From Heliocidaris erythrogramma (lineage: Eukaryota > Echinodermata > Echinoidea > Camarodonta > Echinometridae): a stretch of 64,000 nt of DNA. The stretch is from assembly GCA_025617745.1 (NCBI GenBank), contig CM046870.1:6821618-6885617 (forward strand), read 5' to 3'. Every line of letters begins with the position of its first letter. Position 1 is the first letter of the stretch. The notes beneath the pieces are model-generated. The model was not told where the DNA came from. It saw only the letters and a list, made by a program, of their open reading frames with translations, and did not search any database. A program made the position numbers and the translations under genes. This document shows positions 1-64,000 of the stretch, piece by piece.

Positions 1-660
1 AAAATAGATTTTTGTTAAGCAAAACCAGACAATTTAAAAGTATCATTATAAAGATTTAATTTTTATAAATCATGTAAACACCCACTTTATATTTTTCGTC
101 ACATATGGGATTTTAGGTAATGAAGAAAATCAATTTAGGTCTTGGATTCAAAATATCTTCCTGACCGGAACATTTCTCAATGGTTCATGTACAAATCCAA
201 ATCAGCAAGAAAATGGCAGCCCCCATGTAAATGAGTAGTAGACGATACCGGGTGTTGGAATATCTTTATTATACCCTTTTCTGATATCTTATTGGAAAAT
301 GATTTAGGCCAATAAGTAGGAATATACTACACCTTTCAATATAAGTAAATTTGTACTCAGGGGTTAATTCTCCTTTAATAGCATAACATTGGGTACTTGA
401 GAGCAGCGTACCTTTACTGATTAAAATGTTTTTTTTATCATATCATTAAAGAGCTTTCCTGGTGTACTGGATTATTCTCTTTCTGCTAAGACAGTTTTTG
501 AAGTAATTTGTTCCATGGTTTGGGACGAGGAAGAAACATTGTCTGGTACAGCAACAAATCTTACATTCATAACTCGGTGTCAGTTTTGGGTTTTGCCATA
601 TCATAAAACTGTGTTGCAACATTAATGTCTCTTTGTTCACATGAATTGAAGGCCTACCTG
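1..660. other. Non-coding AT-rich sequence with part of a dispersed repeat
   Basis: No credible exon seen on either strand. Bases about 450-600 resemble 795-955 (shared GAAGTAATTTGTTCC and ATAACTCGGTGTCAG), so a repeat pair flanks the MITE at 661-798. The shared motif recurs inverted near 1065-1100. Confidence 0.4.
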
Positions 661-798
661 GGGGGCGTTTCATGAAAGGACTTGTCAGATATTTTATCCG
701 ACAAATTTGCTCTCAGCCAATCAGATGCAAGGATTTCAGTAGCTTATAACAGTTGTCGGATAAAATATCCGACAACTTCCTTTCATGAAACGCTCCCC
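661..798. mobile_element. MITE with GGGGCGTTTCATGAAA terminal inverted repeats
   Basis: The ends are inverted copies (GGGGGCGTTTCATGAAAG at the left, CTTTCATGAAACGCTCCCC at the right). The inner arms repeat the motif TTGTCGGATAAAATAT. The centre, with GCTTATAACAGTT and CAATCAGATGCAAG, recurs in the elements at 5062, 10818 and 63360, so these are one family. No coding capacity. Confidence 0.75.
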
Positions 799-1667
799 TG
801 GAGTGTATTGGATTATCCTCTTTCAGTTGAGACTACTTTAGAAGTAATTTGTTCCTAGGTTTGGAACGTGGAAGAATGTTTGAGTGGTAGAGAGTGAAAT
901 CTTACGTTCATAACTCGGTGTCAGTATTGGGTTTCGTCATATCTTCACTGCATTCACATATTTTTGGGAGGGCAGTTTGATATTGATTATTTTTGAGGTA
1001 CATTTTAATAAAAAATTCATGTTATTTTCCACAAGTGAAATTAACCAAGTGATAAAAGTGCATACGCCTGACACTGAGTTATGAACATAAGATTTTGGGA
1101 ATGGTGAACTTTGGTGATTTGTTGCTGATTGTTGATGAAAGCTGGAGGTCCAGCACTTTAGGTGTCTGTAATGCCATGTTTGAACATCAACTTCATAACA
1201 CTTTCCCTGTCTCTCAGTGAGTTTGAAATTTTACCTCATATGTAACACTAGTGTACCCTAGATCAGAGCCATGCACACATGCAAAAGTAACATCTAAATC
1301 TACAGGAATCTCATAAAGGAAGATGCAGAATGGAATATAAGTTTTGAAAAGAGGCATACTGAAGCTTTTCATCTTGCACTCATCAGATGAAACTGCAAGA
1401 ATGAACAGCCTCTTTTCAAAGCTTTTCTCCGATTCTGTAGAATATAATTTTGTTACACTTTAAAGAGAATGTTGGAGTTTTGGGAAAGGTAAAAAATAAT
1501 TTGTGAGCTTTCTCATTCTTTTTATATTAGTTAGCAAGATTATCATGGTAGAAATGTCTCTTGAAAAAGATTGCTCTTCAAGTGCCCTCACATCCAAAAT
1601 ATGACAAGAAAACAGCTGAAATGTTTGGGCCGAACATTTGTCTGTAGTCCCATAGACACATTTACCT

Positions 1668-1840
1668 GGGGGATGTTTCATAAAGCTGTTCGTAAGTTAC
1701 GAATGACTTTACGCACGACTGGTGATATCTTCTTGTGCTAAATGATTGAGAATCTGATTACTATATCACCTATAAGGACATGTTCCAGTCGTTCGTAAAG
1801 TCATGTGTAACTTTACGAACAGCTTTATGAAACACCCCCC
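1668..1840. mobile_element. MITE with GTTTCATAAAGCTGTTCGTAA terminal repeats
   Basis: The left end GGGGGATGTTTCATAAAGC matches, inverted, the right end GCTTTATGAAACACCCCCC; the inner arms share GTTCGTAAAGTTAC-type sequence. The right arm of this family is seen again near 57090-57125. Confidence 0.7.
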
Positions 1841-1968
1841 TGGTCCTTTGGATAGGATGTACATTCCTAAGTCATCATGTGCTTAATAATTACTATACAC
1901 ACAATTTTTTTGCAAACAATGTACATGTAAGTAAATGAAGAAGCTTAATGGAAGGAATTTTAATTTTT

Positions 1969-2200
1969 AAACAAATTTTTAGGCTTTTACTCCCAGTGTT
2001 ATAAATCGTATGCTCGATCTGTAATGAAAACCACAAGTCAGAAAAAATTGGAACCAGCGGGATTCGAACCTGTCATCTACTGCTTGCCGGGCAGCGACTT
2101 AACCGAATCCCGCTGTTCCAATTTTTTCTGACTTGTGGTTTTCATTACAGATCGAGCATACGATCTATAACACTGGGAGTAAAAGCCTAAAAATTTGTTT
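1969..2200. mobile_element. Foldback element with a tRNA-like core
   Basis: Two arms of about 85-100 bp, nearly perfect inverted copies (each containing GAAAACCACAAGTCAG or its complement), surround a 70-bp centre that itself resembles a tRNA. The whole unit would form one long hairpin. It lies inside or just downstream of the zinc-finger gene on its minus strand. Confidence 0.7.
2050..2119 (-). other. tRNA-like sequence, probably degenerate
   Basis: Read on the minus strand it has a perfect B-box (GGTTCGAATCC), a 5-bp anticodon-type stem GCTGC/GCAGT and near-complementary ends (GGAACAG/TGGTTCC). The T stem has mismatches and the base before the would-be anticodon is C instead of T. A functional tRNA is unlikely; a tRNA-derived core is more likely. 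Confidence 0.5.
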
Positions 2201-2355
2201 ACAAATCTACATGTACTTTGCCTTTTACGTGATCAAGCTTTTCCATGCCATGATCAGAAAAGGCTAGCATTTTTTCATATTTTCGATTTTTTTGCAATTT
2301 GTGACACATTACAATAGCAAGAAGAAAGATCACAGTGATAGTACAACGAACTTAC

Positions 2356-2495
2356 AATGTAAGCATAACGATGACGGTATCCAGTCACGTGGGGCATGAA
2401 GTTGATTTGTTGAAACCTTGCCTCACATAGCGTGCAGTAGAAATTGGACTCTGTCTGCCATTCTTGCCGGAGGTATTCTATGATCATCTCAAGTC
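2356..2495 (-). CDS. Exon carrying zinc finger 2
   Basis: Acceptor TACTCTCTGAATGCAG precedes 2495 and donor ACATT/GTAAGTTCG follows 2356; 140 bp. It encodes an amphipathic GLEMIIEYLRQEW segment, then NFYCTLCEARFQ and FMPHVTGYRHRYAYI. This gives C-x2-C-x11-H-x5-H, a second U1/matrin-type finger. It ends in phase 0. I could not find the following exon between 2355 and 1, where dispersed repeats dominate. Confidence 0.8.
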
Positions 2496-5400
2496 CTGCA
2501 TTCAGAGAGTATGGATGAAAGGCTAATTTAAAAACTGAATGCTTTCGAGACAAACTGACCACATATTTTGTGGTTTGGCGCAATAACTTTTGATTCAGAG
2601 CCTTGAAAAATATATCAGATGCAGGAGTAGAAAGAGCAAAAATTTCTGCACACAGTGTGTCCATTTTTGTTGCATGATCATATGGTGTTTAATGTCGGGA
2701 AATAAAAAAAACAGAATAAGCTTTAAAATCCTTAAATTGGCAACACATCGAGAAGTTAAAAATCATTGTTTTTTTAATCCAAATTGGCATCTTTTCAACA
2801 AAGTTCCTAACCAGCACTATGAACACGATGACAAAGAGAGCGGACAAAATATACAGCTCCTCATTGTACCCTCCACAATTGCTCTGGTAGACAAAAGAAC
2901 ATCCCTTCATTACTATTATGTAAAATAAGCAGAACAGGTGAATATGCGTGTGACACCAGTTCTACATATTTTTACATAATAGCAATGAAGGGATGTTCTT
3001 TTGTCTACCAGGGCAATTGTGGAAGGTACAATGAGGAGCTGTATATTTTGTCCGCTTCTTTGTTCGCCATGTTCATAGTGCAGGTATGTTTTGAAAGGCA
3101 TTAAATTTCATTAGAACCATGTAGCATTCAAAGAAAAATATGATTGTTGCTAATATGAAGATCAAAATATGATCATTTTTTCCCTTAAATATTTCCTGTC
3201 CTGAAAGGGTAATGTAACCAAAAACTACACCCTGCAATCCAAGGGATGAATTACACAGATACAAAGATAAACCGCCTAAAAAACAAAAACAAATTAAAAA
3301 TGAAATGAAGTGCAGTGCATTCCACATTGCCGTATCTCATAACACATGTACAAGTAAGTATATTTAGGAGCCTTGGTTGTGCAGAACTTTTCTGTTGCAC
3401 ATCAATTTCACATTCATTTGAACATAAAATGGCATTCATTTTGCCGAGGCATTTTTTTAGCCAATTTACTGTGTTATGTGTGATGAAGAAGGTGGAGTTC
3501 TGGTAAATGTGACATAATTTGTAAGCTTTCTCATTCTTTTTTGCCACTCTCCACCCAGGTGTAGTAAATGGGTACCTGGCAGGATTTATTCCTTGAAATG
3601 CACTTGCGCTGATTACGGCTGCCGGAGCTAAAGCCAGGGTAATAATATCCAAACCCTTTGGAAGTGCATAGAGACGTATGTATCATAACGTGTTATGCGC
3701 CATACAAGAACGGAATATTATCTTAATTATTATTTTTATGTTAGTTTGCAAGCATACCATGTAGTAGATATTTCCCATGAAAAGTATTGCTCTTCAATTT
3801 TCCAGGTATATTTGAAATCTAACGAGAAATAGCTGACAAGCTTGGACCAAACCTTCATGCCAAACATGTGTATAGTCCCATATACACATTTCTGGGTGCA
3901 GTGCATGTGAATTTCGGCAAGATTGAGCAAAGTTCTTATCATTTTGAGGATTCCCAAACCTCACAGTGTACACCAATTTGTATGTATTGCATAATCAACC
4001 TTTCCCCAATTGCTTCCAGACAGTTTCTTTCACAATATATCACATGACCAGAACTTAAAGGGAGCGACAAGTCGCAATCTATGGGTGGTTTACAGTTGGC
4101 TGCTCCTTTCTCTGGATCAAAGTTCAAAGCGACTTTAATTTATCGCGCGCAGCTAATAAAAGTTCGCACATTGACCCAAATTTTATTAACAAGATCGCAC
4201 ATTCTTTATTCCAGTATTTGAATCTCATTGGTCGGTTACGTATGTAGGGATTCGAGTTAACGATCACGCAAGGAATTCGGCAATAACATTCCTTCGGTAG
4301 CGCACGATTGGACCCGATTGTATCCAAATTTCCCCCGAGTCAGGCCAACTGGTCAGGCCCATGGATTACGACTTCCCACTCCCTTTAACCTTTGGCAAAA
4401 AAAGAAGTTGTATTGGAGTAACGGCCCATAGAATATAGGGTAGGTACATGTAGGTTGATTTTTTTTTTAAATCCTGAGAAACAGGATATTTGTACTCGCA
4501 GAGCCTGCAGTGAACGTTCTTAAAATATTTGTACACGAAACAGAACACATGGGCTCAAGTAAAAAGAATCAAAAATCTGCAGAAAAGAAGCGAAAGTAGT
4601 TAAACTTTAATAAAAATAGACCTAAATATGAGGGAAAGAACCCAAAGTAGCAAAACTGGTGTAAAACGATAGCGATTGTAAAAAACGATATCTTAACACT
4701 GCGCTATCATGACTGTGAATATATTTTATTGAAATGTTTAGGTCAGGGGTAATTATGGCGCAGATAATCTATGAAGATTGAAGAGCGCCGTCAAGCTCAA
4801 CAACAACAACAATTATTAGGGTAGGTTGCATTACGCCAATACAACTTTTTTTCTCTTTGCCTTATTATTCTTCAATGGGTTGCATCGCGGTAACACTTAC
4901 CAACCAAAGGTTGTGTACAACTGTCTATGATCGGTTGAATCTCAATGACCTCCTCACCAGTAACGGTAATCTTCTTCTTCTTTCCTCGGTTCCCTTTATT
5001 ACGAGAGCCTTTGACAACATCCTCTGCAGAAAGATAACAAGCATTAATGCATGAGACACCAGGGGCCCGTTTCATAAAACTTGTCATCAATGACAAGTTG
5101 CAATAACTGTTATAAGCTACTGAAATCCTTGCATCTGATTGACCGAGAGCAAATTTGTCAGTAAAAATCACCGACAAGACACTTGATGAAACACCCCCCA
5201 GGTAATGAAATGGTTCATGGTTATGCTGCGGTCAGACTCTCATGTATAGGCTAGCTGTAAGCACCATGTAAGTGCCACGATTTGCGAGTAGACATGGCCG
5301 CGACCCCCCTTTTAAAACTCTACTGGCATACCTCAAGTACACAATCAAAAAAAATTGCTTCCTTAATTAATTGTGTACTTTTCCAGCTCTGTGCCCCCTT

Positions 5401-8400
5401 TTACAAAATCCTGGATCTGCCCCTGTACTTGCATAAAATTACCATAACTGATGCAACTGTCAAAGGCATTGATTCCTATTTTGGGAAAACTAAAAACTAA
5501 GAAACTAAAAAAAAAAAAAAATGGTTTCTCTCTCTTGAAGTCTTACAACAGGAAGGCAGTCATTAGCCATGTCAAGTTCCATTCGGTGTTAATCATCACC
5601 TTGTGTTTCTCATATTTGTATACAAACATTAAAACTGTACCATGAAGCATATTCTTCATACTACAATTCTATTGCTTTTAAAACTTTCATCATTCTGTGC
5701 ACATTATGGTATTACATCCCTGTCACACCAGCATATTTTACACCTGATGGCCTGTTTTCTGCACAAACAGAAAACCTGACACTCAGAGCTGCCAACCTCT
5801 GACCAGAATTTTCCGTACACGAAAAGCTGAAAAATTTTGCTGATGAAATCCGTTTTTTTTTTTTTTTGCAAGTCACCAAATACCAAATTTTTAAACTGTA
5901 ACTGCCGATAAAATTGTTATTACATGTAGATCTAAAAATGTCCTGGAATTACTCTTTATGACATCCCAATAATTATTATTGCGAATAGGATAATGATCTA
6001 GATCTAGAAACATAAAAAAACAGCTAAAACTCACATTCCATATTCATCCTTTCGATTTCACGTCTACGGCGCGGCTCTACATACTGCCACCTTGCACCAA
6101 GCGGGCTAGGCTGGCCGGCTTCGCCTAATGCCTCAGTGTGTAAGAGCAGCTGCACCACTGAACTCTATATGTATGGAGTTCAGCGAGCCACACCGCTTGC
6201 GCTTGAGCTAGTTAGTTTGCATGTGCGTTGAAAGTACAAGTGTGTGTACGTTCGCAGTCTCTGTTCTGTACGCACTTTAAGTACATACACAGTGCGGAGT
6301 TCCGGGAACGGTGAAAATAATACAACAGGAGTGTGAAATTTTGAGTGATAACAAATACATAAGCGCAACGTACATGTATAGGGCCAATAGTGCATAATCA
6401 GATTTCTTCAAATCCGTAATTTTAGAGGGGAAATCTGTACTTCCGTATTTGTGTTTGAATTCCGTAATAATTACGGAAAATCCATACTGGTTGGCAGCTC
6501 TGTACACTGGTTCGATTTATAAGTCGAGTTTTAACAAAGGAAATGAGACTGAGGTCAACATGACTTTACACAGAGCGTCAGGTTTAACTGAATGATTGGA
6601 ATAACAGTCGATGTGTTCTCATGGTGATCAAACTTACTGAGGACTCTGGAAGGTTTCTTTTCTAAAAAACCTTCCAGAAATGCTCATTGTGCATCATCAG
6701 TGTCTTTATGAAGTTCACATTTCATTTATGCTGTTCTTACAGCATCCTATACCATCTGCTGAGATGCAGAAGGGCGTTAAAATATATCCTAAAGCACAGT
6801 GTTAACATCCTTCTGGCTCTCAACAAACAATTTACACACGCACCATTTAATCTCCAGCCTTTTAGAAACCAAGTGCACAGCATTTATAAGCGCCAACTGC
6901 AACATGTTCCAATTTCTACCTTTTCATAATCAAGTGAATTATGTTTTAATGGAAGACTGGCTGCTGTGAAGGCTGAGTGAATAACTTCTGGAATCGTAAG
7001 GCATCAAGAACAGAACTCACTTGACTATGAATAAATGAGGTATTAATAATAAACGATGGCTTGTCTAGCAACAGTATCCACCCATTCTTCAGGCCACCAT
7101 GGCTCCTGGCTCAAGTACTTTACATAATTTGATGCAAAACTGGATAAAAGATTGATGTAATCACCTAACTTGATATGGACTTTTTTCATCACTTCAGAAA
7201 AATGAACTCTTTTCAGAAGCTATACAGGTCCTTCAAGTTAATTGCCTTTTCAAAGTCTCGCCTCTTACACGGCTCTCGATCAATGTCTGATTTGGGTTGC
7301 CAGCTAAGCAAGCCAGAAGATTGCTAAGGTGGTCATTTAAAATTAACAGTTAACTGCCAAAAATTCACATGAAATAACAAGACTTTTTTTTTTGAGATTT
7401 GGACAACAAAGCCATGATTTTACGGCTGCCCCGCAGGATTCTAGGTGGTCAATGGCACCCTGAGAACTGCCGATTTCAACCCTGGATGAGAAACTTGAGC
7501 ACAGAAATCAACCCAGTTCAAGTGACCATTACACTTGACCACGAGGGATTTCTGAACTCTACTTACCACCTTTCTTTTGACGCTCTATGTTCTGTTAAGG
7601 AGGAAGGAGAAAGAGAGAAAATTCATGAGCACACGGAACATTTAAAGAGCATTACTCCAAAGTAAAACAAGCTTACAACTGGCAGTTATTAAACTGAAAT
7701 AGCAGCAAGAATATTTTTTGCCACGACCCCAGTTACAGAACTGAGTGCTGTTTTACAATGAAGCCTGGAAATTTCATTTAGCTGACAGTAAAGCATTGTT
7801 GATCCTCTACAAAGGAATTTGGTCATTTATTGATAACAATAATAACAGCAATATTGTATATTGCCATCAAAACTGTTAAAAATTTCACGCTACCGCAGAA
7901 TGTGTTTCTTTGTTGAAATGCAGTGTTTTTTCCATCAATATCCTGAAGGAATGATGGATTGTTTTCATCTCAGATTGAGAACACTTGCATGCAACTCTTT
8001 ACATGTATGTATTCAATTCAGTTCCAGTTGTCTATAAGAAGCAGATTTGTATCTCAGTAAGAAACATCAAGAATATTACCATGAGTGAGAGCTGAGATTT
8101 CTTATTAGTTAACAAGAAATATCAGCTCCACAAAGTATTCACATCATATTCAACTTCTGTAAACCTTACAGAAAACACCAACAGCTAACTAAGAAAAGTT
8201 TGTTCAAATGATGACATTATGCCGATTAATTTCATCTTCCATACTGGAGAAAAAAGTTTTAACTGTTGAGAGAAAATTGATACTTCTAAATAAAAATTTT
8301 CAAAATATTACACATTTTATTATAATAACATCATATAAACTCATTCCTTTTTTGAAAGAAAGGACAATAATGAAATATTCAACTTTGTACTTTGTAATTG

Positions 8401-11400
8401 ACACCATCAAACTTCGAATAGCTATCCACTTTTTGAATTTCGAACACTGTTTTAAGGACTAAAGAGAGATTGATTTTATAAATCAGGAATAGAATACGGA
8501 TATCCTTACCACACATACCATATGTACATACCTGTCTGCAGTTATACAATATATTGTTGCTGAGGAAATGCAGATTATCATATATCTGCCTTTCATTTCT
8601 TCCAAAGAAATGAAAAGCAAAAATAGAGATAACTAAATGTGCACACTCTGATTTCACATAAACCAACAATGATGTATTTTGTTGTTGCTGTTCTGCTTTT
8701 CATTCTCTATCGTCAGTGCCCTCCACAGCAAATACTGTGGAAACTCGCTATAAAGAGCTCTGATATAAAAAGGTAATTCTCTGGTCCCTGGTCTTCATGT
8801 TCTTTTTTTTTTTTTACCATGATATAAGGAGATTCCTGATATAACAAGGTAATTTCTATGATCCCAAGGTCATCGTTACAGTGAGCTTCCACTGTACTCT
8901 GACAAAACTGTTTCTCTCTCAAAATCTACCTCTCATTTCCAAACAGACATGAAAGAGAGTTTTATGAAAGAAACACATATGTCATCCGTGACTGCTATTA
9001 CGACAGAACATCCTTGTATAAAATATCCCACCTGTGAATTTTCTATGCCACTTCGCTGATCTTTGAAGGAACATTGTAAGTGCAAAAAAGGAGCAGCATA
9101 TTTTCTTGCTTCATTGTTTCCATAGACATTGAAGCAATATTCCTGTGGACTTTAACAATTCCAGCTCCTGCCTAGGTACTCTCAATGCATTTTGCCATGT
9201 ATATTGATATGAGCTTCTATTTGCACTACATAGATTCTGGAAAATATGGTCGAGCCTAAGTTATTTGGTCATTTCCCGTCCCATACTTAACCAAGAATAG
9301 TGGATGGGGGAAAAAACAACAAACCCGGCTGTCATATTAACGTAACCATCACATATTCTAAAATCAATGACTGTAGTTGGTAGCGTATGGATGTCAGAGC
9401 CTGGTCGGTTAAGAGTAGGCATTTTGTCCGTTCGTGACATTGAATATTTTATGGATTATAATTTTAGTAGACGATCATGGCAACCAGATTCTATCAAATT
9501 TCAACTCCTTCAGTAATACCTTTCATATTCAAACATAAAATAGCTCCCTCCAATTAAATAACTATTTTCTACAGGCCTTCAAACTTTCGAAATTTGTCAA
9601 ACATCAGACGGTGACTAACCGATCAGGTTCGACAATATACTTGCCAAAATTCAAACGTTTCAAAGACTACTGAAGTGCACAAAAGGCTACAGTCATCTTT
9701 TAGTCCTACCCTATATTCTTACAGATGAACTCAGTCTAAACACTCCCATATCACTTTGAGGATCTTTGTGATCATGGAATACTCACAGCTCTATGTCTCA
9801 TGCCGTCATTGTGCATTTGCAGGTTTTCATCACTTGTAGTCTGTACTTCACAAAGCTATTAATAAAAAAAAATAGGATATTTGATTAATGTTCGTTCCAA
9901 AAAATGCTTATCGAAAATTCTCAAAAGAATGTAAATAAGCAAATCATGGATCAAACAGAAAATCAGGCACAGGAGATAATAACCAAATTGTAATTAGAGG
10001 AATTAAAATCTAAACATGTAACACATTCAATTGATTTGGTGTGTGTCTCAAACCCATCTTCTTATTAAAGTGACTTGGCCCATTTATCAAAGCGTCATAA
10101 GTCTAAAGTTCATGGACATCCCATTGAAACGTGTGTTGAATAAGTAACACGTTTCGATGGGATGTCCGTTTAACTTAGACTTGAGACGGTTTCAAGAAAC
10201 TGGCCCCTGCATATCTAGCAGTTGTCTAAAAATTGGTAAGCGTCAAGTTCTACGGATACAGCTACATGTGAGACCTACCGCACAATAGAATAGTTTCATT
10301 CTATCTTCCAATGACAGTTCTTCTTCTTCTACCCATTGCTCCTCTTCTTGGTGTTTTTCTTCTGGCTCCTGTAGCTCTCCTTCTTGGTATCTTGCTGGAT
10401 CCTCATCTGAAAAGATCAATAAATGCTCATTATTCTAAGAATAGTCCCAACACTCAGAGAACCACAGCTGTGTTAAAGAGAAGGTCAAGTTCCGGTAAAG
10501 GTGGAAAGTAATTAGTGAGCTTTCTCACTTTTTTAAATATAAGTTTGGAAAAAATATCATACTAGAAATGTCCCCTGAAAAAAGGATAGCTGTTCAAATG
10601 CCCTCATACTTGAAATATGATGAGAAATAGCTGAAAAGTTTGGGCCAAACATTTGTGCCACTAGTGTGTGCTGTCTCATACACCCATTTCTGTGTACAGT
10701 ACATGTGCTTTTTCAGCGAGATTGGGTTAATTTCTTGCTTTATATGCAGTCATGATCAACCTTTCCCAATTGCTTTGAGACAGTTTCTTTCACGATGTAC
10801 CTGTAACTGCATGACCAGGGGAGCATTTCATCAAGCGTTTTGTCAGTGATATTTACCGACAACTGTTATAAGCTACTGAAATTCTTGCATCTGATTGGCT
10901 GAGCGCAAATTTGTCAGTAAAAATCACTGACAAAATGCTTGATGAAATGCTCCCCAGAACTCTACTTTATCTTTAAACATGTACATGTATAATGTGGTAA
11001 AGGGTATTTAGTAAAGCCCACTGCGTATGAATACACCCATCAGCTGCATTTGGGAGAGAACCCATTTCCATCTTCAGAGATCCGTTGAGGTAAAAGACTT
11101 CAAAGTTTTAAACGAAGACAAATTTTATCACTCTCCTCATATCAACAATGACTACTGAGCTTAGTAAACTACATAAATACTGTTAAAAGAAATACATAGA
11201 GAATAGAGAACTTACCTGGAAAAACATAAGCCTTCTGTAGAAAAAAAAATGGGGGGATAAAGAGGTTTACATGGTATCGTGAACAGTACTTGACAAATTG
11301 TATATCCTAGCATTTTTACTTCTATTTCTCTCTGCACCACACAAGACATATATGTATTCCACTGCTCCTATTTCTTAAGTATTAACTTTGTTTTACAAAT

Positions 11401-14400
11401 CTTTTCATTTCAGATATGTTAATCTATAAGTCTCAAGACATGCAATAACAAGCAAAAAGCCTAGAAGAAACAGCTGGTGGCGTTTGAACAATTTAGGAAA
11501 CGCTGCATTTTGTATATGAATGTACAAAATGTTAATTTTCCCTTAGCTTTGGTCTTACACACGATTATAAAATAATGCTGGACCTTGCAATGAACTGTTT
11601 AATTTCACAGAACTGGTAAAAAATGTTGCCCTACACTTAAAGAAAAAGGTCACTTGAACAGCCTGCAGCAGTTCCATAAGTACGGTACATGTAGCTATTC
11701 CAAGAAAATCACAAATATGGCAATTAATGTATCACTAGAAACTGGGAAGCTTACAGATGGCAATCGTATAAGTTTTATGTCAACTGCGTATCTTATGATT
11801 ATAAAAACAACATAAATAAAAGCTCTTCTAAGCATCTGGAATATCCGAGGATTCGCCAGAAATATAGCGATTGTTTTGATGTCGTCACACTAGGGACCGA
11901 TCCTGCTTAAGCAGACGACATCCTATAATGAATGAACGTAATTGCAATGCAATTATTTATCAAATTATAAAGAGTTTGGTATATTTAAACATGACCTTAT
12001 TTCACACCATTCTAAAAGGGAAAGTGAAACTGATTCTGATAACTAAAACCGTTTGATTGTAAATACATAGGAGAAGGGTCAATGATCAATGAAATAAACC
12101 CCACTTTCAAATTGAAAAGCCCTCCGCATAATAGCACGGATGGTATTCGTTCCCTCTTGAAACGCCGAACATGCCCCGGTGCAAGCAGCTGAAAATACAA
12201 TGGCGTCTCATTTTGTTTACAAGTGACTGATTCCTTTATTTTTTAACGCTGCATTTTTCATCAAAATAATACCATACACAAAGTTAAGAGTGAGGCAACA
12301 GACTAACATTAAGACTGACGCTAGTCAAGTAAGAGAAATAAGTGAAGAGGAGATGACAAAACAAGCACTGAAAAATGTGTAAGATGTTATGGGACATCGT
12401 CTGCTTAGACAGGACTGGTCCCTGGTGTGTCGTCACACATCTCAGCAGCGTTCGAGGAACTCTTCAGCTGCTATATCGGGGGCTGTATTTTACCGTTTTA
12501 TAATTGATAATAATCATTACTTCAAATGTTTCCAAGCGTTGAATTTGGATAACCTTGTTTAATTTATGCCATCTATGCAATAATAAGTATTAAGCCAATA
12601 TTTATTTTGATGGAATTTTCTTGTAATGTGATCTTTAAAGGTCTTTATGGATGCTGACTGTGTAATGGTCAAGGGGAGATTATTCCATAGCCTCGATGCA
12701 GTAACTGTCAAGGATTTTATCCAGGTGGGATGGGGATAGTGTTAATCATCACTCGCCCAGTTAAGGATCATCAGATAGGGTTAAGAGAAAATAGAGGTTA
12801 ACTTATGTCGACAATACCCACCATCCTATGTGTAACTCCATTGAGATGCTGGTTATAGTTTTTAGCTCCCCCACATTTGACATCGCATAACTGTAAGAGA
12901 AAAGCATTAAGGATTGTGAGCATACAGGGGGGAAAAAGACAACCCATCAGAATGAGCACAGTTCTACTTATACAATCAACTTCTCTGTACACATTCCAAT
13001 TAAATCACTTGTAAAATTTTGCAAAATCATTCTCAAAAACGATTGACCAAGGTGTTTTCACCCGACCTTTAATAGAGGGCTTAAATAAACTTGATGATCA
13101 CACTGTAAACTGGCTCTCAACCAGCATTCCCGTACATGTATGACTGATCTTGACAGAGGTTGGCAACCACATGAAAAATAAGAAAAACAGGATGGTGAAA
13201 GTTTCAAAGAAATCGGTCAGAAGTAAGAAAGTCATGGATGTTTGTAAAAATGAGATCACTAAAGCTATGCGAATCTCTGATTGGCAATTTGGCGAGTCGA
13301 TTGTGACATATTGGCGGTCAACTCTCCTGTTTGTCAGACACTAAAATATCATTAATTTGCAGTTTTCTCCTAAGAACCGTTTTCCTCAATACATTGTAGA
13401 TATTTAGCATATTATCATAGGTCCTCATAAATGAAAAAGATCCTACAGAGTAACACACACGTTAGTCATTTTGTGTGTCGAGGCGAATCGGGGAGTTGTC
13501 TGCCACTGCATCGCAGTGACATTACCGATTCAGCCAATTTGAAATTTCCATAAGTATAGTGATTACAACTTTTCAAAGTTCACGTTTTTATTTTATTGAA
13601 TTTTGCTCTACATGTAACTTTCATTGATTTTTTAAAAAAATTTTCTGCTTCTTTTAAAACCAACATGATATCAGCGTGGACTTCTCTTTAACTTTCTGAC
13701 CTCACCAAAGAGTAATTCTTTCCTAAAAAAGGTTACAGCAAAAGCAATATGTAAATCAATGTACACTGTCATTACAGAGTTCCCACAGAAATTTGGGAAG
13801 CAAATTCCATGATTTTTAATGACTTTCCATGATATATTTTTGCCTTTGCCATGACAAGACAAGTACCATTTTACTGTAGTAATGGTTGGGGCATCCACGT
13901 GGCGTACAAATACCATGCAGTGATATTATTCCATGTTTGTGATGGATGGCTGCCTTGCCCATACAAAGCCCACACCCATGATCAATGTCCATGACTTTCC
14001 ATGACTTTAGGGGATTTTTTAGGGCTAGGTATATTGTTAGGTTCAGGGTTGAAGTTTAGAATTCAGTTAGCGTACACAATTACTGCAATCGTCACCTGAG
14101 CATGTGTTGTACAACCAGTCATCTAACATGAAGATTTTATAAACTGTTATACTAACCGTACAGGTGAACATGGCCTCCTTCTCTTCCACTGTCAAGGGCA
14201 TCTCTTCTTCCCACCATTCTAGTTTCCTTCCTCCTTTAGCTGACCCATCTTTGCCTTCGATGCTCTTTTTACGACTTCCATCTCTTCGATCACCACGTTC
14301 CCTCTCTCCACCCCTCTCATAACTTTTCTCGCGACTGCGATTGCTAGGTCCATCCCGATCTCGGTCTCGTGCTCTGCTACGATTATTATCCCGATCTCGA

Positions 14401-15746
14401 TCTCTGCTACGAGCTCTTTCTCGGCTACGATCGATGTCTCGATCTCTGCTACGAGCTCTTTCTCGGCTACGATCGATGTCTCGATCTCTGCTACGAGCTC
14501 TTTCTCGGCTACGATCGATGTCTCGGTCTCTTTCTCGGCGACGATCACGGTCTCGTTCCCTTTCCCTGGGTCGATCTCCATCTGGCCCCTTCCCCTTATA
14601 AAAGCTTTTGTTTGGACCATCGTCTTTACCACGCCCTTCTTCTGGACCTCTTGACCAATCTGTCTTTGGGTCCCTGCTGCCATCCCATCTGTCATCTCTA
14701 CCATAAGGTTTGTCATGGCGCTTTGGAATGTCATTTCGTTCGCCTCGTAACTTTTCACTCCTACCACGATATTCCTCATCATGTCTACCAATACCAGGTG
14801 CCTTGCCATCATGATGTCTAACCCTACCCCTACCAACTTCAGCACTTCTCTGATCACCATGCCTACCCCTACCAGCACCCTTACCAGTACCACTTGCCAT
14901 CCCATCATTGCTTCGTTCAATAGTACCCAAATTATCCCAACCTATGTCGGCTGTCATCCAGTCATCCTGTCGCCATTTTTCTTGGTCTGCTTTCGGTTGC
15001 TGGGCTTCCTCTTCGGCGGGTGGCCATGATGTTGAGAAACTATGCTGCTGAGAAGCTTCTCCTTCATCATAATCCTCTCGCCACTCTCCTGCTCTTCTAT
15101 CTCTGCGATCATATTCCTCTCGTTCATATGCATGCCTCATATCCATTCGCCCATGTCCTTCTCGTCTTCGCCAGCCTGCATCCGGTTCCCATCCTTTCTC
15201 ATCTGCCCATCTTCTATCGTCTTCCCACCTTTTATCGTCTTCCCAGCTTTCTCTCCCATCGCTTTCTCTGCCTCCTCCTCTCCCCCTTCCTTTTGCATTT
15301 TCTCTGCCTCTCTTTCCTCCTCTGGAGAAAAGCTCTGTCTCTTTCGCTCGTTTCCTCCTGCATCCAAACCCTGAAACCAAAGTCAAGAAAATACAAATAA
15401 GATAAGAGTTTACCAAATACATGGAGGCTGCTATCATCAAACTACAAAAAATCATCAAATCAGAATATGTATCATATGGCACACAACATTTGAGTAGAAA
15501 TCTAAAATTTGATGAAACACCTCTTGTGTGATTTCTTTGAATATTTGCATGACTTGATTGGTAATCTAATGAATAATGTTGCTAAATCTTGTTATTGTTT
15601 AAAATTTTCATTATCATTATTATTGGTTTTTGATGAGCGCATAAACAGGTATACAGCTTATTACCTTCAGTCATCCAGCTCATATCTTCTCCATAGTTAA
15701 ATTGATGGAGATCCTCCAGGCCTCCTGCTAGGTCCCACCCAGTCAT
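2356..15746 (-). CDS. RS/RD-rich protein with two U1/matrin-type C2H2 zinc fingers (multi-exon, 3' end not found)
   Basis: I built this gene by reading minus-strand splice sites. Coding exons are 15746-15665, 15370-14157, 11234-11216, 10406-10279, 9855-9787, 7591-7567, 5023-4901 and 2495-2356. All junctions are AG/GT and the phases agree across every intron, giving 600 codons with no stop. The start ATG (15746-15744) follows an in-frame TAG in the same exon. Residues about 28-432 are rich in Arg, Asp, Glu, Ser and Gly. An acidic stretch follows, then finger 1 (C480, C483, H496, H502) and finger 2 (C574, C577, H589, H595), both with the x5 His spacing of U1-like/matrin fingers, which usually bind RNA. 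A basic GKKKK patch lies between the fingers. I infer a nuclear RNA-processing role. I do not recognise the orthologue. The reading frame is open at 2356, so one or more 3' exons are missing, either left of the window or unrecognised among repeats. Confidence 0.8.
2814..3081. repeat. Large imperfect palindrome
   Basis: Arms of about 125 bp (GCACTATGAACA... and ...TGTTCATAGTGC) with inner motif AACATCCCTTCATTAC flank a short centre near 2940-2960. The several small frames across it on both strands are consequences of the inverted repeat. Likely a foldback or MITE. Confidence 0.65.
3535..3670 (+). repeat. Dispersed SINE/MITE-like repeat copy
   Basis: The segments CCACTCTCCACCCAGGTGT, GGATTTATTCCTTGAAATGC and CCAAACCCTTTGGAAG recur in the same order around 56795-57235, where the copy is interrupted by another repeat. 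No gene found in this intronic region. Confidence 0.55.
4055..4387 (-). mobile_element. MITE with TAAAGGGAGYGRCAAGTCG terminal repeats
   Basis: Both ends carry TAAAGGGAG(C/T)G inverted. The body (GGTCGGTTACGTATGTAGGG, GCGCGCAGCTAATAAA) is repeated in the opposite orientation at 20913-21565, where the copy carries an extra insertion of about 290 bp. It lies in the last mapped intron of the zinc-finger gene. Confidence 0.7.
4901..5023 (-). CDS. Basic linker exon between the two zinc fingers
   Basis: Acceptor TTATCTTTCTGCAG precedes 5023 and donor GTTG/GTAAGTG follows 4901. The 123 bp encode EDVVKGSRNKGNRGKKKK, a possible nuclear localisation or RNA-contact patch, then ITVTGEEVIEIQPIIDS. It ends with one spare base that pairs with the two-base start of the finger-2 exon. 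A MITE (5062-5199) is inserted only 39 bp upstream of the acceptor. Confidence 0.8.
5062..5199. mobile_element. MITE of the GTTTCAT family
   Basis: Ends GGGGCCCGTTTCATAAA and ATGAAACACCCCCC are inverted; the centre shares GCTTATAACAG-type and GCATCTGATTG sequence with 661-798 and 10818-10955. It sits 39 bp from the acceptor of the linker exon. Confidence 0.7.
5784..6502. mobile_element. Non-autonomous DNA transposon with CAGAGCTGCCAACC ends
   Basis: Left end CAGAGCTGCCAACCTCTGA and right end TGGTTGGCAGCTCTG are inverted; the subterminal TTTTCCGTAC-type motif and the TTTGAAGAAATC/GATTTCTTCAAA-like motif also repeat inverted. CAG termini resemble hAT elements. No transposase frame. Its middle is locally GC-rich (about 6060-6130). 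Confidence 0.55.
6503..8734. other. Intron sequence of the zinc-finger gene
   Basis: Apart from the 25-bp microexon at 7567-7591 I see no exon here. A hairpin GGAAGGTTTCTTTTCTAAAA/AAACCTTCC lies near 6648-6676. The rest is AT-rich without clear repeats. Confidence 0.4.
7567..7591 (-). CDS. 25-bp microexon of the zinc-finger gene
   Basis: A long pyrimidine tract (CTCTCTTTCTCCTTCCTCC) ends in the acceptor TTAACAG before 7591, and the donor GGTG/GTAAGT follows 7567. The exon encodes NIERQKKG plus one base. It converts the phase-0 end of the finger-1 exon into the one-base overhang the next exon needs. An 88-codon plus-strand frame here is a chance shadow. Confidence 0.75.
8735..8894. mobile_element. 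Tc1/mariner (pogo-like) MITE
   Basis: Ends CTGTGGAAACTCGCT and AGTGAGCTTCCACTG are inverted and flanked by TA dinucleotides. Inner arms share GATATAA..AGGTAATT with inverted order and a TGGTCCC/GGGATCA-like pair. Fits pogo/Tigger-type ends; no coding capacity. Confidence 0.6.
9787..9855 (-). CDS. Exon completing zinc finger 1
   Basis: The acceptor TTTTATTAATAG and donor GCT/GTGAGT bound 69 bp, exactly 23 codons in phase 0. It encodes LCEV, a 9-residue linker, LQMH and GMRHRA. Together with the upstream FYCA this gives C-x2-C-x12-H-x5-H, the U1/matrin-type zinc-finger pattern. Confidence 0.8.
10075..10206. mobile_element. Hairpin MITE
   Basis: Ends TTGGCCCATTTATCAA and TTCAAGAAACTGGCCC and the inner arms GGACATCCCATTGAAACGTG / CACGTTTCGATGGGATGTCC form a long hairpin with a short loop (near 10130-10147). 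Confidence 0.65.
10279..10406 (-). CDS. Acidic exon ending in the first half of zinc finger 1
   Basis: Acceptor CTTTTCAG precedes 10406 and donor GCG/GTAGGT follows 10279. The 128 bp encode a Glu/Gln-rich segment (EEKHQEEEQWVEEEEL), then SLEDRMKLFYCA. The last Cys is the first zinc ligand of finger 1; the second Cys is in the next exon. A 130-bp MITE (10075-10206) lies just downstream in the intron. Confidence 0.8.
10818..10955. mobile_element. MITE of the GTTTCAT family
   Basis: GGGGAGCATTTCATCAAGC at the left and GCTTGATGAAATGCTCCCC at the right are inverted; the centre shares GCTTATAA and GCATCTGATTGGCTGAG sequence with the copies at 661, 5062 and 63360. Confidence 0.75.
11216..11234 (-). 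CDS. 19-bp microexon of the zinc-finger gene
   Basis: It sits between a T-rich acceptor (TTTTTTTTTCTACAG) and a consensus donor (CCAG/GTAAGT), and encodes KAYVFP plus one base. It is required to keep phase: the upstream exon ends in phase 0 and the next begins with two bases, and this exon supplies the single missing base (G+AT = Asp). Confidence 0.75.
11697..12436. repeat. Dispersed repeat, copy 1 (second copy at the right edge of the window)
   Basis: Bases 11697-12200 are nearly identical to 63535-64000. Inside, CAGGGACC-containing motifs with CTTAAGCAGACGA (about 11885-11920) and CATCGTCTGCTTAGACAGGA (about 12393-12430) form an inverted pair, suggesting terminal repeats of a DNA element ending near 12436. 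No transposase frame is visible. Confidence 0.6.
12437..14156. other. Intron sequence without recognised exons
   Basis: Between the RS-rich exon and the repeat at 11697-12436 I see no splice-bounded coding segment. A repeat-like stretch with CCATGACTTTCCATGAC motifs lies at about 13780-14010. Confidence 0.35.
14157..15370 (-). CDS. Large RS/RD-rich exon of the zinc-finger gene
   Basis: This 1214-bp exon has the acceptor GGTTTCAG before 15370 and the donor ACG/GTTAGT after 14157. It encodes about 405 residues dominated by Arg-Asp, Arg-Glu and Ser-Arg pairs, with Trp-rich segments (SWEDDKRWEDDRRW) near the start and WWEEEMPLTVEEKEAM near the end. A 14-residue unit, RDRDIDRSRERARS, is present three times as an exact 42-bp tandem repeat (roughly 14407-14532). 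Such low-complexity RS-like regions are typical of splicing and nuclear-speckle proteins. The long open frames on the opposite strand and in the other minus frame are shadows of this periodic codon use. Confidence 0.85.
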
Positions 15747-15781
15747 ATCTGCCTTTTCAACTGACTCGCCCTAATGATCTG
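15665..15781 (-). CDS. Exon with the start codon of the zinc-finger gene
   Basis: The acceptor TTTCACTTTCAG precedes base 15781. The exon reads an in-frame TAG, then ATG at 15746-15744, encoding an N-terminus beginning MTGWDLAGGLEDLHQF, and ends at the donor GAAG/GTAATA with one spare base. That base joins the two-base start of the next exon (G+GG = Gly). Alternative acceptors at 15770 and 15760 would keep the frame open upstream and could join a possible exon near 16860-16965. Confidence 0.7.
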
Positions 15782-16186
15782 AAAGTGAAAGACAAACAAT
15801 AAGACCAGAGGGGATTAGAGCAAAGGTGTACACTAATGTAGAATACTCTACTACACTTTTGTGTCCGACTGCCTGGTACGCTAGGCTCTTAGATCTAGTT
15901 GCTTTCTATGCCATGCAATACCACCTTTCTCTGATATAAGATTTCCTTTGAATTATTCATACACAATATCGTCCGTTTGGAGCCACAATATGCTCCATGA
16001 ATATCTTTTGTTTTATGTTATAGAGGTGCTTTGTTACTTTTGTTTTTGAACAGTGTAAAGGCATCATTATCTGAGCAGCAACAAACCAATTTAATTGGAA
16101 TATCCTGAACTCTCCTGGTGGTGACTGCTGGCTTGCCCAGCTGTCAACAATTATTTGTTGATACCTAAAGTGGCTATTTTCTGTAA

Positions 16187-16406
16187 TAGACTGCTTCGGT
16201 AATGTATGCAAATTTTATACATACCTTTCAAACAAAAGTTGTTCTTGACAACCTGAAAGCTTGCCGGACATAGCAACATATAATACATGCAAACTGGTCC
16301 CAAGCATCGAGGCTCATTTATAAAAAGCAGGTTAATGGAATAGCTCGTCACTAGGTGCTCAGAGAATATATGTGCATAAATTTGTATATATTACAGAAGC
16401 GGTCTA
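16187..16406 (-). mobile_element. MITE with TAGACCGCTTC ends, copy 1
   Basis: Ends TAGACTGCTTCGGTAAT and ATTACAGAAGCGGTCTA are inverted. The body is the reverse complement of 61974-62209 (shared GTTGTTCTTGACAACCTGAA and ATTTATAAAAAGCA). Non-coding. Confidence 0.7.
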
Positions 16407-16861
16407 TAGCACAATATAGGCTATACCCCCCCTAAAAAAACAAACAAAACTTTCACTAGTACTGGAGCATCCATGTCACTGAATGGCTTACAAATATCAT
16501 GAATATACATGTATATATATATTCATAATATATCAAGGTTTATGAGATGATAATCATATATATTTTATTTACCTTATAAATACAGAGCAGAAAACTGCTG
16601 AAGGGTAGAAACCATAAGAGGATTAGGGACTTTAGGGTCTATTAAAAGCATGACAGATCTACATCTTACCTCAACTCAAGATTAAATGTAGGTCTAATCT
16701 ACCTAGGGTCTACATTTAATCAGGGAGATAGCATTTTTTCACATTACAAGATTATTAATGAAACACTCGTCCAATTATGAATGTCACAGGTTATATTTGA
16801 TATCATTTATCACTTTGCTGCCGGCTCCCAAAGATCACGAGATGAGTAATCGTAATCGAAG

Positions 16862-16970
16862 GCTCTCAATTGTCACCAGGCATCATGGGCATGCCAGGTC
16901 CAGGATTTTGAAGAATGCTGTCAAAATCTCCTTGTTGGCTTGTAATTATTGTAGTTGTAGATCTACCAAT
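16862..16970 (-). other. Possible unplaced upstream exon of the zinc-finger gene
   Basis: On the minus strand an acceptor-like TTTTTTGCATCAG is followed by an open frame encoding SQQGDFDSILQNPGPGMPMM, protein-like in composition, before a weak G/GTGACA donor. If used, its one-base overhang would fit only the alternative acceptor at 15761 (TCAG/TT). The UTR-plus-ATG model explains the data without it. Confidence 0.25.
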
Positions 16971-17287
16971 TTTGGGCTGATGCAAAAAATATTTAGTATC
17001 TAGCATGTCTAACGTAAGACTAGTTAGAGGTAAATTTTGGCAAAGGCAAAGCCATTTTATTCTTTAAAAATGTACAAAATTTGGAGAAATCAAAATAGAC
17101 CTAGGTGCTAGGCCTAGGCCACTCATAGCTACATTCCTATACTTCGTGTGTATAATGTAGGCAGTCATACACCTCAACTTTTTAAAACACCACTGCACAA
17201 AAGTCACAAAACATTCACTCAAAATCGGCATTTAATTTACAAAAACCGACCACTAAATATCCAAGAAATACAATAAATTCAACTCAC

Positions 17288-17600
17288 CGATGTTGGAAAA
17301 GATATTTCCAAAAATCAAATCCGTAATTTACTGTTGATTCTCGCGAAACGAGCTATCGGAGTCATTGTGTACATTTCCTGGTCGCCGCGGGCGCTGACAT
17401 CTCCCCAAAAGAGTTTTGTCCTTAAAAATTCGGTCCCTGTGTGGCATACACGGAAAGTCCCGATTTTCTGTGTGCGCGATCGTAAAGATCCATGTGCGCT
17501 TGCGATCCCGAGTTTCTTCGTGGACAAAAATGTTATTGGCCGATTTTAGTCTAAGACATCGGCAGTATGTAAACAACACGCGATCGCGAAACAAATCGGC
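17288..17600 (-). promoter_or_regulatory. Probable 5' UTR exon and promoter region of the zinc-finger gene
   Basis: A strong minus-strand donor (CATCG/GTGAGTT) lies at 17288/17287. The sequence upstream of it, to about 17620, is noticeably richer in CpG (TCGCGAGA, CGCGATCGCG) than its AT-rich surroundings, as expected for an active promoter. All three minus-strand frames hit stops just before the donor, so the exon would be non-coding. It would splice to the acceptor at 15782, whose exon holds the start codon. The transcription start is not resolved; the upper boundary is a guess. Confidence 0.5.
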
Positions 17601-17659
17601 GGGGATTTCTCCGGTTTTGGACAAGATTTTGACTTTGGATTTTGCTGAAAATATCAAAA

Positions 17660-18807
17660 GTTCTTTCTAACGGCCATTTGAGGTAGGAGTGAGATTTTTA
17701 AGGGCTGAATTTGAAAGCAAGTATTTAAAATATTTATCTTATTTTCCCCCCATACCTTTACTACACGCGACAGAAAATATCAACTATTTTTGCATTTTGT
17801 ATTCGTAGTGGTCAATATGACCACTATTCGTGGTGTGGCCTAGGCCTAGTTTTTTTGTTTGTTTTTTTTTGGGGGGGGAAGTGAAGCCGGAATTCTTTCA
17901 TCTGTTCATGTTCATAAATCGGCCATCATGCTGTGAAATGAAATAAACTCTGCATTATCATCGTGTAGACTCTGCGCTGCAGCCAATGAAGACGCCATCC
18001 ATTTTGTTGCCTCTTGCCCTGCTCTTCAAGCTCATCGTAGTGTTCTCACCCACCACATTCTGGCACTCAACCCCCCAGTTGAAGTCGTCCAGGCCTTCAC
18101 CACTTGCAATCCCCTTGCCCTTGCTGCTACTATTTTACTTCCTCTATTGTCTGTATCAAATCCACTCTCTGCCAGCATAACGACCCACTGCCTGCGATAC
18201 CTTCTAAAAATACATCATGTCCGTCTAGACAAAATATCACAGCTAGCTTGACAACTAGTTCCTGTCCCTGACCAATACGCGGTTCAGTTTGCCGCTGATC
18301 TCTGAACATCAGAGGAAGAAGAATTAAGAAGAAGAAGAAGAAGAATTAAGAAGAAGAAGAAGAAGAAATAGGATATTAGGCTACCGATTAGGAAACCACC
18401 ATTCACTCCGCACAGACACAGTGAGTCAGTGCTCCAGCATGTCCAGTGCTCAGTAACTTTCATGAACTTTTATTTAATAGCACTTATATAGGCCTATATA
18501 ATTTATAACAATAATATTTCAATAATATAAATATTCATTTCATCACAACAATGAACAAGCATTCGTCGAATTGCACTGCCATGCCTGCCTGGCCTAGGCC
18601 TAGCTTCATTTCCCCAACAGTGTGCATGTGCCATGCCATGGAAAGGAAAGGGAGCGGTTTCCTAAACCAGGATAATATAGCCGATCCAAGAATCCAGTAA
18701 GATTTCAATTTGTAGCTAACAAGCTCTTGACTACAGCCCATGACATGCACGAGTTTGCTGGAATTGTGCAGTAGTGGTAGACACGGTCATGACGGTGGCC
18801 GGTGCTA
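17660..18807. other. Intergenic sequence with a GAA-type microsatellite
   Basis: No supported gene. An interrupted (AAG)n tract lies at 18311-18369, and a T-run followed by a G-run is at about 17850-17878. GGCCTAGGCCTAG-type motifs occur repeatedly. Confidence 0.4.
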
Positions 18808-19262
18808 GACTAGACCGAAATTTTCTGTCTCTCGTTCGTTAGCCTCTTATTTGGATAGGGTCGGCCATTCACTTAGAGACAGAAACGCTCCATTCACTCG
18901 CCTGTGCAAACTCACTGTCAACCGCTTGACACTGACAGTAGGCATGTCATTTTTGTAAATCGTATTATTCACATTTTAACAATATTTGTGTAAATTAAAT
19001 AGATTAGGCCTAGGCTGTATACTTAAACATGTTCAACTTACCAATTTGACTGTTATTCCTTTTTTTAATGCTCCTTTTTCAGGTAATTCAGGGTCCAAGG
19101 TTTTCTCCGTTTGAAAATCTTCCAGCCGTATTCAAACTGTATAGTGTGTAAGTCAATGGGATTCGGTTTGCACAGGCGAGTGAATGGAGCGTTTCTGTCT
19201 CTAAGTCTAACTTGTTAAGTGAAGTCTGAAGAGCTACGAACGAGAGACAGAATTTTCCGTCT
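18808..19262. mobile_element. Inverted-repeat element (about 450 bp)
   Basis: Left arm (AATTTTCTGTCTCTCGTTCGT, CACTTAGAGACAGAAACGC, CATTCACTCGCCTGTGCAAAC) is matched inverted by the right arm (GTTTGCACAGGCGAGTGAATG, GTTTCTGTCTCTAAG, ACGAACGAGAGACAGAATTTT). A related shorter motif follows at 19350-19450. No coding frame. Confidence 0.6.
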
Positions 19263-20290
19263 AACAAAGTTAGTGCTAGACCCACCCAACTCCACGGAGC
19301 TTCGCCGCCGCCGCCGTAGACTAACTTAGGCGGCGCAGCAGGGCTCCCCGCAGTCTAGACCGAAAGCTTCAGTCTCTGTTCGTCGGGTGTTCCACTGGAC
19401 TACGTCTTGCTTCACTACACCTCCTTACATAGACTGAAGTTCGTCTCTCACTCTGTACCAGGGACTAAGGACGAATTTTCATTTTCCAATAAATACATTA
19501 TTTTATTAAAATAAACAAATCAGAATGAGAACAACGGTAATATAATATGCTTGAATAAATTTCTTACCCCAAATTCCTCGTCTGGTACACGAATCTGATC
19601 ATTTGAAGCATGGAAGTTGCACGTCAGTAGCCAGTCGCTGACAGCCTTCTTGGTTATAATCACATGACCCGAAGTAGGCCGTGTATAGAGATTGTGTAGT
19701 AAAACGCAGCGAATACACAGTCAGTCAGTGCGAAGCTTGAGTTCAAACCAGAGTAAGTCCCAAATTTTGTTAATTATCTGTATTTTTATCGGGGTTTTTT
19801 GTGATGTATTGAAATATGAGAACCCTAGCACCATCTATGTGAAATTTTAGAGAAAGGGGATGGCTTATAGGGATGGAAAATCAGATCCCCCCTTTTGGGG
19901 GATACGCTCATAGGCCATGTATTGTAAGATCCCCTTATCTACCGCGAAGGTTGGGTAGCCGTCTGTGTAGGAGGAGAAGGTAAAAATAAGAAAATGTTAA
20001 AGACTCCTCCGAAACAGACGGTTTTCAGCTGTCTACCCGCAGTCATGCCATGGCAGTGTGTGCGTGCAAACGTACCAGTGGTTTCCTAAACCACGATAAA
20101 GCTTAAAATAAAGATTGAATTATTTAAAACTTACCAAGAAATGTCTTCGAGAATCCTTGTCTAGCATTTACACATTGTCAGTTGTACCAATACTCTTGTA
20201 CAACTTGTATTTTTTGTCATTGAAACAGACATGGCACAAACATGCACATGCACAGTACTCGACTCACGCGCACGCTGCGCTAGCGCGGGG
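19263..20290. other. Intergenic sequence
   Basis: No gene I can support. A short minus-strand open frame at about 19570-19720 (VIITKKAVSDWLLTC) ends at a good donor TTTGGG/GTAAGA but has no start codon and no convincing acceptor. An imperfect inverted repeat with CAGACGG lies at 19950-20035. Confidence 0.35.
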
Positions 20291-20912
20291 TCCGGACAAC
20301 CCGACCACTGGACAGCCCGACCCAAGACAACTCGACCCAATACCCTGGACAACTCGACCGGGTCGAGTTGTCCAGGGTGGGCTGCGCTTTCGGACAACTC
20401 GACCTACTTTTTTTCTTCTAACAAATTTCATGAACAGAGTTTCACAGCATGGCTACAAAAGACATTTTCTGCATCAAGTACCGTATGTTGATATGATACA
20501 TTCATGACATGAAACAAGGAATTTTAAGCTTTTCAGTTCTATAAAACATGATTTTCCTTCCAGTGAGAAATACCGGTGTTCCCCGTGATCGGGCCCCAGG
20601 CACCGATCAATGATTTGTTGAAGAATCTCAAAAGTTTGTGTTAAAGGGCAGGGGCGTATCCAGGATTTCCCAATAGGGGGCGCCAGGCATTACTGATCGC
20701 CGTCCTGGGGGAGGGGTCTAAGGGGAGGGGGTGTCCCCTCCCCTTTGGAACATTTTTGCTTCTGAAGAAGGGCTGAGATGCAAAATAATCCTATATGTGA
20801 CCAATTCTGAAGCCTATTTAATGAACAACTTTTTTTTTTTGCTACTTTTTTTTAACGACGGCCAATAGGGGGGCGCGCGCCTGATGCGCCACCCCCTGGA
20901 TACGCCACTGTA

Positions 20913-21565
20913 AGGGAGTGGCAAGTCGTAATCCATGGGCCTGACCAGTTGGCCTGACTCGGGGAAATTCGGATACAATCAGGTCCAATCGTGCGCTACC
21001 GAAGGAATCTTATTGCCGAATTCCTCGCGTGATCGTTAACTCGAAACCCTACATACGTAACCGACCAATGAGATTCAAATACTGGAATAAGAACGTGCGA
21101 TCTTGTTTACTCAACTTTGGGTCAATGTGCGAACGTTTATTAGCTGCGCGCGATAAATAAGCCACTTCGGAGATGCAATCTGAGCATGAGCAGATAAAGG
21201 TCATCTGTACCAAATTCTAAAACCCACTGACACTAATATTCGATATGTGCTCATGAATGTCATGCAATCATTATTCAATTATGCACTAATGGTGCATTCC
21301 ATGATATCCAGGTGGAAGTATTCTTTTTAAAGGGGGAAACAAAAGCTATTCATGAGGCACCTCTATCACTCCCAGAGTTATTTTTCTGAATTGCACATAA
21401 AGGGACCCTCCATGTCTAAAATATCTGTGGATATTTGGGGTCATTTGTACCATGCGCTAACCCCGAACTGGCTTATTGAAGTCGCTTTGAACTTTGATCC
21501 AGAGAAAGGAGCAGCCAACTGTAAAACCGCCCGTAGAGAAGTTGCGACTTGTGGCTCCCTTTAAG
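20913..21565 (+). mobile_element. Second copy of the TAAAGGGAG MITE with an internal insertion
   Basis: Ends TAAGGGAGTGGCAAGTCG and CGACTTGTGGCTCCCTTTA match the element at 4055-4387 in opposite orientation. Bases about 21175-21470 are absent from the other copy and begin and end with inverted AATAAGCCACTTCGG / CCGAACTGGCTTATT. Confidence 0.65.
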
Positions 21566-22018
21566 TTTCAGACTTGCGGCAAGCCATAATTTCAATGAAG
21601 TAGAGAAGAGTTAATACTGAAATGTAAAGATCAGAAAATAGAGCATTCTTATACCACTGAAATGTTTCAAGAGACGGTAAAACTGCTCCAATATAAATAG
21701 TTAGTTACTCGGTAGAGTCGGTTGCTTCTCGATCATTGATCTTCTTCTTGATTTGTTTTTGTTTGGCAATAAAAAAAAAAAAACAAATCAAGAAGAAAAT
21801 CACGGGGAACACGTACCGTTTCTCACTGCAAGGAAAATCATGTTTTATAGAACTGAAAAGCTTAAAATTCCTTGTTTCATGTCATGAATGTATCATTTCA
21901 ACATACTTGATGCAGAAAATGTCTTTTGTAGCCATGCTGTGAAACTCTGTTCATGAAATTTGTTAGAAGAAAAAAAGTAGGTCGAGTTGTCCGAAAACGC
22001 AGCCCACCCTGGACAACT

Positions 22019-23002
22019 GTACTAAGTCTCAGTTGGATAGACTCCCAGTTATACAAAAACGGGTGATGAGAATAATTTTGAAAAAGCCTAGACTAGCTCC
22101 GTCTAAAATATTATTCTTTGAAAATAAAGCGTTGAGACTAAACGATTTGTTTTATTACCAGTTAGGCAGTTTAATGTATCAAGCACGAATTCACGAATTG
22201 CCTCAGGTTTTACAATCAATGTTTAAAACGAATGATGGAATACATAGGCATTCTACACGACAATCATCTTTCTTTCATTTACCACTTCTTCGTACTCAGT
22301 TTGCCCAGAAAACATTAATCTACACTGGGCCCTTCTATTGGAATCATCTTGATTCAAATCTAAAGCAAGCTACCTCTCTTAAATCTTTTAGAAGAAATCT
22401 TAAACATTATCAAATTAGCTCTTACAGTGTATAAGTCCATAACAACTGTACAGTATTTGGTTTTCTGCCTGTGTCTAAACAGAACATAGAAGATTATCCT
22501 TCAAGACATCTTTTTAATCATACTTCATACACATACATGTATTATGTGTATAGATCTGGTTTTTCTACTACTATATAAACCCAATAGGCTGACATTAACT
22601 GCTAGTATACTAGTTCATAGTATGCTTATTTTATTTTGATGTTTTAGCGATGTTTGTGTGTGTATTGTTGTTGTTTTTTCCCCCTTTTACACACGTCTTG
22701 TCTCGTCTCTTTACTACTATATGTATACATAATTGCATAAATGTATTTCTTAATTCTCTCTGTTATTGGGGAACCTAGTTTTAACAAGCTGTGCTTTTCC
22801 TTAGGTTCTCCCATGATACTGCTTTTTTCTATTGACTAATGTAAATTTTCCACTTTTGACTGTATGTACATGTACATTGGAAATGTTATTGATTATGATA
22901 GATTCGAAATTTTGAACGATGTATGCTCACCAATTGTAATGTTCATGGCAGATTTCTGCAGTATTATGAAATAAATTCATTCATTCATTCATTCATTCAT
23001 TC
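22019..23002 (+). pseudogene. 5'-truncated LINE fragment (reverse transcriptase C-terminal region and 3' UTR)
   Basis: An open frame at 22033-22434 encodes LPVIQKRVMRIILKKPRLAPS and later FHLPLLRTQFAQKTLIY and SFRRNLKHYQ, the conserved region after the reverse transcriptase in CR1/L2/Jockey-type LINEs. The copy ends in an (ATTC)n tail. It is flanked by ACAACT on both sides (22013-22018 and 23003-23008), a likely target duplication inside the foldback arm. It lacks all catalytic domains. Confidence 0.75.
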
Positions 23003-23158
23003 ACAACTCGACCTGGTCGAGTTGTCCAGGGTATTGGGTCGAGTTGTCTTGGGTCGAGCTGTCCGGTGGTCGGGTTGTCCCGGATTCAATTAGCAACTCC
23101 TGCGCATGCGCATGTCATAGTAGTATAATATACAATAAATCTCCCTTCACACTCGGCG

Positions 23159-23231
23159 GCCTCGTTAGCGCAGTAGGCAGCGCGTCAGTCTCATAATCTG
23201 AAGGTCGTGAGTTCGATCCTCACACGGGGCA
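23159..23231 (+). tRNA. tRNA-Met (elongator, anticodon CAT)
   Basis: A perfect cloverleaf: acceptor stem GCCTCGT/ACGGGGC with one G-T pair, D arm with AGCGCAGTAGGCAGCGC, anticodon stem TCAGT-CTCATAA-TCTGA, T arm GTGAG-TTCGATC-CTCAC and discriminator A. A run of T from 23242 can serve as the Pol III terminator. It lies 75 bp outside the foldback element. Confidence 0.95.
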
Positions 23232-23241
23232 GGCTGCTCAC

Positions 23242-24389
23242 TTTTTTTTTTTTTTTTACCTCCCCCCCCCCCCCCAATTCTCTCATCATATTTTCAGACA
23301 CGTTTAACTCCCCCCTTAGTCTTAGAGCATAGAAATTTGCCAAAGCAACACAGCTTTGCCCTCAAGCCTCAAACCTAGCCACCACCTTTTTTCTATTAAA
23401 CCCCAGACAGCAAAAAACATGACCCTGAATGGTTTTGAAAAAGGTTGGTTTTTAGTCTTCAGCTTGGAGTAGGTTGGGATGCAATTTCCCTTTTCCACAT
23501 TCTGTCTCTATTTTTCTTTTGCGCTCTTTCCTCATTTCGCTAGTCGGATGATGGGTGGGGGCACTTTGATCCAGTGCTCCCCGCAGCTATACGCTATTAT
23601 GTCTTCTCTGGAATTCGAAGCAAATAGAATCCGTACTTATGAATAGTAAAACTAAATAATTTTTTAATCTTCAAGACAGCGTTGATTTCAAGGATTCGAA
23701 GATCTTGTACAATCAAAGAATCAAAGAATCAAAGAATGCTTTTATGACGCCAATTAAAGCTATTCCCTCATGTAATTTCAGGATCGTGTTGGTCAAATTT
23801 ATCAATGGTAATTTTATACTATTTTTTTCATTAAAGAAAAAAATGAATATGATGCAAGTCATTTCTTTTTCACAATTTTTCTACCATGATATTTTGGTTT
23901 GTTTTGTAGTGTAGAGACGGTTGTCCATATTCATTTGATGCTTGTGGAAGATTTGTCTCACACGTCAATATTTGCAGGCCGTTCTCACTAGTTTCCATCC
24001 ACAGACAAAACCGTCGTGTGTATGTGTATAATATAATAAAACAAGATATAAGTTCTGCTTCAGAATTGTAAATGTAGAGATGAGTATAGCAAACAAGTGT
24101 CATATGAAAGGGCAAAAAATGAACTTTCTAGAAATTATCTCTTTTTAAGATATCTTTGGCCAAACGACTTTGTGGTACCCCTATTTCCTATAATTATGGT
24201 CTTTATTCACTCATGCGTGAAGTATGTATCATAATGAGTGGCATCAAATGAAAGAAGAGGTTCCAAGCTTTACAATTATGTGTCATTTATTAATCATAAT
24301 TGTGATTAAGATATGGTTAAAACATCAATAAATCTCGGTTTCGTTTTTTTTCTGGGACGCACTGTATAAATATATATCTCTATACAGTA
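23242..24389. other. Intergenic sequence with homopolymer runs
   Basis: A T-run and C-run (23242-23275) follow the tRNA. No supported coding region. Bases 24120-24370 look like a repeat end (GGGACGCACTGTA). Confidence 0.35.
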
Positions 24390-24540
24390 TATATAAGCAG
24401 TGTTGTAGTGGTAAATATTTTTTTGGGTATACTCCCTTATACTGATAGCTCAATCCTCAGAACACCAAGTTAGGACGAGGCAATGAACCGTGCTGTGGTG
24501 GTGATTCACAAACACAATAACCCCCGTGACCTGACAAGAA

Positions 24541-24605
24541 AACACACACACACTCACCCTCACACCCACACACATCGTCACACACACACACACACACACA
24601 CACTC
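24541..24605 (+). repeat. (CA)n microsatellite
   Basis: Interrupted CA/CACT repeats, inside the hAT-like element. The open frame across it is spurious. Confidence 0.85.
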
Positions 24606-24879
24606 ACATACTGGCTCACATGCAACCCCCCCCCCCCCGAGTGCCCAAACCTATCTACGTCAGCGAGGGAGCAAAGCGACCGAGCGGCAAATTTTTCAAT
24701 TTTTAACCCTAAAAAAACGCAATTTCTTGTGCATTTTACCCAGGAAATTTTGCAATTAAGCGGTAGAGAAGCTCGAATTTTATGCATTGATAAGCGGTTT
24801 TCTATTCACTCACTTCTACAATCAGGAGCAAAACTAACGAAAACCCTGAAAGGCTTGAGAAAGAGTCGAGAAATTCAGC

Positions 24880-25145
24880 AAGGGTACCTGAAGTTCAGAT
24901 TTCTTTCAAAAGTTGAACCTTTGCAAATGCTGTTTTATACACTTTATTTATCTTACATCGGGGGCGCAATATTTAGCAGGAGTCATATGACACATACATG
25001 ATATATCGAGCAAAGCAATTACATCTTTATTTTTTTCAAATTTTGAACCCTTTAAGCTATTTAAGAACAATATAGGCCTACTGGGGGCGCGAAATTACGA
25101 GATCCTGAAATATAATAATTATGCGAGGGAGCAAAGCGACCGAGC
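24880..25145 (+). repeat. Dispersed repeat, copy 1
   Basis: Matches 52665-52925 in reverse complement (shared AACCCTTTAAGCTATTTAAG, GGGGGCGCAATATTT and GAGCAAAGCAATTACATC). The GCGAGGGAGCAAAGCGACCG motif occurs near both 24665 and 25118. Non-coding. Confidence 0.65.
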
Positions 25146-25369
25146 TTTCGAAAATTTTCGCATTTCAAACCTTCAAAAACTAGATTTTTAGTGCATTAAC
25201 AGGCCATTACCCCACCCCATATTTTGGGGGGATATATACCCCTACCGCCCCCCCCCTCCAGGGATCGACACCCACTGGTGGGGGGCCAGACGTGAAGGAT
25301 CCAACCGTACAGCCAGGATGTCATTTTAGGGGGCGGTTGTGAGCACGCGAAGAGTGCGAAATTGGTGCG

Positions 25370-26135
25370 TGCTCCCAAGGAGGTGGGTGCAGGGAGGGGG
25401 AAGATTCCCCCCTTCCGTGCGAAGCGCGAAAGCTCTGACGTTTTATAGCAAATTTGAGAGAAAGATAACTGCTCGTAGCACCCCCTTTTTTTTAGGGGAA
25501 AAGGTATTTCGAGGTCCGGACTGCTTTTCAGTTATTTGGGCGTAATACTGCACTGCAACAGGGATGGGCGCAGGGAGGGGGGGGGGGGGGGTTCCCCCTT
25601 TCCGCACGAAGCGCGAAAGCTCTGATATTTTAGCAAATTTGAGAGAAAGATAACGGCTTGTAGCAAACAAAGGCGGAAAGTTATAGTTGGACGAACCCAC
25701 TGCTTTTTCAATTATTTGGAGCAATATTGCACGGTATGTAATAGGGGTGGGTGCAGGAAGGAGGAGTTTCCCTCCTTCCCGCGCGAAGCGCGAAAGCTGT
25801 AACGTTTTAGCACCTTTTTAGGTGAAATGTTAGTTCGACGCCCTGGCTGCTTTTCAGTTATTTTGGACGTAATACTGCACTGTAACAAGGATGGGTGCAG
25901 GGAGTGGGAGTTTCCCCCTTCCCGCGCGAAGCGCGAAAGCTCTGACGTTTTAACAAATTTAAGAGAAAGAAAACGGATTATAGCAAACAATTTGTTTAGG
26001 CGGAAAGTTATAGTTCGACGCCATGACTGCTTTTCAGTTATTAGGACGCAATACTGCACTGTATGTGACAGGGGTTTGTGCAGGAGAGGAGAGTTATTTC
26101 CCCCTTCCCGCGCGAAGCGCGAAAACTCTCTCACT
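25370..26135 (+). repeat. Tandem array of about 180-bp units (four to five copies)
   Basis: Each unit contains GGGTGCAGGGAG, CCCTTCCCGCGCGAAGCGCG, AAAGCTCTGACGTTTTA, TTTGAGAGAAAGATAAC and GACTGCTTTTCAGTTATTTG in this order. Starts lie near 25382, 25563, 25746, 25890 and 26073; the unit at 25746-25889 has a deletion. The frames crossing it are by-products. Confidence 0.75.
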
Positions 26136-27179
26136 TCTCCCGCTTTTTCGCTCTCGCTTTTTTTTTTAGTGGCTGAATAGGGGGGGGGGGCATGGCCCCC
26201 TTGTGCCCCCCTGTCTACGCCAGTGGTTGTTATTAGTTATGCATTAGTTGTAGAAGTGAATGCAAGTAGTAAGTTTGTAGTTTAGACAGTGTAACATTGA
26301 CAGTGCCCTGATTATAAACACGATTTCAAAGGCATCTTTTTCACAATAAATATCACATCAAAATATAATTAAATCTTAGTTTTTGCAAAAGGCATCAAGC
26401 ATTAGTGAGGGTTAGTGAGTCGTATTTTCAGACCAATCATTGCATCAACCATATATGTCTAAAATGCACAAACTAATCCAAATATTATCAAACCGTTGTC
26501 ATAATAATGATTTTCTAGTTCTAGTTTCTGCAAATTCTCATCACCTGTAAAGGTTGTGCTATCATAAAGTGTATGAGGTAATTATTTAATTGTTACTACA
26601 GATTTTTATAAAACACATTGTCACTTCCAAACGTCTTGTTTGTTAAAGAGGCAATGTACAAGTGCACAACATCTTTACTCATTTCATACATTTTGTTGGG
26701 AGCTTGAGCAAAATATTCATGAAGAAACATACCCAATGTTAATAACATTTTTTTTAAAACTTTTTTTTTGATGTGCAAACAGTGCAGTTTTGGTAATTGA
26801 ACACAATGAACTGTTTAACAATAATTAACTACAACTGAGTTGTGCTTTTTGAGACCTGAATTCGTTTTAGAAGTGCAAAGATGAGTATAGATTTGAAGTT
26901 CATACAATGCAACGTTCACATTACCCTGATTATACACGCACATCCAAAAGTATTTGGATATTTTACTGAGGAAAACTGCAGAGAAACAACATATGAACAC
27001 AATATATTTGTTTAGAATTGTTCTTTGAAATAAATCCCTCAAAAAGTTCTGCAATTCTAAGTGCTTATGCAACAAAAATATAGGGCCTATGCATAGGGAT
27101 GTTGCACCCACAATTTTCCTCAAACTTCAAAGGCTGAAATTCCTTAGTTGGTCCTGGGACCTGGCCACTGCACGAAATC

Positions 27180-27420
27180 AGCTCCGCCTCCTTTGGCCTT
27201 GAAGTTGAACATTGTATATTTTGTACGGCGCATGAGCCATGATGATGGCCTGGCGGCTATAGGACTAGCATAATTATAGCCAGCTCGCGCCTAGCCTAGC
27301 AGCTAGCCTCGCACTTGCTACCTAGCCGCGCCGGCCAGTGGCTTCGGGCTGGGCACACGCCGTCGCGTCCGCCACATGCACATCACACGCGCGCCGCGGG
27401 CCCGGCCGGATATGGATCGG
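27180..27420. other. GC- and CpG-rich block inside the hAT-like element
   Basis: A sharply GC-rich stretch (GCGCGCCGCGGGCCCGGCCGG) in an AT-rich region. It could be an old promoter of the transposon or a captured host promoter. No open frame of note. Confidence 0.35.
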
Positions 27421-27996
27421 ATGTACGTAAAAAATAATACGCAATCATACTGCAATACGTACGTTTGATTTGTCAAAAGTTTGTCGAGTATATGGATCGC
27501 CAACACAAATTAATTCTGTGGAACACAACTCAGAGTATGAATTTCGACGATTTTTCATAAATTTCATACAATTCTTCTTTTTTTCCTATATTTATTTATT
27601 TTTTAATTTTAAAACCTGATAATTTCTTTTAAGTATACGCGCGTATACCCGAAAAAGTCCAATTTCTTTTTTACGTATACGGCGTATACAAGCGTATACG
27701 CTCCACTACACCACTGTATATAAGTCTATCTCCTACGGCGAGGCGAATCCCAACAATGCGGTTTGAGTCCGTCACAATAGAAATTCGACGTTAAAGCGAA
27801 GGCGAACGTGCATTTATGCGAATTTCAATTCAATTAAATTAAATTCAAATTTATTTTCCACTTCCATAGAAATCACAACATTTCATGAGTAACAAAAAAT
27901 GGAACAAAACATTCCACAATTTAGGACCATCATAGATAAAAGTGTTTTTTGCGAAAGGAAGTTCGAAGTAATGGCAAATGATACTCTTCTGATTGT

Positions 27997-28410
27997 CTAG
28001 TTGAATGTTGGTGAAAAGAACGATTTATAAAAAAACATATTATTAAAATAATTTGGCAGCAAATCATTAGTATATGTGTACATAAATTGACCTAATTGAA
28101 GCAAATATAAATCTTTTACTTTCAGAATATTACTATCATAAAACAACGGATCAGTGTGTGCACGAAAATTTGCCTGGCAAATAATTCTAACTGCTCTCTT
28201 TTGCAACAATAAAAGTTTGTCCAAAATGGTGTGGTGAGCGTTACCCCATGCGAGTAAGCCATAATTCAGATAAGGTAATGTTAATGAATATAATGTTAAT
28301 AATGCTGAAGGTGGGAGTTGTGTCTTAAGTCTATTTAGTATACCAATGTTGCGTGAAATTTTTTTTAGAAATATTATCAATATGAACCTTCCATGAAAGC
28401 TTATTGTCAA
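27997..28410 (-). pseudogene. LINE C-terminal domain fragment
   Basis: Encodes KKISRNIGILNRLKTQLPP, TLYSLTLPYLNYGLLAWGN, LLLLQKRAVRIICQANF and HTDPLFYDSNILKVKDLYLL, the usual region downstream of the reverse transcriptase in CR1/Jockey-like LINEs. It is in a different frame from the reverse transcriptase, so at least one frameshift separates them (near 28411-28450). Confidence 0.75.
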
Positions 28411-28419
28411 TTATTACAC

Positions 28420-29330
28420 CTAGAAACTTAGAATGTGAAACCTTTTCCAAAGGGGTGTCATCAAAAATATATCACCTGGCAAAGAATCAATTGAGTTACT
28501 AAAAAGAATATATTTAGTCTTTTGTAAATTTAAAGACAGCCTATTGGCTCGGATCCATTGAATAATTTTTTTAAATTCAGAATTTACAATTTTAACAAGG
28601 GTATTTGGGTTTGTATGTGAAAAGAACAAATTGGTATCATCAGCGAATAATATAAAAGACGCAATATCTGACGATCTATAAAAATCATTGATATAGATTA
28701 TGAACAAAAGCGGGCCCAGCAAACTACCTTGAGGAACCCCACAATTAATATTTCGTAATTCAGAAGTGTGACCATCCAGAAATACAAATTGTTTCCTATC
28801 GGAAAGGTAACTCCTGAACCACTCCAAGGCCTTCCCACGTATACCATAATGAGAAAGTTTATGAAGCAAAATATCATGGTTAATCGTGTCGAAGGCCTTG
28901 GAGAAGTCCAGAAGTATTCCAACCATATGATTAGAGGAATCGAGAGCATGAGCTACCCTTTCAACAAGTGATAATAAAGCATGACTAGTGCTATGTTTCT
29001 CTCTAAAACCAAATTGATAATCACAAAAAATATCATGATCTTTCAAAAAAGCAATTGTTCTTTTATATACAAGTTTTTCTAAAACCTTCGAAAGAGATGA
29101 TAATAAAGAAATCGGGCGATAATTATTCACATCTTGATTATCACCCTTCTTAAATAGAGGAATGACTTTTGCAATTTTCATAATATTAGGTACTTCTCCA
29201 TTTAAGAAAGACAAATTAAAGATATGAACCAATGGATCTACAATGAAAGGTATTACCCCCTTTAAAATAATGTTATTAATATTATCAAAACCAGAACTTT
29301 TCTTATTATTCAAATGAGATACAATATCTA
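28420..29330 (-). pseudogene. LINE reverse transcriptase region
   Basis: Conserved reverse transcriptase blocks are plain: NNKKSSGFDNI, KVIPLFKKGD, NYRPISLLSSLSKVLEK, QFGFREKHST, GILLDFSKAFDTINHDIL, GVPQGSLLGPLLFIIYIND and FADDTNLF (FADD is the catalytic motif). The frame then departs from the family near 28450 (KRFHILSF). It is continuous in sense with the endonuclease region upstream and the C-terminal fragment downstream, separated by frame breaks. Confidence 0.8.
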
Positions 29331-30660
29331 TTATTTCATATCTGTGAGTTGGAACAAAGAAAATAGAATTTGTAATTGGGGGGGGGGGGGGCTTAAAAAA
29401 TCAGTGAAAGATTTTTCTGATTGTGGTATATTTTGTGCTAAAGTCTCACCAATCAAAGAAAAATGTGTATTAAAAATATTTACAATCATATCAGAATTAT
29501 CAATCTCAACATTGTCCCTTTTTATTTTAATAATATCATTTTTGTTATTGACTAAATTCATAGCCTGTTTAAGAATTTTCCAAGTATTCTGCATATCACG
29601 TTTATACAACTCTAAGCGATTCACGAAATATTTCTTCTTTTCAAAACGCAAAATTCTAATCAAAGCATTCTTATATGAAGTATATTTAATTTTGGTTCTA
29701 TCTGTAAAATCTGATTTATACTTGTAGTACAACTTATTCTTTTTATTAATACATCTTAGAAGAGATTTCGATATCCAGGGAAGTCTAGGGGTAATTTTAT
29801 AATTATTTACTTTATCTCTTTTTAAGGGAATACATGCATCTAACTCTTCATTAAGGATATCTAAAAAATTATTGTACGAACTATTTACATCATCAGTGTT
29901 ATAAACATTTGACCAATCAGCGTGCTCTAAACTGGCTCCAAGTTTTGCTATATTCTCGGGGGAAGCTCGACGTATTAATGGACGAGGCCGTACACCGTTG
30001 GCTAAATTTGAAAGTGTAAACTGAGTAAAAATCGGATAATGATCAGATACATCAGAAAGTATAATGTATGAATCAGGATGTGGAATGATATTACTAAAGA
30101 TATTATCAATCAACGTCGCAGAATTATTAGTAACACGAGTGGGCTTAGAAACAAGTGGGAAGAATGAATTAGATAAAAATATTTCCAAAAAATCATGACA
30201 TAAATTATCAGTATCATATTTTAATAAATTGATATTGAAATCACCCATTATAAAACAATCTTTATTATTCATTACCGAATTATTTAAAATATCGGTTAGA
30301 GACGATAAAAAATCTAAAGTATTACTACTTGGGGGTCGATAAATTACTCCAATTATCACATTTTTCCGACCTGGTAATAAAATTTCAATAAAGAGGGATT
30401 CCAAAATATTATTCATTATAGTAATATCATTGCAGACATTGCAAGAATATTTTTTAGAATGATATACACCAACACCATCAAAGTGTTTAATAATACTCCT
30501 AATGTTCAAATGAAATAAAGAAAATGTAACTTTATTATTACTACACATAATGTCTTTGAATTGATTGTTAGTTATGTACTCAGTTAGAGAATTGGCGATA
30601 GTCTCATCATATCGATCATCAGGAAGAGAATTGAACGCTAAATTATTATGTAACGTATCC
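29331..30660 (-). pseudogene. LINE endonuclease region, internally deleted
   Basis: The frame encodes FSLFHLNIRS, then VIIGVIYRPPSS, CFIMGDFNINLLKY, ATLIDNIFSN and DVSDHYPIF, the blocks of an APE-type endonuclease. Between SIIKHFD and GVGVYHSKKY the expected block with the SETW catalytic glutamate is missing, so about 50-60 residues have been lost. A downstream linker runs to a proline run (SPPPPQLQ) where the G-run shifts the frame. The ATG at 30660 is the likely family start; the upstream extension is probably not coding. Confidence 0.7.
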
Positions 30661-30960
30661 ATTTCGAATTTGATAACAAAAGGATGTCGTGACAATATAG
30701 TAATATAACGTACAGTAAAACAAAATGGAAAATTCAAATTTAGTAAAGAGAGAATCGGTCTGCATGGACAACATATTGGTAATAAACGCCAAGAAAATAT
30801 ACACGGATATACATAGACAAACGAAACACAAACATTTAACATTTACGACTAAATTACAAGAGATCTCTGCAGGCTTGGAAAACAAACGATAGACATCAGA
30901 AAAACGTAACAAAGCATTTCAAAGCAACAACATTATCTTGAACTCCCTAATATACATAAA

Positions 30961-31849
30961 GAAGTAAGAAATAGATTATCACTGTCAAACTTTGTCATAA
31001 ATATACGCAACAAACAATGAATATAACAGAAATAATGCATTTTACTTTCAATGTTTCAGAAAAACACAAAAAACCCGTCATTATTAAATAATTATTTACA
31101 CACATGATTTTGATTCAATACAACTGCGCATCGTGGCAAACTATGAGCAAAACATCCCGAAGGCAAAAAAAAAGTAAAAAAAATTACAAACAGCAACAAC
31201 AAAAGCATTCTGCCTCTTCAGAATACTAATGCCCGGTAAGTCACGAGACGCCACCGCGTTAAAATAAGAAAAAAAATGTATCAAGTTATAAGTGTCAATA
31301 TCAACAGTAATACAATCTTTAGAGCATGAATTTAAAATGTTGAAAGGACGACGAGCAAGGTATAAGCCCAGAGCTATGAAAAGGTGGCAAAGCATAACTT
31401 AATTAGAAAACGTGATCTGTAATCAGACAATAGCACAAACTTCTCAATTCCAAACCCATGATCGTGTTTACTCAAGCTTGAAGGTCCTATACAACGGAGA
31501 TGCCAATTCCACAGAACAATAAATACGACAGAAAATAGGACTCAAAAACCCCAAATAATCTGGAACAGTCGAACAAAAGCCTCCATCATAAGAGAAAGCA
31601 ATTAGTTAATTCGAAAGCATTCCCCAACTTTCATTCCAGTGAAAAGGCAGTGTTCACAATTCAAAGTGTACGACAAAACAAAACAAAAACTTATTTGTTT
31701 TTAATATGCTTCCTCTCATGAAAAGACACCCAGCTCAGCTGCCTCAAACATTCCGACCAAACGCAATAAGACTGTAATGTATTTTGAACTATATAGATCA
31801 ATAAATATTTTGAATTTGTCATGTAAGTCATATCACGAGGAGTGTAAAT
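30961..31849. other. Sequence between the LINE and the Ngaro element
   Basis: No supported gene. It may include the LINE 5' UTR, but no 5' boundary or target duplication could be fixed. Confidence 0.3.
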
Positions 31850-32000
31850 ATATATATTTTCAATAGTAGCCAACAAAGCGATTTGCATAAGTGCTTTTTT
31901 GGTGCAGTGGTGCGTGGTGAATAACAAGGTTATTAACTGAAGCAGTCAGTGGGGAATTCACTGACCGAGTTCACCACGCAACAAGACGGACGTTTAGTTT
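31850..32000 (+). repeat. Ngaro A1 split direct repeat
   Basis: Matches 37520-37669 almost perfectly (TTTTCAATAGTAGCCAAC through GACGGACGTTTAGTTTT). Contains the inner palindrome GGGGAATTCACTGACC context and GTGGTGAATAACAAGG. Confidence 0.85.
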
Positions 32001-32063
32001 TTCCGCTCCGGATGCAGCAGCTTTATATGTGTTAACTACTGTTGGTTTAGCTATACATAAACT

Positions 32064-33582
32064 ATGTTAAATCAAGATCCGATAGCTCCTCAAGAGCAGC
32101 CCCAACAATTGACGGCTGCTGTTGTGGGTGAAACCGTCAAGGAAGCAGTTCATTCATTGAAGGAGTACTTTGATGCCTCGATTTCTAGCCTGAAAGACGA
32201 GAACGAGAAGAAGCTAGCGGTGACTTCTCACGAGTTGCAACATATCAAGAGGTCAACGGAGACATCCTTTAAATTTAAAGGAAACCGGGATCAATTTGAG
32301 TTCAATTCTTCTCTATTGGAGAGGCTGGAGTCCGCCGATTCTCTTCTTGGTCAGGGTAAGCAAATTCGTGCGAAAGAGGTCATTTCGGAGGCTGTAGCGG
32401 AGTTAAAAAAGCGGAACAAGCATATTCGCCTTGCGGACAAGTCAGAAGCAGGTTAGTTGGTGGTTGTGCCGGGTTTTAGTTAAATAATATGATCAAGTAT
32501 GTTTTGATAACTATTATAATGATGAAAACGCTGCATATCGGCAGACAAAATGTTCTTTGTCCATCAAGTATTCTTAAAATTGTATAACTGAGGGCATTGA
32601 TGAAGATTATTTTATTCATTATGCTATACTAGCAGGTTGGACGGAAATTTAAGAATATATTAGTGATGACTTGGATTCACACAGCATTCTTAAATATGTA
32701 GTTCATGAAATGCATTCACGGGCATTCGTGTGTTCATTGCTTGTTGTGTTGGCAGCGGCCTGGGAATGTATTGGTGAATTGGACTCAAACAATAGACCTC
32801 TTCACGGGTGTGTTCGTGTTTCGTGCATGGTCTATCAAAAAGTCTAGTTACCAGAAATATTTTCATTTGTAAGCATGTTTTACTTGTTGCTATGTTGGGC
32901 AAGCTTAATTGCCCATATCTCGGGCAAGCCATGATGGTGTCAGAGAGACCCTTCTGTGAAAAATATCCATACTATTGAATACATTGTGAAATGGTCTATT
33001 TTTGAACATTTTCAAAAATGGGTAATTAGGGGCATTCACGAACATTCGTAACATTCACTTATCTTTAAGTTGATAGCAGTACAAGAATATATTAATGATG
33101 GGTATCAAACAATTATTGAGCTTTCTTAAAAATGTGTCATTTAGGGCATTCACGTTAATCCCTTTATTCATAATACTATATCGTTAGGTTGGAAAGCAGT
33201 GGAAGAATATATTAGTGATGACTTGGCTTCAGACTCGGAGGATGAAAAGCGCATCCGCCAAGCCCAAGCCCGGGCCACTAAGAAGCGTAGTGGCAAGTAC
33301 AAGCACCAGTCGTCATCCCCCAGGCCCAAACGCACCCGTTTCATGGATCGTGCTGGTTCTTTTATTGATCATAACCCCTCTGGGTTTCGTGGCTCAAATC
33401 AACCACGTAGTAGATATGCGGTTGGGTATAACCAACACAATTCAGCCTGGCAAGGGTGGTCAGCAGCCGTTGGCCCTAGACCGAACGACCTCTGTTTTGC
33501 TTGCGGCAGAGCCGGGCACTGGAGGAGAAATTGCCCAGGACAAAAACAAACATATAACAAAGGTAGCAGCAACCAAATCTAG
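32064..33582 (+). CDS. Ngaro Gag, two exons joined across 32452-33187
   Basis: Exon 1 (32064-32451) begins at ATG (MLNQDPIAPQEQPQQL) and ends GAAGCAG/GTTAGT. Exon 2 (33188-33582) follows the acceptor TCGTTAG and continues GWKAVEEYISDD in phase. The N-terminal half is helical and charged (SLKEYFDASISSLKDENEKK; FKFKGNRDQFEFNSSLLERL). The C-terminal half is basic (KKRSGKYKHQSSSPRPKRTR) and ends in a CCHC zinc knuckle (CFACGRAGHWRRNC). Gag would package the element RNA. The 736-bp intron holds a decayed duplicate of the exon 2 start. The pol frame overlaps the end in the +1 frame. Confidence 0.75.
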
Positions 33583-33589
33583 CAGCCAC

Positions 33590-36500
33590 GCTAGAGTTAG
33601 TGGTGATTTGTATTTTTCTAATGCAGACTCAAATTCTAACTCCAATTGTCAAATATCAATGGAATCTTGTATTACAGGCAACTACAGCGAAGTGAGTGAT
33701 AGACATCACACATCCACCTGTGCGACAGGAATGCTCAATTCAGGGTATGACCTAGAATTCTTTAAGAACAATTATTATGAATATGAAAAAGGGAATTCAG
33801 AGCCTATTGTGAAAGGCAGACTTCGGAATTCTTTGAAATTCTGGAACGACATTGGCGCATCATCTTTTGTTTGTAGTGTGATACAATCGGGTTACAAATT
33901 ACCATTTATTCAGACTCCACAAACAGGTTTTTTCAAGAATAATAAATCTGCCTTGTCACACTCATCTTTTGTTTCAGAGGCAATAATTGATTTACTTAAC
34001 AAAGGTTTGGTTGTCGAATGTTTTAATGTGCCACACGTTGTTAACCCCCTTTCGGTATCGATACAAAGCTCGGGTAAAAAGCGCTTAATTCTCGATTTAA
34101 GATTTGTAAACCAGTTTCTTTGGAAAGAGAAAGTTCAATTTGAAGATTGGAATGTGGCACTAGGTTATTTTAAACAAGGTGATTATCTTTTCACCTTTGA
34201 CCTCAAATCTGGATATCACCATATCGAAATGTTTCCGCAACATACGAAGTTTCTCAGTTTTGCATGGGATTTTGGACACGGTATCAGGTACTTTTCATTT
34301 CAGGTGTTGCCGTTTGGGTTATCCACAGCGCCATTTGTTTTTACAAAATGTCTCAGACCACTAGTGAAGCACTGGCGGTCAAAGGGTATATTTATAGTTT
34401 TATTTCTAGATGATGGATGGGGCAGAGCGCATTCTGAAGACTTATGTGAACAAGTTGCAAAAAGTGTGAAGGCTGATCTTTTGTCAGCTGGGTTTGTTCC
34501 TAATAAAGAAAAGTCTCATTGGATCCCTGTACAGGTTATAGATTGGCTCGGACTGACCTGGAATAGTATTGAAGGTTCCCTTAAAGTTACTGAAAAACGA
34601 GCTGGAGATTTACTTAAATGTATCGAAGCATTTCAAACAACTCTACCTAAAGTTTCCGCAAGGCAAATAGCCTCCTTAACTGGTAAAATTATATCCCTCA
34701 CCCCTGTGGTTGGTGCTATTTCGCAATTGAAATCTCGATTTATGCACCATGAAATAATTAATAGAACTCATTGGGATAAGGTGTATACTTTACAGAGTGA
34801 TAGCAAAGTAATTGAAGTTTTCTTTTGGAAAAGTCAATTTGTTTCGCTTAACAAACGTATGCTTTTTGTTTATTCTGTTCCACAAATCATTGTATTTTCT
34901 GATGCAAGTCAAACGGGTTGTGGAGCGTGGGCATCAGAATGTGGAAACATGAAATTCCAGAGAAACTGGAGTCCGGAAGAAAGTATTAAGAGTTCCATTT
35001 GGAGGGAATTAAAGGCTGTGAGTCTTTCGGTGCGAGCATTTTGCCCAAAATTGAACGGTAAAATAGTGAAGATATTCACTGATAACAAGGGTGTAGTGTC
35101 GGTTATTGCCAAGGGAAGCATGATTTCTGATTTACACAAATTAAGTCTAGATATATTCAATTTCTGTTGGCATAACCAAATCTTACTCCAAGTAGCATGG
35201 GTTCCAAGAGAACAGAATATGTTGGCTGATGAAATAAGCCGAGAAGTTGATTTCGACGATTGGGGCGTTTCCGAAGAATTTTTTCAATTTATCGACAGCA
35301 TATGGGGACCCCATTCTGTAGACAGGTTTGCCGATGAGCACAATACTAAATTACCCATATTTAACTCCAAGTTTTGGTGTCCGAATTCAAGTGGAGTAGA
35401 TGCATTTTCCTATAATTGGAAAGGTGAAAACAATTGGTTAGTGCCCCCTATCAACAGAGTCGGAGATGTTTTAATGCATTTGAAAGCTTGCAACGCTGTA
35501 GGTACTTTAGTTATACCAGAATGGACATCTGCCCCCTTCTGGCCGCTCTTAAATTCTCAATACAGCGGGTTTAATGACCTGGTTTCCAATGTGATCAGAT
35601 TCCATGACCCCAGTTACATTTTTGTCCAGGGGCGTAATCGAAAGTCTATTTTTGGATCACTGACATTTTCAAGCCCTGTATTGTGCTTGAGATTAAGGCG
35701 GAAAGTTGATAGGTATTAAGAATTATACCAGAATCTTTTGATTTCCAGTATATTAATATATACAAATTAATTTGTGCCCAGGAACATAACAAAAATGTAT
35801 AAGACAGAGTCGGCCGTATGGCGACAGAGAGTCGGCCGTATGGCGACAGAGACTCAGCCGGATGGCTAGGTAGATTCTGCCGTATGGCGAGATAGAATCC
35901 ACCGTATGGTAAATAGAAGGCGACAGAGACTCGGCCGGATGGTTCGGTAGATTCTGCCGTGTGGCGACATAGAATCCACCGTATGGTAAATAGAAAGTGT
36001 TGGGTGGCTACTTAACACATCCTTGCTGTGAAATATGTTCATTTGCATATAAAAATTGATAAGGCTGTTTCGCCTGTTTTATAATTGCTATCAATTTCAA
36101 CTGGGTTAACCAATAAATGCCTGATGAGCCAGGAATCGAGCTAAATGAATAATTTCAGCCAATTATACAATGATATCGTATACATTCTAGTAGAGAAACT
36201 GTAATGATGTTTTCATCGGTAATTAACCATTTTTGTACTTTACAGATCCTCTCATAGTGAAGGATATGATGCACTTTTGGCGGAGGTACTTGCCGCATCA
36301 AGAGCTGAGAAAACTGTCTATAAGTACGATCGAGCATTTGCAAATTGGGAGAAATGGTCTCAACGTAACATGGTAACCCAAGTCCCTGCTAGCCATGAGG
36401 ACATTAGTCGATATTTTATGTACCTTTATCAAGAAAAATCTCCGTACTCTAGAATCGAGTCGAGTTTTTATGCCATCAAATGGCATTATGATTGTAATCC

Positions 36501-37221
36501 TGTGATTTCTAATAATCCATGTGACACTAGATTTTTACATATTGTTCTTCAAGGTCTGAAAAAATTATTACACAAACCTATAGTTAAAAAAGATCCAGTA
36601 ACACTAACACCCGACAATTTGAGAGCTATTGTGGCAAAATATGGTGCATCTGATAATCTAATTGATATTACATTATGTACTATGATTTTATTAGCATACG
36701 CGGGTTTTTTCCGCCATGATGAGCTCATTAACATTCGTAGATGTGACCTGCAAATGTGTATATCCTATGTGAATATCTTTGTAAGTAAAAGTAAGACCGA
36801 TATATTCAGACAAGGTCATTGGGTTCTAGTTGGCGCCACAGGAACCCCAACATGCCCGGTTTCGGCTTTAAGAAGATATCTAAATGCAGCCGAGTTGAAT
36901 TCTGATACAGATGAGGATTTCATATTTAGACCGCTTAATTACCATAAATCCAGTAATTCACATACACTACGTTCTGGTAAATTATCCTACACCAGGTGTT
37001 TAGAATTGTTCAAAAGTGCTATTGCGTCCATAGGTTTAAACCCCAAGAAGTTTGGTTTACATAGCCTCCGTAGTGGTGGAGCATCTGCTGCGGCTACAAT
37101 TGGCGTACCAGACAGATTGTTTAAAAAACATGGCAGGTGGAGATCTGAGACGGCTAAAGATGGCTATATCCAGGATAGCATGGAAGACAGATTATCGGTA
37201 TCGCTCAAATTGGGTATTTGA
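33590..37221 (+). CDS. Ngaro Pol: reverse transcriptase, RNase H and, by splicing, tyrosine recombinase
   Basis: The reverse transcriptase/RNase H frame is open to 35719 and lies +1 relative to Gag. Blocks: KKRLILDLRFVNQFLW, LFTFDLKSGYHHIEM, FQVLPFGLSTAPFVFTK and FIVLFLDDGWG (LDD catalytic motif), then RNase H with VFSDASQTGCGAW, IWRELKAVSL and IFTDNKGVVSVI. A donor GATAG/GTATTA at 35712/35713 and acceptor TACTTTACAG at 36245 would remove 533 bp and the stop, fusing KVDR to SSHSEGYDALLAEV of the recombinase in phase. How pol is started (frameshift, reinitiation or another splice) is not shown. Confidence 0.75.
35820..35995 (+). repeat. Short tandem repeats in the Ngaro pol intron
   Basis: GAGTCGGCCGTATGGCGACA and GATTCTGCCGTATGGCGA-type units recur about seven times, ending with two copies of GAATCCACCGTATGGTAAAT. 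They lie wholly within the predicted intron 35713-36245. Confidence 0.7.
36246..37221 (+). CDS. Tyrosine recombinase exon of the Ngaro element
   Basis: About 325 residues. The N-terminal core-binding part includes KTVYKYDRAFANWEKW and the catalytic part carries the first Arg in LAYAGFFRHDELI, HSLRSGG (H-x-x-R), KKHGRWRS (His in HGRW) and the nucleophile candidate Tyr in DGYIQDS. All expected catalytic positions are present. It integrates the circular cDNA in this retrotransposon class. No ATG lies near the domain start; the splice to pol explains this better than separate initiation. Confidence 0.85.
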
Positions 37222-37367
37222 CCTACTTTCACACTCTCATTGTAATGGAATTTGCATGTACTTATAATTAATGGAAGAGTGAAAATAAAATTGCAGAATA
37301 ATCTTTGCATTACCATGCAAACTTTTATATTTTCTAGCCCGTTCTTTAATGCCTGACCTGGGGAGGG

Positions 37368-37519
37368 ACCGTAGTCTCCTCCGTCATTGCTGATGAAGCT
37401 CGGTGCTCCCCTAGGTCGCATTGTATATATATATATGTTTCTCTTTCAGGTTTGCAAGAGGGGGGTGGGCGGAATTGAAAATACTTTATTGCCGGTTGAA
37501 GTATGAATTAGGTAATAAA
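37368..37519 (+). repeat. Ngaro B1 repeat
   Basis: Direct copy of 37818-37967 (ACCGTAGTCTCCTCCGTC through GAATTAGGTAATAAA), differing mainly in TA-repeat length. Confidence 0.85.
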
Positions 37520-37669
37520 TATATTTTCAATAGTAGCCAACAAAGCGATTTGCATAAGTGCTTTGTTGGTGCAGTGGTGCGTGGTGAATAACAAGGTTAT
37601 TAACTGAAGCAGTCAGTGGGGAATTCACTGACCGAGTTCACCACGCAACAAGACGGACGTTTAGTTTTC
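37520..37669 (+). repeat. Ngaro A2 repeat
   Basis: Direct copy of A1 at 31850-32000, directly abutting B1 as expected for split direct repeats. Confidence 0.85.
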
Positions 37670-37817
37670 GACAATTTTCTGTTAACAAACACCATTCAAT
37701 GCTACAGGTGGTGTGATATTCTTCGTGGGAAAATAGCAGGAGTAGCCTGACAACTAAGTTCTTGGTAAGGTAATTGGGAATCCTCTGGGTAAGTTGTTTC
37801 TCATTGTTCGTAACGTA

Positions 37818-37967
37818 ACCGTAGTCTCCTCCGTCATTGCTGATGAAGCTCGGTGCTCCCCTAGGTCGCATTGTATATATATATGTTTCTCTTTCAGGTT
37901 TGCAAGAGGGGGGTGGGCGGAATTGAAAATACTTTATTGCCGGTTGAAGTATGAATTAGGTAATAAA
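37818..37967 (+). repeat. Ngaro B2 repeat and 3' end of the element
   Basis: Direct copy of B1; marks the right end of the element. Confidence 0.8.
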
Positions 37968-39136
37968 ATAAACTGCTTCATTTGCGAAGAATCAACATTA
38001 ACATTCAAAAAAATTCAAAATTCACACACAGAACATTTCTGTTCGTTATAACAGACATTGTCACATGCAAACTTATCAACATTTAAATGAACCAGTTCAC
38101 AGACTTCAAATTGAATTAAACCAGATATTTATCAATTCAGTCGCTTTTTGTTCATTACGACAATGTTTTTAAAAAAAATCAAGATGAACTGAATTATATG
38201 AACCCATATCAGTTCAAAAACTTAATTCCATTCAACAAGCATGCAAACAACAAAAAAGTATATATGTCATTATGTCCATTTTGTTTGTTAAATCAGATCT
38301 TAACATTTGCCGGTCATGTGCAAGCTTATCAAAATTAGTTCACATACTTAACAATGAACCAATACATACATTATTGATCACTCAGTTTAAATTTATTCCT
38401 TTGATCAATCTATTAATGCCATCTAAAACAAATCATGATTGTGAATGTATCGAAATGCTTCTCATTGGGAAATATATCAAAATTTTAAAAACAATTTCGT
38501 TAACTAGTCTTCCACATCAGTCGTTTATAATATAATTAAAATAACGAAATCTCATCTATTTTCTAACTGAACGTGGAATTTAGCTTGCATGTGTTTAAAA
38601 AGAGGCAATATCGTGATACAGGCCCCGCAACTTACCCGTCTTGCCCCGCGCAACCACGTTGAACAACTTACAAAACAGAAATGGGGGGAGGGGGGGGGGT
38701 TGAAATGTACATGTATTCATATATTCTTGATTTATTTATTCCCCCCCCCCCCAAAAAAAAAAAAAAAAAAAAAATATCACGCCATTTTATTCATCTGTTC
38801 ATTTAAATAATAACGCATGATGTACCGGGGCAACTACACCCCACACACACACAATCTCCCCCAAAAAGAACAACCATTCCCCCCCCCCCCCCATTTTTTT
38901 TCTCCTTTTGTTTTTTTCTTTTTGACCATTGTTCTGATTAATCTGTACATGTTAATTGAAATGAATAAAGCATAAAACACCCAGATCAACTAAAAGAGGA
39001 AGGGGCACGTCCTATTCTGCCTCCCCCTGGTTCTGTCCATGCCTTTATCCCCTTCCTTGCAATTACATGTACCCCCAGAAAAAAAGCAAGTGAATATCCC
39101 CTTATATATCCCCCTTATTCCCTCCCTCGCCATTAC

Positions 39137-39167
<31 letters not shown>

Positions 39168-39600
39168 AAAAAAAATGTTTAAAATATTTGGGGTAAGTAT
39201 ATCTCTTTATCTCCGCTTTATTCTTAATAAAATATTGGAGGAAAGTATATATTAGCCCCTCCTTTGCAATTCCCCCTCGGCCTGTCCTCCAAATAAAAAT
39301 AAATTAAGGAGGTAATTTCCGGGGGTAATTTGTTTTGTGTACTTAAGGGTTTCAAAAGGGGGCCCCGGCCGATTCGGATCCGTCCCTGCCTTTATCCCCT
39401 CCCTTGTAAAAGCCCCCCCCCCCGCTTGTCTCGAAAGGGTGCGTTAACGCGCCACTCCGTTCTCAACGCACCCTTTCGAGACAAGCGGGGAGGGGCTTTT
39501 CTCGAAAGGGTGCGTTGAACGCTCCCCACCGCGCCGCTCCGCACCGCACCCTTTCGAGATAAGCCTTGTTGATGAGGGGAGGAAAAGATCCATATTATTA
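37968..39600. other. Intergenic sequence with repeats and compound homopolymers
   Basis: Bases 38270-38490 resemble 42005-42200 (shared TTTTGTTTGTTAAATC, TGCCGGTCAT, AATGCTTCTCATTGGGAAAT). C-runs directly followed by A-runs occur at 38741-38774 and 39138-39175. No gene. Confidence 0.45.
39423..39566. repeat. Alternating inverted repeats of CTCGAAAGGGTGCG
   Basis: CGCTTGTCTCGAAAGGGTGCG and its complement alternate four times (39423, 39465, 39500, 39546), allowing two strong hairpins. Confidence 0.7.
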
Positions 39601-39608
39601 CTGAGCGT

Positions 39609-40640
39609 TTGTGGAGCCTCAACCTACAAGTTAATCTCCGAGATCAGAACAAAAGAAGCGAAGGGTTAAACAAAATCGACCATGCTGGTGGCCGTCGTCA
39701 GTCGCCACAACGCCCAAGTTTGTATAAACATTACTCATGCGGTCGCTGTGGAAAGGGACAGCACAAACAAGGAAAGAATTGTCCAGCAAAAGGCGGGGAG
39801 TGTTTCCACTGCGGTAAAAAGGGGCATTTCGCCGTGGTATGCAGAGCCAAAGCGGAGAGGAAGGGTCAACGAAAAGTTTTCCAGCAGCAAGGGAAACGGG
39901 CCGCTTCCAATAAATCTCGCACTCTGCAGATCGAAACTAAAGAGGAGGAAGAAAGTGATACCTACGGGTTGTATCAACACTCTGCGAAAGTTTCGGGAGT
40001 TCCCAAACCCCCACCGATTATGACTGAGTTTATGGTAAAAGGGAAGCCAATAAACTTCCAAGTGGACACGGGTTCGGCAGTAACACGCATCAATGAGAGA
40101 ACGTTGCTCGCCCGGTGGAGTGACGAAGAAAGACCCAAACTCAGTGAACCACGAATACGGCTTCGCCCATACACCAAACATTTGGTCGAAATAGTTGGAG
40201 AGTGTGAAGTCGCCGTTTCCAAGGGCAACCAGGAAGAACGCTTGCCTCTGATAGTAGCGAGGGGGTCAGGACCAAATCTCATGGGACGAGATTGGCTGCA
40301 CATCATCAAGCTGGACTGGAGGGAAATTAACCTTGTGAGGGTCAATGGCGCTGTCGACAGAGTGGTCACAGACTACGCAGAGCTGTTCACACAGGAACTT
40401 GGAAAGTTAAAAGGTGTGGAAGTATTCAAACTGGGCGGCTCCAGTAGTTTCAGTCGTGAAGGGGGATGGTTCAATTCGAATTTGTGGAGACTACAAAACC
40501 ACAATAAACTCAGCAGCCAGATCGGATACGTATCCGATCCCTCGAGTTGAAGAGTTGTTTGCGAGGCTAGCTAATGCCATGGCAAACAATTCACAAAATA
40601 GACGAGAGCGCAGAAAACCAGACTATTATGGATTTTTTTA
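39609..40640 (+). pseudogene. Ty3/gypsy Gag-Pol remnant (zinc knuckles, protease, start of reverse transcriptase)
   Basis: The frame 39609-40430 encodes two zinc knuckles (CGRCGKGQHKQGKNC and CFHCGKKGHFAVVC) and an aspartic protease (FQVDTGSAVT, later LPLIVARGSGPNLMGRDWL). It reaches ELGKLKGVEVFK, then a different frame (40414-40640) gives SNWAAPVVSVVKGDGSIRIC and TYPIPRVEELFARLA of the reverse transcriptase. About 40-50 codons expected between these blocks are missing and the frame changes. The reverse transcriptase stops after this motif. The rest of pol is gone. An inactive remnant. Confidence 0.85.
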
Positions 40641-41655
40641 AATTTTGGTCGCAATAATTAAAATCTTGTCTTGGATTAATTACTCACACATTTTGGATTT
40701 TAGTCAAAATTTCTGATATTATTTAGTTTTAATTTGAAGATCATTTCCAGGCTGGATTATGTTTTTTTTTAAAGATAATTAATAACCACCTAAAGTTGAA
40801 ATTTGGAATCCAGGAAGTGTTTTTGGAAATTCTTAAATTTTTTGTATGAAGTTTCATTTAGAGTGTAGCGGTTGGTCGCTACTTATAAGGCGAGATGGGA
40901 ATAAGAAGCAATCACCACTTACCGACTTTATGCGTGCAGGGGTTAACCGGACATGGATCCTCCAAAATTCCAAAAGTTTCCAAATATTGCACAATCCGAT
41001 TCAAATATATATTTACACAGGTATCACCACAGAAATGATCACAAAACTACTTGGCTAGCACAAGCGATATTTGGGCTGTTCTCTGAGTGAATTGCAGAGA
41101 ATAATATGATGAAAGAGTTAGTACAAATTTCTCCAGGTGAGATGAAGGAGTATAGATTGTAAAATAAAGTAGTGAATTGTAGAAATTGCTCCAATTGAAG
41201 TGCAGGAAACAAATTCAGAAGTGAAGAGATGACATCCTCAAATTAACGTGTTAACTCGATGAGAAAACTTTGAGAGGTGTGTCTAGCAAAGGTGGAGATG
41301 AAAAGTGTTTGTTCTTATCCCTTGCTAGTGTAGCAGGATGAAGAAGAAAGGGAGTGTTGTTGAAAATCCTTGAATTGAAGGTGAGTCATTAATGTGCGAT
41401 GGGCATGGCCATGCAGCTGACCACTTGTTGATAGATAAATGTGATAACATAGGGGTGGTTGTGACTGCTGGTATAAAGGGCAATGTCCTCTCAAAATGAC
41501 TTTGTAAAATAAGTGAAAGTGAGAAATTAAAGAAAAGATGAAGTGAGGATGAGGAAAATACTACAAGAGTATCATGGACAGATTGAGTAGTTTCTGGTAC
41601 AGTTACAAAGTAAACTGGTTTGTTAAAAGGTAATTTTGATCTAAGGGGGGAGAGA
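40641..41655 (+). other. Non-coding internal region of the gypsy remnant
   Basis: AT-rich sequence between the truncated reverse transcriptase and the polypurine tract; GGTTGGTCGCTACTTATAAG near 40870 may be element-derived. No pol domains recognised. Confidence 0.4.
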
Positions 41656-41830
41656 TGTTATATATTCATAGTGATGTCATTCATGACGTTTTACCATGAC
41701 TCATGATTGTAGCTGCGCAGGCGCAATGCGTATTAAAGTCGCTTTGGAATCATAACCCAAGAGTGTCAGACGTGTGCTTATTATGTGCCTTAATGATTCA
41801 TCAGTGTGTATTAATCATGAGTACATAACA
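41656..41830 (+). repeat. Putative 3' LTR of the gypsy remnant
   Basis: A polypurine tract (AAGGGGGGAGAGA) directly precedes TGTTATATATTC. The segment ends ACATAACA, so it opens TGTTAT and closes ATAACA as LTRs do. 175 bp is short for an LTR. No 5' LTR is found. Confidence 0.6.
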
Positions 41831-42429
41831 GTCTTTTTTCCAAAACTATCAAAACCAAAACAGTTCATAACCTCACATTCCACTAAATGTCATCATTCAG
41901 TCCATAATTATCTGTTCATTAGACATGTTAGATCTGTTTTCTTCAGTTCCAGATTATCAAACAAAACAGGGCTTTCTTCAAAAATAATTAAAATATATAA
42001 TATATATAAGCCATTCTATTTTGTTTGTTAAATCGGATCTTGTAATTTGCCGGTCATTTGCAAGCTTATGAAAATCAGTATTTTGATTCAATCCGATTCA
42101 ATCTAATTTTGTACCTTAGATCAATCTATTACTGTTATCTAAAAAAAAATCATGATTCTGAATGTATCAAAATGCTTCTCATTGGGAAATATATCAAAAC
42201 AGTATTCTTTAAATTCAAATCACGCAAAAGTATTGTAATGCATTCTGATCGTTCAAATCCAATCTTGTCATTTTCAAGACTATCATAAATCAAAACAGTT
42301 CATAACCTACACATTCCATTAACTGTATATCATTTAGTCAATTTCTGTTCATTAGATCAATGTTTTCTTCATTTCCATTAAACTAAACAGGGTTTTCTTA
42401 AACAAATAACGATTTTGTTTAGAGTTAAT

Positions 42430-44300
42430 ACCATACGATACACGACTGATTACTTATCTTCCCAGTTTGTCCAAATAGGTTGAGGTCCTGTCCCAGATAC
42501 TGGCTTCCTTGTTTGAATGTAAACTTTAATCCCGTTGATACTGATCCTGGTAGAAAGGTTTTGTTCCTTACGGAGCTTGTATAGGCTATCAAAGCTAGTC
42601 GTCCACGATCTCTTTTCATGAGGGGCGGGAGGTCTGTTCTGATGGTGACGCGGGCAAACTGCTGATCGGGTGCGGCCATCACATTCGCCCGAGGGGTGGA
42701 TTGAGTGGGGTGCTGGCTCGTAGATAATAATACGTCGGCTGGCTTGGGGCGTTGCCTATGGAAGGCTGTCAATGACACAATACGTATACTTCTACGTATA
42801 CTCAATTGAGTATACGTATGATAAAAATGAGTATACGTATACGAATAGACCAATCAGGGGGCTCTCTTTTTAGTATACGTATACTCTGCTAATTCATATA
42901 CATATACAAGTTTGCCGAGTATACGTATAAGGGTCGGCATACGTATACTAGTTGACTCATATACGTATACGAATTTGCCGAGTATACGTATACGAGTTAT
43001 CTCGATATGCATATGCTAGTTACTGATGATTGGCCAATCAGCTGCCGCCTTGCAATGTCCACGAGCCTGCATGAAGTAGAAGTAGATACTGTACTATTCA
43101 CGACGACCACATGTAGAGTTTACCAGGTAGAGTTTGCATGTGTTGTCGATGTCCAGGCCGCGCCGCGCGGCGAGCACTTATTTCGCCTGCTGTGCATGCA
43201 GGCTCGTGGACATTGCAAGGCGGCAGCTGATTGGTCAATCATCAGTAACTAGCATACGTATATCGAGATAACTCGTATACGTATACTCTGCAAATTCGTA
43301 TACGTATATGAGTCAACTAGTATACGTATATGAGTCAACTAGTATACGTATGCAGACCCTTATACGTATACTCGGCAAACCTGTATACGTATACAAAATT
43401 AGCAGAGTATACGTATACTAAAAAAAGAACCCCCTGATTGGTCTAATCGTATACGTATACTCAAAATGAGTTTACGTATACTCATTTTTAGTATACGTAT
43501 ACTCAATTGAGTATACGTACAAGTATACGTATTGTGTCATTGATGGCCTTCCATAGTTGCCTGTAGGATTGCTCGAAGGCATTAGAAGGTCACGATCCGC
43601 CATCCAGACAAATCGCATTATCATTGGGCGGATTGCTGGTTGATTACTGGCATGTTGAGGGGCGGGGAGGCGGTGCACGTTTACAAGGGCAATTTTCATA
43701 GCTTCGCTTTTTGTGATTTTCATGAAATGAACAAAAATATCATGAGCTATTTCATAAAATTAATGTTCTCATTGTTGACGCGTTCCCCAACTCCATAGAT
43801 AAGTAGGTTTTGTTTTCTCTGCTGTATTTCAAAGTTAATAAGTTTGTCCTCTAATACCTTGGTCAGTGCTTCGATCTCCTCCTTCAGCTTTGGTAATGAT
43901 TCCTTCTCTACTTGTTGGATTTTAGATGTGTTGAAATCCACGGTCACCGTTTCAAATCCTTTAACGATTTCTTCGTTTCTGCTATATCAGCCCCAATAGC
44001 ATCAAAACAATGGTTCATTTCTGTAGAAAGTTGGGCGAATAGCTCTTTCATTTCGCTGATCATATTAAGGCCACTTCCAGCTGCGTCGCTATCTTGAGAC
44101 AGGGTGGGCCCGGTCGGGATCGCGGGGTCCGATGTCACGTGACTTGTCCCGCCAAGGGCCGGGGCAGGGCCAACGGCAGGAACCCTTGGTTGCGTTTGGG
44201 GTACGGTAGGAGATGTCGAGGTCGAATTTCTAGCGTTCGGAAGATTCAATGGTCTCACATTGATCTCTGATGTCGATTTCGAAGAAACGATGGCAGACAT
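42430..44300 (-). pseudogene. L1/Tx1-like LINE ORF1, split by a palindromic element
   Basis: On the minus strand the start ATG at 44300 opens a Ser/Thr/Pro-rich N-terminus, then SEMKELFAQLSTEMNHCFDA. A frame break near 43946 leads into a coiled coil (KESLPKLKEEIEALTKVLED) and the RRM-like QRKQNLLIYGVGE. RPMIMRFVWMADRDLLM follows. The frame is cut at 43556 by an 800-bp insertion and resumes at 42750 with QRPKPADVLL and RVTIRTDLPPLMKRDRGRLA. Coiled coil, RRM and C-terminal domain in this order match L1-type ORF1, an RNA-binding chaperone. No ORF2 is present. Confidence 0.7.
42757..43555. mobile_element. Palindromic element packed with GTATACGTATAC motifs
   Basis: Two arms of about 340 bp are inverted copies from TATGGAAGGC to GCCTTCCATA. 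The arms contain at least ten (G)TATACGTATAC motifs each, plus TTGGCCAATCAGCTGCCG and TGCAATGTCCACGAGCCTGC. A central 120-bp segment (about 43075-43195) is unique and includes GGCCGCGCCGCGCGGCG. GTTGCC on both sides (42751-42756 and 43556-43561) is a likely 6-bp target duplication. Confidence 0.8.
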
Positions 44301-44438
44301 TTTCTTAGTTGGTTTCTTAGTTGGATTCGGCGGTAGAGCTTTCGAAGGATGTCTTACTAGTTATATGAATTCCCACTCATCTCTCAAATCTATTTCACAT
44401 AGTCTGTTGTGTACGAAGTGCAGGAGCTAAAAAGTATA

Positions 44439-47400
44439 TCTTACAATATAATACACTAAGGATTTCGGGCTCTTTTTTTGGTTCAAATAGGCTCCTCCCC
44501 TGGCCCTTTCGGTCCCCGCCTTTTGGTACCCACGGGTGGGGAAGGGTTCTTAGGGTGGTGGGAGGCACTTCTTGAGGGATGACGTCCCGTCCATATTTCA
44601 TAAATTCATTTTTAAACATTGAATTTCCGCAGGGAGTAGGCCTAATAATTCCACCAACCCATGAAGCGGGTTTGTAGCTTCAGGCCCAGCCAACCCATAT
44701 ACCTTTCCCTGTGAAGGGGAGCTATGCCAAAGAACAGCATGGCCATATATCCGCATGGCTTCAGTGTACAGTACAGTATTATACACACGTGTTAGATCGT
44801 TCGCACGTACGTGTACAGGTCATCATACAGGTATAGAGTTACATCATTTGAAGCGTCATGGTCACACACACAGTTTAGTGTGTATGTTTCGCTACCGGTA
44901 ATTTGACAAGAAGACAATTCCTTCGAAAATATTTCCATAATGATTATGAATACGTATAATGATATTAATCCCTTCTCCCCTCGCCCTGGGGGTGATGGGA
45001 TGACAATGGAATGGGGGAGCTGGAGGGGGGGGGGGGGGGGGGGGGTAGTAGGGGGGAAGTCAATCCGTCGGTCCTCCCAAGACCCATATAAGGGGGCCAT
45101 AATCCCCCTGAAAATAAAATGACAAATTCATTTTTTCTCATTATTGCATCCTTTACAGGGGACGTACCGCTATAAGGCGGGGAAAACAAGTGCAGGTTTG
45201 TCAACTTTTGGAAAAGGCAGACCTGGGGGGGGGGGGGTGGGCGAGAATTTTGTTTTCGTCAGACCTAGAAAATTCGCTCAGGAGGGGGTGGTTATGGGGG
45301 TCCCTCCATAATTCTCTGACAAGCAAAAAAAAGAAGGTTTCATTCTAAAAGGGGGCGGGGGCACAATCAACAAAAGGGCGGATCGTCTATGGTCAAAATG
45401 CATACTTTCCTGCCATTGAACGGGGGGGGGGGGTGGGGATGGCACGGGCCAGAAGCACCCCTCCCCCCCCCCGGCCCCCGGTCCGCCAATGGACATGTTG
45501 TAAATACTTTTTGGTAAAAATAACTTTACCCGACTTTTTTATTTATTCACTTGATTATTGTAACAAATATACGGTACGGTGATTAATCATAAACACAGCT
45601 AGCGCCCGTGGATGTCCACGGGCTGCTTCTGCTAGTTATAATATAATACACTAAGGATTTCGGGCTCTTTTTTGGTTCAAATAGGCTCCTCCCCTGGCCC
45701 TTTCGGTCCCCGCCTTTTGGTACCCACGGATGGGGAAGGGTTCTTAGGGTGGTGGGAGGCACTTCTTGAGGGCTGACGTCCCGTCCATATTTCATAAATT
45801 CATTTTTAAACATTGAATTTCCGCAGGGAGTAGGCCTAATAATTCCACCAACCCATGAAGCGGGTTTGTAGCTTCAGGCCCAGCCAACCCATATACCTTT
45901 CCCTGTGAAGGGGAGCTATGCCAAAGAACAGCATGGCCATATATCCGCATGGCTTCAGTGTACAGTACAGTATTATACACACGTGTTAGATCGTTCGCAC
46001 GTACGTGTACAGGTCATCCATCATACAGGTATAGAGTTACATCATTTGAAGCTTCATGGTCACACACACAGTTTAGTGTGTATGTTTCACGACGTTCGCT
46101 ACCGGTAATTTGACACTTTATCAGAAAATCTGATAAGAAAATTCCTTCGAAAATATTTCCATAATGATTATGAATACGTATAATGATATTAATCCCTTCT
46201 CCCCTCGCCCTGGGGGTGATGGGATGACAATGGAATGGGGGAGCTGGAGGGGGGGGGGGGGGGTAGTAGGGGGAAGTCAATCCGTCGGTCCTCCCAAGAC
46301 CCATATAAGGGGGCCATAATCCCCCTGAAAATAAAATTACAAATTCATTTTTTCTCATTATTGCATCCTTTACAGGGAACGTACCGCTAATTATGGATGT
46401 TACTCTGAGTATTAATAAACCACAGAAACATGGCAAGATCAAATCGCTCCCTCTAGGTCTATGCATGGATATTCTACTCGAACATTATTATATCCATATC
46501 ATCAATTTTCATCAAGATTAAAAGGAATTTTCTTCAGAACTCATGCAAGCTTTGGATAATAAGACATATTCACATAATAAGGGGCGGATCCAGAATTTAG
46601 TATAAGGCGGGGAAAACAAGTGCAGGTTTGTCAACTTTTGGAAAAGGCAGACCTGGGGGGGGGGGGGGTGGGCGAGAATTTTGTTTTCATCAGACCTAGA
46701 AAATTCGCTCAGGAGGGGGTGCTTATGGGGGTCCCTCCATAATTCTCTGACAAGCAAAGAAAAGAAGGTTTCATTCTAAAAGGGGGCGGGGGCACAATCA
46801 ACAAAAGGGCGGATCGTCTATGGTCAAAATGCATACTTTCCTGCCATTGAACGGGGGGGGGGGAGGGGGTGGGGATGGCACGGGCCAGAAGCACCCCTCC
46901 CCCCCCCCCCCCCTCCCCGGCCCCCGGGTCCGCCAATGGACATGTTGTAAATACTTCTTGGTAAAAATAACTTTACCCGACTTTTTATTTATTCACTTGA
47001 TTATTGTAACAAATATACGGTACGGTGATTAATCATAAACACAGCTAGCGCCCGTGGATGTCCACGGGCTGCTTCTGCTAGTTATAATATAATACACTAA
47101 GGATTTCGGGCTCTTTTTTGGTTCAAATAGGCTCCTCCCCTGGCCCTTTCGGTCCCCGCCTTTTGGTACCCACGGATGGGGAAGGGTTCTTAGGGTGGTG
47201 GGAGGCACTTCTTGAGGGCTGACGTCCCGTCCATATTTCATAAATTCATTTTTAAACATTGAATTTCCGCAGGGAGTAGGCCTAATAATTCCACCAACCC
47301 ATGAAGCGGGTTTGTAGCTTCAGGCCCAGCCAACCCATATACCTTTCCCTGTGAAGGGGAGCTATGCCAAAGAACAGCATGGCCATATATCCGCATGGCT

Positions 47401-49877
47401 TCAGTGTACAGTACAGTATTATACACACGTGTTAGATCGTTCGCACGTATACGTGTACAGGTCATCATACAGGTATAGAGTTACATCATTTGAAGCGTCA
47501 TGGTCACACACACAGTTTAGTGTGTATGTTTCGCTACCGTAATTTGACAAGAAGAAAATTCCTTCGAAAATATTTCCATAATGATTATGAATACGTATAA
47601 TGATATTAATCCCTTCTCCCTTCGCCCTAGGGGTGAGGGGATGACAATGGAATGGGGGGAGCTGGAGGGGGGGGGGGGGGGGGTAGTAGGGGGGAAGTCA
47701 ATCCGTCGGTCCTGCCAAGACCCATATAATCCCCATGAAAATAAAATGACAAATTCATTTTTTCTCATTATTGCATCCTTTACAGGGGACGTACCGCTAA
47801 TTATGGATGTTACTCTGAGTATTAATAAACCACAGAAACATGGCAAGATCAAATCGCTCCCTCTCGGTCTATGCATGGATATTCTACTCGAACATTATTA
47901 TATCCATAATTTATCATCAATTTTCATCAAGATTAAAAGGAATTTTCTTCAGAACTCATGCAAGCTTTGGATAAATAAGACATATTCACATGATCAGGGG
48001 CGGATCCAGAATTTAGTATAAGGCGGGGAAAACAAGTGCAGGTTTGTCAACTTTTGGAAAAGGCAGACCTGGGGGGGGGGGGGGGGGAGTGGCGAGAATT
48101 TTGTTTTTCATCAGACTTAGAAAATTCGCCCAGGAGGGGGTGGTTATATGGGGGTCCCTCCATAATTCTCTGACAAGCAAAAAAAGAAGGTTTCATTCTA
48201 AAAGGGGGCGGGGGCACAATCAACAAAAGGGCGGATCGTCTATGATCAAAATGCATACTTTCCTGCCATTGAACGGGGGGGGGGGGGGGTGGGGATGGCA
48301 CGGGCCAGAAGCACCCCCCGGGTCCGCCAATGGACATGTTGTAAATACTTCTTGGTAAAAATAACTTTACCCGACTTTTTTATTTATTCACTTGATTATT
48401 GTAACAAATATACGGTACGGTGATTAATCATAAACACAGCTAGCGCCCGTGGATGTCCACGGGCTGCTTCTGCTAGTTATAATATAATACACTAAGGATT
48501 TCGGGCTCTTTTTTTGGTTCAAATAGGCTCCTCCCCTGGCCCTTTCGGTCCCCGCCTTTTGGTACCCACGGGTGGGGAAGGGTTCTTAGGGTGGTGGGAG
48601 GCACTTCTTGAGGGCTGACGTCCCGTCCATATTTCATAAATTCATTTTTAAACATTGAATTTCCGCAGGGAGTAGGCCTAATAATTCCACCAACCCATGA
48701 AGCGGGTTTGTAGCTTCAGGCCCAGCCAACCCATATACCTTTCCCTGTGAAGGGGAGCTATGCCAAAGAACAGCATGGCCATATATCCGCATGGCTTCAG
48801 TGTACAGTACAGTATTATACACACGTGTTAGATCGTTCGCACGTACGTGTACAGGTCATCATACAGGTATAGAGTTACATCATTTGAAGCGTCATGGTCA
48901 CACACACAGTTTAGTGTGTATGTTTCGCTACCGGTAATTTGACAAGAAGAAAATTCCTTCGAAAATATTTCCATAATGATTATGAATACGTATAATGATA
49001 TTAATCCCTTCTCCCTTCGCCCTAGGGGTGAGGGGATGACAATGGAATGGGGGGGCTGGAGGGGGGGGGGGGGGGGGGGGAGGGTAGTAGGGGGGAAGTC
49101 AATCCGTCGGTCCTGCCAAGACCCATATAATCCCCATGAAAATAAAATGACAAATTCATTTTTTCTCATTATTGCATCCTTTACAGGGGACGTACCGCTA
49201 ATTATGGATGTTACTCTGAGTATTAATAAACCACAGAAACATGGCAAGATCAAATCGCTCCCTCTCGGTCTATGCATGGATATTCTACTCGAACATTATT
49301 ATATCCATAATTTATCATCAATTTTCATCAAGATTAAAAGGAATTTTCTTCAGAACTCATGCAAGCTTTGGATAAATAAGACATATTCACATGATCAGGG
49401 GCGGATCCAGAATTTAGTATAAGGCGGGGAAAACAAGTGCAGGTTTGTCAACTTTTGGAAAAGGCAGACCTGGGGGGGGGGGGGAGTGGCGAGAATTTTT
49501 TTTTCATCAGACTTAGAAAATTCGCTCAGGAGGGGGTGGTTATATGGGGGTCCCTCCATAATTCTCTGACAAGCAAAAAAAGAAGGTTTCATTCTAAAAG
49601 GTGGCGGGGGCACAATCAACAAAAGGGCGGATCGTCTATGATCAAAATGCATACTTTCCTGCCATTGAACGGGGGGGGGGGGGGGGGGGGTGGGGATGTC
49701 ACGGGCCAGAAGCACCCCCCGGGTCCGCCAATGGACATGTTGTAAATACTTCTTGGTAAAAATAACTTTACCCGACTTTTTTATTTATTCACTTGATTAT
49801 TGTAACAAATATACGGTACGGTGATTAATCATAAACACAGCTAGCGCCCGTGGATGTCCACGGGCTGCTTTTGCTAG
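44439..49877 (+). mobile_element. Head-to-tail array of four non-autonomous Helitron-like units
   Basis: Units are 44439-45635, 45636-47081, 47082-48476 and 48477-49877. Each ends in a hairpin (GCCCGTGGATGTCCACGGGC) followed by 8 bases and CTAG, the 3' structure of Helitrons. The array starts with TC (44439-44440), has A before it and T after it, matching Helitron insertion between A and T. The internal junctions read CTAG/TTATAATA. Units are very similar except for G-run lengths and a deletion of about 240 bp in unit 1. All open frames here recur in each unit and show no known domain. Confidence 0.75.
45608..45635 (+). terminator. Helitron-type 3' hairpin and CTAG end (unit 1)
   Basis: Perfect stem GCCCGTGGA/TCCACGGGC with a 2-base loop, 8-base spacer TGCTTCTG, then CTAG. 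Repeated at the ends of the other three units (47081, 48476, 49877). This is the rolling-circle termination signal in the Helitron model. Confidence 0.65.
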
Positions 49878-50172
49878 TATATATATACAATGCGAAAGGA
49901 AATGAGAGAATAATGGTTGCGTAACTTAAATCAAAGTTCCCCAGAGCTGTCCTCCCTTTTTGAAATTTTTGCAAAGGCTGAAACCACTAACCCGTCTCCG
50001 TGGTCTAGTGGTTAAGGCATTGGCGTTCTAAGCCAAGGACCCGGGTTCGATTCCCGGCGGAGACATTTTTTCAGCCTTTGCAAAAATTTCAAAAAGGGAG
50101 GACTGCTCTGGGGAACTTTGATTTAAGTTACGCAACCATTATTCTCTCATTTCCTTTCGCATTGTATATATA
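49878..50172. mobile_element. Palindromic element carrying a tRNA gene
   Basis: Arms of about 105 bp (TATATATATACAATGCGAAA... and ...TTTCGCATTGTATATATA) are near-perfect inverted copies and surround the tRNA with a few bases to spare. The innermost arm sequence is TTGCAAAGGCTGAAA/TTTCAGCCTTTGCAA. The left end abuts the Helitron array exactly. Confidence 0.8.
49994..50065 (+). tRNA. tRNA-Arg (anticodon TCT)
   Basis: A faultless cloverleaf: acceptor GTCTCCG/CGGAGAC, D stem GTCT/AGGC, anticodon arm TTGGC-GTTCTAA-GCCAA (anticodon TCT), 4-base variable loop, T arm CCGGG-TTCGATT-CCCGG, discriminator A, followed at once by TTTTTT as terminator. It lies in the loop of a long inverted repeat, so it may be a mobile copy rather than a standard gene. 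Confidence 0.88.
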
Positions 50173-50217
50173 TTTCCACGAGAGTTGCCAAAGCTGTTGT
50201 ATATGTTATTTCCTCAC

Positions 50218-50221
<4 letters not shown>

Positions 50222-50278
<57 letters not shown>

Positions 50279-50280
50279 AA
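50222..50280. repeat. (TA)n and (TAA)n microsatellite
   Basis: About 20 TA units followed by (ATA)n. A second TA array lies at 50634-50712. Confidence 0.9.
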
Positions 50281-50501
50281 ACAAGCATTTGTCAAGCGCC
50301 ATCAATCTAGTAAACTATTCCGAGGCGCTGTATATTATTACCCCGGTCATTGGATATTCCGTCACGCACCCATATGACGGAATATTCCGCACGCACCCAT
50401 ATATATATATATACATGTATATATAAGTCAGGATTGGTCGACTTTCGCTACAAAACAGTGCTCAATACATAATGTAGAGCTAAATATATATGAAGAAAAT
50501 T

Positions 50502-50628
50502 ACACAACTACGTGTACCCGACAAGCCTGTTTCGTAGATCTCTCCACTCTCTCCACTCTTCAGGGGCATTACCCCTGAAGAGTGGAGAGATCTACGAAAC
50601 AGGCTTGTCGGGTACACGTAGTTGTGTA
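50502..50628. repeat. Near-perfect 126-bp hairpin
   Basis: ACACAACTACGTGTACCCG at the left and CGGGTACACGTAGTTGTGT at the right, with GATCTCTCCACTCT..AGAGTGGAGAGATC and a GGGGCATTACCCC tip. Likely a foldback MITE. Confidence 0.75.
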
Positions 50629-50633
50629 CATAT

Positions 50634-50652
50634 ATGTACACATATATATATG

Positions 50653-50712
<60 letters not shown>
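50634..50712. repeat. (TA)n microsatellite
   Basis: TATATA/TGTATA repeats between two hairpin elements; the Ile/Tyr-rich frames over it are artefacts. Confidence 0.9.
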
Positions 50713-50715
<3 letters not shown>

Positions 50716-50719
50716 AAAA

Positions 50720-50909
50720 CTGCTTGCAGCGTTTGTAATGCATTGTGACAATTTTATTTTCTCTACTCAAATTTTCGACGGCTTCCTCCGTCTTAGTATA
50801 CGAAGACGAAGACAAAAACCAAGACCAAGACCAAGACAGAGGAAGCCGTCGAAAATTTGAGTAGAGCAAATAAAATTGGCCACAATGCATTACAAACGCT
50901 TTTAGCAGT
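50720..50909. repeat. 190-bp hairpin element
   Basis: Arms GCGTTTGTAATGCATTGTG...CAAATTTTCGACGGCTTCCTC and their inverted copies surround a small repeat AGACCAAGACCAAGAC. Confidence 0.75.
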
Positions 50910-51570
50910 TATCTTTCGATTTGTTTGAGCCAATACACACACACCCACACACACACACGCACGCACACACGTTTACATGGCTTTACTTCCGAGGACAACT
51001 ATTGTTCCTCTATTGTTACTCGTCCTCGGACAGTCGACGGAATAAAGCACAAATTCATTGTTCGACGTTCGAGGACTATTGTCCGGCTTCCGAGGACCAT
51101 TGTTGTCATGATTTTTTTTTTGCTCTCTGTCCGAAAATGTCCTCGGACATAATGCTAAACAAACGCATCTCTACACACCTTGATTTGTGGGGAACTTTAT
51201 TGTTTTCTCCTATTGTATTTTGTACACCGCAAGCACTTCTCCTATTGTATTTTGTACCCCACAAGCATGACGGAATAAAGGCCATCATTGTGCTCTATTG
51301 TTCTCTGTACCCCACAAATGAATCTATGTAAACCCACACACACCCCTACACACACATATTTAAATAAAGAATACAATATCAGACATCTTGGTATGCTTTA
51401 CATTTATTTAGTGTGGGAATAAATAAAGTGTGTACAATGAAAAAAAAAGAAGATAATTATATCTTTAAAATGTAATTAAAACAAATCAATTATGTGTATC
51501 AGAAATAGTTCAGAGCAAGAGAATGATGGCATGCTATACATATATATTTTTTTATTGAATCTACACTCTC

Positions 51571-51722
51571 AGAAAAGTGTTTCGGTTGGTTAAAATATGA
51601 ACTTACCAACTGTTGGTTATAACCCCCCCCCCCCCTCAATATATACATACAATTTTTGATATATATACAGGTTCATATTTTAACCAACCTAATGATTTTG
51701 AGCCAACATTTCGGAGAGTGTA
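51571..51722. mobile_element. MITE with ACACTCTC ends
   Basis: CTACACTCTCAGAAAAGTG at the left and CGGAGAGTGTATG at the right are inverted, with inner arms GGTTGGTTAAAATATGAAC / GTTCATATTTTAACCAACC and a C-run in the loop. Confidence 0.65.
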
Positions 51723-52664
51723 TGGACCTAGCCTTACATCCTTGTATTGATGTTTACGCCTAAATTAGTTTAATATTGAGACTAGCTCATTATGTGTTTG
51801 CCTAACTGTGTCACAATAAGAAAGAGCAGTAAAAGCATACAACCCTCTTGTTAATTTAGTTTGGATAAGAGAATCTCGTGAGTACCGGTGTTAAAATCAT
51901 TTGAAAGGTATAGATTCCATTAAATGCAGTTCAAATTAACATTTATTTTCTTCCATTGATTTTGACAACATTCACCATCTGTTCAATATAGTAATTTGCT
52001 AGTCATGCTAATATGCATATAATCATAATGAAGAACTTGCAATACAAGGAAGAAGGCGCGCTCCCAATAAGCAGACGCTTATATCATGAGCGAACGGTCT
52101 AATATGTTTGGATGAAATAAATAAGAATTATGACACATTAACTTAAAACTAATAATTATCATAACTCATGATGTTTGATCTTGAAATGCCATCACTTTCT
52201 TTAATGATTAGAAGTAAGGAAGAAAGAAATGCCATGATTACATGGTGAAAATATCGAAGAAAATTCGTTCGCTCGCACTGTTATTCTCTATTAAGGGGTT
52301 CCGTCCATTGGCGTAGATCCGTGCATTCTTCTTTTCATTAAAAAACCATTTTGGTATATGCTCTAAAATGCAAGTTTTATAGACAGATTTTTGAAAAAGT
52401 CCCTGGTGTGGGAGGGGGATACCCTCTCCCACACCCTCCCCCGCTCGGTCGCTTCGTTCAGTGGCATATCTAAGGGGGGGGGGGCAGGGGAGCACGTGCC
52501 CCGGGTGACAACTTGGAGGGGGCTCAAGAAACGCAAAGGAGAGAAATACAAAAAGGGGGAAATGAAGAAAAATCATAATCCTTACGGATTATGGCCTCCA
52601 AATCACCAGGGTAAATGCACTAGAAATGTAGTTTTTTAAGTTTTTAAATGCGAACATTTTCCAG
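51723..52664. other. Intergenic sequence without a supported gene
   Basis: Frames at 52238-52639 cross a repeat with a G-run (52477-52486) and GGTCGCTTCGTTCAG motifs like those at 24665. I see no exon structure. Confidence 0.35.
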
Positions 52665-52925
52665 AGCTCGGGCGCTTTGCTCCGTCGCATAGTTATTTTC
52701 TTTCAGGATCTCGTAGTTTCGCACCCCCAGTATATAGTTCTTAAATAGCTTAAAGGGTTCAAAATTGAAAAAATAAAGATGTGATTGCTTTGCTCGCTAT
52801 ATCATCATGATCATGTAAGCTTCATATGATTCCTGCCAAATATTGCGCCCCCAATATAGGATAAAGTGTACAAAACAGCATTGCAAATGTTCAACTTCTT
52901 AAAGAAATCTCAACTTCAGGTAGCC
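52665..52925 (-). repeat. Dispersed repeat, copy 2
   Basis: Reverse complement of 24880-25145 (see there). It ends just before the duplicated LINE segment at 52935. Confidence 0.65.
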
Positions 52926-52934
52926 TTTCTGAAT

Positions 52935-53034
52935 ATGCATATGTCTAATGCTACTTCTGTGTTAGATCCTCAACCTCCTTGGCTGTTAAAGAATCATATT
53001 CAATTTAATGTTCCTTCCTTGACTGGTATCGTAA
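52935..53034 (+). repeat. 100-bp duplicate of the downstream LINE
   Basis: About 95% identical to 54220-54319 (TCTAATGCTACTTCTGTGTT through TCCTTGACTGGTATCGTAA). Only this block of the LINE is present here. Confidence 0.8.
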
Positions 53035-53395
53035 TGTCAAAATGAAAAAATAGCTTTTTGTGACGTCATCACTTCGGTAATCTATTAGCATGAAAGAAAG
53101 AATGCATGGGATCAGAAAAAACAAGTTATTAAGTATTACGAGAAACCTACGTGTAGTCTACCCATAATTTAATTAAAAGTATATTGTAAAGAATCAAATG
53201 AAGGTTCAAATGAATAAAATGCAATATTATGTGTGTGATCGGATCAAGAACTGAATTACATGATGTGGATTCACAAAGGGTTGACGAGCAATAGTAAGAA
53301 TTATCGTGAAGCTAAACTTTAAATAATCATTATGTAAGAGGAAACAGATTTGGTAATTCAGAAAGGCAGGTAGACGAGATGAAGATGAGAGAGAG

Positions 53396-53424
53396 AGAGA
53401 GAGAGAGAGAAGGGGGGGGGGGGG
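53396..53424. repeat. (GA)n and G-run
   Basis: AGAGAGAGAGAGAG followed by AAGG and about 12 G. The flanks (53035-53714) show no gene. Confidence 0.7.
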
Positions 53425-53714
53425 ACTAGAAGAGCCCTAAGAGAGGGCCAGAAGAGAAGTGGAGGGGGGCATGCAAGCAAGAAAAGACTGATAAAGTGGG
53501 AATTTAGACAGTTGAGTGAGAGTACATGATAATTCAATGCATAACTTGAATAAAACCATTGACATGAAGTAGCGTGCCTTTATATAAGTTTATATACATG
53601 TATGTTACAGCAATTATTGTTTATCATTCAATTATTGTTATCGTTAAGTATATTAACATTGTGTGGTATATTTTATACAAACGTGCATGTGCACTAAATA
53701 ATTCAACCACCGAG

Positions 53715-55740
53715 GATGGTAGATGTGAATTCACATCTTGCTGCCTACACCTCGGCAGTAAGAGACTGTGTTGATAAGTTCGCTCCAGAGAGAAGTCATG
53801 TCTTCGCTCGACGAGGGTTCGTAATCCATGGTTCAACGAGGAAATCCTCGCTGCACGACGATTAAGACTAGCTGAAAGGAAGTGGGTCAAAAGCTCTTCA
53901 GATGCAGATCTTACAGCTTTCAGGTTACGGCTAAGCAAAAGTATCTAACGGAAGTACTGTGTAAAGCAAAATAGTAAAACTGTATTTCAAACGGTAAATA
54001 ATCTCCTCCATAAGTGAGTAAGACTACTTCCTACTTACGACAATCCAATTGATTTACCAAATCGATTTTCCTCATTCTTTGTTCAGAAAGTAAATGAGAT
54101 TCGAAATAGTGTCACAGACACAACTCCACAAATGACTGTGAGTTGTCAGATATTAAACACTATATATTATTTTGAATGAGGTTGACACTGTTTCTGAAGA
54201 TGATATCAAACGCATTGTAATGCATATGTCTAATGCTACTTCTGTGTTAGATCCTCAACCTCCTTGGCTGTTAAAGAATCATATTCAGTATAATGTTCCT
54301 TCCTTGACTTGTATCGTAAACAGTTCATTGACGTCTGGTATTTTTCCAGAAGCTGCTCACCAAGCTGTAGTAGTACCTATCATTAAGAAATACAACTTGG
54401 ATAAAGATACTTTAGGCAACTATAGACCTGTTAGTAATCTTTTACATGTTGCCAAATTAATGGAAAAAGTTGTAGCAATTCAACTCACAGACCACTTACA
54501 GGATAACAATAATTTTATTCGATCCGATGCAGTCAGCATACAAACAAATTTTAGCACAGAAACCGCCCTCTTAAAGTTGCAGAATGACGTTTTATCATTC
54601 TTTGATCAACAGAAATCTGTTCTAATTGTGCTACTTGACCTTAGTTCTGCTTTACCGTGGACCATTACATATTATTAAACCGTTTAGATTCATGTTTTCA
54701 GATAATTATCTGGACCTAGCTTGCTGGATGCAGTCCTACCTTACTGGCTGGTCGTCCAGGGTAAACATAGCTGGGGATCTATCTGAACCATATGTTGCAG
54801 ATTTTGGGGTTCCGCAAGGGTCCGTACTCGGACCGATTCTCTTTACTTTATACATCACTCCGATCTCTGACATCATTAATAGATATGGTTTAGATTACAT
54901 TTGTTATGCTGATGACATTCAGTTGTACGCGCCTGTTGATCCACGCTCTCCGGAAAACATTCATGAGACACTTCACCAAATCTCAATGTATTGCTGAGTT
55001 GAACACTTGGATGTTGTCTAATTATCTGAAACTGAATTGTACTAAAACTGAATGCATGGCTTTTTGTTCTTCTGCTCGCCATTTAGAATTTATATCTGCT
55101 CTTAAACTGGATGTAAATGGTCAATTTATTCCTCTGTCCTCCAAGGTTACAGATCTTGATATATGCATCATACCATGTTGTTATTGTCTTCTCAGGTTAA
55201 CCTTGTAATACGTAATTGCAACTATCATCTCCGCAATTTATGGAGAATTCGTAGATTCATTGATGTGAAGACGTGTCACCATGCTGTCAGGGCTTTAATT
55301 CTTTCCCGATTAGATTATTGTAATAGCCTATATACAGTTTTATCTTCCAAAGATAGGAGGAAGCTTGAAACTGTCCAGAATCGAGCTGATAGACTTATTT
55401 TTGGCCCAGGATCTAGGACACATACTTCACCTTTGGTTAAGGAACTCCACTGGTTACCTCTACACCAAAGCATTCTTTTTAAAGTTTGTCTGTGCATCTT
55501 TAAAATTCTAAACCATTTAGATCCTAAATATCTTAATATAATACACTCACAATATATACACCATCCCGCAAACTTCGCTCAGAACTTATCTATTCCTTAG
55601 AACCTATCTTTTCCAGCAACTATGTGAGTGATTTGTGACATATTGAGGGAGCTGGGCGCCTTTGAATGTTTCTGCAGATAAATGGCGCTACATAAATGCT
55701 GTTCACCATCATCATCATCATCAACAACTGACAAAATTTA
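53715..55740 (+). pseudogene. CR1/L2-like LINE pseudogene
   Basis: Starts in the endonuclease to reverse transcriptase linker (SAVRDCVDKFAPERSHVF near 53755, then stops). Frames at 54172, 54626, 54906 and 55163 carry successive blocks: IKKYNLDKDTLGNYRPVSNL, GVPQGSVLGPILFTLYITPI, YICYADDIQLY (YADD), SNYLKLNCTKTECMAF, LDYCNSLYTVLSSKDRRKL, PLVKELHWLPLHQSILFK. Several frameshifts and stops break it. The copy ends GGCGCTACATAAATGC followed by (ATC)n, a typical CR1/L2 3' end. Confidence 0.85.
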
Positions 55741-56282
55741 ATTAATGTAAGCTCGTTATTCCCAAATCCAGACTCTCATCAACTGAAAAGCGCTTCTCAG
55801 TGGCTGCATCAGAGAAATAACCTGTCTTGCCACTTTAAAAAAAGATCCCTAAAAAACATATCTCTTTCCCCAGTAATATAATGTTCTTATGTAATCTCTT
55901 ACTTTTTTAAAGTCTGTCTTTTTGCTGTTGTCTTTTCTTTTCAAATTTGTATTTTTGTAAGCGCTATGGTACTTTCTGTTCTTAGCGTTCCTAAATATTC
56001 ATTATTATTACTATTATTATTACTCCTTTTTACAGCACAGGTTCCACGCCCGATAATCTAAGATAACGTTATTTATTCGAATTAATTTTATCTTATTGTC
56101 TGGTACCTGTTCAAGCAATACATTTGATAGAAATATGCTTCCATATACATATATATTATGATTCATTTGTGCCAAAATGAAAAAAGAAAAGCAACATCGA
56201 GTATGACACATTATCGAATTGAACATCAGAGGAACACCTTCATTGACAATAGTTAGAAAGTGCTTAATTTCATAATCATCAG

Positions 56283-56490
56283 GGGGTGTTACATTAAGTT
56301 TGACTTAAAGTCGCACTTAAATTCCTAGTTGCGAGCGGTATATGACACATCACCACATTGGTCACATCATGCTCAGGGGATGTGCGCTATTGGGTAATCT
56401 ACCAATGAGATTACGCGTTTAATACCGTATGCGCATTTGCACTTACGCATGACTTTACGTCAAACATAACTCTTTGTGAAACACCCCCAG
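56283..56490. mobile_element. MITE-like element with GGGGGTGTTACATTAAG ends
   Basis: AGGGGGTGTTACATTAAGTTTG at the left and CTCTTTGTGAAACACCCCC at the right are imperfect inverted repeats of the same terminal type as 1668-1840. Inner arms ACTTAAAGTCGCACTTA / TTGCACTTACGCATGACTTTA correspond. Confidence 0.5.
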
Positions 56491-56754
56491 ATCTAACAGT
56501 ATTTGGTGATCTGGATACCGCATCAGACAACTAACCGCTAGACTAATACTACCCAGAAAGTTACTAGTACCCCTAGACTACAACTCCGGACAACTACCCT
56601 CCTTCTGCTTCTGAAACCCGAAAATATACATACAACTTTATGACCTCTAGACACCACCCCGATCACCCCGGAAACTACCCAAGCAAGGACAGCAAACCCC
56701 TATATAGTATCAAGAAGTTGTAATAGCTTTGGGATAGTTGTTCTAGGTAGTTAT

Positions 56755-57240
56755 CCCGACACTAGCGTCTTTTGGCAAGACATTAATCCACGTTTGCCAC
56801 CCTCCACCCAGGTGTTCAATGGATACGTAAAGTTACGCATGACTTTACGAATGACTTAAATATGACAAGCCAAATGGGATGCTCAATCACTTTTAACTTC
56901 ATCAACTAAAGTTGAACTGTGCAGATGTAGATTAACATTCTTATTATAACAAACAATTTTAATGCAAAGTATATTTTTTACCATAATTTACTTGAGGTTA
57001 TTGGAAATACAGTCACACTTTGTTAAAACATCAGGAAAAACTTTGGGCATCCTATATGGTACTTCATATTCAAGTCGTTCGTAGTCGTGCGTAACTTTAC
57101 GAACAGCTTTATGAAACACCTCCCTGGTCGGATTTATTCCTTGAAATGCACTGTGCACTGATTCGTGGCAGCCGGAGCTGAAGCCAGGGTAGTCATGGTA
57201 ATAATATCCAAACCCTTTGGAAGCGCATAGGGACGTTATG
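56755..57240 (+). repeat. SINE/MITE-like repeat copy interrupted by a MITE
   Basis: CATTAATCCACGTTTGCCACC..CACCCAGGTGTTCAATGG (56785-56830) and GGATTTATTCCTTGAAATGC..AACCCTTTGGAAG (57126-57235) together match 3535-3670. The sequence between ends in GAACAGCTTTATGAAACACC, the terminus of the 1668-type MITE, so that element probably inserted here. Confidence 0.5.
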
Positions 57241-57360
57241 TGTGTCCTATGGGGGTACTGTCGGAGGAGTGTTGTCCGCTGATCATTATAGTCATAGGCT
57301 TAGGGGGCATTTGATTGAGGGGGTAGTCGTTAGGTGGACAATTGTCCGATGTGTAGTTGT

Positions 57361-58377
57361 CTAGGGTTGGTTGTCCCATGGTGGTACTGCCAGTCCGGGG
57401 GAAATTCTTCTGATGCGGTTTACTTTATGACCCATCATTCTGATGAGGACGCTGCGATATGATTTATTCATGATCACATAGACGCAGGCATTCCACCAGC
57501 TGTTTGAAGTGATAGCATACCTTAGGAAAAGAGTGAGGATGGGTGGAATCTTGATCCCAGGAATGGGGCTCAGAAATAAAACGATGGTACGTGGTAACCA
57601 AGCTAGATAAAACATGCAGGTTATTACCAGGACGGTCTTAAGCCCTTTCATTCCCGCTCCGCTTGGCGGTATCAGGGCGATGTTACCGGCGTTAACTGCG
57701 GCTTCCAGAACGGCGATTTGACGCGCATGGTGACGCGCTATACGCAAGAGTCGCACATTCACGAAGGTGGTGATCACAACTGCGGTAAAAGGGATGATGT
57801 TGTAGATGATGTAGCTAGGTTTGATAAGTGACAGGCAGATCCTAGATCCGTATGGATGACAAACACCTGTCAGCACGCTCTGTAGATAAGATCCACCTGA
57901 ATTAAGGAGGGGAAGAATCATCACCGCGGTCAAGGCACCGATCATTCGCTTGCGGGAAGCGAGCGCGTGATATTGAAGGGGTCGGGTTACTGCGATGTAG
58001 CGATCGACGGACGCTAAAGTCAAAATCCACATTGATTGCAACACAAAGGCAGTACACAGAATAACAATAGTGTCACTGTAGATTTGGGGAATGGATATGA
58101 GGACAAAAATCACGCCAGAAGTCGAACATAACAAGCCAGTGAAAAGATCAACGAAAGAGAGGCACATGAGACATAGTTTAGTGTTGTCACCAAAACAATT
58201 TTTAACTCGCGGAACGGTTACGATGTTGACACAGTTTAGAAGAATTGTAAGAGCAGCGTTGATAGAATAACCGTAAAGCAAGAAGTCTTTCTCCTTCTTT
58301 GAAAACGTATAATGCTGAGGAATCATTTCATCGCTAGTGTTTGAATAATCGGCGTATAGTGTAGTAGGACCATCCAT
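57361..58377 (-). CDS. Class A (rhodopsin-like) G-protein-coupled receptor, intronless
   Basis: A 338-residue frame with seven hydrophobic segments (about 33-55, 67-90, 102-124, 144-166, 187-211, 246-268, 278-302). N13 lies in an NTS glycosylation site. Class A marks: LSFVDLFTG with Asp77 in helix 2, C108 in helix 3 and C173/C181 in loop 2, DRYIAV at 125-130, IIPF Pro in helix 5 and YLAWLP in helix 6. Helix 7 has NACVY in place of NPxxY. The C-terminal tail is short and basic. Ligand unknown. Intronless class A receptors of this kind are common in large invertebrate families. The start ATG is the first in frame and gives a normal N-terminus. Confidence 0.88.
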   Translation of the reverse strand: MDGPTTLYADYSNTSDEMIPQHYTFSKKEKDFLLYGYSINAALTILLNCVNIVTVPRVKNCFGDNTKLCLMCLSFVDLFTGLLCSTSGVIFVLISIPQIYSDTIVILCTAFVLQSMWILTLASVDRYIAVTRPLQYHALASRKRMIGALTAVMILPLLNSGGSYLQSVLTGVCHPYGSRICLSLIKPSYIIYNIIPFTAVVITTFVNVRLLRIARHHARQIAVLEAAVNAGNIALIPPSGAGMKGLKTVLVITCMFYLAWLPRTIVLFLSPIPGIKIPPILTLFLRYAITSNSWWNACVYVIMNKSYRSVLIRMMGHKVNRIRRISPGLAVPPWDNQP

Positions 58378-59939
58378 TTTAAAATATTTTGAGGCTAGCT
58401 TACAGTGTCTCGTAAATTAAAAAAAAAATAGCAGTTTTAATGATGTTCAAATGACACTGCTTGATTTAGATTCAATATATTCAGTCAGATTCGAAGTGTA
58501 TTTGTCGTGCACAAAATAAAATTGAGTGGCATAAAACCATTCTCTGGCTGTCTCTGTAAAATAGTGTCAATGTGCCTATTAAAACTTTATCCAGTAGGAT
58601 CATGCAATCTTGTAAGCACTTGGTGAAAATCATTTCTTTAATGACTCCAGCAAACTTGTGAATGATTTCTTTTATACAACCGAAGAGATTAAGAACAATA
58701 CTAAGTATATGACGGGCGAGACCGCACCATCGATCGCGACAGGATTCTGCCATTCCCGTTCCCGTACGACATGTAGGACGCGACTGCCAACATTTCATCG
58801 TCTGCGGCAATAATTAATTTGTCCCAGCTCAAACAGAGACATGATGCATAATGCCTGTGGCCAATCTCGTTTAGGCGCAGCAAGGACTTTGTCTTAATAA
58901 CAATCAGCACGGAAAATAAGAGAAGCCTCATGTGACGTGAGCTCGATAACTTTCAAGCCCGTCAGACTGTCAGTCATATGAAATCCTTGCTTATTATTAT
59001 CAAAAATCCTTGCTCATACAAAACAAAACATAAAAAATCATAACAAAGAAATCTTTCGAAGACTATTTTTTTGTTTGTTTGTAATAAACTTAATGAACTT
59101 AATTTTCGAATGAAACAAAATCTTTCAGATTATTCTATGCTTGTGTATTTTATTGTGTTACCTATTCTTTATGTATTTCGATATTTAGTTTTCATCTATC
59201 CCATCGTTTTGTTATCGCATTGTTTTGTTATTTTTGCCCTTCGATAATCTCAAATATCACAAAGAAAATACAGTACAATTCTCAATTTGTTTTGTTATTT
59301 TTGCCCTTCGAGAATCTCAAATATCAGAAAGAAAATTCATTACAATTTTCAATTTGTTTGTTTGTTGTGGGTTTTTTTGGGAAAAAATCCATAAATTCTA
59401 CATGGGTGGGGCTGGCTGGCGGGAGGGGGTGATATGAATTACAAATATCGTTAACTCGGTGTTAAAGGATGCGTAAAGTCCGTTGAACACGTTGCGTCAT
59501 TTCAAATGCGTTATTATACCTGCGTTAATCAATCTGTTTTCATTTTTATTTTTCATTTATTTATCTATTTTTTTAAATCTCATTTAATTTTCATTTTTCA
59601 TTTTTTTTTTTTTTTTTTTTTTTTGGGGGGGGGGGGGGGTATGCATGTCACTCTCACATGGCGCGTCAAAAACTGCGCTAGTCGCCGACGCTGTCCTGCG
59701 TCAGCAGAATAACGATCCGTGTGTAAAGGGCATTAGATTCATACGAGATTTCAAAATGAAGATTACTCCCAAAAATAAGGGGGCATTAGACCCCCTTCTC
59801 CTGCCTTAAAGGGTGCTCCGACATGTGCTCTGGCGACAATAAATTCTTCCTGACTTGATTTCGTCAAAGATTTGGTGTTAGGTTTAGGGTTGTAACGAGT
59901 TGTAACTGTGACTCTTTTGCACCTGCCGAGAGGGTGATG
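58378..59939. other. Upstream of the receptor gene: no gene recognised
   Basis: May include the receptor 5' UTR and promoter; no motif decides the start site. A near-duplicate pair (59220-59280 and 59289-59355, GTTATTTTTGCCCTTCGA) and a T-run followed by a G-run (59603-59638) are present. Confidence 0.4.
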
Positions 59940-61960
59940 GTTTTAAAAGTGGTAAATGCATGAGACCCTGTTACGTTATACAGGGACGATTATGATTAAG
60001 GGGCAACTGTGACTCTATGTCGTCATACAGGGAGGGTGACGATAAAGCGGGAACTGACTCTATGACGTCATACGGGGAGGGTGACGATAAGGTGGGTACA
60101 TTGACTGACATACGGGGAGGGAGACGATAATGGGATGACATTGACTCTATGACGTCATACGGGGAGGGTTGCAATAAGGGGTGACATTGATTCTATGACG
60201 TCATACCGGGAGGGTGACGATAAGATAAGTGAGTAACTGAGACTCTCCGACTTCATACGGGGAGAGTGACGGTAAAGGAGTTACTATGACTTTTTGATCG
60301 TCGTCATAACGGGAAAGTGACGATAACGGGGCAACTGTGGCTCTATGACGGGGAAGGTGACGCTAAGGGGCTGACATTAAGGAGTTTTCGGATATGTCAA
60401 CTAGAACGCCGTCTTAGATCGTCCCAGCGACAATGGACTGCTTTGTTTTGACTGCATACAAAGTAGGTGAAGCATGAAGCTAACAATGGGTGAAGCGATG
60501 TTCACGTTTTAGAGAAGACGGCAAAACCATGTTTGACGCGTTCTCGATCTGACTAGTGGACGAGGGAGAAGCCAGTGGACGGGTGAGCCGTTCTTGGACA
60601 AAGCGCGGTATGCAGCTGACACAAAGCAGTCCACTGTAGCTGGGAAAATATAAGACGGTGTTCAAGTCCACACGTTCGAAAGCTCACTATTGACTCTATG
60701 ACGTCATACGGGGAGGGTGACGAGAAAGGAGTTACTATGACTGTTTGATCGTCGTCATAACGGGAGAGTGACGATGACGGGGCAACTGTGGCTCTATGAC
60801 GGGGAGGGTGGCGATAAGGGGTGACATTGACTCTATGACGTCATACGGGGAGGGTGACGATAAGATAAGTGAGTAACTGAGACTCACCGACGTCATACGG
60901 GGAGAGTGACGGCAAAGGAGTTACTATGACTTTTTGATCGTCGTCATAACGGGAGAGTGACGATAACGGGGCAACTGTGGCTCTATGACGGGGAAGGTGA
61001 CGATAAGGGGCTGACATTAAGAAGTTTACGGATATGTCAACTAGAACGCCGTCTTAGATCGTCCCAGCGACAATGGACTGCTTTGTTTTGACTGCATACA
61101 AAGTAGGTGAAGCATGAAGCTAACAATGGGTGAAGCGAGGTTCACGTTTTAGAGAAGACGCAAAACCATGTTTGACGTGTTCTCGATCTGACTAGTGGAC
61201 AAGGGAGAAGCCAGTGGACGGGTGAGCCGTTCTTGCACAAAGCGCGGTATGCAGTTGACACAAAGCAGTCCACTGTAGCTGGGAAAATCTAAGACGGCGT
61301 TCAAGTCCACACATTCGAAAGCTCACTATTGACTCTATGACGTCATACGGGGAGGGTGACGAGAAAGGAGTTACTATGACTGTTTGATCGTCGTCATAAC
61401 GGGAGAGTGACGATGACGGGGCAACTGTGGCTCTATGACGGGGAGGGAGGCGATAAGGGGTGATATTGACTCTATGACGTCATACGGGGAGGGTGACGAT
61501 AAGATAAGTGAGTAACTGAGACTCTCCGACGTCATACGGGGAGAGTGACGGTAAAGGAGTTACTATGACTTTTGATCGACGTCATAACGGGAGAGTGACG
61601 ATAACGGGGCAACTGTGGCTGTATGACGGGAAGGTGACGATAAGGTACTGACATTGACTCTATGACGTCACACGGGGAGAGTGACGGTAAAGGAGTTACT
61701 ATGACTTTTTGATCGACGTCATAACGGGAGAGTGACGATGACGGGGCAAATGTGGCTCTATGACGGGGAAGGTGACAATACGGGGGTGACATTGACTCAA
61801 TGACGTCATACAGGGAGGGTGACGATATGGGTGACATTGACTCTATGACGACATACGGGGAGGGCAAAGATAATTGGGTAGCTGTGACTCTTTGACGTCA
61901 TAAATGAAATAAAGAGGTCGACGGAACAGGGAGGTTATGACGATAAAGGGGTATCTGTGA
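59940..61960 (+). repeat. Minisatellite with CRE-like TGACGTCA monomers and a higher-order duplication
   Basis: Degenerate units of about 30-60 bp centred on GACTCTATGACGTCATACGG and GGGAGGGTGACGATAAGG fill the region. TGACGTCA, a perfect CREB/ATF palindrome, occurs many times. A non-repetitive block of about 300 bp (AACTAGAACGCCGTCTTAG through GAAAGCTCACTATTGACTC) occurs twice, at about 60387-60693 and 61028-61333, so a unit of about 640 bp was duplicated. Minus-strand frames here are products of the repeat. Confidence 0.85.
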
Positions 61961-61973
61961 CCTTGCCTATTAA

Positions 61974-62209
61974 TAGACTGGTTCTGTAATGTATACAAAT
62001 TTATGCACATTTCTTCTCTGAATACCTAGTGCCGAGCTATTCCATTAACTTGCTTTTTATAAATGGGCCTCAATGCTATAATTGGAATCCAGTTTGCATA
62101 CATTAATTGTTGCTAGTCCGGCAAGCTTCTGGCACGCTTTCAGGTTGTCAAGAACAACCTTTGTTTGAAAGGTATGCATAAAATTTGAATACATTACCGA
62201 AGCGGTCTA
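61974..62209 (+). mobile_element. MITE with TAGACCGCTTC ends, copy 2
   Basis: Inverted relative to 16187-16406, with ends TAGACTGGTTCTGTAAT and ATTACCGAAGCGGTCTA. It follows the minisatellite directly. Confidence 0.7.
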
Positions 62210-63358
62210 TTGACCCTAGGGAGGCCAATAAGGAAGTTTATGCAGAAAAAATAGTAGCTGATATATACGAGTATAGTTCATGAAACTTCTTATACATTTC
62301 ATGTCCTATCATTATCCATTTTAAATTACGCAAGGCCTAAATTCAGACCGTGGATGTCAACGATTAAACAAAATCTTTAGTAGTTTTGTTATTACATTTA
62401 TATATTCAATAAATCGGTATAAATCAAAAGGCTTATTGGATTCCGCGTGTGTCGTGTGACAGATATAATCGACCTTTGTATAAAACTTGGAGGCGTATAC
62501 TGATCAATTTATTGAGGACTTTCTGGATTTTTTTTTTTTTTTTTGGGGGGGGGGGGGGGGGGTTGATGAACATGGACCTTACAATTTGAATTTTCACTTA
62601 ACTCGGAATAATTATTTTTGGTGCTACATAATTGCAGGAACTTGCCCAAACATTGGAAAACCTATCATCAGTGATTAGTGATTAGTGAAAGTTAAAAATT
62701 ATCTATTTCCACACATTTTTTGTGATATTTTGCCTATAAATCATGCATTTTTAGATTATAGCTTATCTGGAGGTAAAATATCCAACGTTTTTTCCAGGAT
62801 TTATATGAAAGTAAGATCTATAAGGTCCATTGATCTTTATTCATTGAAAAAAACCCACTGAGAACCTAAGTCCTGCAAGTTAGAATGAAACCAAAGCCGC
62901 TGCTATCTCATGGACAAAATGTAACGTGAGTAACCGTAACGGGAGTAACCATTATTCCTGTGAAATCTGCATAAATGATGGGTCCAGTAATGTTCAGCTG
63001 TCGCCCAGCGAATGTCTCCCTATAGCATATGGTTCTTTGAAAAGGGTAAAATAATTTTTAAAGAAAGCCCTCATATTAACACGCTTTTCGTTTAAGCCCT
63101 CTTTGAAATTTATGCAATTCCAAATTACGTAACGTGAGTAACCGACACATTAGTTAGGCTAGCACTAATTACTCTTCCTCTTCTAATGTTTTGGTTCATT
63201 ATACAGGTACTCCAATATGTATGCATTGTGTTAACTAAAATGGATTTAGCCCTAAGCAGATACCTGTAATAAGAGATGAGCTGAAGATGTATAACTCGAT
63301 ACCTCTTCAAATATAACTTAATTGAGCCCTTCAGCTTATTAACGTGATGCAAAGCTGC
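62210..63358. other. Intergenic AT-rich sequence
   Basis: No gene seen. A T-run followed by a G-run (62529-62561) resembles those at 59603 and 17850. AACGTGAGTAACCGTAAC and similar motifs recur at 62920, 62938 and 63130. Confidence 0.35.
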
Positions 63359-63359
63359 T

Positions 63360-63473
63360 CGGGGAGCGTTTCGTCAAGTGTTTTGTCAGTGATTTTTACC
63401 GACAAGGATTTCAGTAGCTTATAACAGTTGTCGGTACAAATCACTGACAGAACACTTGATAAAACGCTCCCCC
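63360..63473. mobile_element. MITE of the GTTTCAT family (short copy)
   Basis: GGGGAGCGTTTCGTCAAGTG at the left and CACTTGATAAAACGCTCCCC at the right are inverted; shares GCTTATAACAGTTGTCGG with the copies at 661 and 10818. Confidence 0.7.
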
Positions 63474-63534
63474 GTACATTGTTCGTTTGAAAAGGCCGTT
63501 CCTAGAATAGCTGCGAGGACATCATTAAAGATCA

Positions 63535-64000
63535 CATTGCAAGAAAATCACAAATATGGCAATTAATGTATCACTAGAAACTGGGAAGCTTACAGATGGC
63601 AATCGTATAAGTTTTATGTCAACTGCGTATCTGATGATTATAAAAACAACATAAATAAAAGCTCTTCTAAGCATCTGGAATATCCGAGGATTCGCCAGAA
63701 ATATAGCGATGTTTTGATGTCGTCACACAAAGGATCGATCCTGCTTAAGCAGACGACGTCCTATAATGAATGAACGTAATTGCAATGCAATTATTTATCA
63801 AATTATAAAGAGTTTGGTATATTTAACATGACCTTATTTCACACCATTCTAAAAGGGAAAGTGAACTGATTCTGATAACTAAAACCGTTTGATAGTAAAT
63901 ACACAGGAGAAGGGTCAATGATCAATGAAATAAACCCCACTTTCAAATTGAAAAGCCCTCCGAATAATATCACAGATTGTATTCGTTCCCTCTTGAAACG
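63535..64000. repeat. Dispersed repeat, copy 2 (runs off the window)
   Basis: Nearly identical to 11697-12170 (AAGAAAATCACAAATATGGC, GCATCTGGAATATCCGAGG, GAGAAGGGTCAATGATCAAT) with scattered single-base differences. Confidence 0.8.

Follow-up and report, generated by a model that had tools for sequence, protein, structure and literature searches.

How four Helitron-like units came to lie head to tail without any spacer is the question raised by positions 44439 to 49877 of the window, i.e., the whole 64-kb stretch of Heliocidaris erythrogramma DNA analysed here. Head-to-tail Helitron arrays have been data-mined in plant and bat genomes, according to the survey passages of PMC5876387, and tandem insertions are listed for Myotis, Drosophila, rice, and maize in the part of PMC5148889 that deals with them. 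Joints of this kind, which in bats and plants likewise link units without a spacer, have been cited as support for rolling-circle transposition. A sequence-only reading of the locus had offered two origins, namely, a rolling circle that kept replicating beyond the 3' signal and reinsertion at the T that comes after CTAG. Dozens of joints within a single genome allow an origin by a single circle to be told apart directly from an origin by separate insertions.

Ends, joints, and insertion site

Inspection of the 64-kb sequence resolved 44439–49877 into four direct units on the forward strand, i.e., unit 1 (44439–45635, 1197 bp), unit 2 (45636–47081, 1446 bp), unit 3 (47082–48476, 1395 bp), and unit 4 (48477–49877, 1401 bp), with an inter-unit identity of 97.8 to 99.3% in an ungapped comparison. 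All four end with a 9-bp-stem hairpin (GCCCGTGGA-TG-TCCACGGGC), eight bases, and CTAG (45604–45635, 47050–47081, 48445–48476, and 49846–49877, respectively), the eight bases of unit 4 being the TGCTTTTG variant. The host A at 44438 is followed by TCTTACAATATAATACAC, the start of unit 1 and the sole 5' TC of the array, and unit 4 adjoins the right flank, where T49878 opens the TA-rich target (49878–49887). Units 2 to 4 start with TTATAATATAATACAC immediately after CTAG, and the three resulting joints CTAG|TTATAATATAATACAC (45632–45651, 47078–47097, and 48473–48492) are identical and fall two bases (TC or CT) short of a TCTTATAAT start. The unit structure, the TC at the start of the array, the flanking host A and T, and the two-base shortfall at 3/3 joints had been described before and are confirmed. 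The label "perfect" holds for the absence of spacers but needs qualification, because unit 1 lacks about 220 bp of unit 3, with TA at the edges of the gap, and the joints differ from exact CTAG|TC. A scan for perfect hairpins followed by CTRR returned the four unit ends and one other match on the forward strand of the window as well as two unrelated ones on the reverse strand, compared with 0 to 2 matches per sequence in 20 Markov-1 random sequences (one strand).

The 3' end with its hairpin and CTAG occurred 1,196 times in exact form in the 1.06-Gb genome, exact-pattern counts being lower bounds. A preceded TC at 28 of the 29 scorable non-tandem 5' ends (39 ends tallied, minus six preceded by G at tandem joints and four unscored); two of these A-preceded ends, at 2.03 and 2.21 Mb of C3, share one flank and are therefore not independent. 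T followed the 3' end in 51/51 cases (50 with CTAG and one with CTGG; 13 are tandem joints). A 5' TC was present in unit 1 and in 23 of 24 other aligned copies, whose start points were chosen by us from the 5' motif; 17 of the 23 are in register with unit 1 and six have a one-base-shorter TCTATAAT start, and the remaining copy, 50a, lacks TC. The 24 copies are what was left of 28 non-window rows after three locus duplicates ("15," "18," and "19") and a rearranged unit ("50c") had been dropped, and "50d," which belongs to another subtype, was dropped as well in the later allele comparisons.

These observations support the Helitron-like identity and the features of a canonical element, namely, a 5' TC, a 3' hairpin plus CTRR, and insertion between A and T with no duplication of the target. 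The lack of a duplication is read from the two ends, because a joined-flank query for an empty site of the window locus matched the flanks apart and never across the join (40 of 794 candidates scored). Helentrons and HINEs (Helitron2) insert between T and T and are not known to end in CTRR, and the A^T flanks and CTAG ends do not match this group. The TC start, the hairpin near the 3' end, and the terminal CTAG are those of the canonical Helitrons (Helitron1) such as Helibat/Helraiser of Myotis, as given in the description of their ends in PMC4778049, and the A/T insertion rule is that stated for Helitrons in the maize work of PMC2267711; the internal joints without TC set the array apart from this scheme. 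Reinsertion at the T after CTAG would require a G^T site, whereas non-tandem copies are found in A^T sites; a resident copy's 5' edge, formed by host A and element T, is thus the more probable target. Single copies ending at other positions did not appear, a weak test since the searches were anchored on the known ends. Outside the list of joints, two G-preceded 5' ends were seen, at C2:16921242 and C8:40785196; the copy may have inserted at G^T in these cases, or a former joint may have decayed.

Head-to-tail joints across the genome

The genome-wide search for arrays, which the sequence-only reading had suggested, yielded 53 loci, the window included, with no fewer than 65 tandem joints between them (43 pairs, 8 triples, and 2 quadruples), joints to the ATATATTACGC subtype lying outside this tally. 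Since the reversed pattern was found 0 times against 65 in forward orientation, tandem placement is not a matter of chance. The joint is exact CTAG|TC in 44/65 cases. The window is not the only place where a joint has lost TC: the joint at C12:25353958 (CTAG|TATAATATAAT) has a type-2-like start and likewise lacks TC, as do two joints to another subtype at L035 and L036 (CTAG|TATATATATATTACGC or alike). The exact form CTAG|TTATAAT is nevertheless unique among the 65, occurring three times in the window array and nowhere else among the 53 loci.

The upstream unit could be typed at 15 of the exact joints listed, and seven of these link different subtypes and eight the same one. Typing was done by eye, with upstream types drawn from two sets of 676 and 116 places, of which the first 100 each were listed, and three joints with altered upstream starts (C15:41985602, C17:17321926, and C19:25882042) were left out. 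In the stretch that was fully listed for 5' ends, seven of eight joints had an identifiable upstream start; the six exact ones among them comprise four between different subtypes and two within a subtype, and the seventh, with a 3-base spacer, joins the same subtype. One rolling circle cannot make an exact joint between different subtypes. Such joints are in keeping with independent insertions into the A^T site that every inserted copy restores at its 5' edge. With about half of the typed exact joints being of this kind, head-to-tail joints alone are no proof of rolling-circle transposition, for which the bat and plant arrays have been cited in the literature passages mentioned above.

Separate consecutive insertions have already been proposed for one pair of different elements with a CTAG|TC joint in the r1 region of maize B73; one option given in that section of PMC2267711 is a target composed of the host A and the first T of the resident. 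The maize case is a single pair whose order is left open in that section, whereas the present data comprise 65 joints and, in the window, an array whose joint is modified and whose units include mosaics.

Several counts bear on how often resident 5' edges are hit. For up to 4,000 insertions, a rough estimate based on the observed AT preference predicts fewer than 0.4 exact hits. Type-2 edges were joined at 21/116 places and those of types 1 and 3 at 23/676 (Fisher p 6e-8). Among the listed matches, 16 exact joints have a type-2 unit downstream, 4 with and 12 without an exact type-2 start upstream, and the binomial calculation on these 16 assumes a detection of 88%, taken from 7/8. Joints within a subtype could also come from a concatemer; yet even 46a/46b, an exact pair within one subtype, shares 0 derived alleles, and 31a/31b share 1. 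Joints differ in the age order of their units. The subtypes run from 1 to 2 in four cases and from 2 to 1 in three, neighbouring units are of about equal age at L032, L033+, and L046, and the more diverged unit is upstream at C20:9563171 and at the second joint at 41.98 Mb of C15. The older unit is downstream at L031, L033-, the second L035 joint, L036, and L050-, the search being biased to young upstream units.

Overall, a good share of the tandem stacks elsewhere in the genome look like separate jumps that hit an older copy exactly at its front edge. Resident copies thus seem to serve as targets for their own kind. In the copies examined, insertion takes place between A and T in AT-rich DNA and leaves A|TC at the 5' edge and CTAG|T at the 3' edge. 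The many loci suggest that the A|T of a resident's 5' edge is a valid target hit far more often than expected, and a later element could thus land exactly upstream of the older one and form a head-to-tail pair without read-through. We tentatively extend this to a preference of the Helitron machinery for inserting where a resident copy of its own begins, since this 5' edge would offer both a valid A^T target and sequence that the transposase already recognises; stacks would then largely be serial self-targeted insertions, some of them multiplied by recombination.

Lineages and mosaics within the array

By their allele patterns, units 2 and 4 are distinct lineages (C and R, respectively), and units 1 and 3 appear to be mosaics that combine the two. 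Unit 1 carries unit-4 alleles at 44855–44910 and is unit-2-like from 44980 on, and unit 3 is unit-2-like to 47176 and unit-4-like from 47497. Many changes are common to units 3 and 4 and missing from units 1 and 2. A double deletion of 9 + 17 bp is present in units 1, 3, and 4 and absent from unit 2, which is ancestral in its middle; as an exact pattern it occurs only in units 1 and 4, unit 3 having lost one more base. In rank searches that scored 40 of 3,588 or 4,003 candidates, unit 2 as query found itself first, unit 3 at rank 35, and unit 4 at rank 36, below 33 other copies, 31 of which are on other contigs, and the query with unit 4 found unit 2 at rank 22. A first BLAST reading had given about 98% identity inside the array against about 90 to 93% for the best full-length outside copies, an effect of G-runs and indels; the idea that the units are each other's only close relatives was dropped when the distances across the family came out similar in ungapped and masked comparisons.

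A duplicate locus, L052, has the same 3' junction as the array and a unit-4-like copy. This copy shares two derived alleles with units 3 and 4 and lacks the deletions, in a comparison without the middle part, which lies inside the stretch missing from unit 1. L052 is truncated at its 5' side and hence compatible with upstream units there. A rare allele, a G in a T run, is present in units 1, 2, and 3 and at the duplicate locus and at only seven other places in the genome. It contradicts our earlier statement that no allele is common to the array, makes it less likely that C and R go back to unrelated insertions, and points to a common founder for both, which speaks for an initial dimer, made by a rolling circle or by duplication, or else for conversion at a later stage.

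The joint CTAG|TTATAAT probably arose once in the window and was then copied by recombination; its missing bases may, as first suggested, record how the joining took place. That every unit inserted separately at the 5' edge of its predecessor, with TC lost independently or by conversion, accords with a good share of the other joints and with the proposal for the maize pair. It is an improbable history for this array, in which array-private deletions are common to several units; TTATAAT-kind starts without a preceding C are so rare (12 places, 3 in the window, against 676 + 116 canonical starts preceded by A or G) that three independent losses are improbable.

A single rolling-circle event, by read-through of the 3' signal or from a multimeric circle with an imprecise, TC-less joint, followed by divergence and conversion, would explain the three identical altered joints and the shared rare allele, and Helraiser circles with joined Helitron ends are documented in PMC4778049. 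The circles described in that part of the paper join TC precisely to CTAG, however, unlike the window joints, and the changes confined to units 3 and 4 also speak against this event. The deletion tract of unit 1 matches units 3 and 4 rather than unit 2 and is absent from the duplicate, so the array probably went through one or more growth steps, the last at the least, once it had been founded. The event as a whole is rather unlikely, yet less so than separate insertion of every unit. One continued circle, as first suggested, does not account for four units of two lineages with mosaics or for the mixed-subtype joints elsewhere; a four-unit, one-shot concatemer is unlikely, and the rare allele allows a founding dimer.

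We consider it probable, for the account taken as a whole, that the array consists of stacked non-autonomous Helitron elements of the canonical type and arose by A^T insertion, 5'-edge stacking, and then recombination between units. The pattern of alleles suggests a stage with lineages C and R that gained one joint short of two bases, the founding pair being due either to a second insertion or to a dimer that a rolling circle had joined imprecisely. Copying of this joint and the origin of mosaics 1 and 3, which brought the array to four units, would then be the work of unequal exchange, gene conversion, or both; a search for a simple succession of unequal crossovers that yields the observed mosaic order found none. 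Unit number and mosaicism are based on one assembly, and in a repetitive, G-rich region the number could conceivably be inflated or two alleles merged, with C and R being alleles. Such an artefact is very improbable, given that private indels differ between units while the joints are identical and that the assembly is in long contigs (26 contigs).

Coding content and candidate partners

No transposase was found in the array units, in which respect they differ from canonical Helitrons. Compared with Pfam, five of six unit ORFs had no match and one had a chance-level match (E 0.027) below its cut-off. An autonomous partner with the same ends is so far only a candidate. The genome contains 103 matches to Helitron_like_N, and the best of these, the Rep-helicase ORF at C5:36622131, was rejected as a demonstrated partner, there being no such hairpin-CTAG in 1.4 kb around and past its stop. 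Another match, at C2:37162078, lies about 5.9 kb downstream of a 5' end of the family on the same strand and provides a lead.

Structure of the array and its family

The tandem array of four Helitron-like units described in the sequence-only reading is real: in a genome of 1.06 Gb (26 contigs), where the window occupies C18:6821618-6885617, four units of 1197, 1446, 1395, and 1401 bp lie in the same direction at 44439-49877, each ends with a hairpin (9-bp stem, 2-base loop) followed by eight bases and CTAG, and the array is bordered by an A preceding the TC of unit 1 and a T after the last CTAG. Units 2 to 4 open with TTATAATATAATACAC immediately 3' of CTAG, the corresponding start of unit 1 being TCTTACAATATAATACAC, and about 220 bp that are present in unit 3 and in ten copies aligned with it are missing from unit 1. 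The array is of the Helitron type, a known kind, and its units look non-autonomous, since their six ORFs had no protein-family match above the cut-off.

With the 128-base 3' end as a query, 1,383 first-look candidates were obtained, of which 40 were scored; the genome has 1,196 exact hairpin-CTAG ends (592 + 604). A T directly follows the element at all 51 ends scored among the loci fetched (50 CTAG, one CTGG; 13 of them tandem joints), and the first 13 bases 3' of the 38 non-tandem ends are strongly AT-rich. The base preceding TC at 39 5' ends is A in 28, G in six, and C in one (four unscorable), and all six G-preceded ends are tandem joints. The T after the 3' end, the A before TC, and the AT-rich downstream sequence are marks of a canonical Helitron. 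The genome also holds 103 matches to Helitron_like_N; the best of them, at C5:36622131, has no hairpin-CTAG end of this kind in 1.4 kb around and past its stop.

Tandem joints across the genome

A search for TGCTAG followed, after 0 to 20 bases, by the 5' end gave 65 matches (26 + 39), compared with none for the reversed control pattern. These joints belong to 53 loci (43 pairs, eight triples, and two quadruples); 44 are spacer-free with an exact TC start, 11 have spacers of 1 to 14 bases, several of them TA-rich, and ten have an altered start. Three of the latter are the window joints, all CTAG|TTATAAT, a form that the joint search found at none of the other loci. One other TC-less joint, at C12:25353958 (contig:position), differs in form from those of the window, and a TTATAAT start without the preceding C occurs at 12 places in the genome, compared with 676 (5'-end types 1 and 3) and 116 (type 2) canonical starts preceded by A or G. 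A doubled 5' end of another kind was seen in two opposed copies at locus L050 (5761-5868 on the plus strand and 4156-4262 on the minus strand), both with about 102 bp of 5' end and then a second, TC-less start.

The simplest reading of the joints is that a new unit would insert into the A|T at a resident copy's 5' boundary, because the non-tandem insertions among the copies examined obey A^T. This option was stated previously for one maize pair (PMC2267711), and earlier data-mined tandem arrays are cited elsewhere as support for rolling circles (PMC5876387). If insertion were guided by the observed AT preference alone, less than one exact landing on a resident 5' edge would be expected even with 4,000 insertions, a rough estimate based on 38 sites and the window. 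Resident 5' edges may be targeted by the transposase. Joined edges make up 21/116 of type 2 versus 23/676 of the other types (Fisher P = 6e-8).

Since the 5' end occurs as several subtypes, the two sides of a joint can be compared; the subtypes were read by eye from the listed rows. From C1 to C3:7.19 Mb, where both 5'-end listings are complete, there are eight joints, and the upstream start is identifiable in seven; six of these are exact (four with different subtypes, two with the same), and the seventh has a 3-base spacer and the same subtype. Among the matches listed, 15 exact joints were typable, seven with different and eight with the same subtypes. Within the listed type-2 range, 16 exact joints have type 2 as the downstream unit; an exact type-2 start lies upstream in four of them and is missing in 12. 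Two of the four type-2/type-2 joints (C8:44.66 and C8:44.74 Mb) may go back to a single event. The exact neighbors 46a and 46b at tandem locus L046 have none of their 19 and 11 derived alleles in common, so the same subtype at a joint does not mean sister copies; 31a and 31b at L031, which differ in subtype, have one in common of 9 and 25. Outside the array, at least seven of the typed joints are better explained by separate insertions.

Relative age does not decide which way the stacks grew. The subtype order is 1 to 2 at four joints and 2 to 1 at three. The downstream unit is clearly older in five pairs, all from a search that favored young upstream units; in three pairs both units are about equal in age, and at two joints, C20:9563171 and one on C15, it is the upstream unit that has diverged more. 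At C19:25876848-25884879, about five units appear to be joined in an array, their pieces ranging from 94% down to 74% identity with unit 4; this locus is well suited to testing the order of stacking.

Lineages, mosaics, and a duplicate locus

Two lineages are represented in the array, C by unit 2 and R by unit 4. Among the scored copies, 33 others outscore units 3 and 4 when unit 2 is the query, and with unit 4 as the query, unit 3 is nearest and unit 2 ranks 22nd. Unit 1 has R alleles at 44855-44910 (one substitution, two deletions) and is C-like from 44980, and unit 3 is C-like to 47176 and R-like from 47497; the comparison skipped three stretches of G- or C-runs and the columns of unit 1's large deletion, and the contradicting sites are a CpG site and several private changes of single units. 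As an exact pattern, the double deletion occurs in the whole genome only in units 1 and 4, and unit 3 has the same with one additional base lost. The mosaics and the restriction of the double deletion to array units therefore make it most likely that sequence moved between units within the array and that the odd joint was copied likewise; we infer the pathway of exchange and the mode of the two-base loss.

A genome query with the two flanks joined yielded no empty site for the array (best 40 of 794 candidates scored). At a duplicate locus, L052 (C18:7333392-7335077), both flanks are present 1.4 kb apart, with a 5'-truncated copy whose 3' junction to the right flank is identical to that of the array; on the left side, 415 bp have no match in the window. 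This copy has two derived alleles in common with units 3 and 4 that are absent from 23 other copies; one of these two alleles survives a stricter mask. The mosaic structure of units 1 and 3 probably postdates the duplication, because the L052 copy lacks the double deletion and most of the R changes.

The sequence-only interpretation is partly supported: of the origins it proposed, continued rolling-circle replication is unlikely to have made all four units as a single product, and a rolling-circle dimer may have supplied the first step. A G within a T run is common to units 1 to 3 and the L052 copy, the base being T in 16/16 other scorable copies. This rare allele, found at 11 places in the genome, four of them here, suggests a common founder for lineages C and R and leaves room for such a dimer.

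Neighbors of the array

Directly 3' of the array, a tRNA-Arg(TCT) gene (49994-50065) lies in the loop of an inverted repeat (49879-50173; 105 bp, 99%). Among the matches listed, the arm has more than 30 genome rows at 99 to 100%, and the loop stretch with the first part of the tRNA has 23, mostly in inverse orientation relative to the arm; this is a family of foldback elements, which apparently carries a tRNA gene. Adjacent ORFs at 33188-37221 match reverse transcriptase and tyrosine recombinase (Phage_integrase), a pair resembling a DIRS-type retroelement, and a single-exon ORF of a rhodopsin-family GPCR is located on the minus strand at 57361-58416.
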